NCBI GenBank assembly: GCA_025526935.1
Contig: JAHLKD010000002.1
Coordinates: 1 to 64,000, forward strand
DNA from: Cladochytrium replicatum
Taxonomy: Eukaryota; Chytridiomycota; Chytridiomycetes; Cladochytriales; Cladochytriaceae
DNA: 64,000 bases
Direction of reading: 5' to 3'
Position numbers and translations under genes: made by a program. Of this stretch, positions 1-64,000 are shown one piece after another. Position 1 is the stretch's first letter. Every line of letters starts with the position of its first letter. Below the pieces are notes generated by a model, which saw only the letters and a list, made by a program, of their open reading frames with translations, was not told where the DNA came from and did no database searches.

Positions 1-658
1 TATTTTGGCACAACATCAGATTGATCCTCGACAGTCAGAATCAAAGGCTCTCTATCGATTACAACGATATTTACTCGGTACTTGGGATTACGGTTTACAC
101 TATACACGGACTGGTATCACGTCTCCGATGCTAAGACCCGACGGTCTCTACATGTTTGATTCGGCTAACAACCCACAAGGTTATGCCGATGCAGACTGGG
201 CGGGCGATGCAGATAGATACTCACGAACCGGTTACGTGGTAATGTTCGCTAATGCGGCAATCAGTTGGCAGTCGATTCGACAACAGACTATTGCAGCCTC
301 GTCGTCGGAAGCCGAACTGTATGCGCTGAACGAACTATCGCGTGAGATGAAGTGGATGAAAAATCTTATGACGGGTATTGGAATTACGTCGTTCAATCCG
401 CTCCGTTTATGGCAAGACAATCAATCCACCGAGTCTATCGCAAACAATCTGTTCAACAACAAACGGACCAAACACATGGACGTTCGCGAGAGATTTGTGA
501 ATCTCCAAGTTGAACAGAAACATCAGGAGTTACACCATATGGATACTTCTGATATGATCGCGGACATCTTAACTAAACCTCTTGGAAGTAAATTATACCT
601 TAAACACAGGGGCTCGTTGGGGCTAGTCAGTCAGTCTTCACTTAATATACTATCTTGA
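1..658 (+). mobile_element. Ty1/copia pol 3' fragment (RNase H)
   Basis: An open frame runs from the window edge to 658 and encodes the C-terminal end of a Ty1/copia polyprotein. It shows the copia RNase H signatures GYADADWAGD, an SWQSIRQQTIAASSSEAE stretch, and a terminal DMIADILTKPL motif. The upstream gag, protease, integrase and most of the reverse transcriptase lie outside the window or are lost. A 127-bp tail and a GAGGGGGTG polypurine tract at about 776-785 lead directly into the LTR at 786, so this is the true 3' end of an element. The same segment recurs, more damaged, at 3129-3789. Confidence 0.93.
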
Positions 659-785
659 ACGACCGGCTGGCGATGTCCATACAACTCACCTTTATTTCAA
701 TAGAATATCAACTTCAGCATTTACAGAAAGTTATGATCGGTTGAGTGATACTCTCGGTTGTACCTATCTAATGACTGAGGGGGTG

Positions 786-1384
786 TGTTAAGTATTTCGA
801 TTGATGGACTTGGCCAATCCAGTCATTGATAGTACAAAAACACAAACGCCCGATATACAGAAATGTCACTCTTCACTGAGCAACATTTCTAACTATTGAA
901 CTAAAGCATATAGATGATGATCTATTACGAGTTTGGATACCTCCGGTTATTTCTTCATGGGTTATATTTATTGCAGCCATAGGTATAGTAAACTGTCATT
1001 ACTTTTCTATCATCCACTTGTAGAAGTGAAGCCCGGATCAGATCACAGCAAAGGTTTACATATGATTAACACGTTCGTGGGAATCATGTGTGAGAACAAT
1101 CCTGTTGAGGAGAGCTAGATCTCACGCACAGCTTAGCATGATTATGCTTCGCTACGCCTGTGAGAAGAAGAGTCAAACCTTATCGCTTCAATCCAGATCT
1201 TCCGGAAGGAAAAGCCAAAACGACAGTACACTTATTTAAGGAGCCTGTGGCGATACACACAAGGAGCATTCTCTTGCGCTAGTACTTGTGACTCGCAATC
1301 TTCTTTATTCATCTCTTAGAAACATTAACCCGTGAATTAGCAACACACACAACCTGAGGATCCAGACCACAGCTTTGTTCAACA
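786..1384 (+). repeat. LTR A (3' LTR of the copia copy at 1-658)
   Basis: 599-bp long terminal repeat starting TGTTAAGTATTT and ending TTTGTTCAACA, so the ends are TGTT/AACA. It is preceded by a purine tract. Two further copies are at 2115-2711 (minus strand) and 6276-6872 (plus strand), with scattered substitutions. The right flank runs straight into gag sequence of opposite orientation, so this junction is not a clean insertion end. Confidence 0.9.
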
Positions 1385-2081
1385 TGTTCAGCGCATACAG
1401 TTGCGACCAACCGGTTTAGTAGATCCTTGATAACGAGTTCGTTCGGCAAAGAGTTCAGTTTGAGTTCGAACAACTCAGTGAGGTCGGTCACAAACTGCTG
1501 AACGCTTTCTGCCGACTGACCGTTCGTACATTTCAGATCTACCAACCGTTGTTCCCACATAGACGATTCGATCGGAGCTTGACCGCCAGCACTGAAAATT
1601 CGGCGAAGTCCATCGACTTTGCCCTTTGCTGACGCATAAGCTCTGACTCGATCATGTCACGTTTTGGGAAAGATTTGCATAGAATTCCAACCACGACATT
1701 AGTGTCTGCTTGTTGTGCACGGTAATCTTGCATCTCAGCACGATATTGCGTACGTAAGCGACTGTTGTGTGTGACGATCGCCAAATGTTCACGTAGTTCT
1801 GCTTCCCATTGTGCTGATGCTTCATTAGCAGCTCCGCCAGCAGCTCCGGCGATGAATATCGGATGCTGTGGGCGATTTCCTTCCGCTTCGTAATTCGGAC
1901 TATCAGGAAGAGCCATTGGTTCTTGGAGAAGCATAATGCCAGCGCCGCCACGTAAGTTTGCATAAGTCTGCACTTGTTCCATGTACAGATCGAAATCCAG
2001 CAGCGTTTTACTGGTGAATTGCTTCAGCCGTGAAGATGTGGCGTCATTCGATCCTGAACCCATCTTGTCGTTGTTGTCCAA
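1385..2081 (-). pseudogene. Truncated copia gag (minus strand)
   Basis: Reading leftward from the ATG at 2081, two overlapping frames encode a gag-like protein beginning MDNNDKMGSGSN. It has a YRAEMQDYRAQQADTNVVVGI stretch and a second part with ESVQQFVTDLTELFELKLNSLP. This alpha-helical capsid-like arrangement is typical of copia gag. A frame change near 1545 splits it, and the 3' end is cut at 1384/1385 by LTR A. It starts about 30 bp inside LTR B, so LTR B plus gag form the 5' end of one minus-strand element. The zinc knuckle and pol are missing. Confidence 0.75.
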
Positions 2082-2114
2082 AGGAATGTGTTGAGCAACG
2101 ATTCGTAGCTATTG

Positions 2115-2711
2115 TGTTGAACAAAGCTGTGGTCTGGATCCTCAGGTTGTGTGTGTGTCAATTCACGGGTTAATGTTAGTAAGAGATGAATGAAGAAGAT
2201 TGCGAGTCACAAGTGCTAGCGCAAGAGAATGCTCCTTGTGTGTATCGCCACAGGCTCCTTAAATAAGTGTACTGTCGTTTTGGCTTTTCCTTCCGGAAGA
2301 TCTGGATCGTAGAGATACGGTTTGATTCTTCTTCTCACAGGCGTAGCAAAGCATAATCATGCTAAGCTGTGCGTGAGATCTAGCTTTCTGCAACAGGATT
2401 GTTCTCACACATGATTCCCACGAACGTGTTAATCATATGTAAACCTTAGCTCTGATCTGATCCGGGCTTCACTTCTACAAGTGGATGATAGAAAAGTAAT
2501 GACAGTTTACTATACCTATGGCTGAAATAAATGTAACCCATGAAGAAATAACCGGAAGTGTCCAAACGCGTAATAGATCATCATCTATATGCTTTAGTTC
2601 AATAGTTAGAAATGTGGCTCAGTGAAGAGTGACATTTCTGTATATCAGGCGTTTGTGTTTTGTACTATCAATGACTGGATCGGCAAAGTCCATCAATCGA
2701 AATACTTAACA
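2115..2711 (-). repeat. LTR B (5' LTR of the minus-strand copia fragment)
   Basis: 597-bp LTR in reverse orientation, the same family as LTR A and LTR C. Read on the plus strand it begins TGTTGAACAAAGC and ends AATACTTAACA. The gag start codon is 33 bp beyond its inner end. On its outer side (2712 onward) lies pol sequence of the opposite orientation, so two element fragments are joined back to front here. Confidence 0.88.
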
Positions 2712-3789
2712 GACATCTATCACTTCTGGTGATACATTCCGACAAATAATGCCTGCGAACACAATACCATTCATGTCGATGACATACTACATTTTTCCAC
2801 AATTCCAAACGCATATCATCGGTTTCAGACCGATTTGCAGACTCGTTCACAGTGGGCAGTACTTCGAAGGCGAAATGGATTCTGAAGATGGAGTTATTGC
2901 AGACAACGGATGGAGATTTCCTTAACAATGAATGCCATTGTACGTAAAGAAGATTCTCGAAGAAGCGAATTTATGGGGTACCAACATCAAACCGACCAAA
3001 ACACTGATATAGAAATCAAACATCTTTGAAGAGACCACACCAGCACTGTCTGATGCCGACGCAACACAATTTCGATCAATGCTAATGAAGATATTATAGG
3101 TGGCGACTAAGACACGACCGGATATTTCATACGCAGTCAATATTTTGGCACAACATCAGAGTGATCCTCGACAGTCAGAAGCAAGAGCTCTCAATCATTA
3201 CAACAATATTTACTTGGTACTTGGGATTACGGTTTACACTATACACAGACTGGTATCACATCTCCGATGCTAAGACCGAACGGTATCTAACGTTTGATTC
3301 GGCTAACACCCCACAAGGGTATGCTGATGCAGACGGGCGGGGGATGCAGATAGATACTCATGAACTGGTTATGTGGTAGTGTTTGCTAATGCAGCAATCA
3401 GTCGGCAGTCGATTCGACAACAGACTATTGCAGCCTCGTCATCGGAGGCCGAACTGTATGCATTGAAAGAACTATCGCGGGAGATGACGTGGATGAAAAA
3501 TCTTATGACGGGTATCGAAATTACGTCGTTCAATCTGCTCCGTTTATGGCAAGATAATCAATCCACCGAATCCATCGCAAACAATCTGTTCAACAACAAA
3601 CGGACCAAACACATGGACGTTCGCGAGAGATTTGTGAATCTCCAAGTTGAACAGAAACATCAGGAGTTACACCATATGGATACTTCTGATATGATCGCGG
3701 ACATCTTAACTAAACCTCTTGGAAGTAAATTATACCTTAAGCATAAGGGCTCGTTGGGGCTAGTCAGTCAGTCGTTACTTAATACACTT
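2712..3789 (+). pseudogene. Degenerate copia pol (RT tail and RNase H)
   Basis: A second copy of the 1-658 family, continuing further 5'. An HVDDIL reverse-transcriptase motif is readable near 2775-2795, followed by RT C-terminal and RNase H segments (DSANTPQGYADAD, IAASSSEAELYALKEL, DMIADILTKPL). Many stops and frame changes break it, for example around 2895, 3030, 3060 and 3330. It is interrupted at 3790 by the nested LTR element and resumes at 6146. Confidence 0.85.
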
Positions 3790-4266
3790 TGTTAAAAACC
3801 AAGGGTTTCTCCTGGCAGCGGTAGGGCGTCTTTAGCTGTACTGTAGCTAGCACAACAGCTCCAGGTTCCGTCTCTTGGCCCAGTACCTGTTCTCCCAGGT
3901 GTGTATATGCCTAATACTCCGACAGGCTGTACACTACACCCAAGCTGGTCAGGCAACCAGGGAATGCTGTGGTCAAAGACATTGGTCACATCAACTCCTA
4001 TATTCAAGTGAATAGTGCGTGTGGGCATACCTGTGGTCAAAGACATTGGTCACATCAACTCAAAGGACCAAGCCACACCACATTCCCCACTAAATGCCAA
4101 GATCACTCCACACAGGACCTGCCAAACATGGATATAAATACATGAAATACAAGTCCATAAATAAGAATGAAGAGGGATTGACAAAAAAACTCTCAGGTCA
4201 AAGAGAAAAAAGACAACCCAAAGGATAACCCATATAGCAAACAGTCTGATATGCTAGTTTTTAACA
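3790..4266. repeat. Left LTR of the nested element
   Basis: 477-bp repeat starting TGTTAAAAACC and ending GTTTTTAACA. It contains an internal 30-bp direct repeat beginning TGTGGTCAAAGACATTGG at about 3970 and 4031, and a TATAAATA box near 4134. I saw two differences from the right copy: the second base of the repeat (G here, A at 5670), and A here against G in the right copy near 3853. Confidence 0.85.
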
Positions 4267-5668
4267 GATGCCGCCTCGAAGACGATACACTGGGTCACCG
4301 TGTATCGCTCGTCAAAAAAGACAAAAAAGAAAACATACGATAGAGAAACAGAAGGAATGTGTGTGGAGTTCACAACTAAACTTACACAACCCCCAATCCA
4401 ATATGACTGACTTCGAAATTTAGAAAGGACCAAAGGGATAGAGTACTCTGCTCGTACCATTTCAGGCATTCTAGATCAAAGATCAAGGTAGACCACAATG
4501 GGCCCATAACATACGAAACCCCAGTGTGGTGGAATCGCAAGCAAAAGCGCAGGCGCAAAGCTAAACAACAATGCAAGTGCAGAAGCGGTGAACGAGACTA
4601 ACTAGCAACGTTCTAATGGTAAGTGTCAAGGAACTGAGAGTGCAAGCTGATGAATGCAAAAATCAGGGATCCTCCATGACAAAACCCAAAGACAAAAGAG
4701 TGGAAGCTTGTGCACTAGCAACACCAGCTACGATAGGGGTATATAACACAAAAAATCCAGATTCAACTGGCGCAGGTGGTTTCTTCAAAAGCCGTTGACA
4801 CATGTTGGTCTGTAACAGATCGAAAGGAAACCTCTTCATGGTATGCTGTGTCCAGAAACCAAGGTGATGTCTATGTGAAGACAACCGTGGGAAACAAAAC
4901 GCGTCACGTGCTGCGCCACATGCCCGAATTTGGTGGAAACTCGTCAACGTGAAGTAGACCCCAATCTCCAAGGCCAGAAAAGTCCAGCAAACTTCATGTA
5001 TCCGCGTTGCGCGCGATGCATCCACAGGCAATGGAGGTGCCATCTCAAGAAACAATGGAGTTGTTGAAGGAAAAAAAGTTCATGATGCATGCATACAGAC
5101 ATGTCACCATAACTCTGCAGGCAGCCAACGAAACCAAGCGAGCAATACACGAATCGATTCGCAATGCGTAGGCGATGGTTTTGATAGGCACTTGCCGTGG
5201 TCCAGCGAGAACTGACGGATCAAAGCTGAAAGCTTCGAAATGCTGTAGCTCCATGAATCCTCCGCCAAATGACGCGAGCTGGGCACCAATCAATCTGGCT
5301 TGATGAGACGGTTCTTCTGAGGTACTGTTCGCGACGATCAGACAAGAATTGGCGAAATCAAAAATCGAAGACCTCTGGAGCAGACCAAAGGTAGTGAAGT
5401 TGGTCAAAAGGCTCAGGAGCAAAGATAGCAACATCAGAAAGCGAGGAAAGCGATGGTCTGTCGGAATTCCTCTCAAAAAAGTGTGCCAGAGTCCCCAGAG
5501 CAAAAAGAAGGTTGAAACCACCAGGGATGCTCGAGATACATAAGGAGCAAAACCCGTTCGCGTAGGAGGTGAGAATCGATCCTGAGAATCCTCCGTATCT
5601 GTAGTTCCATGTGTCGGTCCACACCGACTGAGACAAGAAGGTAATAGTTCCTGGATGAAACCACCACC

Positions 5669-6145
5669 TATTAAAAACCAAGGGTTTCTCCTGGCAGCGG
5701 TAGGGCGTCTTTAGCTGTACTGTAGCTAGCACAGCAGCTCCAGGTTCCGTCTCTTGGCCCAGTACCTGTTCTCCCAGGTGTGTATATGCCTAATACTCCG
5801 ACAGGCTGTACACTACACCCAAGCTGGTCAGGCAACCAGGGAATGCTGTGGTCAAAGACATTGGTCACATCAACTCCTATATTCAAGTGAATAGTGCGTG
5901 TGGGCATACCTGTGGTCAAAGACATTGGTCACATCAACTCAAAGGACCAAGCCACACCACATTCCCCACTAAATGCCAAGATCACTCCACACAGGACCTG
6001 CCAAACATGGATATAAATACATGAAATACAAGTCCATAAATAAGAATGAAGAGGGATTGACAAAAAAACTCTCAGGTCAAAGAGAAAAAAGACAACCCAA
6101 AGGATAACCCATATAGCAAACAGTCTGATATGCTAGTTTTTAACA
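5669..6145. repeat. Right LTR of the nested element
   Basis: 477-bp copy of 3790-4266, nearly identical by eye, which implies a recent insertion. Its inner end reads TATT instead of TGTT. Confidence 0.85.
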
Positions 6146-6275
6146 CACTTTCTTGAACAACCGACTGGCGATATCCATTCAACTCACCTTTATTTCAATG
6201 GGATATCAACTTCAGCATTTGCAGAAAGATATAATCGATTGAGTGACACTCTTCGTTGTACTGACTGAGGGGGTG

Positions 6276-6872
6276 TGTTAAGTATTTTGATTGATGGACT
6301 TGGCCAATCCAGTCATTGATAGTACAAAACACAAACGCCTGATATACAGAAATGTCACTCTTCACCGAGCAACATTTCCAACTATTGAACTAAAGCATAT
6401 AGATTATGATCTATTACGAGTTTGGACACCTTCGGTTATTTCTTCATGGTTTATATTTATTTTAGCCATAGGTATAGTAAACTGTCATTACTTTTCTATT
6501 ATCCACTTGTAGAAGTGAAGCCCGGATCAGATCAGAGCAAAGGTTTACATATGAATACCACGTTCGTGGGAATCATGTGCAACAACAATCCTGTTGAGGA
6601 GAGCTAGATCTCATGCACAGCTTAGCGTGATTATGCTTCGCTACGCCTGTGAGAAGAAAAGTCAAACCTTATCGCTGCGATCCAGAGCTTCCGGAAGGAA
6701 AAGCCAAAACGACAGTACACTTATTTAAGGAGCCTGTGGCAATACACACAAGGAGCATTCTCTTGCGCTAGCACTTGTGACTCGCAATCTTCTTTCTTCA
6801 TCTCTTACTAACATTAACCCGTGAATTGACACACACACAACCTGAGGATCCAGACCACAGCTTTGTTCAACA
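6276..6872 (+). repeat. LTR C (3' LTR of the copia copy at 2712-3789)
   Basis: 597-bp LTR of the same family as LTR A, TGTTAAGTATTT to TTTGTTCAACA. It is preceded by the copia tail 6146-6275 and a GAGGGGGTG polypurine tract. It closes the transposon nest on the right. Confidence 0.9.
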
Positions 6873-7307
6873 AAAACTTCTTCAACGGCCGGTCAGAGGA
6901 ATCCGGTCTTCCCCAAAACAAAAAAGCTCATGTACTGATTCCTGTCAATCCATTAAACTGGATCCTCTATTACCAATTATCGTAATATCTGAATCACTTA
7001 GAATTGTTTCGAATCTATTTACACAACTTATATAGAATTCAATCAAATCACGGCATTCACATTGAAAATTTTGCGGGGATAAGCGAACACTCTCCCCAAA
7101 TAGTGCCACTCTGTCATGATAGTTGTTTTTGATGGTTCAGTGGTTGATGGTTTAAGTCTTCAAGTTGGATGTCAACGAATTTAGTTGATGATACCACATT
7201 TGGGTATATGACAACATGAGGAACTCGGCAAGAGACCTTGAACTGCGAATAACAACGTAAAGAACTTGCAATAAAATGGGTCGGATCTGGGTAATAATGC
7301 AGCGGAC
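6873..7307. other. Intergenic stretch, nothing recognised
   Basis: AT-rich single-copy-looking sequence between the last LTR and the kinase locus. I see no convincing exon, RNA gene or repeat. Confidence 0.5.
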
Positions 7308-10210
7308 ATGAGCGGGAAAAGTGCATCCACCGACGAGGATCCAAAGCGAGTTCTCAGCTGGATCAACAAGATCAGTTCAAACCAGTAAGCCATGTCGAAT
7401 TTCTTTGAAGCTCTCGAATGAATAATCATATTCTACGCGATGAACCTTCCAAATACGCTTTCGTACACAAAGCATTCGATTTCTTGGCGCATCATGTTGA
7501 TGGCCCAATAGCAGATGAATTCTTCAGAGATTGGGTTACCTTCGAAATATCTTCTGGTGAAGCTGCCAAACTGAATACTTGTGTCAATCCCGTTCACTTT
7601 ACCTTTCAGGAAATGATGCTCTTGCGCAAAAGATACTTCTGGATTCTTTTGCTCGGAAGAGACAAGTTGCTCCTGCATCTGCGAAAATAAGTGGGCCCGT
7701 CGAGAACGTGAACTCACAATTGAAAGAGAACCCTGTTAGACCTGTGACCAATTCCACAGATATCCCTCAGAAGAAAGCGTTCGGCTCCAGCTCTCAAAAC
7801 GAAAACGATAACTCTGTTATGGTATCACCATCTGCACAGTGATGTTTTCCAACTTACCCTGACTTGAGTCTGTGAAGGACGTTCGCGATCGGAATAAGTC
7901 AAATGAGGCAGTTCCTGTGGAGGGCACGAATTCAAGAGCTCAGCTACTTCCACTTTCTGGCAATATTGGTGATAAATTCACTTGTTCAGAATCTCCTCCA
8001 AACCGGCTGCAGTACTTTCACATCGCATAATATTTTCTGTCGTTGACTTATTTACCCCCAGTCCTCTCTGGTTAAGAACATGCCTCCAGGTTCTTTTGTG
8101 CCGCTGATAAACAGGATGCAAATACCTATTGAAAGGTACAGCAAATCCCCCTCAATTGTCCTCACGTGGGAGTTCGGATTCAAAGACTAATCCCCAACCC
8201 CACCGGATACTGAAAGTCGCTGACCGACTGTTGATCAGAGGCAAGTAAACAATTCATTGGTTAATATTTCTGCGAACTCATATCACTATAAGGTGCACCA
8301 GGTCGAGTACTCAAGGTCTCTTTCTCTGGTGTTGATGACGAAACCGACTGTACACAAAATGGAAATGATCTGAGAGGCTCCAATGGGGATAGTGATATTT
8401 GTACTCCGGTTCCTCCACTGAAACAATCGTTATCCGGAGCCAATACACGGGATGAACGCAGACTAAACCACTTTCGGTCAAACTCTCTTAACGAGGAAGT
8501 TTTGTCCCATTTCCCCCAAGGGCTGCCAGGTGTCCAAAAGTTGACCGCATATGATACCACACCTCACTCCAGCTCAATCAAGACTGACGCGATTCAAATG
8601 GAAAATACCTACCAAACAACATTGTCGGCATGGAATCCCCCATCCACATCCAACATCTTGTCGCCTGATGTTCGCTCTGGTAGAAACATGTCTGGAATTA
8701 CCAATGGGTCTATTTCAGTCTCGATGGCCCCAGCAGCTTCACTCCACAGTTTCAGTTCTATGCCAATTGATTTGGAGAAAGAGACATTGTTAGAAATGTT
8801 TCCTTCAACGTTCAAGGCACCAATATCAAATGGGCCGGACCCTACCATATTACCAGCCACGTCGTGCAGTCCATCCAGCCACGAACATACGGACAAACTG
8901 TGAGTTATTTTGTTACAATGATGGTTTATCTAAACACTCGCTTAGCAAACAGCAGTATCTTATGGTAGAGCTCATCCCGAATTGAAATCAGCTGTGGAAG
9001 AGCACATTGGACCCTGAACATTTTTGCAAAATGCCTCCTCGGAGAACAGACTGAATCATTTCCATGGAATTATGTTCAAAAACCACACCATGCTCGATCC
9101 GAAGGAGCATTTCTCTTTCAAAGACGCTGTACTCTGGCGTTTAGGAATTATTGGGAAAGGAGGAAGTAGCAAGGTTTTCAGGGTCATGGTGTTGCAAAAG
9201 GGTCACTACACGAAACTTGAGCACAGCAAAATAATATATGCACTGAAGTGTGTTGACTTGAGCGACCAAGATGCAACCATTGCGGAAGGTTATTTGAATG
9301 AGGTGGAACTTCTTGCTCGTTTACGTAACCATCCGTGGATCATCCGTTTAGAGGACCATTTCTTGGATAAAGAGCAAAAGATGCCACAAATGGTATTCGT
9401 CGCATGTTTTATAATCGTCTACTCATGCTCCATTCAGGGGCTTCAATACGGGGAGATAGACTTCAACTCGTTGCTGAAGAAACAGCCACGCTGGCCTCTG
9501 AGCTTAAATTTTATTTCAATGCAATGGGAACAGGTTCGTCAAGAGAGGGCTGCTAACCACCCTTGTATTGATAAACGGGAACAGATGCTTGAGGCAGTAC
9601 AAACGATTCATGAACAAAACATCGTCCACAGCAATTTAAAGCCCACGGTAGACTCATTTCTAATTTTTTAATTCCCTAACTTACTCCAAATTCAGAATTT
9701 TCTTGTTGTAGAAGGCTCGCTGAAATTGATCGACTTTGGGATTGCCAGGTGAATTCCGGATTTTACCATGAATGTGAGGCGAGACCATTTGGTAACTAAC
9801 ATTACATTCCACATTCCTCCTTGGTTGCTAAGAGCAATACCTTGTCGCAATAAGACAGGTACCGCCAATTAAATGTCACCGGAGGCGTGCATTGCTACTG
9901 ATGAGAGTGGAGAAACATACAAGGTACTCATATTATCATTGCTTCTGGCAACTCTGAAGCCTTGCAGTTGGGTCGCTCAAGTGACGTTTTGGTCCCTCAG
10001 ATGCATATTGTACCAGCTCGTGTACTGACGCCACCACTCGATCATCTTTCGAGGGCACAGCGGTTCGTTGCCATAACAGATACAACATACGAGATTCAGT
10101 ATCCTTTTATCGAATCTATGGATCGCTTTGTACTAAAAGTGTGTACAGACGAGATCCGAAAGTGTCTCCAAAAGGATCCGAAGAAACGCCCCGCCATTGG
10201 GAATGTGTAA
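7308..10210 (+). pseudogene. MPS1/TTK-like dual-specificity kinase, decayed
   Basis: The N-terminal TPR-like part is readable (DPKRVLSWINKI, KYAFVHKAF, FRDWVTFEISSG joined over a 53-nt intron 7557-7609 to NDALAQKILLDSFARK). A Ser/Pro-rich linker follows (about 8280-8899), then the kinase domain: GKGGSSKVF glycine loop, YALKCVDL with the ATP lysine, MLEAVQTIHEQNIVH, LIDFGIAR and TGTAN-MSPEA. This order is that of MPS1, the kinetochore checkpoint kinase. Damage is clear. The catalytic HRD aspartate position reads IVHSNLKP (codon AAT 9633-9635). The activation loop has TAA at 9870-9872 where Tyr is expected (N-stop-MSPEA). The DVWSLxC block near 9985 is frameshifted by an extra T, and TGA replaces the Gly codon in the following YGxTP block. 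Several linker exons cannot be joined in one frame. Confidence 0.82.
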
Positions 10211-11484
10211 GAGAGAGACGATTGAACCAAGCCCGGAGATCACATCGGCAAACAGAAGACAATCCTTCTGTTTCTTGAATTGATATCACGTTTATGATCC
10301 GGCGATCATGTACGGAGGGATCCAGCAGTGCAAATTTCTTCAGAGTAATCTTTCAATGTCCAACAAAAGTTTCACACCCTCTTCTACGTCCTCAACGACA
10401 TGTGTTGAGTGGTGGCCCGTTGCACTATCCAATTCCGGATCGCATACACCTGTCTTCACTAGAAATGCTGGTCCATCCCAGCCGTTGGCACCTTCAACAT
10501 CTTAATGCGAATGAAATCAGAAGAAATACAGAGGTAACTTCTCACTCTTACCAGTAGCGGATTATAGCGAGAAAGTTTATATTTTAGAAACGAAATCTTA
10601 GGGTTAGTACCCGGAATGCCTTCATTGGAGCGTTTCAAGCACAAACAATTCTGGAGATCGCCACCCCACTTGCGAGAGTCATGAAAGGACAAAATTGCAG
10701 CAATAGGCTCCACTAAGTAAGGTGAGGCAGAGCACCTTCGGAAAGTGCATAAAATCGGCACATGGATGGATTCCATGCGACAAATTTGTTTGCACACAAA
10801 AATCTCTAAGGAAGCCGCGCTGAACTAAGGTTTCCGAAAACCCGTTCTTGCAATCTTTGCATCCCGCTGCTCCCAGATACGTTTCACCTTGCAAGAGTCT
10901 CGACCCAACAGCAATACGGGGTGATCGGCATACTTTTCAGGAAGTGCATTCATTGTTGAGTGCGATAACACGACTTGCTTTGGTTCGAACGTTGATCCGA
11001 GAAGTTTTTCAAGCTGTTTTGCTTTTGCTTTTGCGCCGTTAGTGAGGAATATGAATGGAATAGCATCTCGATGGCACGAGTGACCGTTTCCCTTTCATAA
11101 GGACCCCATCTATACACCGATGGGTACTTAGAACTTGGGATAGGAGACAGCACCACCCTCCTCACAGATGTCAAACGCAACTCCAACTGGGCGGAATTAG
11201 CTGATCGATTTGCTGAATTAAGGATCCCACATACTGCTCGGCTTTGGGGTTTCGCGAAGGTTTGTGCGTATCGATTCGAGTTACAGCACTCCCACACAAC
11301 CATACCAACGATTCTGAGTTACAGCACTCCCACACGACCATACCAACCGATTAGAAGAGTGTTTATTAATAATGAAGGGCAATGATTTCCTGATCGGTGA
11401 ACTGGGCAAGAAACACATCTTCTGTGGCTTGGCTGGGATCTTCACACACCAAGATCCACCCGCTTTCGGAAGAAACGCATCGCA
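10211..11484. other. Region without a recognised gene
   Basis: Short ORFs occur on both strands, but none shows a family motif or a convincing exon chain. A 37-bp tandem duplication lies at about 11273-11347. The right end is the promoter side of MPC1. Confidence 0.4.
11273..11347 (+). repeat. 37-bp imperfect tandem duplication
   Basis: Two adjacent copies of a unit containing GAGTTACAGCACTCCCACAC followed by ACCATACCAAC, differing at a few positions. Confidence 0.8.
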
Positions 11485-12129
11485 ATGGCCTCGCAACCAA
11501 CGCAAAAGCTCTCGCAATACCTGGCGTCGACCGAGTTCAGGTCCTACCTGATGAGGTTTGTGACGTGTGATGCATTAAGTTTGCTTGCTCAACTATCGCT
11601 GATACCATGATTTCCGCATAATGTTTGACCATAATAGTACGGTAAGAATGGAAACATTTTGGTTGAAATTTTCTGATATTTATCCCTTCATTTCAGCACT
11701 TCTGGGGACCTGGTAATGTGAAGTTTGATAATTGGCACGTTCAATATTTATGAACATCAATTGCACAGTTGCAAACTGGGGTCTTCCTCTGGCCGCCTTT
11801 GCTGACATGAAGAAGAGCCCAGAATTCATCAGTCCAACAATGACCACTGGTAAGGAACTTAACCAAAAATGCACTTTTGAATGAAGCTAACTGAATAACA
11901 TTTTGGCTGATCAGCTCTCATTCTCTACTCCGGGATTTTCATGCGATTCGCGTGGAGGGTTCAGCCGCGTAACATGCTTTTGTTCGCATGCCATGCCGCA
12001 AACGAAACTGGCCAGCTCGTCCAGATGGGCAGATACATCGACTTTTTCCACATGGGCGGTAAAGATCGTGCGCTCGGAACTGCTGCTGCTGCAGTAGCTG
12101 GCGTGACGGAGAAGACGGCACAAAAATAA
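11485..12129 (+). CDS. MPC1: Mitochondrial pyruvate carrier subunit 1
   Basis: Five exons: 11485-11555, 11638-11641, 11697-11712, 11769-11849 and 11915-12129. They total 387 nt and encode 128 residues. The protein carries the MPC family blocks [48 protein letters not shown] and [12 protein letters not shown], in the family order and length. MPC1 pairs with MPC2 or MPC3 in the inner mitochondrial membrane to import pyruvate. Exon 2 is only four bases (TACG), yet it is needed to give the conserved SYLMSTHFWGP and to keep the frame. The last intron splits the Ala codon before LILYSG. The C-terminal 20 residues after HMGGKD are alanine-rich and weakly conserved. Confidence 0.95.
11638..11641 (+). 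other. MPC1: 4-nt micro-exon of MPC1
   Basis: TACG lies between AATAG (3' splice site, 11637) and GTAAGA (5' splice site, 11642). Flanking introns are 82 and 55 nt. It supplies the end of a Ser codon and a Thr codon. Confidence 0.85.
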
Positions 12130-12278
12130 AGTTGAATATTCTAATATTTTTACAAATTCTTCTTTCGTTGTTGGCGCTATGAAGCGATTCTACTTGAAAA
12201 CTTAATGCGGCATATCAGTCTTCAGAGCTCTCATAATGATATCGCAGTAAACATTGCGCAAAAAATACAATTTTGGTA

Positions 12279-14000
12279 TCAAGGCAGCAGTGGGGATGGT
12301 GCTTTCGGTGTGTAATCAGGTGCTGGTGGTTCGGATGGTGGTTCTGTTTTTCTTTTCGGTGTTGGGAGGTGATAGGGAGGTGGGGTCAGCGGCTTTAATC
12401 CCCCAACAACTGCCGGAATTGGAAAGCCCTGCCGTATGGTTTCAGCCTTACTTGTTTTTGTTTTCTCAAGTTCAGGTGGGCTCCTAGAAGCAGTTTGTCC
12501 TTTCCCACCAATTCGCGATTCTCTTGGGTGTTTTTGATGCTGATGTTCTGATACAACAGATGACTTTTTCTGACCACAACTCATGGTTGAGTCGCCTGTT
12601 TCAATTTTGTTTGGCCCGTAATCGTTGTTTTCCGCAGTTTCCTTTGATTCCAGCACCGGCGAGTTGACGTGCTTGTTTTCGAAAGCGTACTTCTTTGGGG
12701 ATGAGATTGGAGAAACGTTTTCATCAATGCTTCTAAGTGAACTAGGCTTCGTGTTTTTCAATGTTTGAATATTTGAAGAGCTTGGTTTTCCAGGTACCCG
12801 GTGAGGAACACGCGGTCGCATTTGGCGACCTGCGGGAGGTATGCAAAGGTCCCCCAGCGACTTTGTAGCGTTTTTCGATGATCGATCCTCAAGTGGTCGG
12901 ATATTGTCTGAAAAGTTTTCGCAGTTTGTTGACGGAAGGTTCGGTGTGCTTCTCCCTCCTCCTCTGAGTTCAGCAACAATGGGTTGTCTTTCGGCCATGT
13001 AATAATCTCTGGGGCTTTGAGACTTGTCTTCGTTCTGGTTACTCAGCCAATTTTTGAAGGATGTCAGTTTTTGCGTTCCCATCGAAATGCCCCTCTCACT
13101 ATCTTCAGCAAGCCTCATAAGAACAGCCTGCTTTTCCGATAGAGATGGTAATGGCTGTAAGAATGTGTGAGATCAAGAAACTCTTGATCGGTTGTGTAAT
13201 ACCTCTCCATCAATGTTGAAAGTTGGCTTTCCCGGAACCAACGTTGGCTGTCGTGAGAGTGAAGTATGCTCCCCTTGAGCTTTTAATCCGAAAGCCACAT
13301 AATTACTTGCTTGATTCCATCTGCTACCTGTCTCAATGACAGATGATCCTGAGTCAAGTGAGGCAACTGATGCCGTGTTAGTTGGTATCGGTGTTCGAGT
13401 TGGTGTTGCCATCACAAGCGGTCGAGCAGCTACATTAATATTATTCCCGAAGTTCGCGTTCTCTATATCGGCGAGTCCAACATCTGCTTCAAGCCTCTGT
13501 ACTGAAAAGTAGTCCGTTTCTTCCGCCTTTGCAATTGCGCTTAAGGGCGTCAGAGTCATGGCAACATCCAGAGATCTGGAGAACATGGGAGAAGTAGCGA
13601 CCCCATCAGCTGAAGTCGGGTCAGTGCTTTGTTGAATTTTGCTTCGAGGAATAGACGGAGGCTCATTCCGAGGAACTGGCAATGTTGGCTCAGATTTGCC
13701 AAATTTTTCAAAGACCGGTGATCGTGATGCCGACTGCTCATCATCTTTCTCTCCTTGCTGCTTCTTTCTTCCACTTGAGAGCGACAGAGTATTTGATTGA
13801 TTCATGAGGGAGAGGGTGGACCATGGTCTACGCAGCTCTTTAGTACTTGGAGAATCGTTTTTTGCCCCTCTTTGGACCTTCCTGCTGCCGTTAGATTGGT
13901 CGCCGGACTATCTAGTAATAAGTACATTTGCAACGAAACAATCGATGGGCACAACCTTGAGCACGGCCTTAGCTCGAAGAAGTAGTTGCTTGGCGTCCAT
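12279..14000 (-). CDS. Proline/serine-rich disordered protein, function unknown
   Basis: Three exons on the minus strand: 14000-13956, 13907-13203 and 13154-12279, total 1626 nt, 541 residues. All junctions keep frame. The start MDAKQLLLRAKAVLK is predicted helical. The rest is low complexity, rich in Ser, Pro, Lys and Asn, with an SRSPPELEKTKTSKAE stretch and a C-terminal polyproline region (LTPPPYHLPTPKRK, SEPPAPDYTPKAPSPLLP). The latter could bind SH3 or profilin-type domains; that is inference. I recognise no family. It is convergent with MPC1 (149 bp apart). Confidence 0.72.
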
Positions 14001-14480
14001 TGTGATCCGTGCAGAAAGTGTGATTGGTACGTAAATTTGTGGCCAAGTTTAACTTGCTGATTTTCATTACACACATAGCTTTAAGCAGGATTGGCCAATT
14101 GCAAGAAAGTCGCAAACCAAAAAAGAAAAGCATGGTTAAATCGTCTAAGGTTTGTAGATATGCTCTAGAAGCTTTGAAACCCTTACGAACACAGTTCAGC
14201 TCTACTTCCCTATTTGGAAATAGGAGTTGGACCCCCCCTCCAACTATGCAGACCAGTTTACTGCGTGCGTTCGGTTCGTCGGAGCATTGGATGGGGGCAC
14301 GTGATCGTAACAAATTTCTCCTCAGGATCAAAAATCACCTCAAAAAATTTTCTTGTGCGTTGTTTGCACGCACCTGGATTTGGTTTATGATGCAACTGAA
14401 ATCTTTCGTTGCTTTTAATAAATCTTTGGGGATTCCCCCTTTCTTTAGCACCCTGCTCCAGTAGACTAGACATATACACC

Positions 14481-16623
14481 ATGGGCATGTCCAAGCTTGT
14501 CGTTTTCGCCATTCTAGGAGCCTTGGCATCCACATCGGATGCTTCCCCTGTGAAGTGCATTCCCAGGCCCTCACCTACTACAACTACTACCATCTGCACT
14601 ACGACTGCAGCTGGTGCTACTGGGACTGCGTCTCCTTCTCCCTACACCCCGTCCCCCGTCGGCAGCCTCCCCGAGATTCCTGCTGGCTCAGGAATTGTTG
14701 ATTCCGCGCCAGTCCAGGATGAGAAGACCGTGAAGCCATTCGTGGACTATGCATACACCAACGTGAGGGATAACCCTTGCAACGCCAACCTTACCACCAA
14801 TGCTGGAGCTCGTCTTCTCGAGGACTTCCTGAACTACTGGAAACCTTCGACTTTGCTCGTCGATGCAGGCTTAAATCTTGCTGGAACTCCCGGATGCCCG
14901 GCTGTTGTCAGTACTTGGTCCGGAATCCCAGGCGACAAAACCGACGGAACCGTCCTTGACCAAAACAACCACCGCAAGAACCTTGACATCTGCATTGACT
15001 TGTCGAACAACCGCACTGATACAATCTTGACCGCGGCTTACCTCGAGGATCGCCGCAGCAAAGGTTTCAACTTGGTTGACGGTCTTGGAGCGCTTAAAAC
15101 GGCATGGTTTGGCTTTTCGAAGTCTAACACAACCATCACTCTCCCTATTCCCGCCGACGCTGCTAACGTATCATACTCTGATGGCGGTATGTTAACATCT
15201 TTGAGGATAGTATGATTTGTTTTTCTGATTTTCTGTGGCAGGCAACGATATTGGAGACTGCACTTCGAACAACCCCACTTTTGTTGACGTTTGCACATTC
15301 ATTGGCCACATCGGCGACAACGCTTCCACAGAGCCTTCCAAACGTTTCTGGAAATACGCACGTCCTTTCCGCTGGGACACCCGCGTTTCGATCCCTTCGA
15401 TTCTTAAGCCTAGGATTTCCACCACCCCTATCACGGACGGTGGAACACCATCTGGCCACACTGCCGAAGCGTACAGGAGGAGTGTTGTTCTCGGATACCT
15501 GATCCCTGAGCGTCTCTCCCAGACTTTCTACCGTGCCTCGGAATGTAAGGACTAGAAAGCGGGTCGTAATTACCTCGTTCGACGGGCTGAACGTTCTTCT
15601 TTAGCTGGTAACCTTCGAATTGTCGCTGGTTTCCACTCCCCCTACGATGTTATCGGCGGTCGTATCCTCGGAACTGCTTCCGTTGCTGCCAACGTCTACG
15701 CCGCCGCTAACGCCGCCACCAAGGTTGCTACCGTCGCCAAGGTTCACTCGGTTCTCATGGCCGCCACCAACACAACTACCCTTGACGCCTTCCGCGCATT
15801 CGCCAACTCGCTCGAGTCTGATCCCTTCTCTTTCAACAGCCAGAGCTCATACAAGGCTCGCAAGAGCACATTCGAATACCGCATGACCTACGGATTCACC
15901 CCCAAGCCCGGTCAGTCTGGAAAGACCGCCAACGTCCCAAAGGCTGCTGAGATTCTTCTCGAGACTCGTTTCCCATACCTTACTGCTGCCCAGCGCCGTG
16001 TTGTTCTCAAGTCGACTGCGATCGACTCTGGATACCCTATCACCGATGATGCCGAAGGCTGGGGTCGTTTAAACTACTTTGCTGCTGGCCAGGGTTACGG
16101 CCGATTCGACGGTGACGTTGATGTTACCTACGACCTTTCGTCTTCGACTTGGACCACCGACGCTTGGCGCAACGACATTGCGGGCGCGGGCAAGCTCACC
16201 AAGAGGGGTACTGCCACCCTCCAGCTCACAGGTGACAACAGCTACACCGGCGGCACGGTTGTTCTCGGTGGCGCTCTTGTCGCAAGCTCGCGAACCGCTT
16301 TCGGAACCGGAAGCGTGTACAACGGTGCTGCCGTGTGGATTGGTACCGCCGGCCTCACTGTTAAGGGCTACTACGCCCAGACGAAGGACAGCACTTTGGC
16401 TTTCGTTGTTGATGGAAAGGCCACTACTCCCCTTCTTTCTGTTGCTGGTGATGTTTCCATTGCTGGTGGCCAGCTCCTCGTTGAACTTAGCGGATCGGTC
16501 GCGAAGGGCACCCGCATCCAGCTTATTGGTGGTGCTTCTGCTAAGGGCGTTTTTGACAAGGCTACGCTCCCCGCTGGTGCTTCCATTGAGTACATCCCTG
16601 GCGGTGTTGTTCTTGCTATTTGA
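14481..16623 (+). CDS. Secreted PAP2-superfamily phosphatase with autotransporter-type beta-strand repeat
   Basis: Exons 14481-15186, 15242-15544 and 15605-16623 give 675 residues. The N-terminus (MSKLVVFAILGALASTSDA) is a signal peptide, followed by a Thr/Pro/Ser linker. The vanadate/phosphatase signature of the PAP2 superfamily is complete: KRFWKYARP (K-x6-RP, about residues 269-277), PSGH (305-308) and R-x5-H-x3-D in LRIVAGFHSPYD (340-351). It should hydrolyse phosphate monoesters, or act as a related haloperoxidase, outside the cell. At about residues 530-570 it has GTATLQLTGDNSYTGGT, the autotransporter-associated beta-strand repeat otherwise known from bacterial surface proteins. The coding region is richer in C-ending codons than its neighbours. 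Two spliceosomal introns (55 and 60 nt) show it is a host gene, not contamination. Confidence 0.88.
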
Positions 16624-16818
16624 GCATCTGTCCACATTCGCGTTATTGTTTGTAGTTGGATCTAGAGTTTCTCCTCTTTTTGGTCTGGCTTCCCTTCGCC
16701 TCTCCGTCAATTTTTTTTGCATGTTTCGCGATGGTTTGAATCATTAAACATGTTGAACCACATCTGTTTCAGGGATCTCTAGATTCCTTATTCATATTTT
16801 GCAAAATCATAGACAAGG

Positions 16819-18392
16819 TTATAAGTTCGGAGTGACAGCGTCCGTTCGCTCAGCAATATCATTGGCAATTGTCATCAGCATCTGGAAGACCTCTGAAGCC
16901 CAGTTGGCGCTCTCCGATGAAGCCTGGCCACGTTTAACGCGGGCGGCAATTCCCTGCGCGATGACAGCCAGCTGGCAAGAAGTCAATATCATTGAGCACA
17001 AGATACTCTTCTTTGCACATACCCGGAAGTAGGCGAAAACGATAGTGAACTCAAATCCGGGAATTGGGTATGCCCTTCCAACTCCCTCGCAATAACGACG
17101 AATGAGCTCATCCGCTCGCGGGATCGGCCATTGAGCCGCCTCCTCTGGCGGCCAAACTCCAGAAGAACCAGGAACTTGGCCAGCTGCCTTCAGAGCGCTT
17201 GGAGCAAACCACGGCATCAGAAAGTTAGCAAGATCTGAAAGCGGATGCCCAATAGTTGACCTAATGTAAACGATTAGCAACAATCAAAAGCGTTTGATTT
17301 ACAACGCACAGCTCCCAATCCAGGATTCCAATCACTCGAGGCTCTGTGGGGTGGAATACCATGTTATCCAGCTAATATCGAGCATATTAGGAGTGTCTTG
17401 TTTTCTTTTTCACACAAATGTACCTTGTAGTCACCATGGACGATCGACACTTCGTCTAAAATCATGTTTCGTTTGAACCAGCCGACAAGCTTGTCCAAGT
17501 TGTTCAAGTCACCAACACGGACATTTGCGCTGTCTGTGACAGCTCCCTGGGTCTGATTTTGGATGTAAGTTAACCAAACGTAAACTTGAGAGTTACCAAC
17601 CTGAGACACTTGAACAAGTCGAGTGATCTGACGGGAGTAGAATCCGCTGGCTTTCCCGAAGGATTCGAGCCCCGCAGCTCTGAAATCGACGCGATGCAGG
17701 CGCGCAAGAGCATCGATGGCCGAAAAAAAGCTAGGCAAAGGTAATGAGTCACTTTGCGAGTTATTCCACAAGAACACGCACTAGGTCCATCTCTCCAAAG
17801 GACGAGGGATTTGAGGAATCAGAACTGAATCGAAAATGCGTCCCTCCAGGAATTCCATGACCTATGGAGTCACGAGCATGCGTAGTGAGAAACAACCATG
17901 AAAACTTTAAACTTGCTTAATTACGTAAAACGGAGTTCCGATGACTTTGGAGTCTTCGCACAAAACGAACACTTTAGGTACAGGGACATCGGAGTGTGCC
18001 CCGACAGCAGCAAGCGCACGGTACTCTCGTTCGACTGCATGCGCTGTAGGAGAAAGCAGCGTCCCCGGGGGCTTCTTCCTGAGGACGTAGGAGCGATTGT
18101 TGGCGTCTGTGATGAAATACGTAGGGTTGCTCTGGCCGAACTGTGAGAGGACTCAGTCTCCATGCAATTCATGCAGTGCTCCAAGCACTTTACTGGACAT
18201 CAGCAAACCTTGAATTGACGCACGATCACTGGCTTCTTGAAACCCTTGATGGAGCCTTCCAAGAAAGCACTGAGAGCGGCAGCATCCAGCTCCATTCTAA
18301 ATCCCCGCGCAATGACGTATTAGAAAGCTTATTAGCACAACAACGCAGTAGTTCTCCTACCCCTTGCGAACATTAGAGGTTGCGGTCGCCAT
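16819..18392 (-). CDS. APH/ACAD10-like phosphotransferase
   Basis: Eight minus-strand exons: 18392-18361, 18296-18209, 18140-17925, 17861-17782, 17730-17601, 17552-17424, 17371-17310 and 17260-16819. They total 1179 nt, 392 residues, all in frame. Motifs are those of the aminoglycoside phosphotransferase-like domain found alone in fungi and fused to ACAD10/ACAD11 in animals: [22 protein letters not shown] (nucleotide loop and Lys), [35 protein letters not shown] (catalytic Asp) and [19 protein letters not shown] (metal-binding Asp). Animal homologues phosphorylate 4-hydroxyacyl-CoA for peroxisomal or mitochondrial catabolism. The C-terminus is PNL, not a standard SKL signal. No acyl-CoA dehydrogenase domain follows. 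Confidence 0.9.
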
Positions 18393-18722
18393 ACCGCCAA
18401 ATGCCTCGCCAACCTGAATCAAGCCACACCCCACTCGACCTGGGGTGTGATGATGATGTGGTGTTGGTGTGCAAGAAGCATCTCATCGTCACAGTACTAA
18501 CAGCTTGGAGTGATGTGGAGATATATTAGCCAGGCTAACCATTGCGAACTGATCGCTTAATTTGAAACACATGAAGAATTATAAATGATTCTCGATGCTT
18601 GTTTCATACTTTTTATCCATACTTTCAGTGTTAGGAACAGCACCTTTGATCTCTGAAGCAACACTAGTTTCCCATCTCACGATCCATGTTAGTATTCTTA
18701 TTTTCCATCTCCTCACCGTCCC
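18393..18722. other. Intergenic, divergent promoter region
   Basis: 330 bp between the 5' ends of the APH-like gene (minus) and the locus starting at 18723 (plus). No repeat or RNA gene is seen. Confidence 0.4.
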
Positions 18723-19940
18723 ATGTCCATATTTCCAACTGCGTCACTGAGTTCCAATTCTCCATCCTCCTTGTCCCGCAGCTCTTCTCCTACGAGCTTT
18801 CCTCCTCCTGCGTTCCAGGGCTCATCGTTCGACCAGGACTCTTCGCTGCGTTCCAGGGCTCATCGTTCGACCAGGACTCTTCGCCTTCTTACTCCTCAAA
18901 AAGAAGCTCCTGTGTGGTACGTTAATTTATGTGCAAAAAGCTAAACACTTAATTGGTTAATCTTAACAGCGACCACAGTCTGGGAAAAGCGATACCTCAG
19001 GATATTCAAACTCCGGAGACGGCGCTACCTACACCCCCGCCCGTAAACACACATTCTTACGGAGCACATTCAAACACGGCACCCCTAACCCCAACAAACC
19101 ATTCCGTTCAGATGAGAGCACCCCATGGCGCTCGCAGCCGCCGCGCTTGTGGCATTCTTCTTGTACGGCAACTTTCCGCACAGTTCTTCTTTAGCGACGT
19201 CAGAACCGTCCCCAACTCCGCATCGGCATCGGGTGAATGAAACAGGTTCACATGAAGGAGTTGGAAACGAAGCTTTCTAAGGCGTTGAAGAATATGCGGT
19301 CTCTTCAAAAAGAAAAAAATGGCAGAATCAAAGAAATTGATGCACCTTTCTGAGAAGGAACGTAAAGAAGTTATGTCATTCAACACAGTTCCAGTGCACC
19401 TGTGCTGTACCGTTACTGGCTCTACCGAATTTACCAAGACACATTTGCTCACCTCGAAGAATTGGCGGGTATTGTACGAGATGGCATCATTGACTCACGG
19501 CTCTAGGCGTATCGTCGAAAACTGTATCACGAACGACATGCAACGGCAAGTTTAGGCAGTATGACAGCTGATCTACAGAGCAAAGAGCATCATGCCACCT
19601 CCTGTTGCGGGTACTAGGTGTCTGAATGGTACGAAGCGGGGTTGGGGTGAGCTTTGGGCAGAGTGGGAGTCACCGTGGACTCATTCGGATATCGATGGAT
19701 ACGGGGTTTTGATATTTTACTCCAAACGTTGCGGAAGGAGAATGGTGTGCCAAAGTTCCGGGGTTGCAAGTCTGGATTCACACGATGGGCTATCAATACA
19801 GAGATCATTCAGGGCACTGATGTCGTTTTTGGGTGCGGTCGATGAAACGTTACTACCACGGCGAGTATTCAAAAGGAAAGTGCAAAGTTTGACGATTTGC
19901 AAGCTTTCTCGAATAGCAGCCCCAAAATAGACTACCGTTA
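18723..19940 (+). other. Unresolved multi-exon locus (Ser-rich, coiled-coil and globular segments)
   Basis: Several coding-looking pieces cannot be joined in one frame. The first is a Ser-rich start at 18723 (MSIFPTASLSSNSPSSLSRS) ending RLLTPQKEAPVW before a GTACGT donor. Next are TPARKHTFLRSTFK, a hydrophobic helix MALAAAALVAFFLYGNF (from 19121), a coiled coil MKELETKLSKALKNMRSLQKEK, an LYRIYQDTFAHLEELAGIVRDGIIDSRL segment followed by an in-frame TAG, and GYRWIRGFDILLQTL near 19690. I do not recognise the family. It could be one damaged gene or two overlapping predictions. Confidence 0.35.
18809..18884 (+). repeat. 38-bp tandem duplication in coding sequence
   Basis: Two adjacent copies of a 38-bp unit starting TGCGTTCCAGGGCTCATC. 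The unit length is not a multiple of three, so the two copies are read in different frames. Confidence 0.85.
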
Positions 19941-19977
19941 GTATGACATTCGTTTTGTGGAAGTGGCGCTCTCCAAA

Positions 19978-21708
19978 ATGCTGCCCAAGATCACGAGCAA
20001 GTCTCTCGGATCTCTGAGCAGTGATGACGATGAGAGCGAATCAGACGATGGTGCTTCAGTCGATAACGAAAGCACGGATTCATCCGCAGACGATGATGAC
20101 GAGATCCTCAACAAACCAACTACGCGAACGCGCTCGCCTCCCAAACCTTCTTATTCCGGAAGCACCTTCCAGACTCCTTCCAGCAATCAATCCAGTTCAA
20201 GAGATAATCCTGCGCTGCCGAAAAGTTACGATCCACAACAAGATGGTTTGATCCAACCCATCAGGTCGACAAACATTCTGTCGCGGTCCCCATCCGCCCG
20301 ACCAAGTTCTGGATCTTCACCATTACACCCAAGAAGGCAGAGTATCCCTCTTCGTCCTGTGCCAATCCCTAATAGCCGGAAACCCTCTGTCCAAATCCCA
20401 CATTTGCGGCGCAAAAGCAAAGTTCCACCAGCTGATCCACCAATTCCTGGGACAACGGAGGGTACCAAGCTCGCCCTGTCGGAGCTGGAAAAGGAGCGAC
20501 CTGTCTTAAGAGTGCTAAATAAAGTCGATCCTCGGCTACGTGGGGCTGCTAAAAAAGTATTCGGAGAATTCACACCACCTCCTGAGGAACATGTGCACCA
20601 AAGGAAATTAGGGTACTTTGTCGATATTCTAGGAGGTCGTCGACTTTCTCGGGCTGTCGTAGCTGGTCAGGAAAAGAATCAAGGGATAAATGCAACTCCT
20701 GCGATCATGATCACCGAATCAATTGCTGACGAGCAGACAAAAGAAGACGCAGCTCTAAGGCAAGGTGTACAGGATGCTCTAGCCCTTCTCCCACAAAAGG
20801 CAACGACGGGATCGGCGTCAAATTCGCGACGGGGTTCAGTATCATCTAGACGTCCATCGCAGCCGCTCCCCTGGAGTCGTCGTTCTTCCTTTTCTCGGCA
20901 AGGTTCCAATTTTTCGATTTCAAGTGATGAAGATAGTGGTGGCCCGCGGCTTTCACGAGGACGCTATGGTGCTCCAAACAGAGGACGGAATCGAAAGGCG
21001 TCAGCAAGTCGCATTCGCTTGTCGCAATCCGAAATGGACCTGCTCGTAGAATCGACCGGGCAGTTCAAAGGGCACCATGCAGATGCTTACAGTCGTTTCC
21101 TCACTGGAGCGAACTGCATTCGGCTGAATATGCCGGGAATTGGAGAGATTACGTGGTATACTGGACGAGGGAAGAGCATGGTTGCATCACTGAACGCCGA
21201 AGTGATTCATTTGCTTGGCGGAGCTAACGCTGCACCAACGCCGGGCTATGGAGAGACAAAGAAGCGCATCGAGATTCCGAAACCTTCTATAGATCTTGAA
21301 ACCAGCCGTCCGAAACCGCAAGAAGCGCGAGTTGAATCAGCACGTGGAACTAGAGAGCGCTCGCCAAAGCGCAGGGGATTGGCTCAACGGAGCGGATCCG
21401 GCAAGAAGCCTAAAAGTCGAGTGTCTTTGGCGAACAAAGCACCAGGTGAACCGCATTTGATTGTTGGGCCACCGACGGACGGAATTCGGCCAGCAAGCAG
21501 CAAAAAGCGACCCGGAAGTGGGTCTGAGGCTGCACGAATCGTGGTCACTGGCGGCACAGGAGCTGGAACTTCACGTCGACACGGCTTTACTTTATCATAC
21601 CTTCGGGTTGTAAACCCAAGCAAGTACAAACGTGCATTGCGTCTGGAAGCGATGAGGAAGGAAACAATTCACAAGGTTGAGAATCTCGAGGAGCTCAGAA
21701 TCCAGTAA
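19978..21708 (+). CDS. Large Ser/Arg-rich disordered protein, function unknown
   Basis: Single open frame of 576 residues from the first ATG at 19978. The frame is open to about 19945, just after a TTAG that may be a 3' splice site, so the true start may lie in an upstream exon. It begins with an acidic Ser/Asp tract (SLSSDDDESESDDGASVD), then long Ser/Pro/Arg-rich stretches. A more ordered segment near residues 350-430 contains LSQSEMDLLVESTGQF and MPGIGEITWYTGRGKSM. The C-terminus is basic and helical (YLRVVNPSKYKRALRLEAMRKE). No family is recognised. The composition suggests a nuclear or cytoskeletal scaffold; that is only inference. Confidence 0.68.
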   Translation: MLPKITSKSLGSLSSDDDESESDDGASVDNESTDSSADDDDEILNKPTTRTRSPPKPSYSGSTFQTPSSNQSSSRDNPALPKSYDPQQDGLIQPIRSTNILSRSPSARPSSGSSPLHPRRQSIPLRPVPIPNSRKPSVQIPHLRRKSKVPPADPPIPGTTEGTKLALSELEKERPVLRVLNKVDPRLRGAAKKVFGEFTPPPEEHVHQRKLGYFVDILGGRRLSRAVVAGQEKNQGINATPAIMITESIADEQTKEDAALRQGVQDALALLPQKATTGSASNSRRGSVSSRRPSQPLPWSRRSSFSRQGSNFSISSDEDSGGPRLSRGRYGAPNRGRNRKASASRIRLSQSEMDLLVESTGQFKGHHADAYSRFLTGANCIRLNMPGIGEITWYTGRGKSMVASLNAEVIHLLGGANAAPTPGYGETKKRIEIPKPSIDLETSRPKPQEARVESARGTRERSPKRRGLAQRSGSGKKPKSRVSLANKAPGEPHLIVGPPTDGIRPASSKKRPGSGSEAARIVVTGGTGAGTSRRHGFTLSYLRVVNPSKYKRALRLEAMRKETIHKVENLEELRIQ

Positions 21709-21768
21709 GTGAGTGAGTGGGTGTTAGAGCGGAGCTGAAAGGTGAGCGGGTAAAGTATTGTAGCTCGA

Positions 21769-23061
21769 ATGGGTTCCCTGAAGGAGTACCATACTACTTT
21801 GGAGTCTCTGTAGGTCATCTCAGCAAGCTTGCCACATTTTTTGACATCAGCCGAATAGGAAGGACGAACTAGTGTTTCTCAAAGAAGAACACAGCAATGT
21901 TGCACGATCTATGGTAATATCATATCCACTATAATTTGTCCATGTTGAACCCTTTTTAGCACGAACTCATTTCGAGAATGCTTCTACAAAACGAGGAGCG
22001 CGATCAGACAGTGCTCTCTCTCCTCCACAAAGCGAACGAACAAAAAAGCTTGTTCCGAACTCAAATTGCCCAGTTTTTCCGAGCACACAAACGACAGGTT
22101 GCTGGTAACCACGGTCTTTCCTTGTTGGGATAACTCTTGATTATTTATCCAAAGATCTCCAGAAGAAAGCTACTGAGCGAAGAAGGGAGCTGAAGTCAGT
22201 CTCTAACGAACTTGAAGAATTGATCGAGTTCAAGGTTTGCTCTGCTTTTTGATGACTTTATTGTTACTGTTTTTATAATCAATCACAAGGAAATGCTCGA
22301 TGCAGATCCTTCAATACTTACTCGATGGATGAACGAAGCAATTGAGGGAAAGGCAAACAGGAAGCTCGAGCAAGAAGCTCAACTTCGGATCATGGAAGAG
22401 AAGTTTGAGCTTGAGAAGATCGAAACAGAACAAGCAACAATCGAGAAACTAAAGGACATACTTATTGAGGCAAAAAGCGTAAGACTCTTCAGTTTTGTTG
22501 TCGACATACATGCACACTGGATCTAATACTGGACTGTAGGCAATATCGGCTGGCGATATTGATGAAGCAACAACAGCTTCGTTCAAAAAATACAACCGGC
22601 TTCGCAGGGAGATAGCTTTACACCAGGAACATCATCGCAACCTTCAACAAGATATCGAAGACCTTGAGGAGGTTAAGGAGAGCCTAAACCAGGAAGTTAG
22701 AAGCACAGTTGACACCAGACGGCGAGTCTTCCAACTACAGAAGTGCATGGATTGCTCTCCAGATATGGAATTCTTGGTAGCTAATCCCCGAGAACAGAAA
22801 AGAAGAATGAAAGAAAGCGCACCTCTCACATATGGTCTGCGAGAGCAAACCCCTGTTCTTCGGTCAGCAGGCATCCGCCAAGTTCGTAAGGATTCAGTTG
22901 CTTCAACGAGGCAAACAGAATCTGTTGCCCTCAAGGAGGTTTTGAAAGAATCGGTGCACACGACGAGACCAACCGAGTCCGTTGTGTTAAAGGAGGTTCT
23001 AGCAGATTATGGTCAGAGAAACCACAGGAAAAAGCAGAGCATGTCAATTCATGCTTTGTAG
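21769..23061 (+). CDS. Coiled-coil protein, possibly flagellar
   Basis: Six exons: 21769-21809, 21859-21913, 21960-22104, 22155-22234, 22290-22478 and 22540-23061. They total 1032 nt, 343 residues, all in frame. It is almost entirely coiled coil from MGSLKEYHTTLESLKDELVFL to about residue 245 (ALHQEHHRNLQQDIEDLEEV). A conserved-looking CMDCSPDMEFLVANP follows, then a Ser/Thr tail with repeated TESVxLKEVL (positions 22918-22941 and 22975-22998). I cannot name the family. Heptad-rich proteins with short tails are common among axonemal and basal-body components, which would fit a zoosporic fungus, but this is inference. Confidence 0.75.
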
Positions 23062-23139
23062 TTACATGTCTTGCTATCACCAATGTTGCTGTTACCTCTA
23101 ATCTTTTGCAACTTTACGAATGTTGTTTACAACTAAACC

Positions 23140-23830
23140 CTTTTGAAGCTTGAACGGCCAAATCGATCTATCATCGCTAAGACAGTCCCATTGTTCAGCG
23201 AACCGCAGATGTATCCTCAAACATGCACCACGTCCCCGACTAACTCTAAAGCGCAAATCGCTTCATGCTTCCAATCAAATCGCGAAATATTGGAAACTAG
23301 ATTTATACTTACGGTTACTAAACCATCAGTAAGTCCAATCCAAAGACCAACAAAGCCCAGCCCCAAGTGAAGGAACAAAATATTTCCTACTTTAACTCCT
23401 ACGAGGTAGGATCCTGCCAGGTTAATGACCGCACTACATTCAACATCAGTCATCCGCTGATTAATAATTGCGCTACAGAAGAAGAGAGGGGATACTACCC
23501 TATGGCTTGTCTACCAGATCAGCACAAAATTCCAAGAGTTGCCGCCCCGATTGCCTCCGATATGTGCAAAATCCCAGCGCATCTCCACCACAATGAAATA
23601 GTGCACCAAGCTGCAATGTAATCGAAACAAGAGTCCCAGACTTCCGGATCAGTACCCCACAGCTTTCCCCAGTGGTTTCGCATTAGGAGCATTGCGGTGC
23701 AGTAACAACAGCAACCAAAAAGGCTAAACAGGAGTGTGAGTGTGTGGTGGTGTATGCCACTGCCTCTAAGAGCATTGCCTATGCGAGCGGAATACCAAGC
23801 GGGATCCAACTTTTTTGTTGAGCACATGTT
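23140..23830 (-). pseudogene. MATE-family multidrug transporter relic
   Basis: Minus-strand pieces match the C-terminal half of MATE antiporters: ARIGNALRGSG (family RxGNALGAG), a hydrophobic helix, then WGTDPEVWD (family FTSDPEV). Later come an NLAGSYLVGVKVGNILFLHLGLGF piece and GFVGLWIGLTDG (family GLWIGL). The pieces sit in different frames with stops between them, and the N-terminal half is absent. It lies between a convergent coiled-coil gene and the 3' end of VPS10. Confidence 0.72.
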
Positions 23831-24049
23831 CGAAATTGGTCGTTCTCTCTACGATCGGCGCAGCCTAAGCATTGTCACCCTAAGCATTCTCTTGTTCCTG
23901 TGTTCCGTTTGCAGCTGTATTAATACACAAATGGCAACTCTGTATTCCTTAACCGCAGAGGTCCATATTAAGATAAACTGCATGTTAAAACGATTATGCA
24001 ACAATAAATGTCTCAATGTGGCACTTTACTCGCCAATCCGAAATTGCAA

Positions 24050-27000
24050 CTAGTACTCATCATCATCCAGGTCGAGCAATGCGGCATCATTTGGATCGGT
24101 TGGATCGAAGGGGTTGATTTGAGGGATTCCGTTAGGGTCAGTGCTGAGAGCAGCATACCCTGTTCTTTGTGACCTACGGCCAGTCACTTTTGACGCAATC
24201 CAGTCGTACGCCACCTTTGCCCGGTCTACGAGCAGCTCCCCAAGTTCCGCTGCGTATTGTCCTGCAGCTGTCACATATATCTGTGCCGTATGGGCGTATC
24301 TGCGCCAGTTGTCGCGCGACCCTAGCGCAGTTTCGAGATCGTCCGTGGGTAGCCTGTGGATGACCAAATTAGTGTGATCCATGTTGGTGCAATAACACCA
24401 TATTTACCTGATCCTTCCACCAAGCTTCCTGTAACGCAATAGGCCGTAAGTAACGCCAATTGGAATACCAAGAGACACAGAAATGATCATGAACCACGAG
24501 AAGCCCGAAATTCCTGCATAGGAGAAAGGCAGGTGAGATAACTTAATATTAAAGCGTTCAAAATGCCGTACCTTTGCACGATCCGAGTCGAAGTCCATTG
24601 TCAAGCACCTCCCCTCCAACACATTTGTTGTGCGGGGCTTTTCGGTATCCCGTCGACTCATACAGGTAACCGTCCTCACGGCACTCCGGTTTGCCTTTCG
24701 ATAGTCCTTGATAGAGTACGCACTTTCCGTTGTCCAAGTGGTAGTTGTAATCGCACTCATAATCTGCGGCAGTACAAGCGCAGAATTTGACCTCTTCTTT
24801 GGGGGGCAGGTACTCCTGGTGTATTCTGCAGTTGGCGTCCTGCTTTCTGATCCAGTACTTGACAGTTTGCCCAAACATGCAGCCTGATGTTGCGAACTTT
24901 GGCACAAACTCTTCGTAGTCGGATTGTGCACAGTTTCGTGGGAAGGCGTTTGAGAAGTCAAGATGTATAGCCGCGGTGTAAGTCCGAGAACTTGACTTTA
25001 CCGTGCCGAATACAACAAAGTGTGGAGTGGTTCCGGCTGGCTCCGTAACAATGTTCGTGACGGTGAACTTGTCCCCACCAACGTAGTCACTGATTGATAT
25101 CTCTTCGATACTCTTCCCTTCGTCAAGGGTGTACTTTATCGAGTCAGTTGGTCCTTCATTGTTAACCATCACGATGATTCCTCCGTGATCGCCGAATTCA
25201 AACATATGTGCGTCTTTAAGCACCTCCGTCCAGGTGTGGCCGGCATCACGAGTCACAAACATATCACCCTGCTTGTAGTCAGAGAGATATTCACCAATAT
25301 TCCCAACTGCGACCATGAGACCAGGGGCGGATGACGATGAATAAAGATCCCGCTGATCTTGACGTTCCGTGTAGGCATGAAGGTTCAAGCCACATTTCGA
25401 ACCGGCGCAATCGTAAGGTTTTCCAGCACTGTCGGAGTGAGGAGCATTGATGTAATCCCAGTTTGAGCCTATTCGGAAAGAAACCAATTGTAGAACCTAA
25501 CAGGGAAGTGAAAAATCAATACTTACCATCATCATATGTGATCTTGCTCCTGATCTTCTTCACGTCGCCGAGTTTAACATCTGCTGGATTCTCAACGACG
25601 TTTGCGAGAGCTACTCCATCCAATCCTTGCATCTTTTCAAAGTCCACGTATCTGGTCAAGTTAAATTGTGTTAAGCAGCTGACTTGGACAACCTAGTGTT
25701 TCTTCTCACCCCTTGTCATCGCGATTGGTGTACTGGAGAGCCATTGAAAACAGCGTACCGTTGCCATTGGATCGGAATAGAACTCCCCACACTGGTGACG
25801 AATCACGGCCGTTCTTGCGAACTTCGGTGTTGACATCCAAGAAAATGCGGTTGGTCTTCGATTCGAGAACAGTGTAGCCATAGTCCGGCAACTTGAATGA
25901 AGGTGGCCACTGTGCTTCTGCCCATTCCTCGCCATCCATACTGACCACCAGACGCAACTCAGCCTTGTCCGCACGGGCCTTCATCAAACCAAAGTCAACA
26001 TTTGTCCACCAATTACCTTTCATACACACCTGTGCGATCACCATAAACTCCTCCACTGAAGCGTAACCAACTGGACGGTTGAGAACTTTGGTCCACTTTG
26101 ATCCCCAGTTGGCCGTGTACTCCAGCCACAGTGGGTTATCAGAGTCGCCCGTGTCCGACATGTCCGCCTGGTCGCCCTTTTTGTGCTCGTAGCTCGAACA
26201 GAAGATTGCCGACTTGTCCATCTTACGCATCTTGCCTTCCCACGCCCAGCTGCACTTTGTCACATACTTGTTGAAGGCATTCCAACTGCTTCCACCATCT
26301 TGGGAGTAATACGCGATCGAGTAGCAGTCACCAGTGTCAAGCAAACCGCAAGATTTGTCACCGACCCAGATCAGCCAATCCGGCTCCGTCGGATGGATTT
26401 GCAAGGCGGGAATGCGAAGCCGATTGGGCTGGGACGGGCCCTTCATTTTCTTCCAGTTCGCCCCAGAATCTTTCGTCAACAAGTATTCCGCTTCAAGGCT
26501 GAGCACATAGAGGCGAGCTGGCTGATTTGGATCTGAAATCAATTGAGTGATCTGCATATCCTTGTTCAGAGGAGACCAGCTGTCCCCTTGGTCGTGACTG
26601 ATCCATCCGTTTAGCTCTCTGTCTCGGAAAACAACGACGTTCGACTTGTCAAAGTAGTAGTAGTCAACCATCTCTGCCTCAAACTTATGGAACTTCGTCG
26701 AGACACCCCCGCTCGTTCCGCTACCTCCACCCTTGTTCGAGCCGCAAACACGAGTAGGCTTGTCCTTAGTAAGGTCCTTCCCTCCTTGGCATTGTGACAG
26801 GCCGATTTTCCGGTATCCCGAGGATCCCTCAAACGTCTTACCCTCTGCGCAATTCTTCGGCTCCAAAGGATCTTTCCCATAAAGCTCACATTGTCCTTTG
26901 TCATTGCGGAAGAAGTGGACGTCGCTACAATACCAGCATGAGCGGGAAGTAGATTCGGTGGTATTTTCCTTACCAGGAGTAGTCTTGTTCTGTGCAAGGA

Positions 27001-30000
27001 CACACCTTGACGGTTTGGTCAAGGTCTTTGAACTCCCCAACGAAGCACTGCGAGTCTTGCTTCCTCCTCGACCACGAGATCTCCTTGCCCAAGAAGCACC
27101 GGTCGCTGTTCATCTCCCAGTTCTCAAAGTCGCTCTTGCTGGCACTCGAGTCTGATTTGCATTCTCGCTCAAAGATGGTGGCGAAATCCACTGACGAAAC
27201 AACCATCTCCACACTTCCTGAACCAGAATACACACCGAGGATCAAGAACTTTCGTGACGATGGCTCAGAGAGGATGGACTGCACACGGACTTCCTTGTCC
27301 GAAAACGTGTGAGAAGCCCAAGTCTTTCCATAATTCCACGAGTAGCTGGGAAAAATCCTCGGATGAGCTTACGGCAAAAATCTGCCAATTATTGGAAACA
27401 TACACAAGCGTGTTGGTCGGCCGCTCATCGTTCACCATGACAATGATGCCTCCATGATCACCAAAGGCCCACTTGTGCGCGTCCTTTCGAACTTCGTTCC
27501 AAGAAACGCCACCGTCGCGGGTGAGGTAGACGTTGCCTTCGTTGTAATCTAATAAACGGGAGCCCACATTGCCAACCGCCATGAAGAGACCAGGCGCGGT
27601 TGGAGTTGAGTGTATTCCAAGGTTAGCAGTTCCAAGAAGCTCTGGAATGTTCGTGTGACTGAACAACTGGAGAGAGCAGTCCTGTGGGAAGCACCAATCA
27701 ACACCAACAGAAGCCAGGTGATTTTTTTAGGTAGCAAGTACCTGTCCACATTCAATTTTGTGGCCATCGGCATCCCAAGATGGCGCCTTCAGACTTGACC
27801 AAGTTGCTCCGTCATCGAAAGAAACAACCGATTTGAGCTGCTTCTTCACTCCGCTCTTACCCAGCTGAAGTGCATTTGCGACTTGGTTAGCTATGATGAT
27901 TCCACCAAGGCCCTGGAACTTGTCAAAATCCACTGTGAAAACACCATGAGACACTCAATTGATTCGATTGCAAACACGTAAGCGTACCTTGTCCACGAGA
28001 CCCACGGTTCGTGTATTGCAAGCTGCGAGAATAGAACGTCCCATTCTCGTTCGAAATGAACAGTGTACCGTACTCAGCGCCAATTACATCATGCTGAAGT
28101 ACATCCATGAACACACCACCAGTAGTGGATTCCAGCATTGTAAATGCCTTGCAACAGTAACGATTAGTGTCTTTACACAACAGCAAACAATCATTTCTTG
28201 GGTTACTCACATTCTTTTCCACCTTCATGTTTGGCGGGAACTGAGTCTCCGCGAAGTTCGTACCGTCCACAGACACCAACAGTTTGATCGCGCCGCCGCT
28301 TTCCTGCACACACAAAAAACCATTCACTTTGGTTTACTCGCAACTTGATCAGCTCTGGACACTTACCACCGCAACGACCAGAACATTGTGGACAACAAAG
28401 AAGTTCACCACACCCTTCTCGATCAGAATCTTCTTTTCCTTTCCACCATGAGACCAAAGTACAAGTTGCAAGGGATTGTCATCCCGGTTGCGGTTGCCCA
28501 GAATGTCCTGACCAACTTTTCCATTCTTGTTCTTGTACTCGACACAGTACACCGCGTCCTTGGACGGAATATTAGTGCTGTCAAAGTACGTGTCGAGCAC
28601 AAAGAGACACTTGGTCGCCCACGTCGTGATCGGGCTACCCCAGGATCTGCCGTTATCGGTCGAGATGTACGTGCTGGTATGGCACGTCGTCGTCGAGCAA
28701 TCCCACCCGCCGCCAACAAACACGAGATAATCGGGCTCTTTGGGATGGAAGTCCAAGATGGGGATGTTAAGAATGTTGTACTTCTCAGGTGTCTTCAGGG
28801 CTCTGAAACTGTCCGACGATTTCTCGCTCAACGCGTCGTCGGTCCAATAGATCTCACCGCTCTGAAGCAAGAAAAACGCCCGCTCCTTCTGCGTATCGTG
28901 GAGACCCATTCGCTCGATGGGCCCTTTCTCTTTCACAGACTTCGGCTGCTCCCATGTTTGGCCCTCGTTTGAGCTTCGGTAGATCACACCTCCCTCGGTG
29001 TGCATAAACACAATGTTGGTCTTGGGGATATAGTACACCTTTGAAATTCGGTCCTGCAGGTTCAGTTGCTTAACGACGGGTTGGCGCCCGCCAGGTGGAT
29101 CGACTGTTCCACCCGAAGATCCTCCCGAGTCGTCATCATCACCAATGCCACCACCAGGATTGTCTTCTTTTCTTCGGCATTCACGAGCCACGCTGGCGCC
29201 AAGGTCCTCCCCACCTTCGCACTTGTTACCAGGAATTACCCGGTAGCCAGATTTACCCTGGTACTTTGTCCCAACAGGGCAATCCTCCGGCTGATCCCAG
29301 AACTGAGAGTTCGGAACACACTTTCCGTTCGAATCGCGATCAAAGTTGTAATCGCATTCAAAGTCCTCCTTTTTGCAAGGGCAGGACCGTAAAGTGGTGG
29401 CAGGGTCTTTAAACTTTTCACCACGGTAACAGTCTGCGCCGGATTTGCGACGGACGTACTCGGTCTCATGGCCCATGACACAATGGTGGTCGGCGTTGAT
29501 GGAGGATTTAGGCTTCCATTTCTCGAGATCAGAATCGGAGCATTTTCGGGAATAGAAATCGGCAAAGCTTATCTGAACCAACGCATGCTTGTTCACGTTC
29601 GAACCGTCGGTAAACCACGCGAGCATTTTAAGCGAGGTCGAGTCTTCGTCCACTTCGGTGAGCTTCACTCTCCAGCTCGAAAATCCACTCAGACCTGTCT
29701 CCTTCTTGGTGAACTTCTTTCCGAAATCAGTCGAGTACAGAAAGTAGTTGGTCGCTTTGTCGTCCGGGAGCAGCACAATCACCGTTCCCTGGTCCAAAAT
29801 CTCGTATTTATGCGGACCTTTCGCGGCCGCATTCCATGTCAATCCACCATCGGACGACACAAACGTGTCTGATTTGTCGTAGTCGAGCAGCTTTTCCCCG
29901 ACCGATCCAACACCCACCAATAACCCAGGAGCGCCAGCGGAACTGAACACGCGGCCCACGTTATGCGGCTGCGTCACCGAAGTAAGATGCAACGCGCAAC

Positions 30001-31632
30001 TCTCCTCAGCAACAGATTGCGGTGTGCACGACCACGTTTTGCCCTCGGAGTCCTTTTCCGGCGGTTGGAGGTAGCGCCATTCCTGCCCATTGTTGAACGA
30101 GATCTTCGAAGCGATCTTCTTACTCTCGAAGGGGTTGTTCTTCACATCCTCCCAATTCTGAACAACGTTCGCGAGCATGATACCGTCAAACACTTTTGTC
30201 TGAACACGTTCGAAATCGACACGGCCGTCGGCGTTCCTGTTGGTGTGCTCTAGAATCTTTGTAAAGTGCTTTCCATCCGACGTGGATGTGAAAAGCGTTC
30301 CGTATGGGGGTGTGAGCAGGGAGCGGCTCGGTTTCGAGGCAATGTCCACTGTAAGTGTGTACTGCGATGACTCCAAAACGGTGTACGCCTGATCCGAGGA
30401 AGGGAACAAAAGGTGTCAACTGGTTGACGGAAGACAGGTAATTAATTCACAACGTACCTCACGCTTCACGTCTCCAAGCGGAAACAGCGTCTTACCAAAG
30501 TTCTGTCCATCTCTAGTCACCCACAATTCAAGCTCTTCAGCTTTCTTCGATTTCTGTTTTTGTCGCGCCCGACAGATTAGCAAATCACCACATTCCCAAA
30601 ATCAGCTCCAAACTCACCACAGCGATCAGCAAAAACTCCTCGACGAACCCAAATTCTGTCGGATACCCGTCGCCCAGGTTCACAACTTCCCGCGTAGACT
30701 CTGTAAAGAACTTTTCGGTCCGGACCATCCTCAGATCATTGACCAATTTGAACCTCTGGTCGCCGGTCTTATCACGGTAGTCGAGACAGTAGATCAAGGT
30801 TTCAGGTACACTGTCGAAATGCTCCGAGGAGCGCGCCCACATGCACTCTGCCGCGTACTCCAGAATCGAGGTCATCGTGCTGCGGAACGCATCCTTGGTG
30901 TAGTAGACCTACAAAGAGAAAGCGTGTGTCAATCTCATAGTATTGTTTTGGCTGTGTTGAAAAGATAACTTACGACCGAGTGACACTTTTCGAAAAATAC
31001 AGTGCCGTCGCACTTCTCGCCGTGGAAAATGACATGGTCGGTCCTCCCAGCGTGGAACGACAAGATGGGCCGTCCGCCGCTGATAAAAGGCGCAACCGGC
31101 GACTCGAAGCTCCGCCAAGACTTTCCCTTATCCTCCGAAACATAATGCTTTGTCTTTGACGTCAAAATATAAACCTGTCCAAAAAAAACCTATATGAGCA
31201 CCCAGAACAAAATATTTAATAAAGTATCCAAAGTCAAATACATACAACTTCCTTTGCAAACGGATGCTTCTGCACGAGATACGCAGCGCCGTTGGGGACG
31301 TCCTTGACCTTCTCCCACGTCCGTCCCTCGTCCGGTGACCGCCAGATATCATGCGTCGAAGATTCCTGCAGGAACACGACCTCCGAGTCGTCGAGGTAGA
31401 AGAGCTGTAGGGGGAGGTTCGAGAACTCCTTTCCGATCGATACGTCGATCTTTCCGCTCGATGCCCGTGGCACGAGTGCCGGGGCGTTGGTGGCGGACAC
31501 TAGGACCGTCGAGACGAGGAGTGTCAGGGCGGATAGAAAGATTGTGAATGCGGTGGTGGTGCGAATCCTTGATGTAAGTGGTTGGCGTTGAGGGAATCGC
31601 CGGCCGTGGAGTTGCCTCCCTTGAGTGGCCAT
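24050..31632 (-). CDS. VPS10: Vps10/sortilin-type sorting receptor with three VPS10 domains
   Basis: Fifteen exons (31632-31246, 31174-30974, 30909-30618, 30553-30458, 30388-28367, 28303-28211, 28147-27988, 27932-27742, 27681-27414, 27345-26974, 26924-25710, 25651-25527, 25468-24572, 24513-24408, 24353-24050) total 6729 nt, 2242 residues, with no frame error. A signal anchor sits near residues 28-50. Three units each have a beta-propeller with Asp-box repeats ([24 protein letters not shown]) and a Cys-rich 10CC module ([42 protein letters not shown]). One membrane helix ([18 protein letters not shown]) and a tail follow. The tail has [10 protein letters not shown] and an acidic dileucine-like [11 protein letters not shown]. 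Vps10 carries vacuolar hydrolases from Golgi to endosome. Yeast Vps10 has two such domains and about 1580 residues, so a third domain is unusual. Confidence 0.95.
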
Positions 31633-31881
31633 GATTGTGTCGAAAAACCAAGGGCGACTAAGCAGGGTTTGATGCCGAGTTTTAAAACCGATTTTCTAAA
31701 AGCCAGTCCAACTCTCTCCGCTCTTCAGTTTCACGGTGCTTGCTTGCGTGCGAGTGTGTGTGCAGATGGGATGGAGTGGGTGTGGCTCGGTTGGTCAAGG
31801 AATGATGAGGAATGGCACGGACTGCTTTGGTGATGGACCGGGTACACTGATCACAGCGGACCAAGGCTCTATTACGAGACA

Positions 31882-32926
31882 TTACTGCTGAGGCGGATAT
31901 GCGTACGGCGGCGGATCCGTGCTCGATGCAGCCCCCGGACTAGACCGCTCTCCCCCACCATCTACTTCCCTCCCTTCACCCTTCCCCGTTTCCGGCGTGT
32001 AAGCCGGCAACCCCTCACTCGCACTCATCCCCCTCACCGGCAATGGCCCCGGCCCCTGTCCCGCCCCTCCACCACCCCGCTCTCCCATGACCATCACAAC
32101 ATCGATCGAAAACGCTTTCCCGTTCCCCCTTCTGTTCCCGCACAACCCGCTGCTACCTTGCCCCCTCTGCAAACTCGCGTACGGCTCCCCGCCCCTCCTG
32201 AACCCCCAGAAAATCCCCAGGTGCGCGTCCTCGGCCGAAAACACGGCGACGAGGTCCGCGCAGGCTTCAGCGAAGCGCTGGAGTGACCGCGCGAGCATCA
32301 TGGAGCTTAGGAGGAGGAGCACCATGATCGTGAGGGGGATAAAGGCGAACTGGGTGGTGTAGCTTAAGTCCATGTGGATCTGGCGCCGGAAGACGAAAAA
32401 GAGGATCACGCCGAGGTTTACGAGCGCACCGAAAATGCTGCGTGAGAATGAGGTAAGGGAGATTCGAGTTTTAGGGGGCTCTTTGTGTGTTTACTTGAGG
32501 ACTTGGAGACGGGTGAAGAGTTGTTGGATGGGCGGGATCAATGTGTTCAGCAGCTCCAGACGCTCGACATACTTTTGCGGCGTGATCTTTTCGATGAACA
32601 GCTGTTTGATCTGCGAACCGGGTGTCGGAGACGTTGGTGATCCGCTGAGCAGTCCGTGTGCAGGTCCAACTACTTCCGGTGCTACTAAGTTGGACAGATC
32701 AGCGAAACCAAAATATGATTCCTGACTTCTTTTCACCAGTGATTGCTAATCCCTGCCGCTCACGGAACCTCTGCGGCGATCCTGGATAAATCTCAGGTTC
32801 GGCGCGGTCGGTCCACTTCATCTGCTCGGCCGCTTTGAATGTCGCCAACGAGTACGTGAGCGTGATGACATGGGCGACCTGCCCACCGATTACGATCAGC
32901 GGTGCAACTATCGGGTTTGTCTGCAT
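31882..32926 (-). CDS. Multi-pass membrane protein with PPPY tail, function unknown
   Basis: Three minus-strand exons, 32926-32769, 32728-32495 and 32437-31882, total 948 nt, 315 residues. Hydrophobic segments lie near residues 5-28 (IVAPLIVIGGQVAHVITLTY), 132-147 (IFGALVNLGVILFFVF) and 160-178 (FIPLTIMVLLLLSSMML). An amphipathic segment follows, then a Gly/Pro-rich tail with GLPAYTPE and a terminal STDPPPYAYPPQQ. The PPPY motif is the kind recognised by WW domains of Rsp5/Nedd4 ubiquitin ligases, so the protein may be an adaptor or cargo. I do not recognise the family. It shares a 249-bp gap with the 5' end of VPS10. Confidence 0.75.
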
Positions 32927-33201
32927 ATTTTGTGTGTGTATTTTTCAAAACCAGATCAGAACAGTCAAAAGAAAACACATGACACCGATCAAAACAGTGA
33001 GATACAAATGAAGGGGGGCAAGCCAGCGTGGAGGCATTCTAACCCAAGAGAAACGAATGAAAGTGTGTAGCACCCGTAATACCCAAAAACAAAAATAAAA
33101 TGCGGCAGAACCGAAAGACGAACCCCTGCAAAAGCAAAATCACAGACACACAACCGATTCTGAAACTGCAAATCTCAAGAGCAGATCACCCTCTACTTTC
33201 C

Positions 33202-34987
33202 TCATGACATCTGCACATCGGACGCGATATCGAACGACGTGATTTGCGGCAGATACGCACAAGCGCTCAGGTCCAAAACCCACATATCCCCAAACACGTC
33301 CGCGCCATCGTACCCTCCAAATACGTACAGCCGAGAATCATACAGCACCGCAGAATGATACCCCCTCGGACTGGGCATCAGCGTCCCAAACACCCTCCTC
33401 GCCTCCCACGACATCGTCACCAAATTAAGTAGCAGCACCTCGTTATTGTAGCTCACGCCGTCGTGCCCGCCCAATACAAACAGGTACGACCCGACCTGGG
33501 TCGCGGTGTGCGCGAGGCGCGGCACGACTCGGTCCGTCGAAAGCACCTGCCACGTCAGCGTGGTGAGATCCAGTAGTCGCACGTCTGAAAAGCACTCGCG
33601 ACCGTCGCTGCCGCCGAACACGAGGACTTTGTGTCCGATCAGCGTGGCGGTGTGGTAGCCCCGTGGGTTCTGTGAAACCTGCGGCTCGCCCTCCCAAAAG
33701 GTCTGCAGGTGCCGCCATTGGAGCGTCTCGGTGTCGAGACAGTATAAGTCGTCGAGTGCTTGCACGCCGTCGCCGCCCGCGTAGACGTACATGCAGTTTT
33801 CGTATGCCCAGGCGGTGTGCGCCCGCCGCGGGGAGGGGGTGTTGGGGAGATCAAGGCGGGACCAGTTGTACGTTGGTATGTCCAGCACATGAAGCGTGCT
33901 AAAATAATCTGGCCCGTCGCCGCCTGTGAAAACATTGTGAGAAATCGTCCATCAGCCTGGAGGATTTTTTGGGTATACCTCCAAAGATATAGAGCTTGTC
34001 GTTCACTAGGACCGCAGAATGGGCCCTGCAAGGCTCCGGTAAGTCCCCAGTGACTCTTGGCTTACTCCACACCATCGTTTCTGCGTCAAAGACGTACAAA
34101 TCGCCAAAACAACTTTTCGCATCGCATCCGCCAAACACGAGAAGAAGTCCGTCCGAAGTCACCAAATTCATGGAATGTGCGCGAAGCGATGCAGGTGGTT
34201 TCACCGCACCCCTCGCTTTGACTCGCGACCAGTGCATCGCAGGAATGGGTGCTTGGAGAAGTGGTCTCGCCAGGGTGTGTTGGTTTCCAGCCGACATCTG
34301 GCCCGGGATAGGGGAAGCGGTTCCGGAGCCTGGAGTACCGCCATGTCGAGAAGCCTTTGGGCCGGCGCTGGAAGCGACTAGGGAGGTGTTTGATGCGGAG
34401 GAAACGTGGTTGGTTGGTGCAGGGGTCTGTTTTGGAGACTGCGACTGATCTTCGGAGAGAGGGGTAGTGGTGCGACTCAAGCTCCCACTGGGATGAATGG
34501 GGTTCATGACGGCACCAATTACAGTGTTGCCAATGTCTGTTGGAGAAGTTGTGGTGGTGTAAGAGAGCAAGCCGTTCGAGGCTACAGAAGTAGAAGGCTT
34601 TTGATTTGGAAAAGTAGAAGAGCGAGGTGGAGAAACACCAGCGGAAGTATTATTGGAGGGTCTTCCTGGTTGCTGGAAAGGGTGCGACTGGGCAGTGGGT
34701 TGTTTAGCACTACCGAGGGGCACCACAGACGAGTGGTTCTGGAAGAAAGGGCCGGTAGCGGTTGGGGTCATCAACGGCAGAGGATAGGCAGGCGAGGCTG
34801 ATTGTGGAGACGCATGGTTCTGGAAGGGGTAATGTTGGTGTTGAGCGTAGGGAGAAGAAGCAGCAAAGTAAGGAGACTGAGCATTTCTTGAGGCTGAAGG
34901 CGAGGTGGCAGGCGATATAGCGTAAGTGGGGGTTGACGGCAGGCTGTAGATAGCCGCAGAGTTAGTGGTGCGTCTGTAGGAGGACAT
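33202..34987 (-). CDS. Kelch-repeat protein
   Basis: Two exons, 34987-33979 and 33923-33202, joined over a 55-nt intron inside a kelch blade: 1731 nt, 576 residues. The frame is also open back to an ATG at 35047, which would add 20 residues including CGQC. The first 270 residues are Ser/Pro/Thr-rich and disordered. The C-terminal half holds six kelch repeats with the GG doublets and W residues (LLLVFGGCDAKSCFGDLYVFD, LYIFGGGDGPDYF, YVYAGGDG, LVFGGSDG, FVLGGHDG, YVFGGYDG). Fungal kelch proteins of this layout act in polarity or signalling, but the sequence does not say which. Confidence 0.9.
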
Positions 34988-35047
34988 TTGAGTATCATTC
35001 GTATGGCACTGCCCACAGCCAGGTTTGTCCGACTGGATAAAAAACAC

Positions 35048-35386
35048 AAATCAAGCTCCCCAAATGTGGGTACTCCAAAAATGATTCTTATGAGTTGAAA
35101 GAGGTATCACGAGTATAGCTCGACTTGTTTGGTTGGCATTGGCAAACATAAACGACAACGTAAAGAAAAGAAATGTAATCAACTATGGAGATGAGCAAAA
35201 ATCACAGTGCAAAGAACCCGGAAAAAACTCTCTCAACACCCCGGAAAGAAGCCGACGAGAGCTCGCGACACCACTAGCCAGGATCCCAAGAAAATCCAAC
35301 TATGACGAAGAAAACTTACCATACACCATACTGTTAACAATGGCAGGTAATTTCCCAGCCCATTTTGATGCAATAAATAACTTCTT
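35048..35386. other. Intergenic, possible short ORF only
   Basis: An ORF at 35133-35346 has no recognisable domain. I see no aminopeptidase sequence here, although the fragment that follows would need about 550 upstream residues. Confidence 0.4.
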
Positions 35387-35728
35387 CGTCAGAGCCTGGT
35401 TACTACAAAGACGGGGGTTTCTCTATTCGCATCGAAAATGTCGTTGTGGTGAAACCTGTCACCACTGCCAACAACTTTGCAGGAAAGCAATTCTATGGCT
35501 TTGAGCACTTTACTCTCATCAGTATGTAGGTAGGACAACGAATTTAATGCTGATTCCTGTTTTTAGGTTCCCATTCAGTCCAAGCTCATCAAGAAGGAGC
35601 TGATGACCGACGCCGAGGTTGCGTGGGTGAACCGTTACCATGCTGAGTGCTTGGAAAACGTTTCAAAGCTCCTTACCCCTGGCTCTCCTGTCTACATCTG
35701 GCTTCAGCGTGAGACTCAACCCTTGTGA
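35387..35728 (+). pseudogene. C-terminal fragment of Xaa-Pro aminopeptidase (aminopeptidase P, M24B)
   Basis: Reads EPGYYKDGGFSIRIENVVVVKP, then FYGFEHFTLI, an apparent intron, and VPIQSKLIKKELMTDAEVAWVNRYH to LQRETQPL and a stop at 35726-35728. This is the extreme C-terminus of cytosolic aminopeptidase P (XPNPEP1 type), with two of its metal-binding glutamates (in EPGYY and RIEN). The pita-bread domain carrying the two Asp and the His ligand is missing upstream. The best splice between LI and VPIQ is one base out of frame. It is therefore a broken remnant. Confidence 0.8.
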
Positions 35729-35905
35729 TGAAGTATAGGTGGACATTGCGACAGAAAGACTATCCATTTCCCGTTCAGTTTAATTTGATTCATAAATGGC
35801 CATTTGTTGTGTCAACTTGTTGTTGTGTCAACTAGTTCAATAAAGGCTATTGAATCTTTCACATTTTAAGTTTTGACATATCTCCACGACTTTCGCTAAG
35901 TCTCG

Positions 35906-36765
35906 CTGGTGTTACCCAGCGCATATCGCGCGTCGTATTCGTCACCGGCAACGCACAGAAGCTCAAAAAGTCAAAGACAACCTCTTCAGCTCCGCAAACA
36001 GTCAACTGACGGTTCTGATCCCTCTCGCATGCACTACATCCTCACATCCCGCAAGATCGAACTAGACGAGCTCCAAGCAAGCACGACCGCCGAAATCTCC
36101 GTTCGGAAATGCGCCAAAGCAGCCGATGCGATCTCTAAAAGTGACACCCTCAGCAGCCCCATCCTCAACCAGCTCATTCGGCTCAGGGACATTGCCGCAT
36201 TGATCGACCCCGCAGCAGCAAAAGAAGTCTGGTCGAATGCACCCTGCGGTGGAAGCGTTTGATATATCAGCACATTTGCTCTCGTCGAGGATAAGTCGTC
36301 GTGCTTCACCGCGTACGGCGGACTTCCGGGCCTTTATATCAAGTGGTTCCTTTTGTCGCTGGGAATTACTGGGTCCCGAAGATGCTGGACGGATTCCTGA
36401 TCGCAGCGCTTAAGCGCTATGCCACGTTTTGCACTGGTATCTTTGTGGGCTTTACGGATGAAAGAGTCCAGTGCATCGGATCGGAGTATTGGAAGGGAAA
36501 TATGCGTCGGATGACAAGTGTATTGAGAGCGAGCTGATCTCGGTTGAAAGCTCTGGCCCGATCGCCATCTTCAGCGGGAAAGCTTATGGAACGATTGTGG
36601 CACCGCGCTGAACTGAGACTTTCGGTTGGGATCCAACATTTGAGCCTAGTGAGTTTAATCAGACTTATGCGGAGATTCCCAAAGAGCTCAGGAACTCTAT
36701 TTCCCATCGCTTAAAGGCCCTGAAAGCTTTTGAAAGAGGACTTGGGAGCGGAGCGACCTCCTTCG
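35906..36765 (+). pseudogene. Inosine triphosphate pyrophosphatase (ITPA/HAM1) relic
   Basis: All main ITPA blocks appear in order: RVVFVTGNAQKL (nucleotide-binding start), [109 protein letters not shown]. The enzyme normally removes ITP and dITP from nucleotide pools. The blocks lie in different frames: one shift just after NAQKL, one after WFLLSLG, one after DERVQC. A TGA at 36609-36611 replaces the residue between APR and TETFGWDP. At least one internal junction (44-nt intron) still splices cleanly. Confidence 0.85.
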
Positions 36766-36809
36766 TTTCCAAACCGATTAAGCACAGTTTCCAAACCGAT
36801 TAAGCACAG
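36766..36809 (+). repeat. 22-bp perfect tandem duplication
   Basis: Two adjacent copies of TTTCCAAACCGATTAAGCAC plus AG at the end of the ITPA relic. Confidence 0.9.
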
Positions 36810-36857
36810 AATCTTGGAGCCGTACTAAGTTGAATTACTATTGCGACAACACTTCAT

Positions 36858-36912
<55 letters not shown>

Positions 36913-36954
36913 ATTGGCGGGTGAACAATCCGACGCTTTGAGAATTCTGCTTCT

Positions 36955-36992
<38 letters not shown>

Positions 36993-37070
36993 AACGTCGC
37001 TATGAACGCTTGGCTGCAAGGATGGCTTTAAATAACATTGCGATTTCATGATAGCATCAAGAAACCAGCA

Positions 37071-37616
37071 ATGGATCAACTTCCACAGCAAGCGCAGGAA
37101 CGGGATCGATGGACACGATTCTCTGGTGTGCTAGAGCACAAACGTCGGGAATACGAATTACGGTACGAGGATCTACTGGTGGGCTGCATTTTACTTTCAT
37201 TGGTTTGAACACATCGGTCGTCGCATTATATCAGAATGCACTTGCTGAACTCACGCCCATCCCACAGTCTCCCGCAACCCCATCACCTTTCCTAACAACA
37301 CCGCAAAGCCGTCGCGGAATCACGGAAGAAGAAGGACCCATCGATGTGTCCAATCTTTTGGAGAGACCAAAGAGGCTTGGGAATCCGCTGCTAGGGTTGA
37401 GAACATGGAGCAAGAGCTTGCTGGGTTCGAAGGGGTGCCGCCTGTGAGTCGTAGATGCCCATTCCACACTGATCACTTAATGGTTGGTCACAAATGGGAT
37501 CTGATACTTGCACGCTTGCAACTGGCAGAGAAGCAGCAGCTAATAAGCCTTTACCAATTTCGATCATGCGCACCACTTGCTAATGGACAAGTGTGTTTAG
37601 AAAGTACTGGTTCATG
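37071..37616 (+). CDS. Possible small coiled-coil protein, incomplete model
   Basis: An exon 37071-37179 (MDQLPQQAQERDRWTRFSGV, EHKRREYELRYEDLL) joins over a plausible 55-nt intron to 37235 onward (NALAELTPIPQSPATPSPFL). A second frame starting near 37392 reads VENMEQELAGFEGVPPVSRR and HTDHLMVGHKWDLILARLQLAEKQQ to a stop at 37614-37616. The two frames are one base apart and I found no splice that joins them. No family recognised. It may be a gene with an unseen intron or another damaged copy. Confidence 0.35.
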
Positions 37617-37873
37617 AGAAGACGGGAGTACTCCAATCCATTTCTAATAGTTTTCAATAGATATCGATGGCTCAAAGCAGTGGATGGTCAATACAGCCTC
37701 CCACGTTTTGAATGTAGGAGTATATTTTATCCACCACAAGAGCGAGAGACCAGCGCACAGCCACTAGTGGTAAAAGTAAAGCAGTCCCAGTAGTGCTGGC
37801 AGTAAAGTGCTGGAAGTGCTAGTTCCGTTGCTCTGCACAGCCACTGCTAGAGTGAGTAGTGTAGCAGTGCGCT

Positions 37874-38741
37874 ATGGAACACATCAGAAACCTGGCTCAC
37901 GACCAGATCTTGCTGCTGGGTGACTCGATCACCCAGTTCGCCTTCTCGAGAGAAAACGGCTTTGGCTCGGCCATCGCTGACCACTACCAGCGCAAACTCG
38001 ACGTCATCTGCAGGGGTCTCTCCGGCTACAATACCGTAACCACGGCTACTGCTCGGTGCTGTGTGCCTATTAATCGAATCTCTCTTACTTTAGAGGTGGA
38101 TGAAACCACTGCTGCCCTCCATCCTCAGAACAACCCTCCCCCCTCTCGCTCGCCACCGCGTCATCACCCTCTTCCTCGGCGCAAACGACTCTACCCACCC
38201 GGAAAGCCCGCAGCACGTCCCCTTGCGCGAGTACGTCATGAACCTCCACGACATGATTGCTACCATCCGTGTGTGCTCCCCAATCGCAAAAGTCATCCTC
38301 ATCAGCAACCCCCCAATCAACGAACCACGCTTCTCGAGAATCTGGGCTGAGCGCGGCTGCACAAAGGACCGCACTTTCCTTAATACACTAGCATACTACA
38401 GAGCCACCCGCGACCAGGTCGGTCGTCCGTGGGAGCAACGGGACCCAAACGTCGCTTTCCTGGACCTTTACACTGCTCTCCTCGGCGACGCGAACGCTGA
38501 CCGCAATTTGGAGGGTCCGGCGCTCATCGCGTGGGCTGAGAGGGTGCAGAGGGATATTTTGAGCGTTGACGTTTTGCCGGATGGACTGCACTTGGGTCCA
38601 GCCGGAAACCAGCGGCTGGGAGACGCTTTGATCAAACTCATTGAGACGAAATGGGGAAGCGAGGTCGGTGCCGAAGCTGTGGAACCCCTCATCAACATTC
38701 CCTGGTCTGAGCTGGAGGATCCTGAAAACAGTCCCCCCTGA
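37874..38741 (+). CDS. IAH1: IAH1-like GDSL/SGNH esterase
   Basis: Two exons, 37874-38035 and 38094-38741, total 810 nt, 269 residues. SGNH-hydrolase blocks are complete: block I ILLGDSITQFAF (catalytic Ser), the oxyanion Gly in RGLSGYNTRWM, block III FLGANDS (Asn), and block V DVLPDGLHLGPAGN (catalytic Asp and His). This is the layout of yeast Iah1, which hydrolyses isoamyl acetate and similar short esters. The C-terminus carries an extra GAEAVEPLINIPWSELEDPENSPP tail. A degraded copy of that tail follows the stop codon. Confidence 0.93.
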
Positions 38742-38764
38742 GAAACAAAGGCGCTTTCAAAATC

Positions 38765-38827
38765 GTCGATGCGAAATGGGCTAGCGAGGCTATGGAACCC
38801 CTCATCAACAAAATACCGTCCCCCTGA
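38765..38827 (+). repeat. Partial duplication of the IAH1 3' end
   Basis: The sequence GCTATGGAACCCCTCATCAAC and its surroundings repeat, imperfectly, the 3' coding segment at about 38650-38738. Confidence 0.75.
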
Positions 38828-39429
38828 TCTGAACTCATCAACCGATAGTTTTGCCGCATTTTTTCTTTCATTACTTTAATTTTTTCTCGGACAATTGTGT
38901 ACAAATGGCTACCAACACTTCCTACTGAACACTATTCAGTGTTTCCCCTTCAACAATCAGTTCAACTCGTCGCGTCAATGTATTCTATGATGATCCGGTA
39001 AATTTTTAGTGAGTGATTCACTCACAAAGTGGTCACGCAACCTCGGTTGCTGCTGTGAATTCCCTCGGGATCGTCATCCGCAGCACGAACGTGGACCACT
39101 ATCACAACCGTTCCCCAACTACCCGCCAACCCCAAAGCTACTTATCGCGTACAGAACAAGAGGACACATTCACACAGAAACGCTCTTGCATTGAAAGTTA
39201 CCAAACTTTCGCAGCTCAGCAGCCACAGTACCACAAGCAGACCGCATTATCAAACAGGTACATTCATCCCGCTTTGTGACAGCAACCAACCAATGTATGG
39301 ACTGCCCTCTCAGCATGCATGGCATTTCACACATTAAACTGTTTCCATTTGTATTTGTTTATACCAATACCTCATCTATTTCTACCTTGCACTGATTCAG
39401 CGCTCCAAGAATAGAACCCTGATCGAGCA
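38828..39429. other. Upstream region of Atos, possible 5' exon
   Basis: An open stretch at about 39013-39255 (Gln/Ser/Thr-rich) ends at a GTACAT donor and may be a 5' exon of Atos. None of the three frames could be joined with certainty to the exon at about 39430. Confidence 0.35.
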
Positions 39430-42356
39430 ACCCTCAGCATTTTGGCTCGTTGTGCCCCCACCAAAGAAGACTCACAACTTCTTTGTGGTCTTTCTTCGGA
39501 TCCAAACGCCCCTGGCCCCTCTCCCACAACCATGCATTCCTACCCGACCGAGTTCACTCAAACTTCCTCGACATCAAGAATGGGTACGAGTGCTCTGCGT
39601 TCCGTTTCTGATTTCTACCCCTATCAGTTTCTTAACTCCCTTTGAAGCGCTGATATAGTGTGCATGCGTCGTAATTTGCTGATATTTGTTTGATAACTAT
39701 AGGTTCACCCGCATGGGAGCCCGAGAACCAACCGATGCCAGTCTTCTGGTGTCAGCTCATGGAGTTCATCTCGAAGATCGGGCAGATTGTCCTCCGTGCA
39801 AGGGTCGGCTTGCCCTCCCACCGCGACGCACCCACGCACCATCAGCACCTGTACCTCCACTCACCAGCGTCCAACGTCGCCTCTGCTGCAAGTACCGATC
39901 AGCGCGGTGGACAGATCTCAACGGATCCGTCACGTCAAGCGCATGGTGGCTACGGAGCGCTTGATTCGGCTAGAGATGACGTGAGGACGGCTGGCGCGAT
40001 GAGTTCTGGTACTCCACACCGCACCAAACAGAGCTCGCCGCTTCATGAGCAGCTGTCACCATCGACGCCTGGTCCGGCTGTAGCTCCGCACAGTCCGTCG
40101 TCGAACGTGCCGATCCAGTTTTCCGCCCTACTGGATCGACAGGATTTCTGGCGCAACGGGATGCCGTTGAACTTGGATATCTTTATGCCGTCGACTCGGA
40201 CGCTTGTGGAACGATGGGTGGTGTCTTACGAGCCTAGGTGAGAGCACACAAGATCCGAGGCCTGGCTGGTTTTAGTGTTTGTAACACGCCTTTTTCCTTT
40301 TCCGTCAGTGACAGGATGCCTACTTCGGAATACACGGATGTAACAGATCTGATCCTGCTAGTCCAGTCGCTGTACTCTTACGTTCGTCTCATGCCAATCC
40401 ATTCAAGTCTCTCTGACGGCGTCATCGCCAAATCCGACCTCGGACATTGGTAATGACCAAATGTAGTTCGTTCTAGATATCATGTTGTTAAAACAGATCT
40501 ATTGTATTTCCTTGGTTTAGTCTTTCGACTGCGGACGGCTTCGTGCTTTCAAGTCCAGCAGACGAGTGTGAAACATACGCGGACGACGACGATCCAAACC
40601 TTCACGCTTCGCCAGCATTCGACCTCTCCGCCCGTCTCAAAGTCTACAAATTCCGCACCGCAATGACAAGTTTCGGCAAGCTCCACCTCTCCGTCGTCTT
40701 TGACGTGAACCTCTCAAGTATCCTCCCACAAACCAAAACCCAAACGAAACAGCAGGCAAGTTGTTAAAACCAAGTCACACTGTCTCTCCTAAAACAAAGA
40801 TTTCAACCTTTTCTTTCACCGTCAATAGGTCATACCAGTGTCCATTGAAGCCGACTCCACACCAATCCTCGTCACTCCCTCAAAACCACCCCTCCCTTCA
40901 TCAACCCCGCGTCCCTCGCTCGGAAGCCCTTTCCCTTCACCGACCCTCCAGCGCCGGGCGCTCTCCATCGCCCAGCTCAAGCTCACCCCAACGCCAACAC
41001 CCCCACCAGCGGCGCCTATCTCAACAACCAGGAGCACCCCGCGTCTCCACCACCAACCCCCCACACCTACGCCCTTCGTATCCACCACAACCGCAAGCAC
41101 AGCCCCCAGCGTGCCGCAGTTCACACCTAGCCCGAGCCCACGACCGAGCTCGCGACTCCTCTTTTCGTCCCTGTCGTTCGATAACGACGAGGAGGAGGAC
41201 GAGGATGTTGGTATGGTGCTCGCGATGCCGGTGCCGATTCCGTCTTTGGAGAACACGGTAGTCGCGGCGGCGTTGGAGAAGGATGTCGGGATGTTGGGGG
41301 TGACGCCGGGGACGCCGCCGGGTTCGCGCCGGACGACGCCGGGAACGACCCCCAGCACACCGGGCTCTCACCGCTCCTCGCGGTTCGAGATTTCCTGGCC
41401 TTTCAAAGGTGGGCATGAACTCGCGGTCGGTAGACGAGACTCGATGAGCGCGGCGGAACTGTTTGGTTCACTAGTTGGGTCCTACGAGGTAACCGTTGAC
41501 TTTCCAAAAACTCGATGTTTCATCGCTAAACCGGGGTTTGTTTATCACAAGGAATCGATTCTGAGCGGACGCATGTCCACGTTGCCGAGCAAGCCGATCT
41601 CGTTCATTTCCGAAATCGGGGTAATCGGGATCGGGAAGTGCAAGCCCGGACTCAAGTGCCCGCCGCACCTCCACCTCGCCTTCCCGGCCTACTTTTACGA
41701 GCTGCCCGACGACGAGAGCCCCGCGACGCCCTACGTCGGCTCAATCGACCTCGAGAACCTGGGCGGGTTGATCGTTGCGGAGGGGGAGAGCGAGGAGGAG
41801 GCGAAACGGGGCTGGGTGGGCGGGTACAGGATACCGCATCGCGGGCAGCTGCAGATCGTAAGTTTTGAAACATCCAACGTAGATATCGTTTTCATCTGTG
41901 CTTGATGCATTTCTTGTGATTTCTTCAAAGGTTATCAAGAACCCGAGCAAGACAGCCGTGAAGGTTTTCCTCGTGCCGTATGATTTCAGGGACATGCCCG
42001 CGTCGACAAAGACCTTCCTGCGGCAGAAATCGTACGCCGTTTCGCCGACTACGATGCACACGACTCCGTCTGCACCACCGCTCGCGACCTCCTCGTCGTC
42101 GTCCTCGCCCCCCTCGAAACCGGGCTCCGCCAACCCCGAACGCATGCGCTACGCGATCCATCTGCAGTTCCACAGCACGGCTAGGAAACGGCTGTACCTC
42201 GCCAAGAGCCTGCGGGTCGTGTTCTCCCACCGTGCGCCGGACACGGATGAACGGCTTAGGATCGTCATGGAGGGTCCCAAGGAGCCAAAGTACATGAGCG
42301 CGGAGGGGGGCCTGTGTGGTGAGAGCAGCGGTGGAGCCAGGATGCCCAGTTTTTAA
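39430..42356 (+). CDS. Atos/FAM214 homologue
   Basis: Exons after the uncertain 5' end: about 39430-39583, 39703-40237, 40309-40449, 40521-40717, 40839-41857 and 41931-42356, stop TAA. All junctions from 39583 on are in frame. The N-terminal Atos region has FWRNGMPLNLDIFMPSTRTLVERWVVSYEP, then TDLILLVQSLYSYVRL. A long Pro/Thr-rich linker follows. The C-terminal domain pair (DUF4210 and chromosome-segregation family) reads YHKESILSGRMSTLPSKPIS, KCPPHLHLAFPAYFYELPDD, GYRIPHRGQLQIVIKNPSKT, FDFRDMPASTKTFLRQK-like and RMRYAIHLQFHSTARKRLYL. Animal Atos proteins are nuclear transcription regulators; fission yeast has a family member. The N-terminal part superficially resembles an ATG13 HORMA domain. 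Confidence 0.88.
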
Positions 42357-43066
42357 AATGGCCCGTCACTGGCCACGCGTTGGCTTTGGGGAAATTTTCA
42401 TATCCCTGTTACCATTTTCCATACATTGATTCATTTTTAAGTATTTGCCACTCGGCCACGCTGGCGTGAATAGCTTGCCGTCAAGACACAGCTTGAGGGG
42501 TCACATTCGCCCAAAATTTCACGGCAGGTGTTAACTAATTCTTATGTGAGAATGATACGGGTTGATTGAGATCAATTGAAAGAATTAGTCCTTCCGCTTG
42601 ACTGGCAGTTAGGTTCGAAAACTATACGGGGCCAAGCGAGCAATAATATGCCCTCTCCACAAGATTTCGTCTGCACCCACCGATGCAAGAAACCAACTCG
42701 AACGTACTCCGAGAGGAGTAAAAGCGTCAAGCCGTCCAACGCATTTAGTCCTCCCAAGGAACTTTGCTCAACTCATAAAGACTGATTTGCCATGCCATTA
42801 CTTCGGGATTTGTCCAATTCTCTAAAATTGTTCGATAATTTATCCACTTTCAACCATGATTTTTGAACGCACCGCTTTATTGATTCCTCCCAAGTACTTG
42901 AGCTCCACGTGTTTTCCTCAGCCGTGTGTTGGAAAAGAAAGACTCCTTCTTTCTGCTCTGCAAGATTGATCGGTTGCACCTTAAATACGCGGCTTGGTAT
43001 GGATACCCGCTAAATTGTTTCACCCATCAAAGCCACAGCTACCTCACCAACACAAACACACCAACA
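42357..43066. other. Intergenic region
   Basis: 3' flank of Atos and 5' flank of the bestrophin-like gene. No ORF, repeat or RNA gene that I can support. Confidence 0.5.
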
Positions 43067-44841
43067 ATGTCAACCTCTGAATCAACTCCCTTGCTGAATG
43101 GTGTGACCAACGTGAACACCCGCTCGTACCTGGAGTACCAGCGACAGGAGAAACTGGAAAAGCGTCGGATCACATTTTTCACCCACAGGAACTATAGGCC
43201 GTGGTATGATTTGCTTGTAGTTCGCGGAAGGTATGCTTGTGTCTGTGCATTGATGAAAGCAAGGGCTTGAATGATCGATATTTAGCACCATCCCCGCTGT
43301 CGTGCTTCCTTTCTGCGTCCTCTTTGTCTGGGCAACAATTGTTACCACCATCTACAAGACCACCGATTTGTTAAAATGGGTCCCGAACTCAACCATGTTC
43401 ATCACGGTTCGTTACAATTCTACGAACAAGAATCTTTCTCGGCTAATGACGTCGAATCCGTTAGATCATGGGTGTTGCATTCGGCTACCTCTTGGTCTTC
43501 CGGTGAGAGTATTGCCAGATCTACTTTCCCTGTGCGCTAATCAGCTCTTTACGGTGTTTTAAGAACCAACACTGCGTGTTAGTTAACTTCCTCTTGAGCG
43601 CAATAGAGGCATGCTTACATATTAAATCCAGACGATCGCTTCTGGGAAGGTCGCCGTCTCTGGGCACAGCTCGTTGTCCAAATTCGCAACTTTGCACGTC
43701 TCATATGGTAAGCTTCAGGCTTATTTTAAGTTTCCAATTGATGACACTATTAATCCATTTCGTCCATTAAGGCTTCACGTCGAACCGGTGGATGGAAGCA
43801 AGATCTCCAAGGAAGACTTTGAGTACAAGAAGGGTGCTATGAACTTGCTCCTTGCGTTCTCCTCTGCCTGCAAGCACTATCTCCGCAATGAACCTGGATG
43901 GGAGTTCGATGGTAGATAAAATGTGAATGGATCCCTGGATTTTCTCATAATTTGCAGATTTGTGGCCTTACTTGGAGCACATTCAGGTGAGAATTTAGAC
44001 TTGTTTCAAAGCGGCACAATTCGAATTCCAAAGCAGGATTTCTCTCCCGAGAACCCTAACCCTCCCAAATCCGGCACAATCAGTGTTCCCCTAGAGATCT
44101 CCTTCCACCTTGGTACCTACGTTGCGTAAGTTGCAACATTGCTTTATTTGGATATGAACTTATCAGGTCGTTAGTGAGATGAAGGCGAAGAACCTGATTG
44201 ACGGCTCTGCTCAGGGAAGCATGAATGGATGTGTTTCTGGAATGGTTGAAACCTTCAGCTACTTTGAGCGAATCAAGACTCCCATCCCTATCGCTTACGG
44301 AACATTCATCAAGCAGGCTCTGTTCTTGTACACGCTCAGCTTGCCTTTCCAGGTGTTGCCAGTTTTGGGCTTGGTCACAATTCCTGTCGTTTCATTGGGT
44401 GGTGCGGTCCTTGTTGCAATGGAAGCGATTGCCGGCGAAATTGAGGTAAGCCTTTCATAGCTATCTCATTACGTTTTGATGCTAACTGCGTCAATAGAAC
44501 CCCTTCGGTATGTTACTTAACCAGCAGCTGCTTTGATGAGAGTTTGATCATTGGTTGCTTTGCCCCGCTCCATGCTATCTCTTCCATAGGGTAAGGTTTA
44601 GCTGACCTTTTCTCGTCTGCTTGAAAAAATTCTGTCGTGTGTTTATAGAACCGACGCGAACGACCTTCCCATTGATGACTACATTGACAGCATCAAGGCA
44701 GAGCTCAGCCGCATAATGAACCGTCGCATGAAACTGTCAGTAAACCGCGAGTGGGGAAAGGCCGTCGATTTGGACGGTTTTGAGCTTCGCTACGAAGATG
44801 CGGTTGCTTCTCCGACCACCCTCACTGCCCACTCCTACTAA
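43067..44841 (+). CDS. Bestrophin/UPF0187 family anion channel
   Basis: Twelve exons are proposed: 43067-43230, 43286-43406, 43465-43502, 43564-43577, 43632-43707, 43772-43911, 43958-43986, 44037-44125, 44175-44445, 44498-44507, 44590 and 44649-44841. They sum to 1146 nt and 381 residues. Family motifs: FFTHRNYRPWYDLLVVRGSTIPAV, GVAFGYLLVFRTNTAYDRFWEGRRLWAQL (the bestrophin NxAYxRWWEGR block), CSGMVETFSYFERIKTPIPIAY and ENPFGTDANDLPID. It should be a pentameric chloride/anion channel. Three exons are tiny: 14, 10 and 1 nt. The single-base exon (G44590) is needed to read PFGTD across two canonical introns of 82 and 58 nt. An AATAAA lies at 45002. Confidence 0.92.
44590..44590 (+). other. Proposed 1-nt exon of the bestrophin gene
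   Basis: CCATAG ends intron 10 (44508-44589), one G follows, and GTAAGG begins intron 11 (44591-44648, ending TTATAG). Without this base the conserved PFGTDAND motif and the remaining 63 residues are out of frame. Confidence 0.7.
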
Positions 44842-46114
44842 ATTAGATGCTGCGTTTTATCAAGCTGAGTCATGGGGAAGTTGAATCGGAAATACTTTTG
44901 CGGATGCGTTACTTTTTGGAAAGGAAATTCCTTTCGTTCTTAGAACCTCGTTGATCTTTTAGAATTCTCTATCATGCCTTTTGGTCGAGAGACTCATTCA
45001 CAATAAATCTCTCAATGCTTGTGGCTTGTGATCAGTTTGTGTATGCATAAATGGCTGTTGATCCAAGGAAGCAAAGTGAAATAAACGACCTAGTTAGGGA
45101 GGTAGGAACAACAGGCGCAAAGATGAATCAGCTCAAATAAAGGTATTGGAAAAGTACCTCTTGTCCACAGATTACCTTGAAACAGTACACGCGTTTGATC
45201 GCGAAACTCACCGCAACAACATATCAGAGGAGCAGACCACAAATGAAGATAGAAACGCGGAGCGTTTAAGTGAAATCCAGGTGGATATATCCATTCATTT
45301 AGTGGCATTATCTGATCTAAGCACTCCTCCTTAAGGAAAGCTGTTTGCTGGCTTTCAATGAAGGGGATCGAGAAACGTTCTTTGCGCTATGGGATGAGCA
45401 CTTCCCACCATCTGTCCGTCTGAGTGATTCCGTGTACTCAAAGCTAGAGTTCACATTAAGCATCTATTTGCTGTGTTTCCAGTCCACAGTTACGTCGATC
45501 AGAGAATGGCAAAGGCATGAACTTAACCGGAATTATGCTCCTGATCCCCACTCATGCGTCTTTTTCATAACCAGAAGTGGGATTCTGCGAAAGCTATGGA
45601 TTCGTTTAAGGCGTTCTTGGAGACACGAGGGCGGATCTCTGCAAGACCACGCAGTTCCTGCCGTTCTACGCTCTTCCCTATGTGCATAATCCAATGGATC
45701 ATCCTACCTTTCGTGACGTGTTTACGGATGGTTGGGTGATGGATGTCGAAGATCATTTGTCCCATTTTCTTTCTAGCGCCTTGCATTCTATCGAGTTATG
45801 GAATGAACCTAAATTTTGATGATAATACGTATTGGCAGGATCTTCGGCCTGTGCAGGACGCTCTGCGTAAGTAACGATTGCTCCACATGGATCGTCACAT
45901 GCTGAGCTCATAGGCAGGAAGCGAGAAGCAATTAATCGTGATGAAACGGAAATGCCAAGAGCTTGAGCTTCGTGAGCGAGGCATAATGCGCAAACACCAC
46001 ATTTCCCCAATTGAAAGTTAATTCAGCTGCGCTGATCACTACTGATCTAGAATGATTACCAAAACATCTTGTCTGTGCCCAGGAGTTGGCGCATGCGCTC
46101 GGAGCATCCATTAG

Positions 46115-46553
46115 TGTAGAATTTCGTCGTAGGCAGGTAAGATCAGATAAGAGGTACTTGTTCGATATATTGGAAGCTTAAGACTCACACCTTTTATAGG
46201 TTCTCCCATTCCCAACAAAGCCTCCCTTAATTTGTCCTTGCCACGTCAGCAGCGGCGCTCTCCTTCCTCCTTTGGTAAGTCCCCTTCAAGTTTGCTGGTG
46301 ATCCGGAATTTTCTGGAACGCTGGCTTTTGAAGTTTTCGTCGAAGAACATGAAGCCGAAATAGAAACAGAAATAAAACTTTTGGAAAACAACAAAGCTAG
46401 CGTCGTGGGTTAAATCACAAGCCATTCAACATCATGTTGCAAGTTCGATTCTGAGGATCAACAATAATCCTGTTATTATCCTCAGCCGAACTTTTTCTTT
46501 TTGAAAGTAAAAACAAAGAAGGAAAACTTTTATGAACGAAACAACACTCAACA
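46115..46553 (-). repeat. 3' LTR of the copia element
   Basis: 439-bp LTR. Sequence appears identical to 50939-51377. Confidence 0.95.
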
Positions 46554-46676
46554 CTCCCCCGTTTCTGAACAAAAGTTCTTCCTTTGAAAGTTGAAAAGAA
46601 ATAACAATTAAAAAAAACAAACATAGAAGCCAGAAGGAATGCAAACATAATTGGTGTGTCCTTCAAGAAACAAAAC

Positions 46677-49600
46677 CTAATTTTCTCTCATCTCTTTCAT
46701 TGCATCTACCATCCCAAGTAGACCCATCAGTTTCTCATGTTGACGTCGTGCGAGACCCTTGGTGAAGATGTCTGCCACCTGATCCTCTGTGGGGATATAC
46801 TGCACGTCAATGTCCCCAGATCGAATGCGGCCACGCACGATGTGATATCGCAAAGCGATATGCCGGGACTTGAATCCGGGATTGCGGGCACCAGCAATTG
46901 CAGCGGTATTGTCGCAGTGGACTACAGGCGGAGCAGCAAAGGAATATCCAAGTTCTTCAAGCATGTGCTTTACCCAAACGAGTTCGTCGCTAGCTGTGGA
47001 TAGTGCAACGTACTCCGCTTCTGCTGTCGAACTCGCCGCTGATGTTTGAAGCTTGCTCCCCCAGGCAACAGCTCCCCCATTGATCAAGATAGCATATCCA
47101 GTAGTCGACTTTTTGTTGTCAGGATCTCCGGCGTGATCCGCGTCCGCATAGCATACAATCTCAAGGCGATCTCGTCGTCCATAGCGGATTCCAATTGAGG
47201 GAGTGTGCAGCAGGTAGGCGAGCACCCGTTCCGCCGCGCACCAATGAGTGTACTGAGGTGCGTTTTGATAACGCGCAACGGTGCCAGTGGCAAACGAGAT
47301 ATCGGGTCGTGTGCTCGTCGCGGCGTATAGGAGCTGACCGACGATTGTGCGATAGCTAATCTCATTTCGCTCGACCTCGATCTCCTCTCCCATATCCTTG
47401 AAGATTGTAACGCCAGCTTCAACTGGTGTTTTCCGCTCGAATCTGATCTTACATTTCTTCGCCGACATTCTGATGTACTGCGCTTGAGAGATGGTGAGCT
47501 TGCCGCCGTCCTTATCGTAGTCAATTTCCCAGCCGAGATAATACTTCGGGGATCCTGCCTCGCTGACCTCAAATCGTCGCTTCATCAACTCCTCGATTCG
47601 ATTCACCTCGTCCTCATCGGTTGACGCCACCAGAATATCGTCCACGTAGATGACGACAAGCGTGAGCGACGATCCCTCTCGACGGTAGTAGAGGCAGACA
47701 TCGCTATCGGAACGTTTCAGCTTGATGACGGTCACTAGGAAATCGTCGAAGAGACTATTCCACTCGCGAGGCGGCTGCTTGAGGCCATAAAGCGCACGAA
47801 TAGCTAAGCAGACCCAATCTTCCTTGCCCGGTTCAATGAATCCCTCTGGCTGCTCGTAGTAGAGTTCGCGGTCGATGATGCGCGCATTCAGGAACGCTGT
47901 TTTGATGTCGTACTGGCGCATCACCATCCGTTCCTGCACCACGAGCGCCAACACAACTCGAACAGTTTGTTTTCGAGCCACCGGAGAAAACGTCTCATCA
48001 AAGTCCTCTCCCTCGCGTTGCGAATATCCTTTCGCAATGAACCGCGCCTTGTGCCGAACCATCTTCCCCTCGGCGTTCGTCTTGTAGCGATATACCCAGC
48101 CTGACTTGATGATGTTTCGCCCCGCAGGCCTCGGTACAAGTCGCCACGTTGAGTTCTCGCGATGCGCAAGGATCTCCTCTTGCATGGCAGCCGTCCAGTC
48201 GTCCTTCTCCAGGCTCGCCATGGCTTCCTCATACGTCCTTGGTTCCGTGTGCAAGATCACCTTCCTTTTCGAGGCTACTCGTGCCGATCCGACTTGTTTC
48301 ACCTTCTCAAAGCCATACCGTTCGACTGGCCTTTTCTCTCGGCTTCCTCGGCGCACAGGAATCTTACTAGTGCTGGGTTTCCGCTTCAATAGCCCAGGAT
48401 CTTGCACCTCTACTTCGTCGTCCTCCGATTCCGTGTCCTTGTCCCTTGAATTGGTCTCGACCTCCCCCTCACTGTCGTCGCTGTCGGTATCTCTATAGCT
48501 GCTGTCATCGCTGTCGCTGTTGTTGCTGGCCAAGTCGGTGTGTTTGAGCGGTTTTGCCGAGTCTCTGTGTTGGGGGAGGTTTTCGAAAGAGACCAGTTCA
48601 AGGGCATCAGTAAGGGCTCGCTCATTCCAGGTATGCTTCTCATCAAACACCACCGACTTGCTTCTCATCATTACTTTCCTTTTCGGGTCCCAGACACGAA
48701 ATCCGAATGCTTCGTATCCAACGAAGATTCCTGGGATCGCTCGATCCGCTAGCTTGCCCGATGGGAGGGGATCGTGCACGTATGCCACGCATCCCCAGGT
48801 CCGCAGTTTGCTGACGTTTGGTTTTCTGCCTGTCGCGGCCTCCAATGGCGTAATACTCGTCTTGCCGATCTTGCGCGGGAGCCGGTTGTTTAGGTAACAT
48901 GCTGTTACCATCGCCTCGCCCCATAGCTTGCTGTTTGCCCCTGCCTCATTTAACATAGCTCGTGTAAGATTTTGGAGGGTCCGATTTGCTCGCTCAACAG
49001 GTCCATTCTGCATCGGGGTGTACGGCATGGTAGTGTGATGTTGAATGCCGCGCTTCCGTGCCCATGCCTCGTACTTTTGTGAAATCAACTCTTTTGCGTT
49101 GTCGGTGACAACTACTTGGACCTCCTTGCCAGTAAGGAGTCCTATCTCTCGCACGGCATCTTGACTGAACTCGAATGCCAGATCCTTGGTTTTCAGGGGG
49201 CGTACAACCAGGACTCCAGAGTTCCTGTGTGCTGCGACCGCGGCATAGATTGCACCTCCGTAGGTGGGCGGCTTTATTGGTCCTTGGAGATCGATGTAGA
49301 GGGTGCTATGGGAATTAACGTCAACGTCCTTGATCCGTGGAAAGCTAGTTCTGGTCAACTTAGCTTTCACACAGGTCGGACAAGGGTCCAACCTCTCAGT
49401 TCCATCGATCTCCATTCCTTCAACTAGCTTCTGGGCCTCCTCGATCCGATTGAATCCAGCATGTCCGAACCTTCTATGCCAAGTGATGAGATCCGCTGTT
49501 GCGTCGTTACGTCGTGCCACCCTGGCGATCGATCGGGACAGATCAAGTGCAAACAAGTTGCAAGTCTTATCTTGTGTGAACTCCATGACTATCTCATTGT

Positions 49601-50939
49601 TGCGACCGATCTGGATCTTCTTGCCAGCACCGTAGAGCTTGAGACGGTGTTCTATGAGTCGATTCCATGATACCAAGTTGTCAGACAGGTTCGGAGCGAA
49701 GTACACTTCACTAAGGATCACCTCCCTCTCCCGCCCTCCAACTGATACCAGCAATCGAACTCTTCCAATCCCGACAACCTTGAGTCCTGATCCAGCATTT
49801 GCGGTGTCGATCTCAATCGGAGTAATCTTCCGCAACTCGATGAACGCCCTTTGATCGTTGCACAGGTGGTGCGAAGCCCCAGTGTCGAAGAACCACTTAG
49901 AAGATCGATCAGAGAATCTCTCCGAAGCCATGAACGCAATCGCAGGTAGCGTTACTTCGTTTGCGTGCCCACCGCTTCTTCCGCCACCGCGGTTGGATCC
50001 TCCATTTCCTCGACCGCGTCCTCTACCGCCGCTCCCTCGACCTCGACCGCCTCTTCCAGTACCTCGTCCGCCACCTCGACCTCCTCGACCTCCGCTACCA
50101 CCTCGTCCGTTTCCAGAGCCTTGATTTGAACCACCCAAACTCGAGGTCTGGTTAGGACAGTTGGCAGCGAAGTGGCCTGGCTGGCTACAGTTCCAGCAAA
50201 GTCGTTGGTTGCCGCCGGAGGTCTGATAAGCTTGATCTCGACTGTTACCTTCCTCGTTTTCGCGACTTCGTCGTTTGCTTTCGTCGTCGAGAAGTCGGCC
50301 GACAACATATTGGTAGTCCTTTCGGCGGGTGTCATCCTCAACGTCAATTGTGGCAATCACAGTATCGAATTCCGGAGGGAGGGAGCTGAGCAGGTAGATG
50401 ATGTGCTGGTCTGGGGAAATGGAATCACCAATAGCGGTCAGTCTCTGGACAATCATGGCAAGTTCCGAGATGTGGGTCTTAAGATCAGACCCGGTACTCA
50501 TCTTTTTCCCCATTAGCTCGCGTCGGAGTGTGATCCTGTTGACGTTGGCCTGGCGCTGGTACATCTGATCGAGGGCTACGAGCATCGCCTTTGCGGTGTT
50601 CGCGCTGGTGACAAGCGAAAGTACGACGTTGCTGAGCTTCCCGATGATCTTGGATCGGGCCTTGCGATCATCCAGAACACTTTCTTCATGGGCGGCAATT
50701 TCGGCCTTGCCAGCATTGCTAGTCTCGTCAAAACCAGTTCGCAGTCGTGGGTCAGGATTTGGTCCCTTGTCGACAACTGTCCAGAGCTCCTTGCCCTCGA
50801 GATAGGCCACCATGCGGAGTCGCCAGGTATGATAATTCTCTCCGTCAAAGACGAAGAGATTGTCATCCTGAGCTTTGCGGGTCATGAGCGCCGTTGGTTT
50901 CGGTTGTTGTTGGGAAGAGCGAGAATCCACTGCTACCAT
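46677..50939 (-). CDS. Copia gag-pol polyprotein
   Basis: One ORF of 1420 residues with every copia domain in order. Gag (UBN2-like, NYHTWRLRMVAYLEGKELW) is followed by the CCHC knuckle CWNCSQPGHFAANC, a long Arg/Gly-rich linker, and the protease motif WFFDTGASHHL. The integrase has the HHCC zinc site and DDE residues (LYIDLQGP, VVTDNAKEL, NGPVERANRT). Reverse transcriptase has LVVIYVDDIL. RNase H has YADADHAGD and ends with VADIFTKGL. No stop or frameshift is present, so it is probably functional. The first ATG uses the last base of the 5' LTR and lies across the primer-binding site; the next Met is at residue 19. Confidence 0.97.
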   Translation of the reverse strand: MVAVDSRSSQQQPKPTALMTRKAQDDNLFVFDGENYHTWRLRMVAYLEGKELWTVVDKGPNPDPRLRTGFDETSNAGKAEIAAHEESVLDDRKARSKIIGKLSNVVLSLVTSANTAKAMLVALDQMYQRQANVNRITLRRELMGKKMSTGSDLKTHISELAMIVQRLTAIGDSISPDQHIIYLLSSLPPEFDTVIATIDVEDDTRRKDYQYVVGRLLDDESKRRSRENEEGNSRDQAYQTSGGNQRLCWNCSQPGHFAANCPNQTSSLGGSNQGSGNGRGGSGGRGGRGGGRGTGRGGRGRGSGGRGRGRGNGGSNRGGGRSGGHANEVTLPAIAFMASERFSDRSSKWFFDTGASHHLCNDQRAFIELRKITPIEIDTANAGSGLKVVGIGRVRLLVSVGGREREVILSEVYFAPNLSDNLVSWNRLIEHRLKLYGAGKKIQIGRNNEIVMEFTQDKTCNLFALDLSRSIARVARRNDATADLITWHRRFGHAGFNRIEEAQKLVEGMEIDGTERLDPCPTCVKAKLTRTSFPRIKDVDVNSHSTLYIDLQGPIKPPTYGGAIYAAVAAHRNSGVLVVRPLKTKDLAFEFSQDAVREIGLLTGKEVQVVVTDNAKELISQKYEAWARKRGIQHHTTMPYTPMQNGPVERANRTLQNLTRAMLNEAGANSKLWGEAMVTACYLNNRLPRKIGKTSITPLEAATGRKPNVSKLRTWGCVAYVHDPLPSGKLADRAIPGIFVGYEAFGFRVWDPKRKVMMRSKSVVFDEKHTWNERALTDALELVSFENLPQHRDSAKPLKHTDLASNNSDSDDSSYRDTDSDDSEGEVETNSRDKDTESEDDEVEVQDPGLLKRKPSTSKIPVRRGSREKRPVERYGFEKVKQVGSARVASKRKVILHTEPRTYEEAMASLEKDDWTAAMQEEILAHRENSTWRLVPRPAGRNIIKSGWVYRYKTNAEGKMVRHKARFIAKGYSQREGEDFDETFSPVARKQTVRVVLALVVQERMVMRQYDIKTAFLNARIIDRELYYEQPEGFIEPGKEDWVCLAIRALYGLKQPPREWNSLFDDFLVTVIKLKRSDSDVCLYYRREGSSLTLVVIYVDDILVASTDEDEVNRIEELMKRRFEVSEAGSPKYYLGWEIDYDKDGGKLTISQAQYIRMSAKKCKIRFERKTPVEAGVTIFKDMGEEIEVERNEISYRTIVGQLLYAATSTRPDISFATGTVARYQNAPQYTHWCAAERVLAYLLHTPSIGIRYGRRDRLEIVCYADADHAGDPDNKKSTTGYAILINGGAVAWGSKLQTSAASSTAEAEYVALSTASDELVWVKHMLEELGYSFAAPPVVHCDNTAAIAGARNPGFKSRHIALRYHIVRGRIRSGDIDVQYIPTEDQVADIFTKGLARRQHEKLMGLLGMVDAMKEMREN
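50919..50938 (-). promoter_or_regulatory. Primer-binding site of the copia element
   Basis: On the minus strand TGGTAGCAGTGG follows the LTR directly. Its first nine or so bases are complementary to the 3' end of eukaryotic initiator methionine tRNA, the usual copia primer. Confidence 0.7.
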
Positions 50940-51377
50940 GTAGAATTTCGTCGTAGGCAGGTAAGATCAGATAAGAGGTACTTGTTCGATATATTGGAAG
51001 CTTAAGACTCACACCTTTTATAGGTTCTCCCATTCCCAACAAAGCCTCCCTTAATTTGTCCTTGCCACGTCAGCAGCGGCGCTCTCCTTCCTCCTTTGGT
51101 AAGTCCCCTTCAAGTTTGCTGGTGATCCGGAATTTTCTGGAACGCTGGCTTTTGAAGTTTTCGTCGAAGAACATGAAGCCGAAATAGAAACAGAAATAAA
51201 ACTTTTGGAAAACAACAAAGCTAGCGTCGTGGGTTAAATCACAAGCCATTCAACATCATGTTGCAAGTTCGATTCTGAGGATCAACAATAATCCTGTTAT
51301 TATCCTCAGCCGAACTTTTTCTTTTTGAAAGTAAAAACAAAGAAGGAAAACTTTTATGAACGAAACAACACTCAACA
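50939..51377 (-). repeat. 5' LTR of the copia element
   Basis: 439-bp LTR. On the minus strand it ends TTCTACA, immediately followed by the primer-binding site. Confidence 0.95.
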
Positions 51378-53616
51378 ATTAGCGGCGAGAAGGTGGTACC
51401 TACAAATCAGGTGCGATCATTAGTTAAGATGAGATTTTGCAGATATCCCTACAGTACCTCTCAACCGTATGTGATAAGCTAGCATTCCTCAAACGGGCTC
51501 CACACATTGTAAGTGACTGTGGACTCGCTTCTTTGGTTGTGATGAATTTTCAACAATCTTATTCGGTGGACTATAGGAATTTGCGGTGAACCCGAGAACC
51601 AAAACAATTCAAGGTAGAGCTTCTCCCAAAGAACATCTACATTCATTAAGTATCAAATAAGAAGTTCACTCTCTGTAGCCAAGCCGAGTCCCAACTCCGC
51701 GCCGCTACTGCAGCTTCCTCCAGAACAGCATCTGCAACCTATTTCTCACAGCTCCGCACCACCAACCATTCATGGATTCCTCCAAAGACCTGGAAGTGCA
51801 TTTGCGAGATCAAACAGTGAATCTGACAAAGTGGCCTTGTCTGTTTCGTCGCTGCTAGATTATGCAAAGTTGAGGAAGGATGTTGCAACTAGAGCAAAGA
51901 AAAGACCCGGCATCGTTCTCAGGGCACTCAGAAAGGTAAGCTTTAAGATACAATGTTTCGTAGCGAGTATCAACATTTGCTCATGATTTCTAGCTCATCT
52001 TGATGTCCAGAAGATCCGCGAACAGCTATCGCATTATCCGTAAGTTTGCCACGCAGGATATCCTGCAGCGTGCTCAGGTGCTTTTAGGCGTGCCAAGAAG
52101 ATTTGAACCGTCCAATTGATTTAGTTTTCGCAGACATCCGTAGCGGCAAGGCTCCTGGAGGATGGAGACGATGCAACCAGAGTCGAGCTTGCTTGCTTTC
52201 TGAATGCCTTATCATTGGGTGCAGACGGTCGCGAGTATATATCTGTCGGAGGAAATCAAGAGACATACGACAACTTGGTCATTGCAATGGTGCGGTTGCT
52301 GCAAAATGAGGGCAAGTGTACCCCGATGATTCGAGAAAATATCTTGGGAGCTTTTCAGAAATTGAGCCTCCGGTAAGCAGAAAGCAAAACCAAAACGTAC
52401 GCCATGTCCTGAAAACAGCATTCACCAGGAGGAGAGTTCAATCGATCTTGAACTCAATTAACTTCCTGGACTACCTTCATGGGTTGCTCGAGAACACCGA
52501 AGGGCTATCGGAGAGCACTATCGAGTATGCAACTGCCCTTTTAATGAACCTTTGCTTGAGGACAGAGGGAAGGCGACAGTGCCTAACCATTAAGTCGAGA
52601 ACACTTGCCATACTTAATGAGCTGATGGAGCACGAAAGCATCCAGGTATCATAGTTTAGCTTCCACCCATTACGCTGCCTCATTGACAAAACCATAATGG
52701 AGATTAAAACATACGTGAATGGAGCACTTTATAGCCTATTTTCAGAACCAGTCTTCAGGGAGGACGCTCGGGAGCTAGGAATGGAGGACATGCTTGACTA
52801 TATGAGGAACAATAGCAGCGATGGGCTTGGGAAACAGCTTGAATATGTACTTGAGGAACTCAATACCCTGCCTCACAAAGCAAAAGGATCCCATCTTGAT
52901 GAAATATCCGAGGAGGGGGAAGAGGCTGATCAAGATGCGGACGACGAAGTGAGCTTTACCCAGAGGCCTTCCTGAGACGAAACTGACCACATGAGCAGTC
53001 GGATGTAGCTCAAGCCATTGGTGCCGATGAGTTTTATTATGAGCAAGGCGAAGAACTTGGAGGCCTAGAACTCCTTAAAGCGGTGTATCTTACAGAGAAT
53101 TCTAACACAAAACAATCAGACGAGATCCAATCTTCTTCAATGGTCAGTGATCTGCAGTTTTTGGAAACTTCATGTTGCTGGGACGACAAGATCCTTTAGC
53201 CACGAGCAAATAGAGACCAAAGAGGTCTTTGTTGGCACACCACGCACAACCATTGGAAGTGGAGAATTTCGTGTGCCCTATAGAGCATCGGGACAGAATA
53301 CCGCTGGCCAAACGGCTGATCATGGCAATCCCCTCACGAAGATGACAGCTCTCCGCACCTTCCCGATATCGTCAAAAAAGAGATTCCCCATCCTCCGGAG
53401 AAATTTGCCAGAAAGAAACCTAAGCAGGCTCCAGTAGTGCTCGACGCCGGGTTGCAACAGGAGCTTGATACTGCATTTCGCACCCATGAACGAATTGCAT
53501 GGACCCCTGTTGGAACATCACTGTCTGGTCTTCCAGCAGAAGTTAAAGCGGCTGCTGCTGCAGAACCAGCAAAAAGTGTAAGAAAATCCAGCAGCTCTAT
53601 CCACAGCAAAGAGTAG

Positions 53617-54259
53617 CCAGCCGTCTGATGTCCAGCCGGAACGAAAGTGTTTCAGAGTCAATATAGCCGTGATATCAATGTGCACTAGCACAGGCGATTT
53701 TGTGAGCGAAGTTCCAGCTTCTCCCTTTGAGTTTGCACAATTCTGAACGTGAAGTCATCCAGTATTGGGTAGGAAGATGAGCCTGAAGGCCCAGAACGGC
53801 CTTCTGCAATGGAAGAATATGACACAACAAATGACTTTGATTATTCTGTGAAAGAGTACGCCGTTGTGCTGAAAATATACAACGCAATCGTGAACGAATG
53901 ACCACAAGTCAGCCATTACTCCTAACATAACCCCAACTTGCCTAGAATTTTGGGAAACTCGATTTCTGAACTTAAAAGTCATAATGCGATGTTTTAGCCC
54001 TCCCAACGGCACATTCGGGGTTACCGGCCCCACTTCTGTTTCCCGACTGATGTTGGACATGCGCAAGAATAACCTGGGCATCACATCATGCGTCCAAGTG
54101 ATTGAAGAGTAACGATAAGCTTGAAGTGCACGCTGGTTTTGCGAGAAGCTAACCCGCCCCCCAGAATAAAAGGCAAGCTATATGAGATTCAAATAAACCT
54201 TTTTGTATGGGTTGAGGTAGTAGATGGTAAGTTGCAAAAATATTCTCGTAATTTCTTCT
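53617..54259 (+). other. Possible upstream exons of the SANT gene
   Basis: Coding-looking segments on the plus strand include EDEPEGPERPSAMEEYDTTN (from about 53774), NGTFGVTGPTSVSRLMLDMR (about 54003) and LKCTLVLREANPPPRIKGKL (about 54120). A GTAAG donor follows at 54229. I could not join them into one frame and recognise no family. Confidence 0.35.
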
Positions 54260-55449
54260 TGCTAAAATAATGTTGGTGTTCGGGTTGCATTGGGCAGATT
54301 TTCTTTGATGCAAGTATTATATGGAAAAAGGCAGAAAGAATTCATTTCGAATGGTGGGTTCCAAGCCATACTCAAGAACTTAATTTGGCGAGAGTCAAAT
54401 GTCCAACAGTCAAAAACCGAGGAGTATGCCCTCAGGGCAGAGGAACGTCTTGCGAACAAACGATTCGGCTTCTCTATGGAACTGCACACTGTCACCTGGT
54501 TAGCAGAATAATCTGATAAAGAATAATCGAAATCAACTTGCAACGGAAACAGGGTGGACAAGAGAAGAGTCTAACATTTTGAGGAGATCAATAATGCGCT
54601 TCGGGATCGGCAATTGGAAAGACATTGTCGAGAGTGGATGCCTCCCTGGAAAGACGCTTGCCCAACTTAATCTTCAGACACAGCGATTGCTCGGACAGCA
54701 AAGCACTGCAGGTATACTTAATATGCATCCATTGATCATTTTTTTCATGATCAGATAAGAATTTCAGGGCTTGCACATTGATCCATATGAAGTTGGCGAA
54801 ATAAACTCGAAAAAGCAAGGGATTGATATCATTAGAAAGAGCGGATTCATTGTGAACAGTGGTGGTGAGCAAGAAGCTTTTGATGCCAAGCAATTTGCTT
54901 AGACGTGAAAAGCAAAAATGTCATCCGATGAATTGAATCGGAGGAAACAAGAGAACAAAGAACGGTATGGTCGGAAAACCCCATCAAAGCAAGTTTGTTT
55001 CACGTGCGAAATTAGATTTGAATTGCCCGAACATATCTGGAAATTAGTTGAGCTGCCAACGTCACAGGAGAGCTTCGAGCCAAAGTTGGAGGCAAGTGGA
55101 GTTTCGTGAAAGTAAGGTCTGCTCGATCTGATAGTTTAGTCAAGCTTCATAAATATTCTGGAAGCGCGAAGCACAATTTGGAGAATAAAGTCTTAGCGCT
55201 TAAGACAAAAAAGAGGAAGCTCAAAGAACTGGAGGATCAGTTGATACTCGTACGAATGCAGCTGGCTGAATTTGATGGATTGGTATGTTGTATTCTGAGC
55301 TTTGCCTAAACTGACATTAAGGTGTGTCAAATGTGAAGCTTGAAGTTAGTGAGGAGGAGAATGAGTCAGACGGGGAAGAGGAAGATAATGACACATACAC
55401 CGTTAAAAGGAGGAGGCGAATCGAACGGAAAATGGAGAGGAAAACATAG
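54260..55449 (+). CDS. SANT/Myb-domain nuclear protein, partial model
   Basis: An exon near 54549 reads GWTREESNILRRSIMRFGIGNWKDIVESG then LPGKTLAQLNLQTQRLLGQQS, a single SANT/Myb repeat with the usual spaced Trp residues. Later exons give GLHIDPYEVGEINSKKQGID, a Lys/Glu-rich coiled coil (LENKVLALKTKKRKLKELEDQLILV) and an acidic-basic C-terminus (EEENESDGEEEDNDTYTVKRRRR) ending at 55447-55449. An upstream exon at about 54300-54510 (KNLIWRESNVQQSKTEEYAL) may belong. The composition suggests a chromatin or DNA-binding protein. Exact exon borders and the start are not settled. Confidence 0.6.
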
Positions 55450-56703
55450 ACTAAACAATCACTGATGGACTCTTCAGCCATACGGACATGTGTTTACAAA
55501 TATTTCCGCACATTTCAGAAAATCAAATTAATAGTTCTCTTTTGGACCTTCATGGTCACGATGAAGTCAAGAGTTCCTCGCATATAAAAACAACAATGAA
55601 TGCAACAAGATCTTTCAAAGCGGCCCATAGTTCATCGTCCAAGTTGTTGTGATCGGAAAAAGTTTTTGTAGCAGTCAAGACAGCGGTTCACACACTGATC
55701 TTCTTTTCAAGGGTGGTGAACCCTCTCGAGCGACAGCTCACAGCTTTGATAATGTGAATTTCTCGCAGCGTTGACGCTTTGCACACACTTTTCGCAAGCC
55801 TTTCCAGCGTCGGATCATCGTAGACTGGTGAGCTTATTCAAGGGCTTTACGGATGCTCCCAAGTTGGTGACAATATCATCACGGAAGCTATTAGAAGACC
55901 GTACAACTGCTGAAAGTTCCGAAATCTGAAGCGACGATACCTCGCAGCTCCAAAGCCTCCGAAAAAAGTACACAGCTCTTCTCTTCCAGCAAACGAATGC
56001 CGATGTTCCAGCTGCATAGCAGCACGTTATAAATTTTGGGCGAGCTTTCTAACGTAACGATAAACAGTGTGCTCGTCTAACCGTGATATCGTTGGCTTAC
56101 CATTATCAAGACGTCTTCAGCTTCTCCAATCTAGGTTCAGGGAAGATGTGCTCCAAAGAAGTCTTCATGGCGTTCGTGTATGGTATCCCTCGAACATGCT
56201 TCAGCTCTGGTCTCTCTCCAAACGTTGAGAGAACTAGGTAGTCCATCTACTATTCCCAAATAAGAATGAAATGCGGTTGAAAATCAATGGAGCGGTTGCA
56301 ACCCCGACCGTACGGCAAATCTGAGAAAGATTAAGAGTCTGTGTCCATGTCAGATCTCTGCAGATCGGGTCTTGCATGATTCCAAATGGCAGATTGTCGA
56401 GCTTGAGCATCTAATGCTGGCACGACCAAGGAAGCTACTTGAATGGTTTAACCATTTTATCTTTATTAGTTGTTAGATCAAGTATGGATCGGCTGATTCG
56501 TTGAACTTAAAGAAGGCCAAAACAGCATGAGATCATGGGGGTAACCTCGGGCACAAAAGGTGTGGTTGAAGCTTCACAAATACTAATGGTGTCACTAAAA
56601 CGACCACATGAAATTAAGGTGTAGAAACAGAGGGTGAGGAATGAGGTCAGAAAGAAGCATACATATCGCAAAGTAAGAAAAACGTATGCAGCACGATACC
56701 ACA
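55450..56703 (-). other. Possible unrecognised minus-strand gene, fragmented
   Basis: No ORF above 60 codons spans 55450-56500, but minus-strand segments look coding: NLSQICRTVGVATAPLIFNR (about 56340), ERPELKHVRGIPYTNAMKTS (about 56200), VRSSNSFRDDIVTNLGASVK (about 55890), VYDDPTLERLAKSVCKASTL (about 55810) and SDHNNLDDELWAALKDLVAF (about 55640). They are in different frames. It is either a many-exon gene or a decayed one. No family recognised. Confidence 0.35.
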
Positions 56704-59700
56704 CTATTGGCCACGAGATTTTCCCATGAAAGCCCACTGAATGATAGTAGCGGTGCGATGGGCGAAACGCTGCCCGATATTCCTCGCACCTATGTCAGCA
56801 ACAGGCGAAGCAGCTCGAATTTCCCTCGAGCCACTGTTTCGGCGGCGTAAACTTCCAAAGAGCGAGGGGGTCGGGCTCGCAGTTGAGCCGATTGGAGACG
56901 AAAACCGACCTGCCGGGGCCCTCGTCCGAATTCGTAGCTGAGGGCGACCACGGTCAGTCTTTCCTTCGGTTGATTCCAAAGTTGTTTCCTCCGTGGACGA
57001 AGTTCGAGAAACGTCATCCGTAGAATCTCCTGTCGGGGTTTCCACCAAAGAGCGATCGGCAATCGGAGTTTTTGGAGGAGATGGTAGTGCGCCCAAGCTG
57101 TTTTCAGCGACTACGTCGTTGTCAACTCTGGCAGTGACCGGTGCATCCACGGGTGGAAGCGGTGCAGCAGCCGGGACATCTTCTACTTCAAGGGCTTGAT
57201 CCTCGGCAACAGCAAGAGCGGCAGCTGTTGGCTCAATTGCGGCTTTGTCCTCAATAGCATGCTCGTCGTCACTTTTAGGCAAGGTGATTCCGAGTCCATC
57301 CTTCGCCATTTTCTCGCGATATGCCTTCTTCGCCGCTTTGTATCGAAGGTGAAGCCTAAACAATCAATTAAGCTCGTTAGTTTCTCAAACGAAATCGAGA
57401 TAGCACCAGTGACGAGGTGCTGTGTTGTAAGATACTACCAACAGCTAAACTGAAGGACAAGAGAAATCCCTCGAAGAAATTTGGCTCATTGGAGAGCTCA
57501 TTTTATTTGGCGTGACTACTATCCGCATGTCGTAGCAAAAGCAACCAAACGGCAAAATGAAAATAAAAGTGTTGGATTGGGTGAAGACAAGGATGAGAAC
57601 TTTATGCTACAATTTGAATTTGCGAGAAAGACGGAAAGAAAGAAAGAAATGGTCGAAGATAAAACCAATGGGAGAATATACGTCCAAGGATGTCAGTCTT
57701 GGTGCAAACAGAGACGGCGTGGATCAGAATAAGCGAAAACAGGGGTGATATGAACAAAGGGGTAGACTAAAGTATCTTTGAACGATTTAACGCCACTCAA
57801 AGCAGAGAGAATTAGAGGAAGAAACCAAGGGGAACAGCCAACTTCACCTCATCACATGGTAAATTGAATCAAAAAGTGGGTTACTCACGCAGAATATTCA
57901 TCTGAGTTCAAATCATGCGAAGCCGATGCGACAGCCGCTAACGCTGCCGTTGACTCGCTTTCCTTTCCACTCCGTGCAAGATCCCACAACAGGCCAAGAA
58001 CTTCAGTCACGTTGCCTAAATGCCAGTAAGCCTCACTGCTCTTTCGTCCAACCGTGACCGTGATGACGGTGCGTCCACGTCGGCCCGGGGAATCAGCGGG
58101 CGATCGACCATTGGGGCTCATGTTTCGAGGTGAGCTCTCGCCGCTTCTCGCACCATTTGCAGCGAAGAGCATGCTGCCTGCGCGCTGCGAGTTTTGACGG
58201 CGGACCTCAGCCATTGGAGTCGGCGGCACGGACGGAGCAGACTCGTTCCCAGACTCGTGACCTGACTCGTATCCATGAACGCTTCCGTCAAGGTCACTGC
58301 GAGCATCAGAGGAGTCGAACTTTGTCAAGTAGTCGAACATGTATTCATCGCTACGGTCATCCCCGATCGCCATGATGAAGTCAAATTGATCACCACTGAG
58401 ATCACGGTCACTAGTTCCTCGTGATGGGCTGGGGGGATGATGTGCGTGAGGTAAGGTTACAGTTGTATGACCGTGGTGGCCAGTGTGATGGTGGTGTTGG
58501 TGTCGCTTACTACGGTGGTGATGTGACTGGTGGAACTTCAAGACACGGCGGACGACCACACCCTTATTCATGTTCCGGGGCATCACTTCCAAACGCTTCT
58601 TTTTGGACAAAACGTGGATGGGATAGGTTGGCGACAGAGACTGCTCAATATGGTTTTGGCACTCGGCGGCTTGCCAGCTTGAAAAGTTCAGATCAGCCCG
58701 TCCGTAATGCCAAACAATCGAGTACTCCTTCTGTTCGATGTAGGACCCTGGTGTGCGACTAGGGAATTTGGCCATTCAGTTAACGAATTTACGCAGACAT
58801 TGGGATCGCTCACTCGGTGTAATATTCGAAGACCTCGAGTACCTTTTTCTTCCAGCTAATATCTGCATCTGCCATCATGTTCTCCCAGCGACTCTTGCCT
58901 GCGTATTTGATGAAGCATCCAGCTTCCGCACTAGATTTCCAAAATGAGTCAGCCTCCACATTGAAGGGCCATTGTAGGGGATAAAGAAAACGAATTCTTA
59001 CCACATCCCGAGATTGGCAATGCCTTTGAAAACATCAAGGTTTTCACGCGAGCGCGAGCTCACAAGATACACGAGATTTTGTGGGTCCGATGTCAATTGA
59101 ACAAGCAAACCGTAAAGTTGCTCAACCACAGTGCTTCCAACTGGGACGACGCCACCATCATGTCCGAGGAACTATTGTTTCTGAGCAAGATATTCCAAGT
59201 CTTGCCCTTCAAAACATACCAAAATCCGCTTGTTGCTGTTCCAATATTCGTTCTTGACCATTGTACCGGGCAGAAATGGAATGGAACTTGCAATACTGTG
59301 CTGAAGTTCTTCGTGAACTTTAGTGACCTCTTGGACGAATCCATCCACCCAAGTCTGCGCAGTGTTCGTGCTCACATAGCTGTAGAGCTCTTTCCAACGA
59401 TAAAGCTTATCTTCTTCACTCATTGTTAAAGCATCGAAAATCGCATCTGCGACTTCGCGAGTGTCCCACGGATTTACCCGTAAAGCAGCACCAAACGAGC
59501 CATATGTACCAGCAAACTACATTGGTCGATACATTTTAGAGATGACGAAACGTTGTGGAGTACTGTGATTAATACCTCACTGATGATCAGAGGGCTCCGT
59601 TTCTCTTCCTGACATACGACGTACTCGTGACTTGTCAAGTTCATACCGTCGCGCAGGCTGGTAATTAAGCAAGCGTCTGCAATGGTGAGAAGCGCAATAT

Positions 59701-61307
59701 AGTGGTTAAAGCTGATGTCCTGATGGAGATAAACAACTGGGGTGTACTCGATGGATCCGAATCGTGAGTTGATGCGAGCGACTACATCCGAAACATTGGA
59801 ACTTGACTGATTGGCCTCCGTTGTGGATAGAGCCACTTGGATCAAAACAACCTTTGAAGAGAATCATACTTCAGCAAGTGTGAATAGGGTCAAGAGTATA
59901 ACACAACCTTTCCAACCCACTCAGGATGGAGGGTCAAAAAACGCTCAAATGCAAGCATCTTTTGCCGAACACCTTTGACGTAGTCGTTCTTGTCTCGGCC
60001 AATAACAACTGCCTTCCCTGCGTATCTCTCTTGAAGCGAGAGAATCATGTCCTTTACATCCGGATTTGTTCGTCGCTCATTGAGCGACTGCAAATTGATC
60101 CCGATGGGAAAGATTCCCACCGATGCACTAGTGTTGTCCAACTGAATTCCTTTGGGCGTAGATTCAAGTGAGAGCAGTCGCGTGCAAGTCATGAGGAAAT
60201 GACGCATGAAGGAATAAGTCTGGAGGTTTTGTAAAAATAATTGGTAAAAGATGTTTCTCAAATCGAACGAGTGAGTTTCAAGATCACCTGAAAACCAATA
60301 AGATCTATTAAGGCATTAGCCAAACAGTGTAGCAAACAGTGTGGCATCTGAGACCTACCTGCGCCAAGCATTCCTTCCAAAATTTGCTTTCGGACTAAAG
60401 GGAATGTCAAGCGAGAACTACTAAAGAGAATCTAAGTTGTTACCGTGCAGGCATCTATATATCTCTGACGAAGGGAAGGGAATGTGAAGGAAGAATCCAA
60501 TCATGGCGTTTGGAATAAGCTGCCTCAACATCTGTGGAACTAACATGAGATGATAATCATTCACCCAAACTGAGAAGAACTGTCACGCTGTGTCGATGAA
60601 CAAGGTGCAAAAGGCACATACCAACATCATTCGGTTGGTAGACAGATGCGATCACGTTGGCAAACTTCTGATTAACAGCCACATACTGCTTCCAAGCACG
60701 CTCCTCGTAGGCTTTTCCCTTCGGATAGTCGGAAAGCTGATAGTGGAAGGGCCTCCACAAAACCTTAATATGAAAGAGTTGGCGTTCCTCTTACCAAAGC
60801 TAACTGATGTCAACATACCTGCTTACAGAACTGCGAATAATGTCCCGCAATCTCCTCGTCACTCAGGTAGACCACGACAGAATCGTATTCTCCAAGCAGT
60901 TTCTGGCGAATGCGCTTCCGCATGTCCTGACTGAGCTGCTGAGTGGAGGTACCTAAGCTTCCAATCCAGAGACGACGGTTCATACGGTGTGCCATGGAGT
61001 TAACGGCGTTCTGTAGGCCAATGTTCCCGTATCCAGAGGGATCAATATGCCAATACGCTGGTTCATTTTGGGCCTTTGCACCAGCATCCGTTGAGTATCG
61101 AGCACGTTTGTAGTTCTCTGCAGAAGCTGCGGTCTTGAAAGAACCGCGACGGGAGTCTGGTGAAACGTTGGCTGTTGGATCGATTGTGAGGGTATATGGG
61201 AGGAAAAGGGAAGCTACTAGCAAGCGACCTCCTGAAGCAGGCAATGGCTCGTAAGGAAAGAACGACGCAGCATCAGACGCCGATGCCTCTTGCGGTTGTT
61301 TGAACAT
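56704..61307 (-). CDS. Trehalose-6-phosphate synthase complex subunit (TPS3/TSL1-like), inactive phosphatase domain
   Basis: Twelve exons (61307-60819, 60763-60622, 60569-60444, 60394-60359, 60304-60288, 60219-59908, 59851-59576, 59516-59220, 59171-59002, 58930-58814, 58758-57889, 57355-56704) total 3504 nt, 1167 residues. The GT20 synthase half has [57 protein letters not shown] and [16 protein letters not shown]. The C-terminal HAD phosphatase half keeps [10 protein letters not shown]. Its nucleophile motif DxDGT reads [11 protein letters not shown], so the catalytic Asp is Gly. This pattern fits the regulatory Tps3/Tsl1 subunits rather than Tps2. A His-rich insert ([20 protein letters not shown]) lies in the phosphatase domain. 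Exon 5 is 17 nt. The last intron (533 nt) is long, but the join keeps frame. Confidence 0.88.
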
Positions 61308-61746
61308 GCTGAAAGTGGCAAATGGATGCGAATAAAAAATTAGCGATCAATCAACCATCGTATCGTCAAATTCGCTCGAAATTTGTGCCGACCAGGCAGT
61401 CCCAATTGTGAATGACCGTCTCACCGATTGCTCTACCGTTGCTGTTGCTTTGCCCGTAATCCCCACGATGCATGCAACTTACTCTGGAAATCCTTGCGAT
61501 TATGCCGATCAAACGTTCTACACTTGGTAACGCCTCTCCGTCAGGCAATCAACGGCCAAGCCAACACCACCACCACTCACCTCCAGTCCAAGTTGCGAAG
61601 CAAAAAGTTAACGGGGCAATTCGGTGTCGGACACGTGCTGGGGCACACTGATCAGATTCACCAGCCACACCGGATTCATCACATCACATCACATCGTAAC
61701 AATTGGTCGAGTAAAGGAAACATCACTCGATCTGGATGATACGAGA
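61308..61746. other. Intergenic region
   Basis: 5' flank of the TPS-like gene. A CACATCACATCACATC microrepeat occurs at about 61678-61693. No gene supported. Confidence 0.45.
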
Positions 61747-62448
61747 TTAAAGGATATGCCTCTTGATCTTTGTGCGTGCAATGTGATACTTGATCTGACT
61801 TACGTTGCTACACCAGTTCCTTAACCAGCACAGTCCTGTCGAAAAACAAAATCGCAAGTACTGATATTGACTTGGCGTTAATTCACATATTAAATGCACG
61901 AATGACTCCCCAAAGACATCCAACAACATATTATGAAGCTTAAGCTGGAGAGTGTCACTTTCTCCAACAACTAGGTAGAGTAGTCGCATTTCTGTTGTGC
62001 GCCGCTCGAGCAAGTTTCTCAACCGATCCGCTTCTTTTTCGCCCTTCGACTAGTTCGTTATGAGCGAGTCGTCTATCATTTTTCGTTCCTGTTCGAATTT
62101 TCGTACGACTTGTGAAACTGTGGCTTCCATTGCCCCGGATCTTGTTCTGCAATTCTTTACTCTGTGAGCATGGTTTATTTCTTACCAACAATGCCGCCAG
62201 TTTTTTTCAACCCCTTCACTTTGTCTCTGTGAATGAACAATCTTTTGGTTTACCATGACATTGTGGAGGACATTTTCTTGTGCCAGCTGACGATTTGCGC
62301 CAATTAGTTCGGAATTGAGACGTGAAAGGTCCTCTCCTTCTTGAACATGGTGAAGGAGAGCTTCTGCCATGCGTAGATTTTCTTTGTAAACCTCATTTGT
62401 TGTCTCGCTAAAGTTGGCAAACTCTCCTTTTGAATTGACGTTGCCGGT
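61747..62448 (-). pseudogene. Coiled-coil protein, possibly flagellar, with frame damage
   Basis: Minus-strand pieces form a long coiled coil: TTNEVYKENLRMAEALLHHV, GEDLSRLNSELIGANRQLAQ, KKLAALL, then MEATVSQVVRKFEQERKMID, DSLITN-stop-SKGEKEADRLRNLLERRTTEM and VGESDTLQLKLHNMLLDVFG. It needs one extra base in an A7 run near 62197 to join the first parts, and has TAG inside the later part (near 62050). The RNLLERRTTEMRLLY block resembles basal-body and cilium coiled-coil proteins such as BBOF1 or CFAP157, but I am not sure of this. It is head to head with ARPC1 with under 50 bp between them. Confidence 0.5.
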
Positions 62449-62479
62449 TGCAGTGCCACACAGTCAACTCCCACCAAAG

Positions 62480-63970
62480 ATGCCCACCGCAACGCCCGAT
62501 GTTCACCAAATCCTGTGGGGTGTACCCGTAACTTGCTTTGCATTTAACCATGACAATACCAGTATGTGCCAAGGATTTATGAGGAGTGTTTGGCATTGAT
62601 CGTATGTCTGAACATGTGTATTCAGAGGTGGCAGTTAGTGCAGACAGCATTGATGTTCAAATCTGGGCTCGCCGCAACGGTTCTTGGGAAGTTGAGAGTG
62701 TTCTATCGCAGGTATTTGGAGCGAAGCGCATGATTTTTGTGCACTGGGAAGATCTCACCCCGCTGGGACAATCTAGCACGACAAATTGGTGACCGGGGTT
62801 GACTGGTCGGCGACTACAAACATGATCGTTTCAGTTTCTCAGGACCTTAATGCCTATGTGTGGCAGTATGAACCTTCCACTCGTACTTGGAAGCACGCCA
62901 TGGTTGCCCTTCGAACCAACCGTGCAGCCACCTGTGTGAAGTGGAGTCCTCTCGGAAACAAGTTTGCCGCAGGCACGGGTGCTAAATCAATCTGCATTTG
63001 TTACTATGACGAAAGCCAGGATTTGTGGAAGGCTAGCCACAACAAGAAGCATATTACTTCTACTGTGCTCTCGATCGATTGGCATCCTGATAATGTGTTG
63101 ATTGCATGCGGTGCGGCGGACATGAAGGTACGGGCGAGGGTTTTTACCTGAATCCTGGTACTTAAACTATTTGCATAGACGCGCGTTTTATCCGCCTACA
63201 TCAAAAGCATTGATCCTAAGTAGGCTGCATTATTTTCTTTGATCTATCGGAATCCTTATCATTAATCTTCAAAAAGATCGGGAAATCCAGTCTGGGGTGA
63301 TAAACTTCCTCTTGACCAACTCTGTGCGGAATACAAGAGCAATGGATGGGTTCATGGAGTTGCCTTTTCACCGAGTGGTGCCTCTGTTGCCTGGGTTGGT
63401 GAGTGTGATGTGCTCGACTATTCTAGAAATCCGACGTTTATGATCTTCATTCAGCACATGATTCCACTCTCAATGTTTCTACCTCGAAGGACAGCTTTGT
63501 CACGGTGAAGACTGGAAACCTCCCTCTCCTTTCCTTGCTCTTTTTATCGGAAGACAGAATTGTTGCGGCCGGGCACGACTGTGTTCCATACTTGTTTGAA
63601 AGGCGAGGAACCAACTGGTATGTTTGATGTCACATTCACACAGCTCGCAATTTATTCAAAAAATCAAACATCCATTTTCCAGGGAACTTGTCGACAAACT
63701 TGACAAGGGTCCCAAGCGATCAGTTGCTGCCAACTCTGCGATGCTCAAATTCAAACAAATGGACAGTCGGGCACAAGCTAATGCTGACACGGAGGTTAAT
63801 TCATACCACCAAAACACGATTACGTATGATGGATGCTTTTCTGTTCAATCGCATTACTGAATTGGTATTCGCACTTCAGGCAAGTTCGATTATATGCTGG
63901 CCCAGCGACAAGTGTTACACATTTCGTGACTGGGGGTGTTGATGGAAAGCTCGTAATTTGGGAGCTTTAA
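62480..63970 (+). CDS. ARPC1: Arp2/3 complex subunit 1 (p40, WD40 protein)
   Basis: Eight exons: 62480-62561, 62626-62711, 62777-63127, 63179-63219, 63277-63398, 63455-63617, 63683-63823 and 63880-63970. They total 1077 nt, 358 residues, all in frame. ARPC1 blocks are clear: HDKLVTGVDWSATTNMIVSVSQD, NAYVWQYEPSTRTWKHAMVALR, TNRAATCVKWSPLGNKFAAGTG, ICYYDESQDLWKASHNKKHI, STVLSIDWHPDNVLIACG, SNGWVHGVAFSPSGASVAWV, RIVAAGHDCVPYLFE and FVTGGVDGKLVIWEL. The WD40 propeller contacts Arp2, Arp3 and nucleation-promoting factors to start branched actin at endocytic patches and, in zoospores, in pseudopods. The insert between blades 6 and 7 (PKRSVAANSAMLKFKQMD) is present, as in other ARPC1 proteins. Confidence 0.96.
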
Positions 63971-64000
63971 AGTTGTATTGGCTGTTTGGCTAATGTGTGT

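Follow-up and report, generated by a model that had tools for sequence, protein, structure and literature searches.

A single guanine, G44590, is very probably a real and constitutive single-nucleotide exon of a bestrophin-like gene in the chytrid Cladochytrium replicatum (Chytridiomycota, Cladochytriales). The gene lies on the forward strand at 43067..44841 of the window, by which we mean the whole stretch of 64,000 nucleotides that was analysed (positions 1 to 64,000 of contig JAHLKD010000002.1, in an assembly of 50.5 Mb and 198 contigs). The sequence itself shows four things that agree with this reading: the splice signals on both sides of the G, the uniqueness of the solution that uses them, the conservation of the arrangement in a diverged paralog, and selection on the reading frame downstream. 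A preliminary description had proposed the exon from the letters of the window. Re-reading the sequence confirmed its observation, with coordinates, letters and intron lengths (82 and 58 nt) all correct, and the sequence comparisons below support its interpretation.

The gene has 12 coding exons. This model was re-derived exactly and reproduces the total claimed for it: a coding sequence of 1146 nt without internal stop that encodes 381 aa including NPFGTDANDLPID, after which the last 63 residues are recovered when G44590 is included. The proposed bestrophin-like identity was borne out by a match to the Pfam profile PF25539 (Bestrophin_2; E 1.3e-61, residues 40-337, 209.1 bits against a curated cut-off of 27), and residues 53-337 align with solved bestrophin homologs. 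These matches place this chloride-channel-like gene among bestrophins of the bacterial/fungal type. The PF01062 (Bestrophin) profile was uninformative, as it matched nothing in the C. replicatum genome and nothing in 14 control genomes either.

The site is compact, and all its features are on the + strand. Intron 9 (44446..44497, 52 nt) is followed by exon 10 (44498..44507), a 10-nt micro-exon, AACCCCTTCG, that encodes N-P-F and the first base of the following glycine codon and directly precedes the 1-nt exon. Intron 10 (44508..44589, 82 nt, GTATGT...CCATAG) interrupts that codon in phase 1, exon 11 (44590..44590) is the G that provides the middle base of the codon (GGA) in NPFGTD, and intron 11 (44591..44648, 58 nt, GTAAGG...TTATAG) interrupts the same codon in phase 2. 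Exon 12 (44649..44841, 193 nt) begins with the last base of the glycine codon and continues with 63 codons and the stop. With slashes for splice boundaries, the letters are G44507/GT44508 ... AG44589/G44590/GT44591 ... AG44648/A44649. The predicted spliced junction reads CCCCTTCGGAACCGACGC if G44590 is included, CCCCTTCGAACCGACGC if it is skipped, and CCCCTTCGGTATAACCGACGC if splicing uses the donor at 44512 that the public annotation adopts. The cDNA predicted by the single-nucleotide-exon model is TTCGGAACC, versus TTCGGTATAACC for the annotated model. Left unsplit, the interval between exons 10 and 12 would form a composite intron of 141 nt (151 nt in the paralog); the other nine introns of the gene measure 46-64 nt (48-64 nt in the paralog).

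The gene contains another very short exon. Exon 4 (43564..43577) is a 14-nt micro-exon, AACCAACACTGCGT, whose length and letters are identical in the paralog and whose encoded residues are present in the public C. replicatum protein (P0001). Intron 8 (44126-44174) ends in the acceptor GTCGTTAG, and a CAG lies a few bases upstream of it; P0001 agrees with the use of GTCGTTAG, and GGTCGTTAG is kept in the paralog while the upstream CAG is not.

Splicing around the site was enumerated in two ways. With one intron or two of the GT/GC-AG kind allowed, none shorter than 40 nt, the window gave 2070 combinations, 9 of them in frame and 1 yielding NPFGTDAND. The paralog gave 366 combinations, among which 2 were in frame, 1 yielded NPFGTDAND, and no single GT/GC-AG intron restored the frame. 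The second enumeration took ordered pairs of GT-AG cuts, linear and nested alike. For the window these were 1044 linear and 1431 nested pairs, 2475 altogether; for the paralog they were 163 and 196, or 359. The 18 in-frame outcomes in the window comprised 2 giving NPFGTDAND, which are the same two introns removed in either order, 2 giving NPFGMVRTDAND, and 14 giving NPFGITDAND. All 14 of the last group use the donor at 44512; 5 of them are nested and 2 pass through a zero-length ratchet at 44595/44596 (in either order). In the paralog 4 outcomes were in frame (2 giving NPFGTDAND, 2 giving NPFGMIRTDAND), none nested, and all 4 use the internal AG/G/GT. The claim that only the lone G restores the motif thus holds as follows: among the solutions enumerated, its inclusion is the sole GT-AG one that gives NPFGTDAND, in the window and in the paralog.

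The base is required for the frame. When G44590 is skipped, both copies acquire a shifted tail and a stop; when intron 11 is retained, both stop immediately after NPFG; and when intron 10 is retained, an early stop follows. AGGGT occurs once per composite intron, in the window and in the paralog. The zero-length junction that had been suggested as an alternative at G44590 fails on these letters: in AGGGT a base separates the AG from the GT, and its omission leads to a frameshift and a stop. A zero-length AG/GT (AAG/GTTTAG) does occur at 44595/44596, five bases inside intron 11, and it restores the frame only in combination with the donor at 44512.

The second copy of the gene, on contig C31 (C31:384327-386124), is 81% identical to the first over the whole gene. 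Mapped through the alignment, all 12 of its exons have the same lengths as those of the window gene, the 1-nt and 10-nt exons included, and the letters of the 10-nt exon are identical. The coding sequences share 1038 of 1146 bases (90.6%) and specify the same residue in 368 of 382 codons (stop included), with dN 0.018 and dS 0.479. The introns have diverged much further: 299 of 556 columns in their interiors are identical (~54%). Intron 9 is 51 nt long in the C31 copy, intron 10 is 85 nt (GTATGA...TTGCAG), and intron 11 is 65 nt (GTGAGC...TTCCAG). At the site, CCATAG/G/GTAAGG in the window corresponds to TTGCAG/G/GTGAGC in the paralog, and the paralog's G is aligned to G44590. In each copy a single base separates the AG from the GT that would serve as acceptor and donor in the RNA, and this state is conserved between homologous genes at dS 0.48, with the qualification that the two copies belong to a single assembly and have a common ancestry and so are two witnesses of one origin. 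Where the window has the GT of the annotated donor, at 44512, the paralog has GA. Intron 10 matches its counterpart at 57 of 86 columns, which is not exceptional among the introns of the gene, and we claim no enhancer there.

At this divergence we consider the C31 copy a paralog and not an allele. The flanking DNA also aligns (locus L023 on C31, ~76%, covering about 43018-46116 and 51428-51938 of the window), indicating that the duplication took in more than the gene. Used as a DNA query, 44446-44648 matched only the window and the C31 copy, with no repeated intron family at that sensitivity. Bestrophin loci lie in similar segments, about 76-84% identical, on the contig pairs C2/C31 and C21/C16 (the window with L023, L028 with L029, and L009/L011 with L010/L012). 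These pairs suggest a large-scale duplication or a hybrid or diverged-haplotype genome.

In this model, exon 12 is read in the frame that the 1-nt exon supplies. Of its 28 differences from the paralog, 22 fall at third codon positions in this frame (p 1.2e-6), and it has dN 0.0456 and dS 0.8542, compared with dN 0.0124 and dS 0.4268 upstream of the site. The third-position bias and the low dN/dS indicate that the downstream frame is selected as protein, a result that applies equally to the single-nucleotide-exon model and the annotated model since both enter the same frame.

Splice-signal strength was scored with donor and acceptor matrices built from the 18 undisputed introns of the gene pair, which are nine homologous pairs. 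The donors at 44508 and 44591 score 7.0 and 8.4, and the annotated donor at 44512 scores 1.5; these values are reached by 2.3%, 0.6% and 31%, respectively, of the GTs on the + strand of the window. The donor at 44591 is the best-scoring GT of 44496-44640, and 44508 ranks second in the region. Among the 18 accepted donors, the lowest leave-one-out score is 1.7, just above the 1.5 of 44512, so the weakness of 44512 does not by itself exclude it. At 44589 the acceptor is mediocre, with a score of 3.2 that 20% of window AGs attain; this lies within the range of the other acceptors of the gene pair (-1.1 to 9.8, leave-one-out), and the paralog counterpart scores 7.7. Candidate branch points TTGAT lie ~42 and 53 nt before the acceptor of intron 10, and ~43 and 54 nt before it in the paralog. 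Matches to YTRAY are otherwise scattered, and in intron 11 none was found at matching distances in both copies.

How often such a site arises by chance was assessed with 20,000 dinucleotide shuffles per composite intron, in which the first 6 and last 3 bases were fixed. Any AG/N/GT appeared in 16-17% of shuffles, and a candidate 1-nt exon alone is therefore weak evidence. AG/G/GT with at least 45 nt on each side appeared in 1.8% (window) and 1.9% (paralog), frequencies that are not independent of each other. The extended AG/G/GTRAG, a pattern chosen after the data had been seen, appeared in 0.055% and 0.035%, and these two values are likewise not independent. The strength of the case comes instead from the paralog's aligned G between diverged introns and from the enumeration.

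The motif at the site is well defined in the family. Of 8000 scored candidates in a homolog search, 5574 were homologs, and the best 120 of these were examined. One motif-spacing pattern fits 115 of the 120. The exceptions are P0001, the only one with a residue added before the D; P0043, which ends inside the motif; P0055, which reads NPFGYVENSDL and is seemingly one residue longer; and P0076 and P0078, which are without the motif. Besides P0001, no protein among these best 120 of 5574 exceeds 50% identity. Among solved sequences, the motif is ungapped in the four alignments displayed of 22 matched (NPFGTDCN in one, DPFGTAANDLP in three); exon 9 alone gave only weak matches to solved structures. 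In the C. replicatum genome, 10 other bestrophin loci carry the glycine codon uninterrupted (12 pattern hits, two of them duplicated by overlapping loci). One of the ten, G000:C61:194119-194463, is a bestrophin fragment interrupted by a stop and may be a decayed copy. The equivalent NPFG-acidic segment of animal BEST1 belongs to the calcium clasp, so that an added residue or a shifted frame at NPFG would be predicted to damage the channel.

P0076 and P0078, both unnamed proteins of source 'lgn', break off as EIENVSC..., which resembles a retained intron right after EIEN; introns may be especially frequent at NPFG in the bestrophin family. In a further paralog on contig C41 (L024, G000:C41:67000-71000, minus strand), the motif at ~2772-3005 of the reverse complement needs three introns. 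The sole solution found with up to three GT-AG introns leaves CTTT (4 nt) and TGGATACGAT (10 nt) as exons and yields EIENPFGYDWNDLP; this solution comes from a single copy with no second copy for comparison. With the C41 gene included, the exon sizes in the family are 1, 4, 10, 10 and 14 nt.

The main competitor is the public annotation itself. P0001 (382 aa) lacks the 1-nt exon, reads NPFGITDAND and otherwise equals the window protein, and NPFGITDAND, with its added Ile, is the exact product of the donor at 44512 (44512..44513, GTTACT). The annotation would be right if one 137-nt intron, 44512-44648, were removed, or if the same product were reached stepwise. This intron accounts for the deposited protein and is the only in-frame single GT-AG solution in the window (three single GC-AG ones also exist), and the zero-length ratchet at 44595/44596 and five nested cuts arrive at NPFGITDAND there as well. 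We nevertheless regard it as very unlikely. Its donor score is reached by nearly a third of window GTs, although it falls only just below that of the weakest accepted donor, its GT is GA in the paralog, where no single intron works, and its product inserts a residue against the spacing pattern that 115 of the best 120 homologs follow, with P0001 the sole carrier of a residue before the D. It also leaves the conserved AG/G/GTRAG unexplained. We consider this GT not to be used.

Three further explanations are less probable again. A single intron of ~140 nt with a non-canonical end is highly improbable: with free dinucleotides, four single cuts give NPFGTDAND exactly (GT-TA, TA-AG, AT-GA or TG-AA), none of them canonical or, to our knowledge, a known spliceosomal class, and in the paralog the GT-TA intron would end in CA instead. 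Such an intron would be more than twice as long as the other nine introns of the gene, and the conserved AG/G/GTRAG would be a coincidence. Loss of one G at the edge of a single ordinary intron, by assembly error or in a frameshifted pseudogene, would be the simplest route to a one-base defect, but the same state is found on two separate contigs, and dN/dS is low before and after the site alike, so that neither copy is pseudogene-like; we give this explanation very little credence. Two abutting fungal introns also resemble stwintrons, which are described in fungi, yet only 5 of the 1431 nested cuts in the window are in frame, all 5 giving NPFGITDAND and none NPFGTDAND, and none of the 196 nested cuts in the paralog is in frame. 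In the enumerated range (GT-AG, at least 40 nt), both introns are complete and linear, which sets the site apart from the stwintron class. A zero-length ratchet point at G44590 would have to dispense with the base kept between AG and GT and would shift the frame, and the AG/GT at 44595/44596 leads only to the annotated product. A stwintron or ratchet yielding NPFGTDAND is accordingly given almost no probability. Ribosomal frameshifting or RNA editing would be needless, as ordinary splice sites are present.

For the single-nucleotide exon, we infer a simple mechanism. Introns 10 and 11 would be U2-type introns of an ordinary kind, 82 and 58 nt long; as both are short and each has a donor and an acceptor of its own, intron definition would suffice for their removal. 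They are probably excised sequentially, since two spliceosomes presumably could not occupy the sites flanking one base together. With intron 10 removed first, the joined TTCGG would be the exonic sequence in front of the donor GTAAGG; with intron 11 removed first, GAACC would be the exonic sequence behind the acceptor CCATAG. Both orders would produce TTC GGA ACC GAC, that is F-G-T-D. Recursive splicing, which the preliminary description had listed as an alternative, is thus no rival to the 1-nt exon and instead a likely route to it, with both excision orders ending in the same mRNA. The donor of intron 11 is the stronger one in both copies (8.4 vs 7.0 in the window, 8.4 vs 5.9 in the paralog), at most a slight hint at the order.

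Two origins are conceivable for this arrangement. A base lost from an exon edge may have been compensated by a cryptic AG/G/GT, as in the scenario of Nelson and Syed (PMC12940212), or two introns may have come to flank one G of a GG pair. The ten loci with an unbroken codon suggest that introns 10 and 11 were both gained in this branch, with loss elsewhere also possible.

Several consequences follow if the reading is true. The smallest possible exon would be placed in an early-diverging fungal phylum, and a duplicated pair would have kept it over dS ~0.48, so that the spliceosome there would handle it reliably. The inserted Ile in a conserved channel motif would be a concrete, correctable annotation error. 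The gene would also offer a fungal test case for the removal of two introns one base apart.

Single-nucleotide exons are documented in plants, where the preliminary description called them known but very rare. For Arabidopsis APC11, cDNA and reporter constructs established a 1-nt exon (Guo and Liu 2015, PMC4674806). Like the proposed chytrid exon, it is constitutive, required for the frame and wrong in annotation, and sequential splicing by intron definition was proposed for it; unlike the chytrid exon, it is an A, in a plant, within a composite of 422 nt. The same authors argued against simultaneous splicing and cited the 9-nt exon of potato invertase, where the second intron goes first. In land plants, the 1-nt microexons of VPS55 and APC11 have RT-PCR and RNA-seq support, are absent from annotations, as in the chytrid, and are kept by some gene copies and lacking in others (PMC8831610); the conserved GTRAGT donors of VPS55 resemble the chytrid site. 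Stwintrons, as in a Lipomyces reticulon-like gene, are two short back-to-back U2 introns spliced consecutively, in which the outer intron has its donor, its acceptor or its branch point split by the inner one (PMC7138796); in the chytrid gene neither intron is interrupted, and an exonic base stays between them. The term single-nucleotide exon is also used for a reported placozoan mitochondrial case and in fungal mitochondrial genome papers. In the openly licensed PubMed Central literature, we found no nuclear single-nucleotide exon in fungi outside Fusarium, and its titles and abstract openings yielded no report of chytrid microexons.

The closest parallel is fungal. Fusarium belongs to another phylum, the Ascomycota. 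Its CYP621A gene contains a 1-nt exon supported by 20 orthologs and 18 RNA-seq reads, and only one gene-model transcript is said to be right there (Nelson and Syed 2026, PMC12940212); a 1-nt exon in a fungus is thus no longer unreported. CYP621A and the chytrid gene have much in common: each is a fungal nuclear gene with a conserved motif whose glycine codon has as its middle base a G inside AGGGT. The motif is PKG in CYP621A versus NPFG in the chytrid, and the composite is 139 nt in F. graminearum versus 141 nt in the window. CYP621A is a P450, from another gene family, and the chytrid case is one species with two paralogs, described from DNA. The shared AGGGT and glycine position provide a testable suggestion on how 1-nt exons arise. 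Tentatively, and with more doubt than confidence, the two cases could be read by analogy as convergent, with the GG of glycine codons as a preferred site and 1-nt exons as a recurrent, systematically missed class in intron-rich fungi; a phase-1 and a phase-2 intron would then end up one base apart, for example as the frozen intermediate of a one-base intron shift. On that view C. replicatum, with its bestrophin exons of 4, 10 and 14 nt, may contain many 1-nt exons. The chytrid exon is a rare further example, not a new kind, of an exon class known from a few plant genes and one Fusarium gene group.
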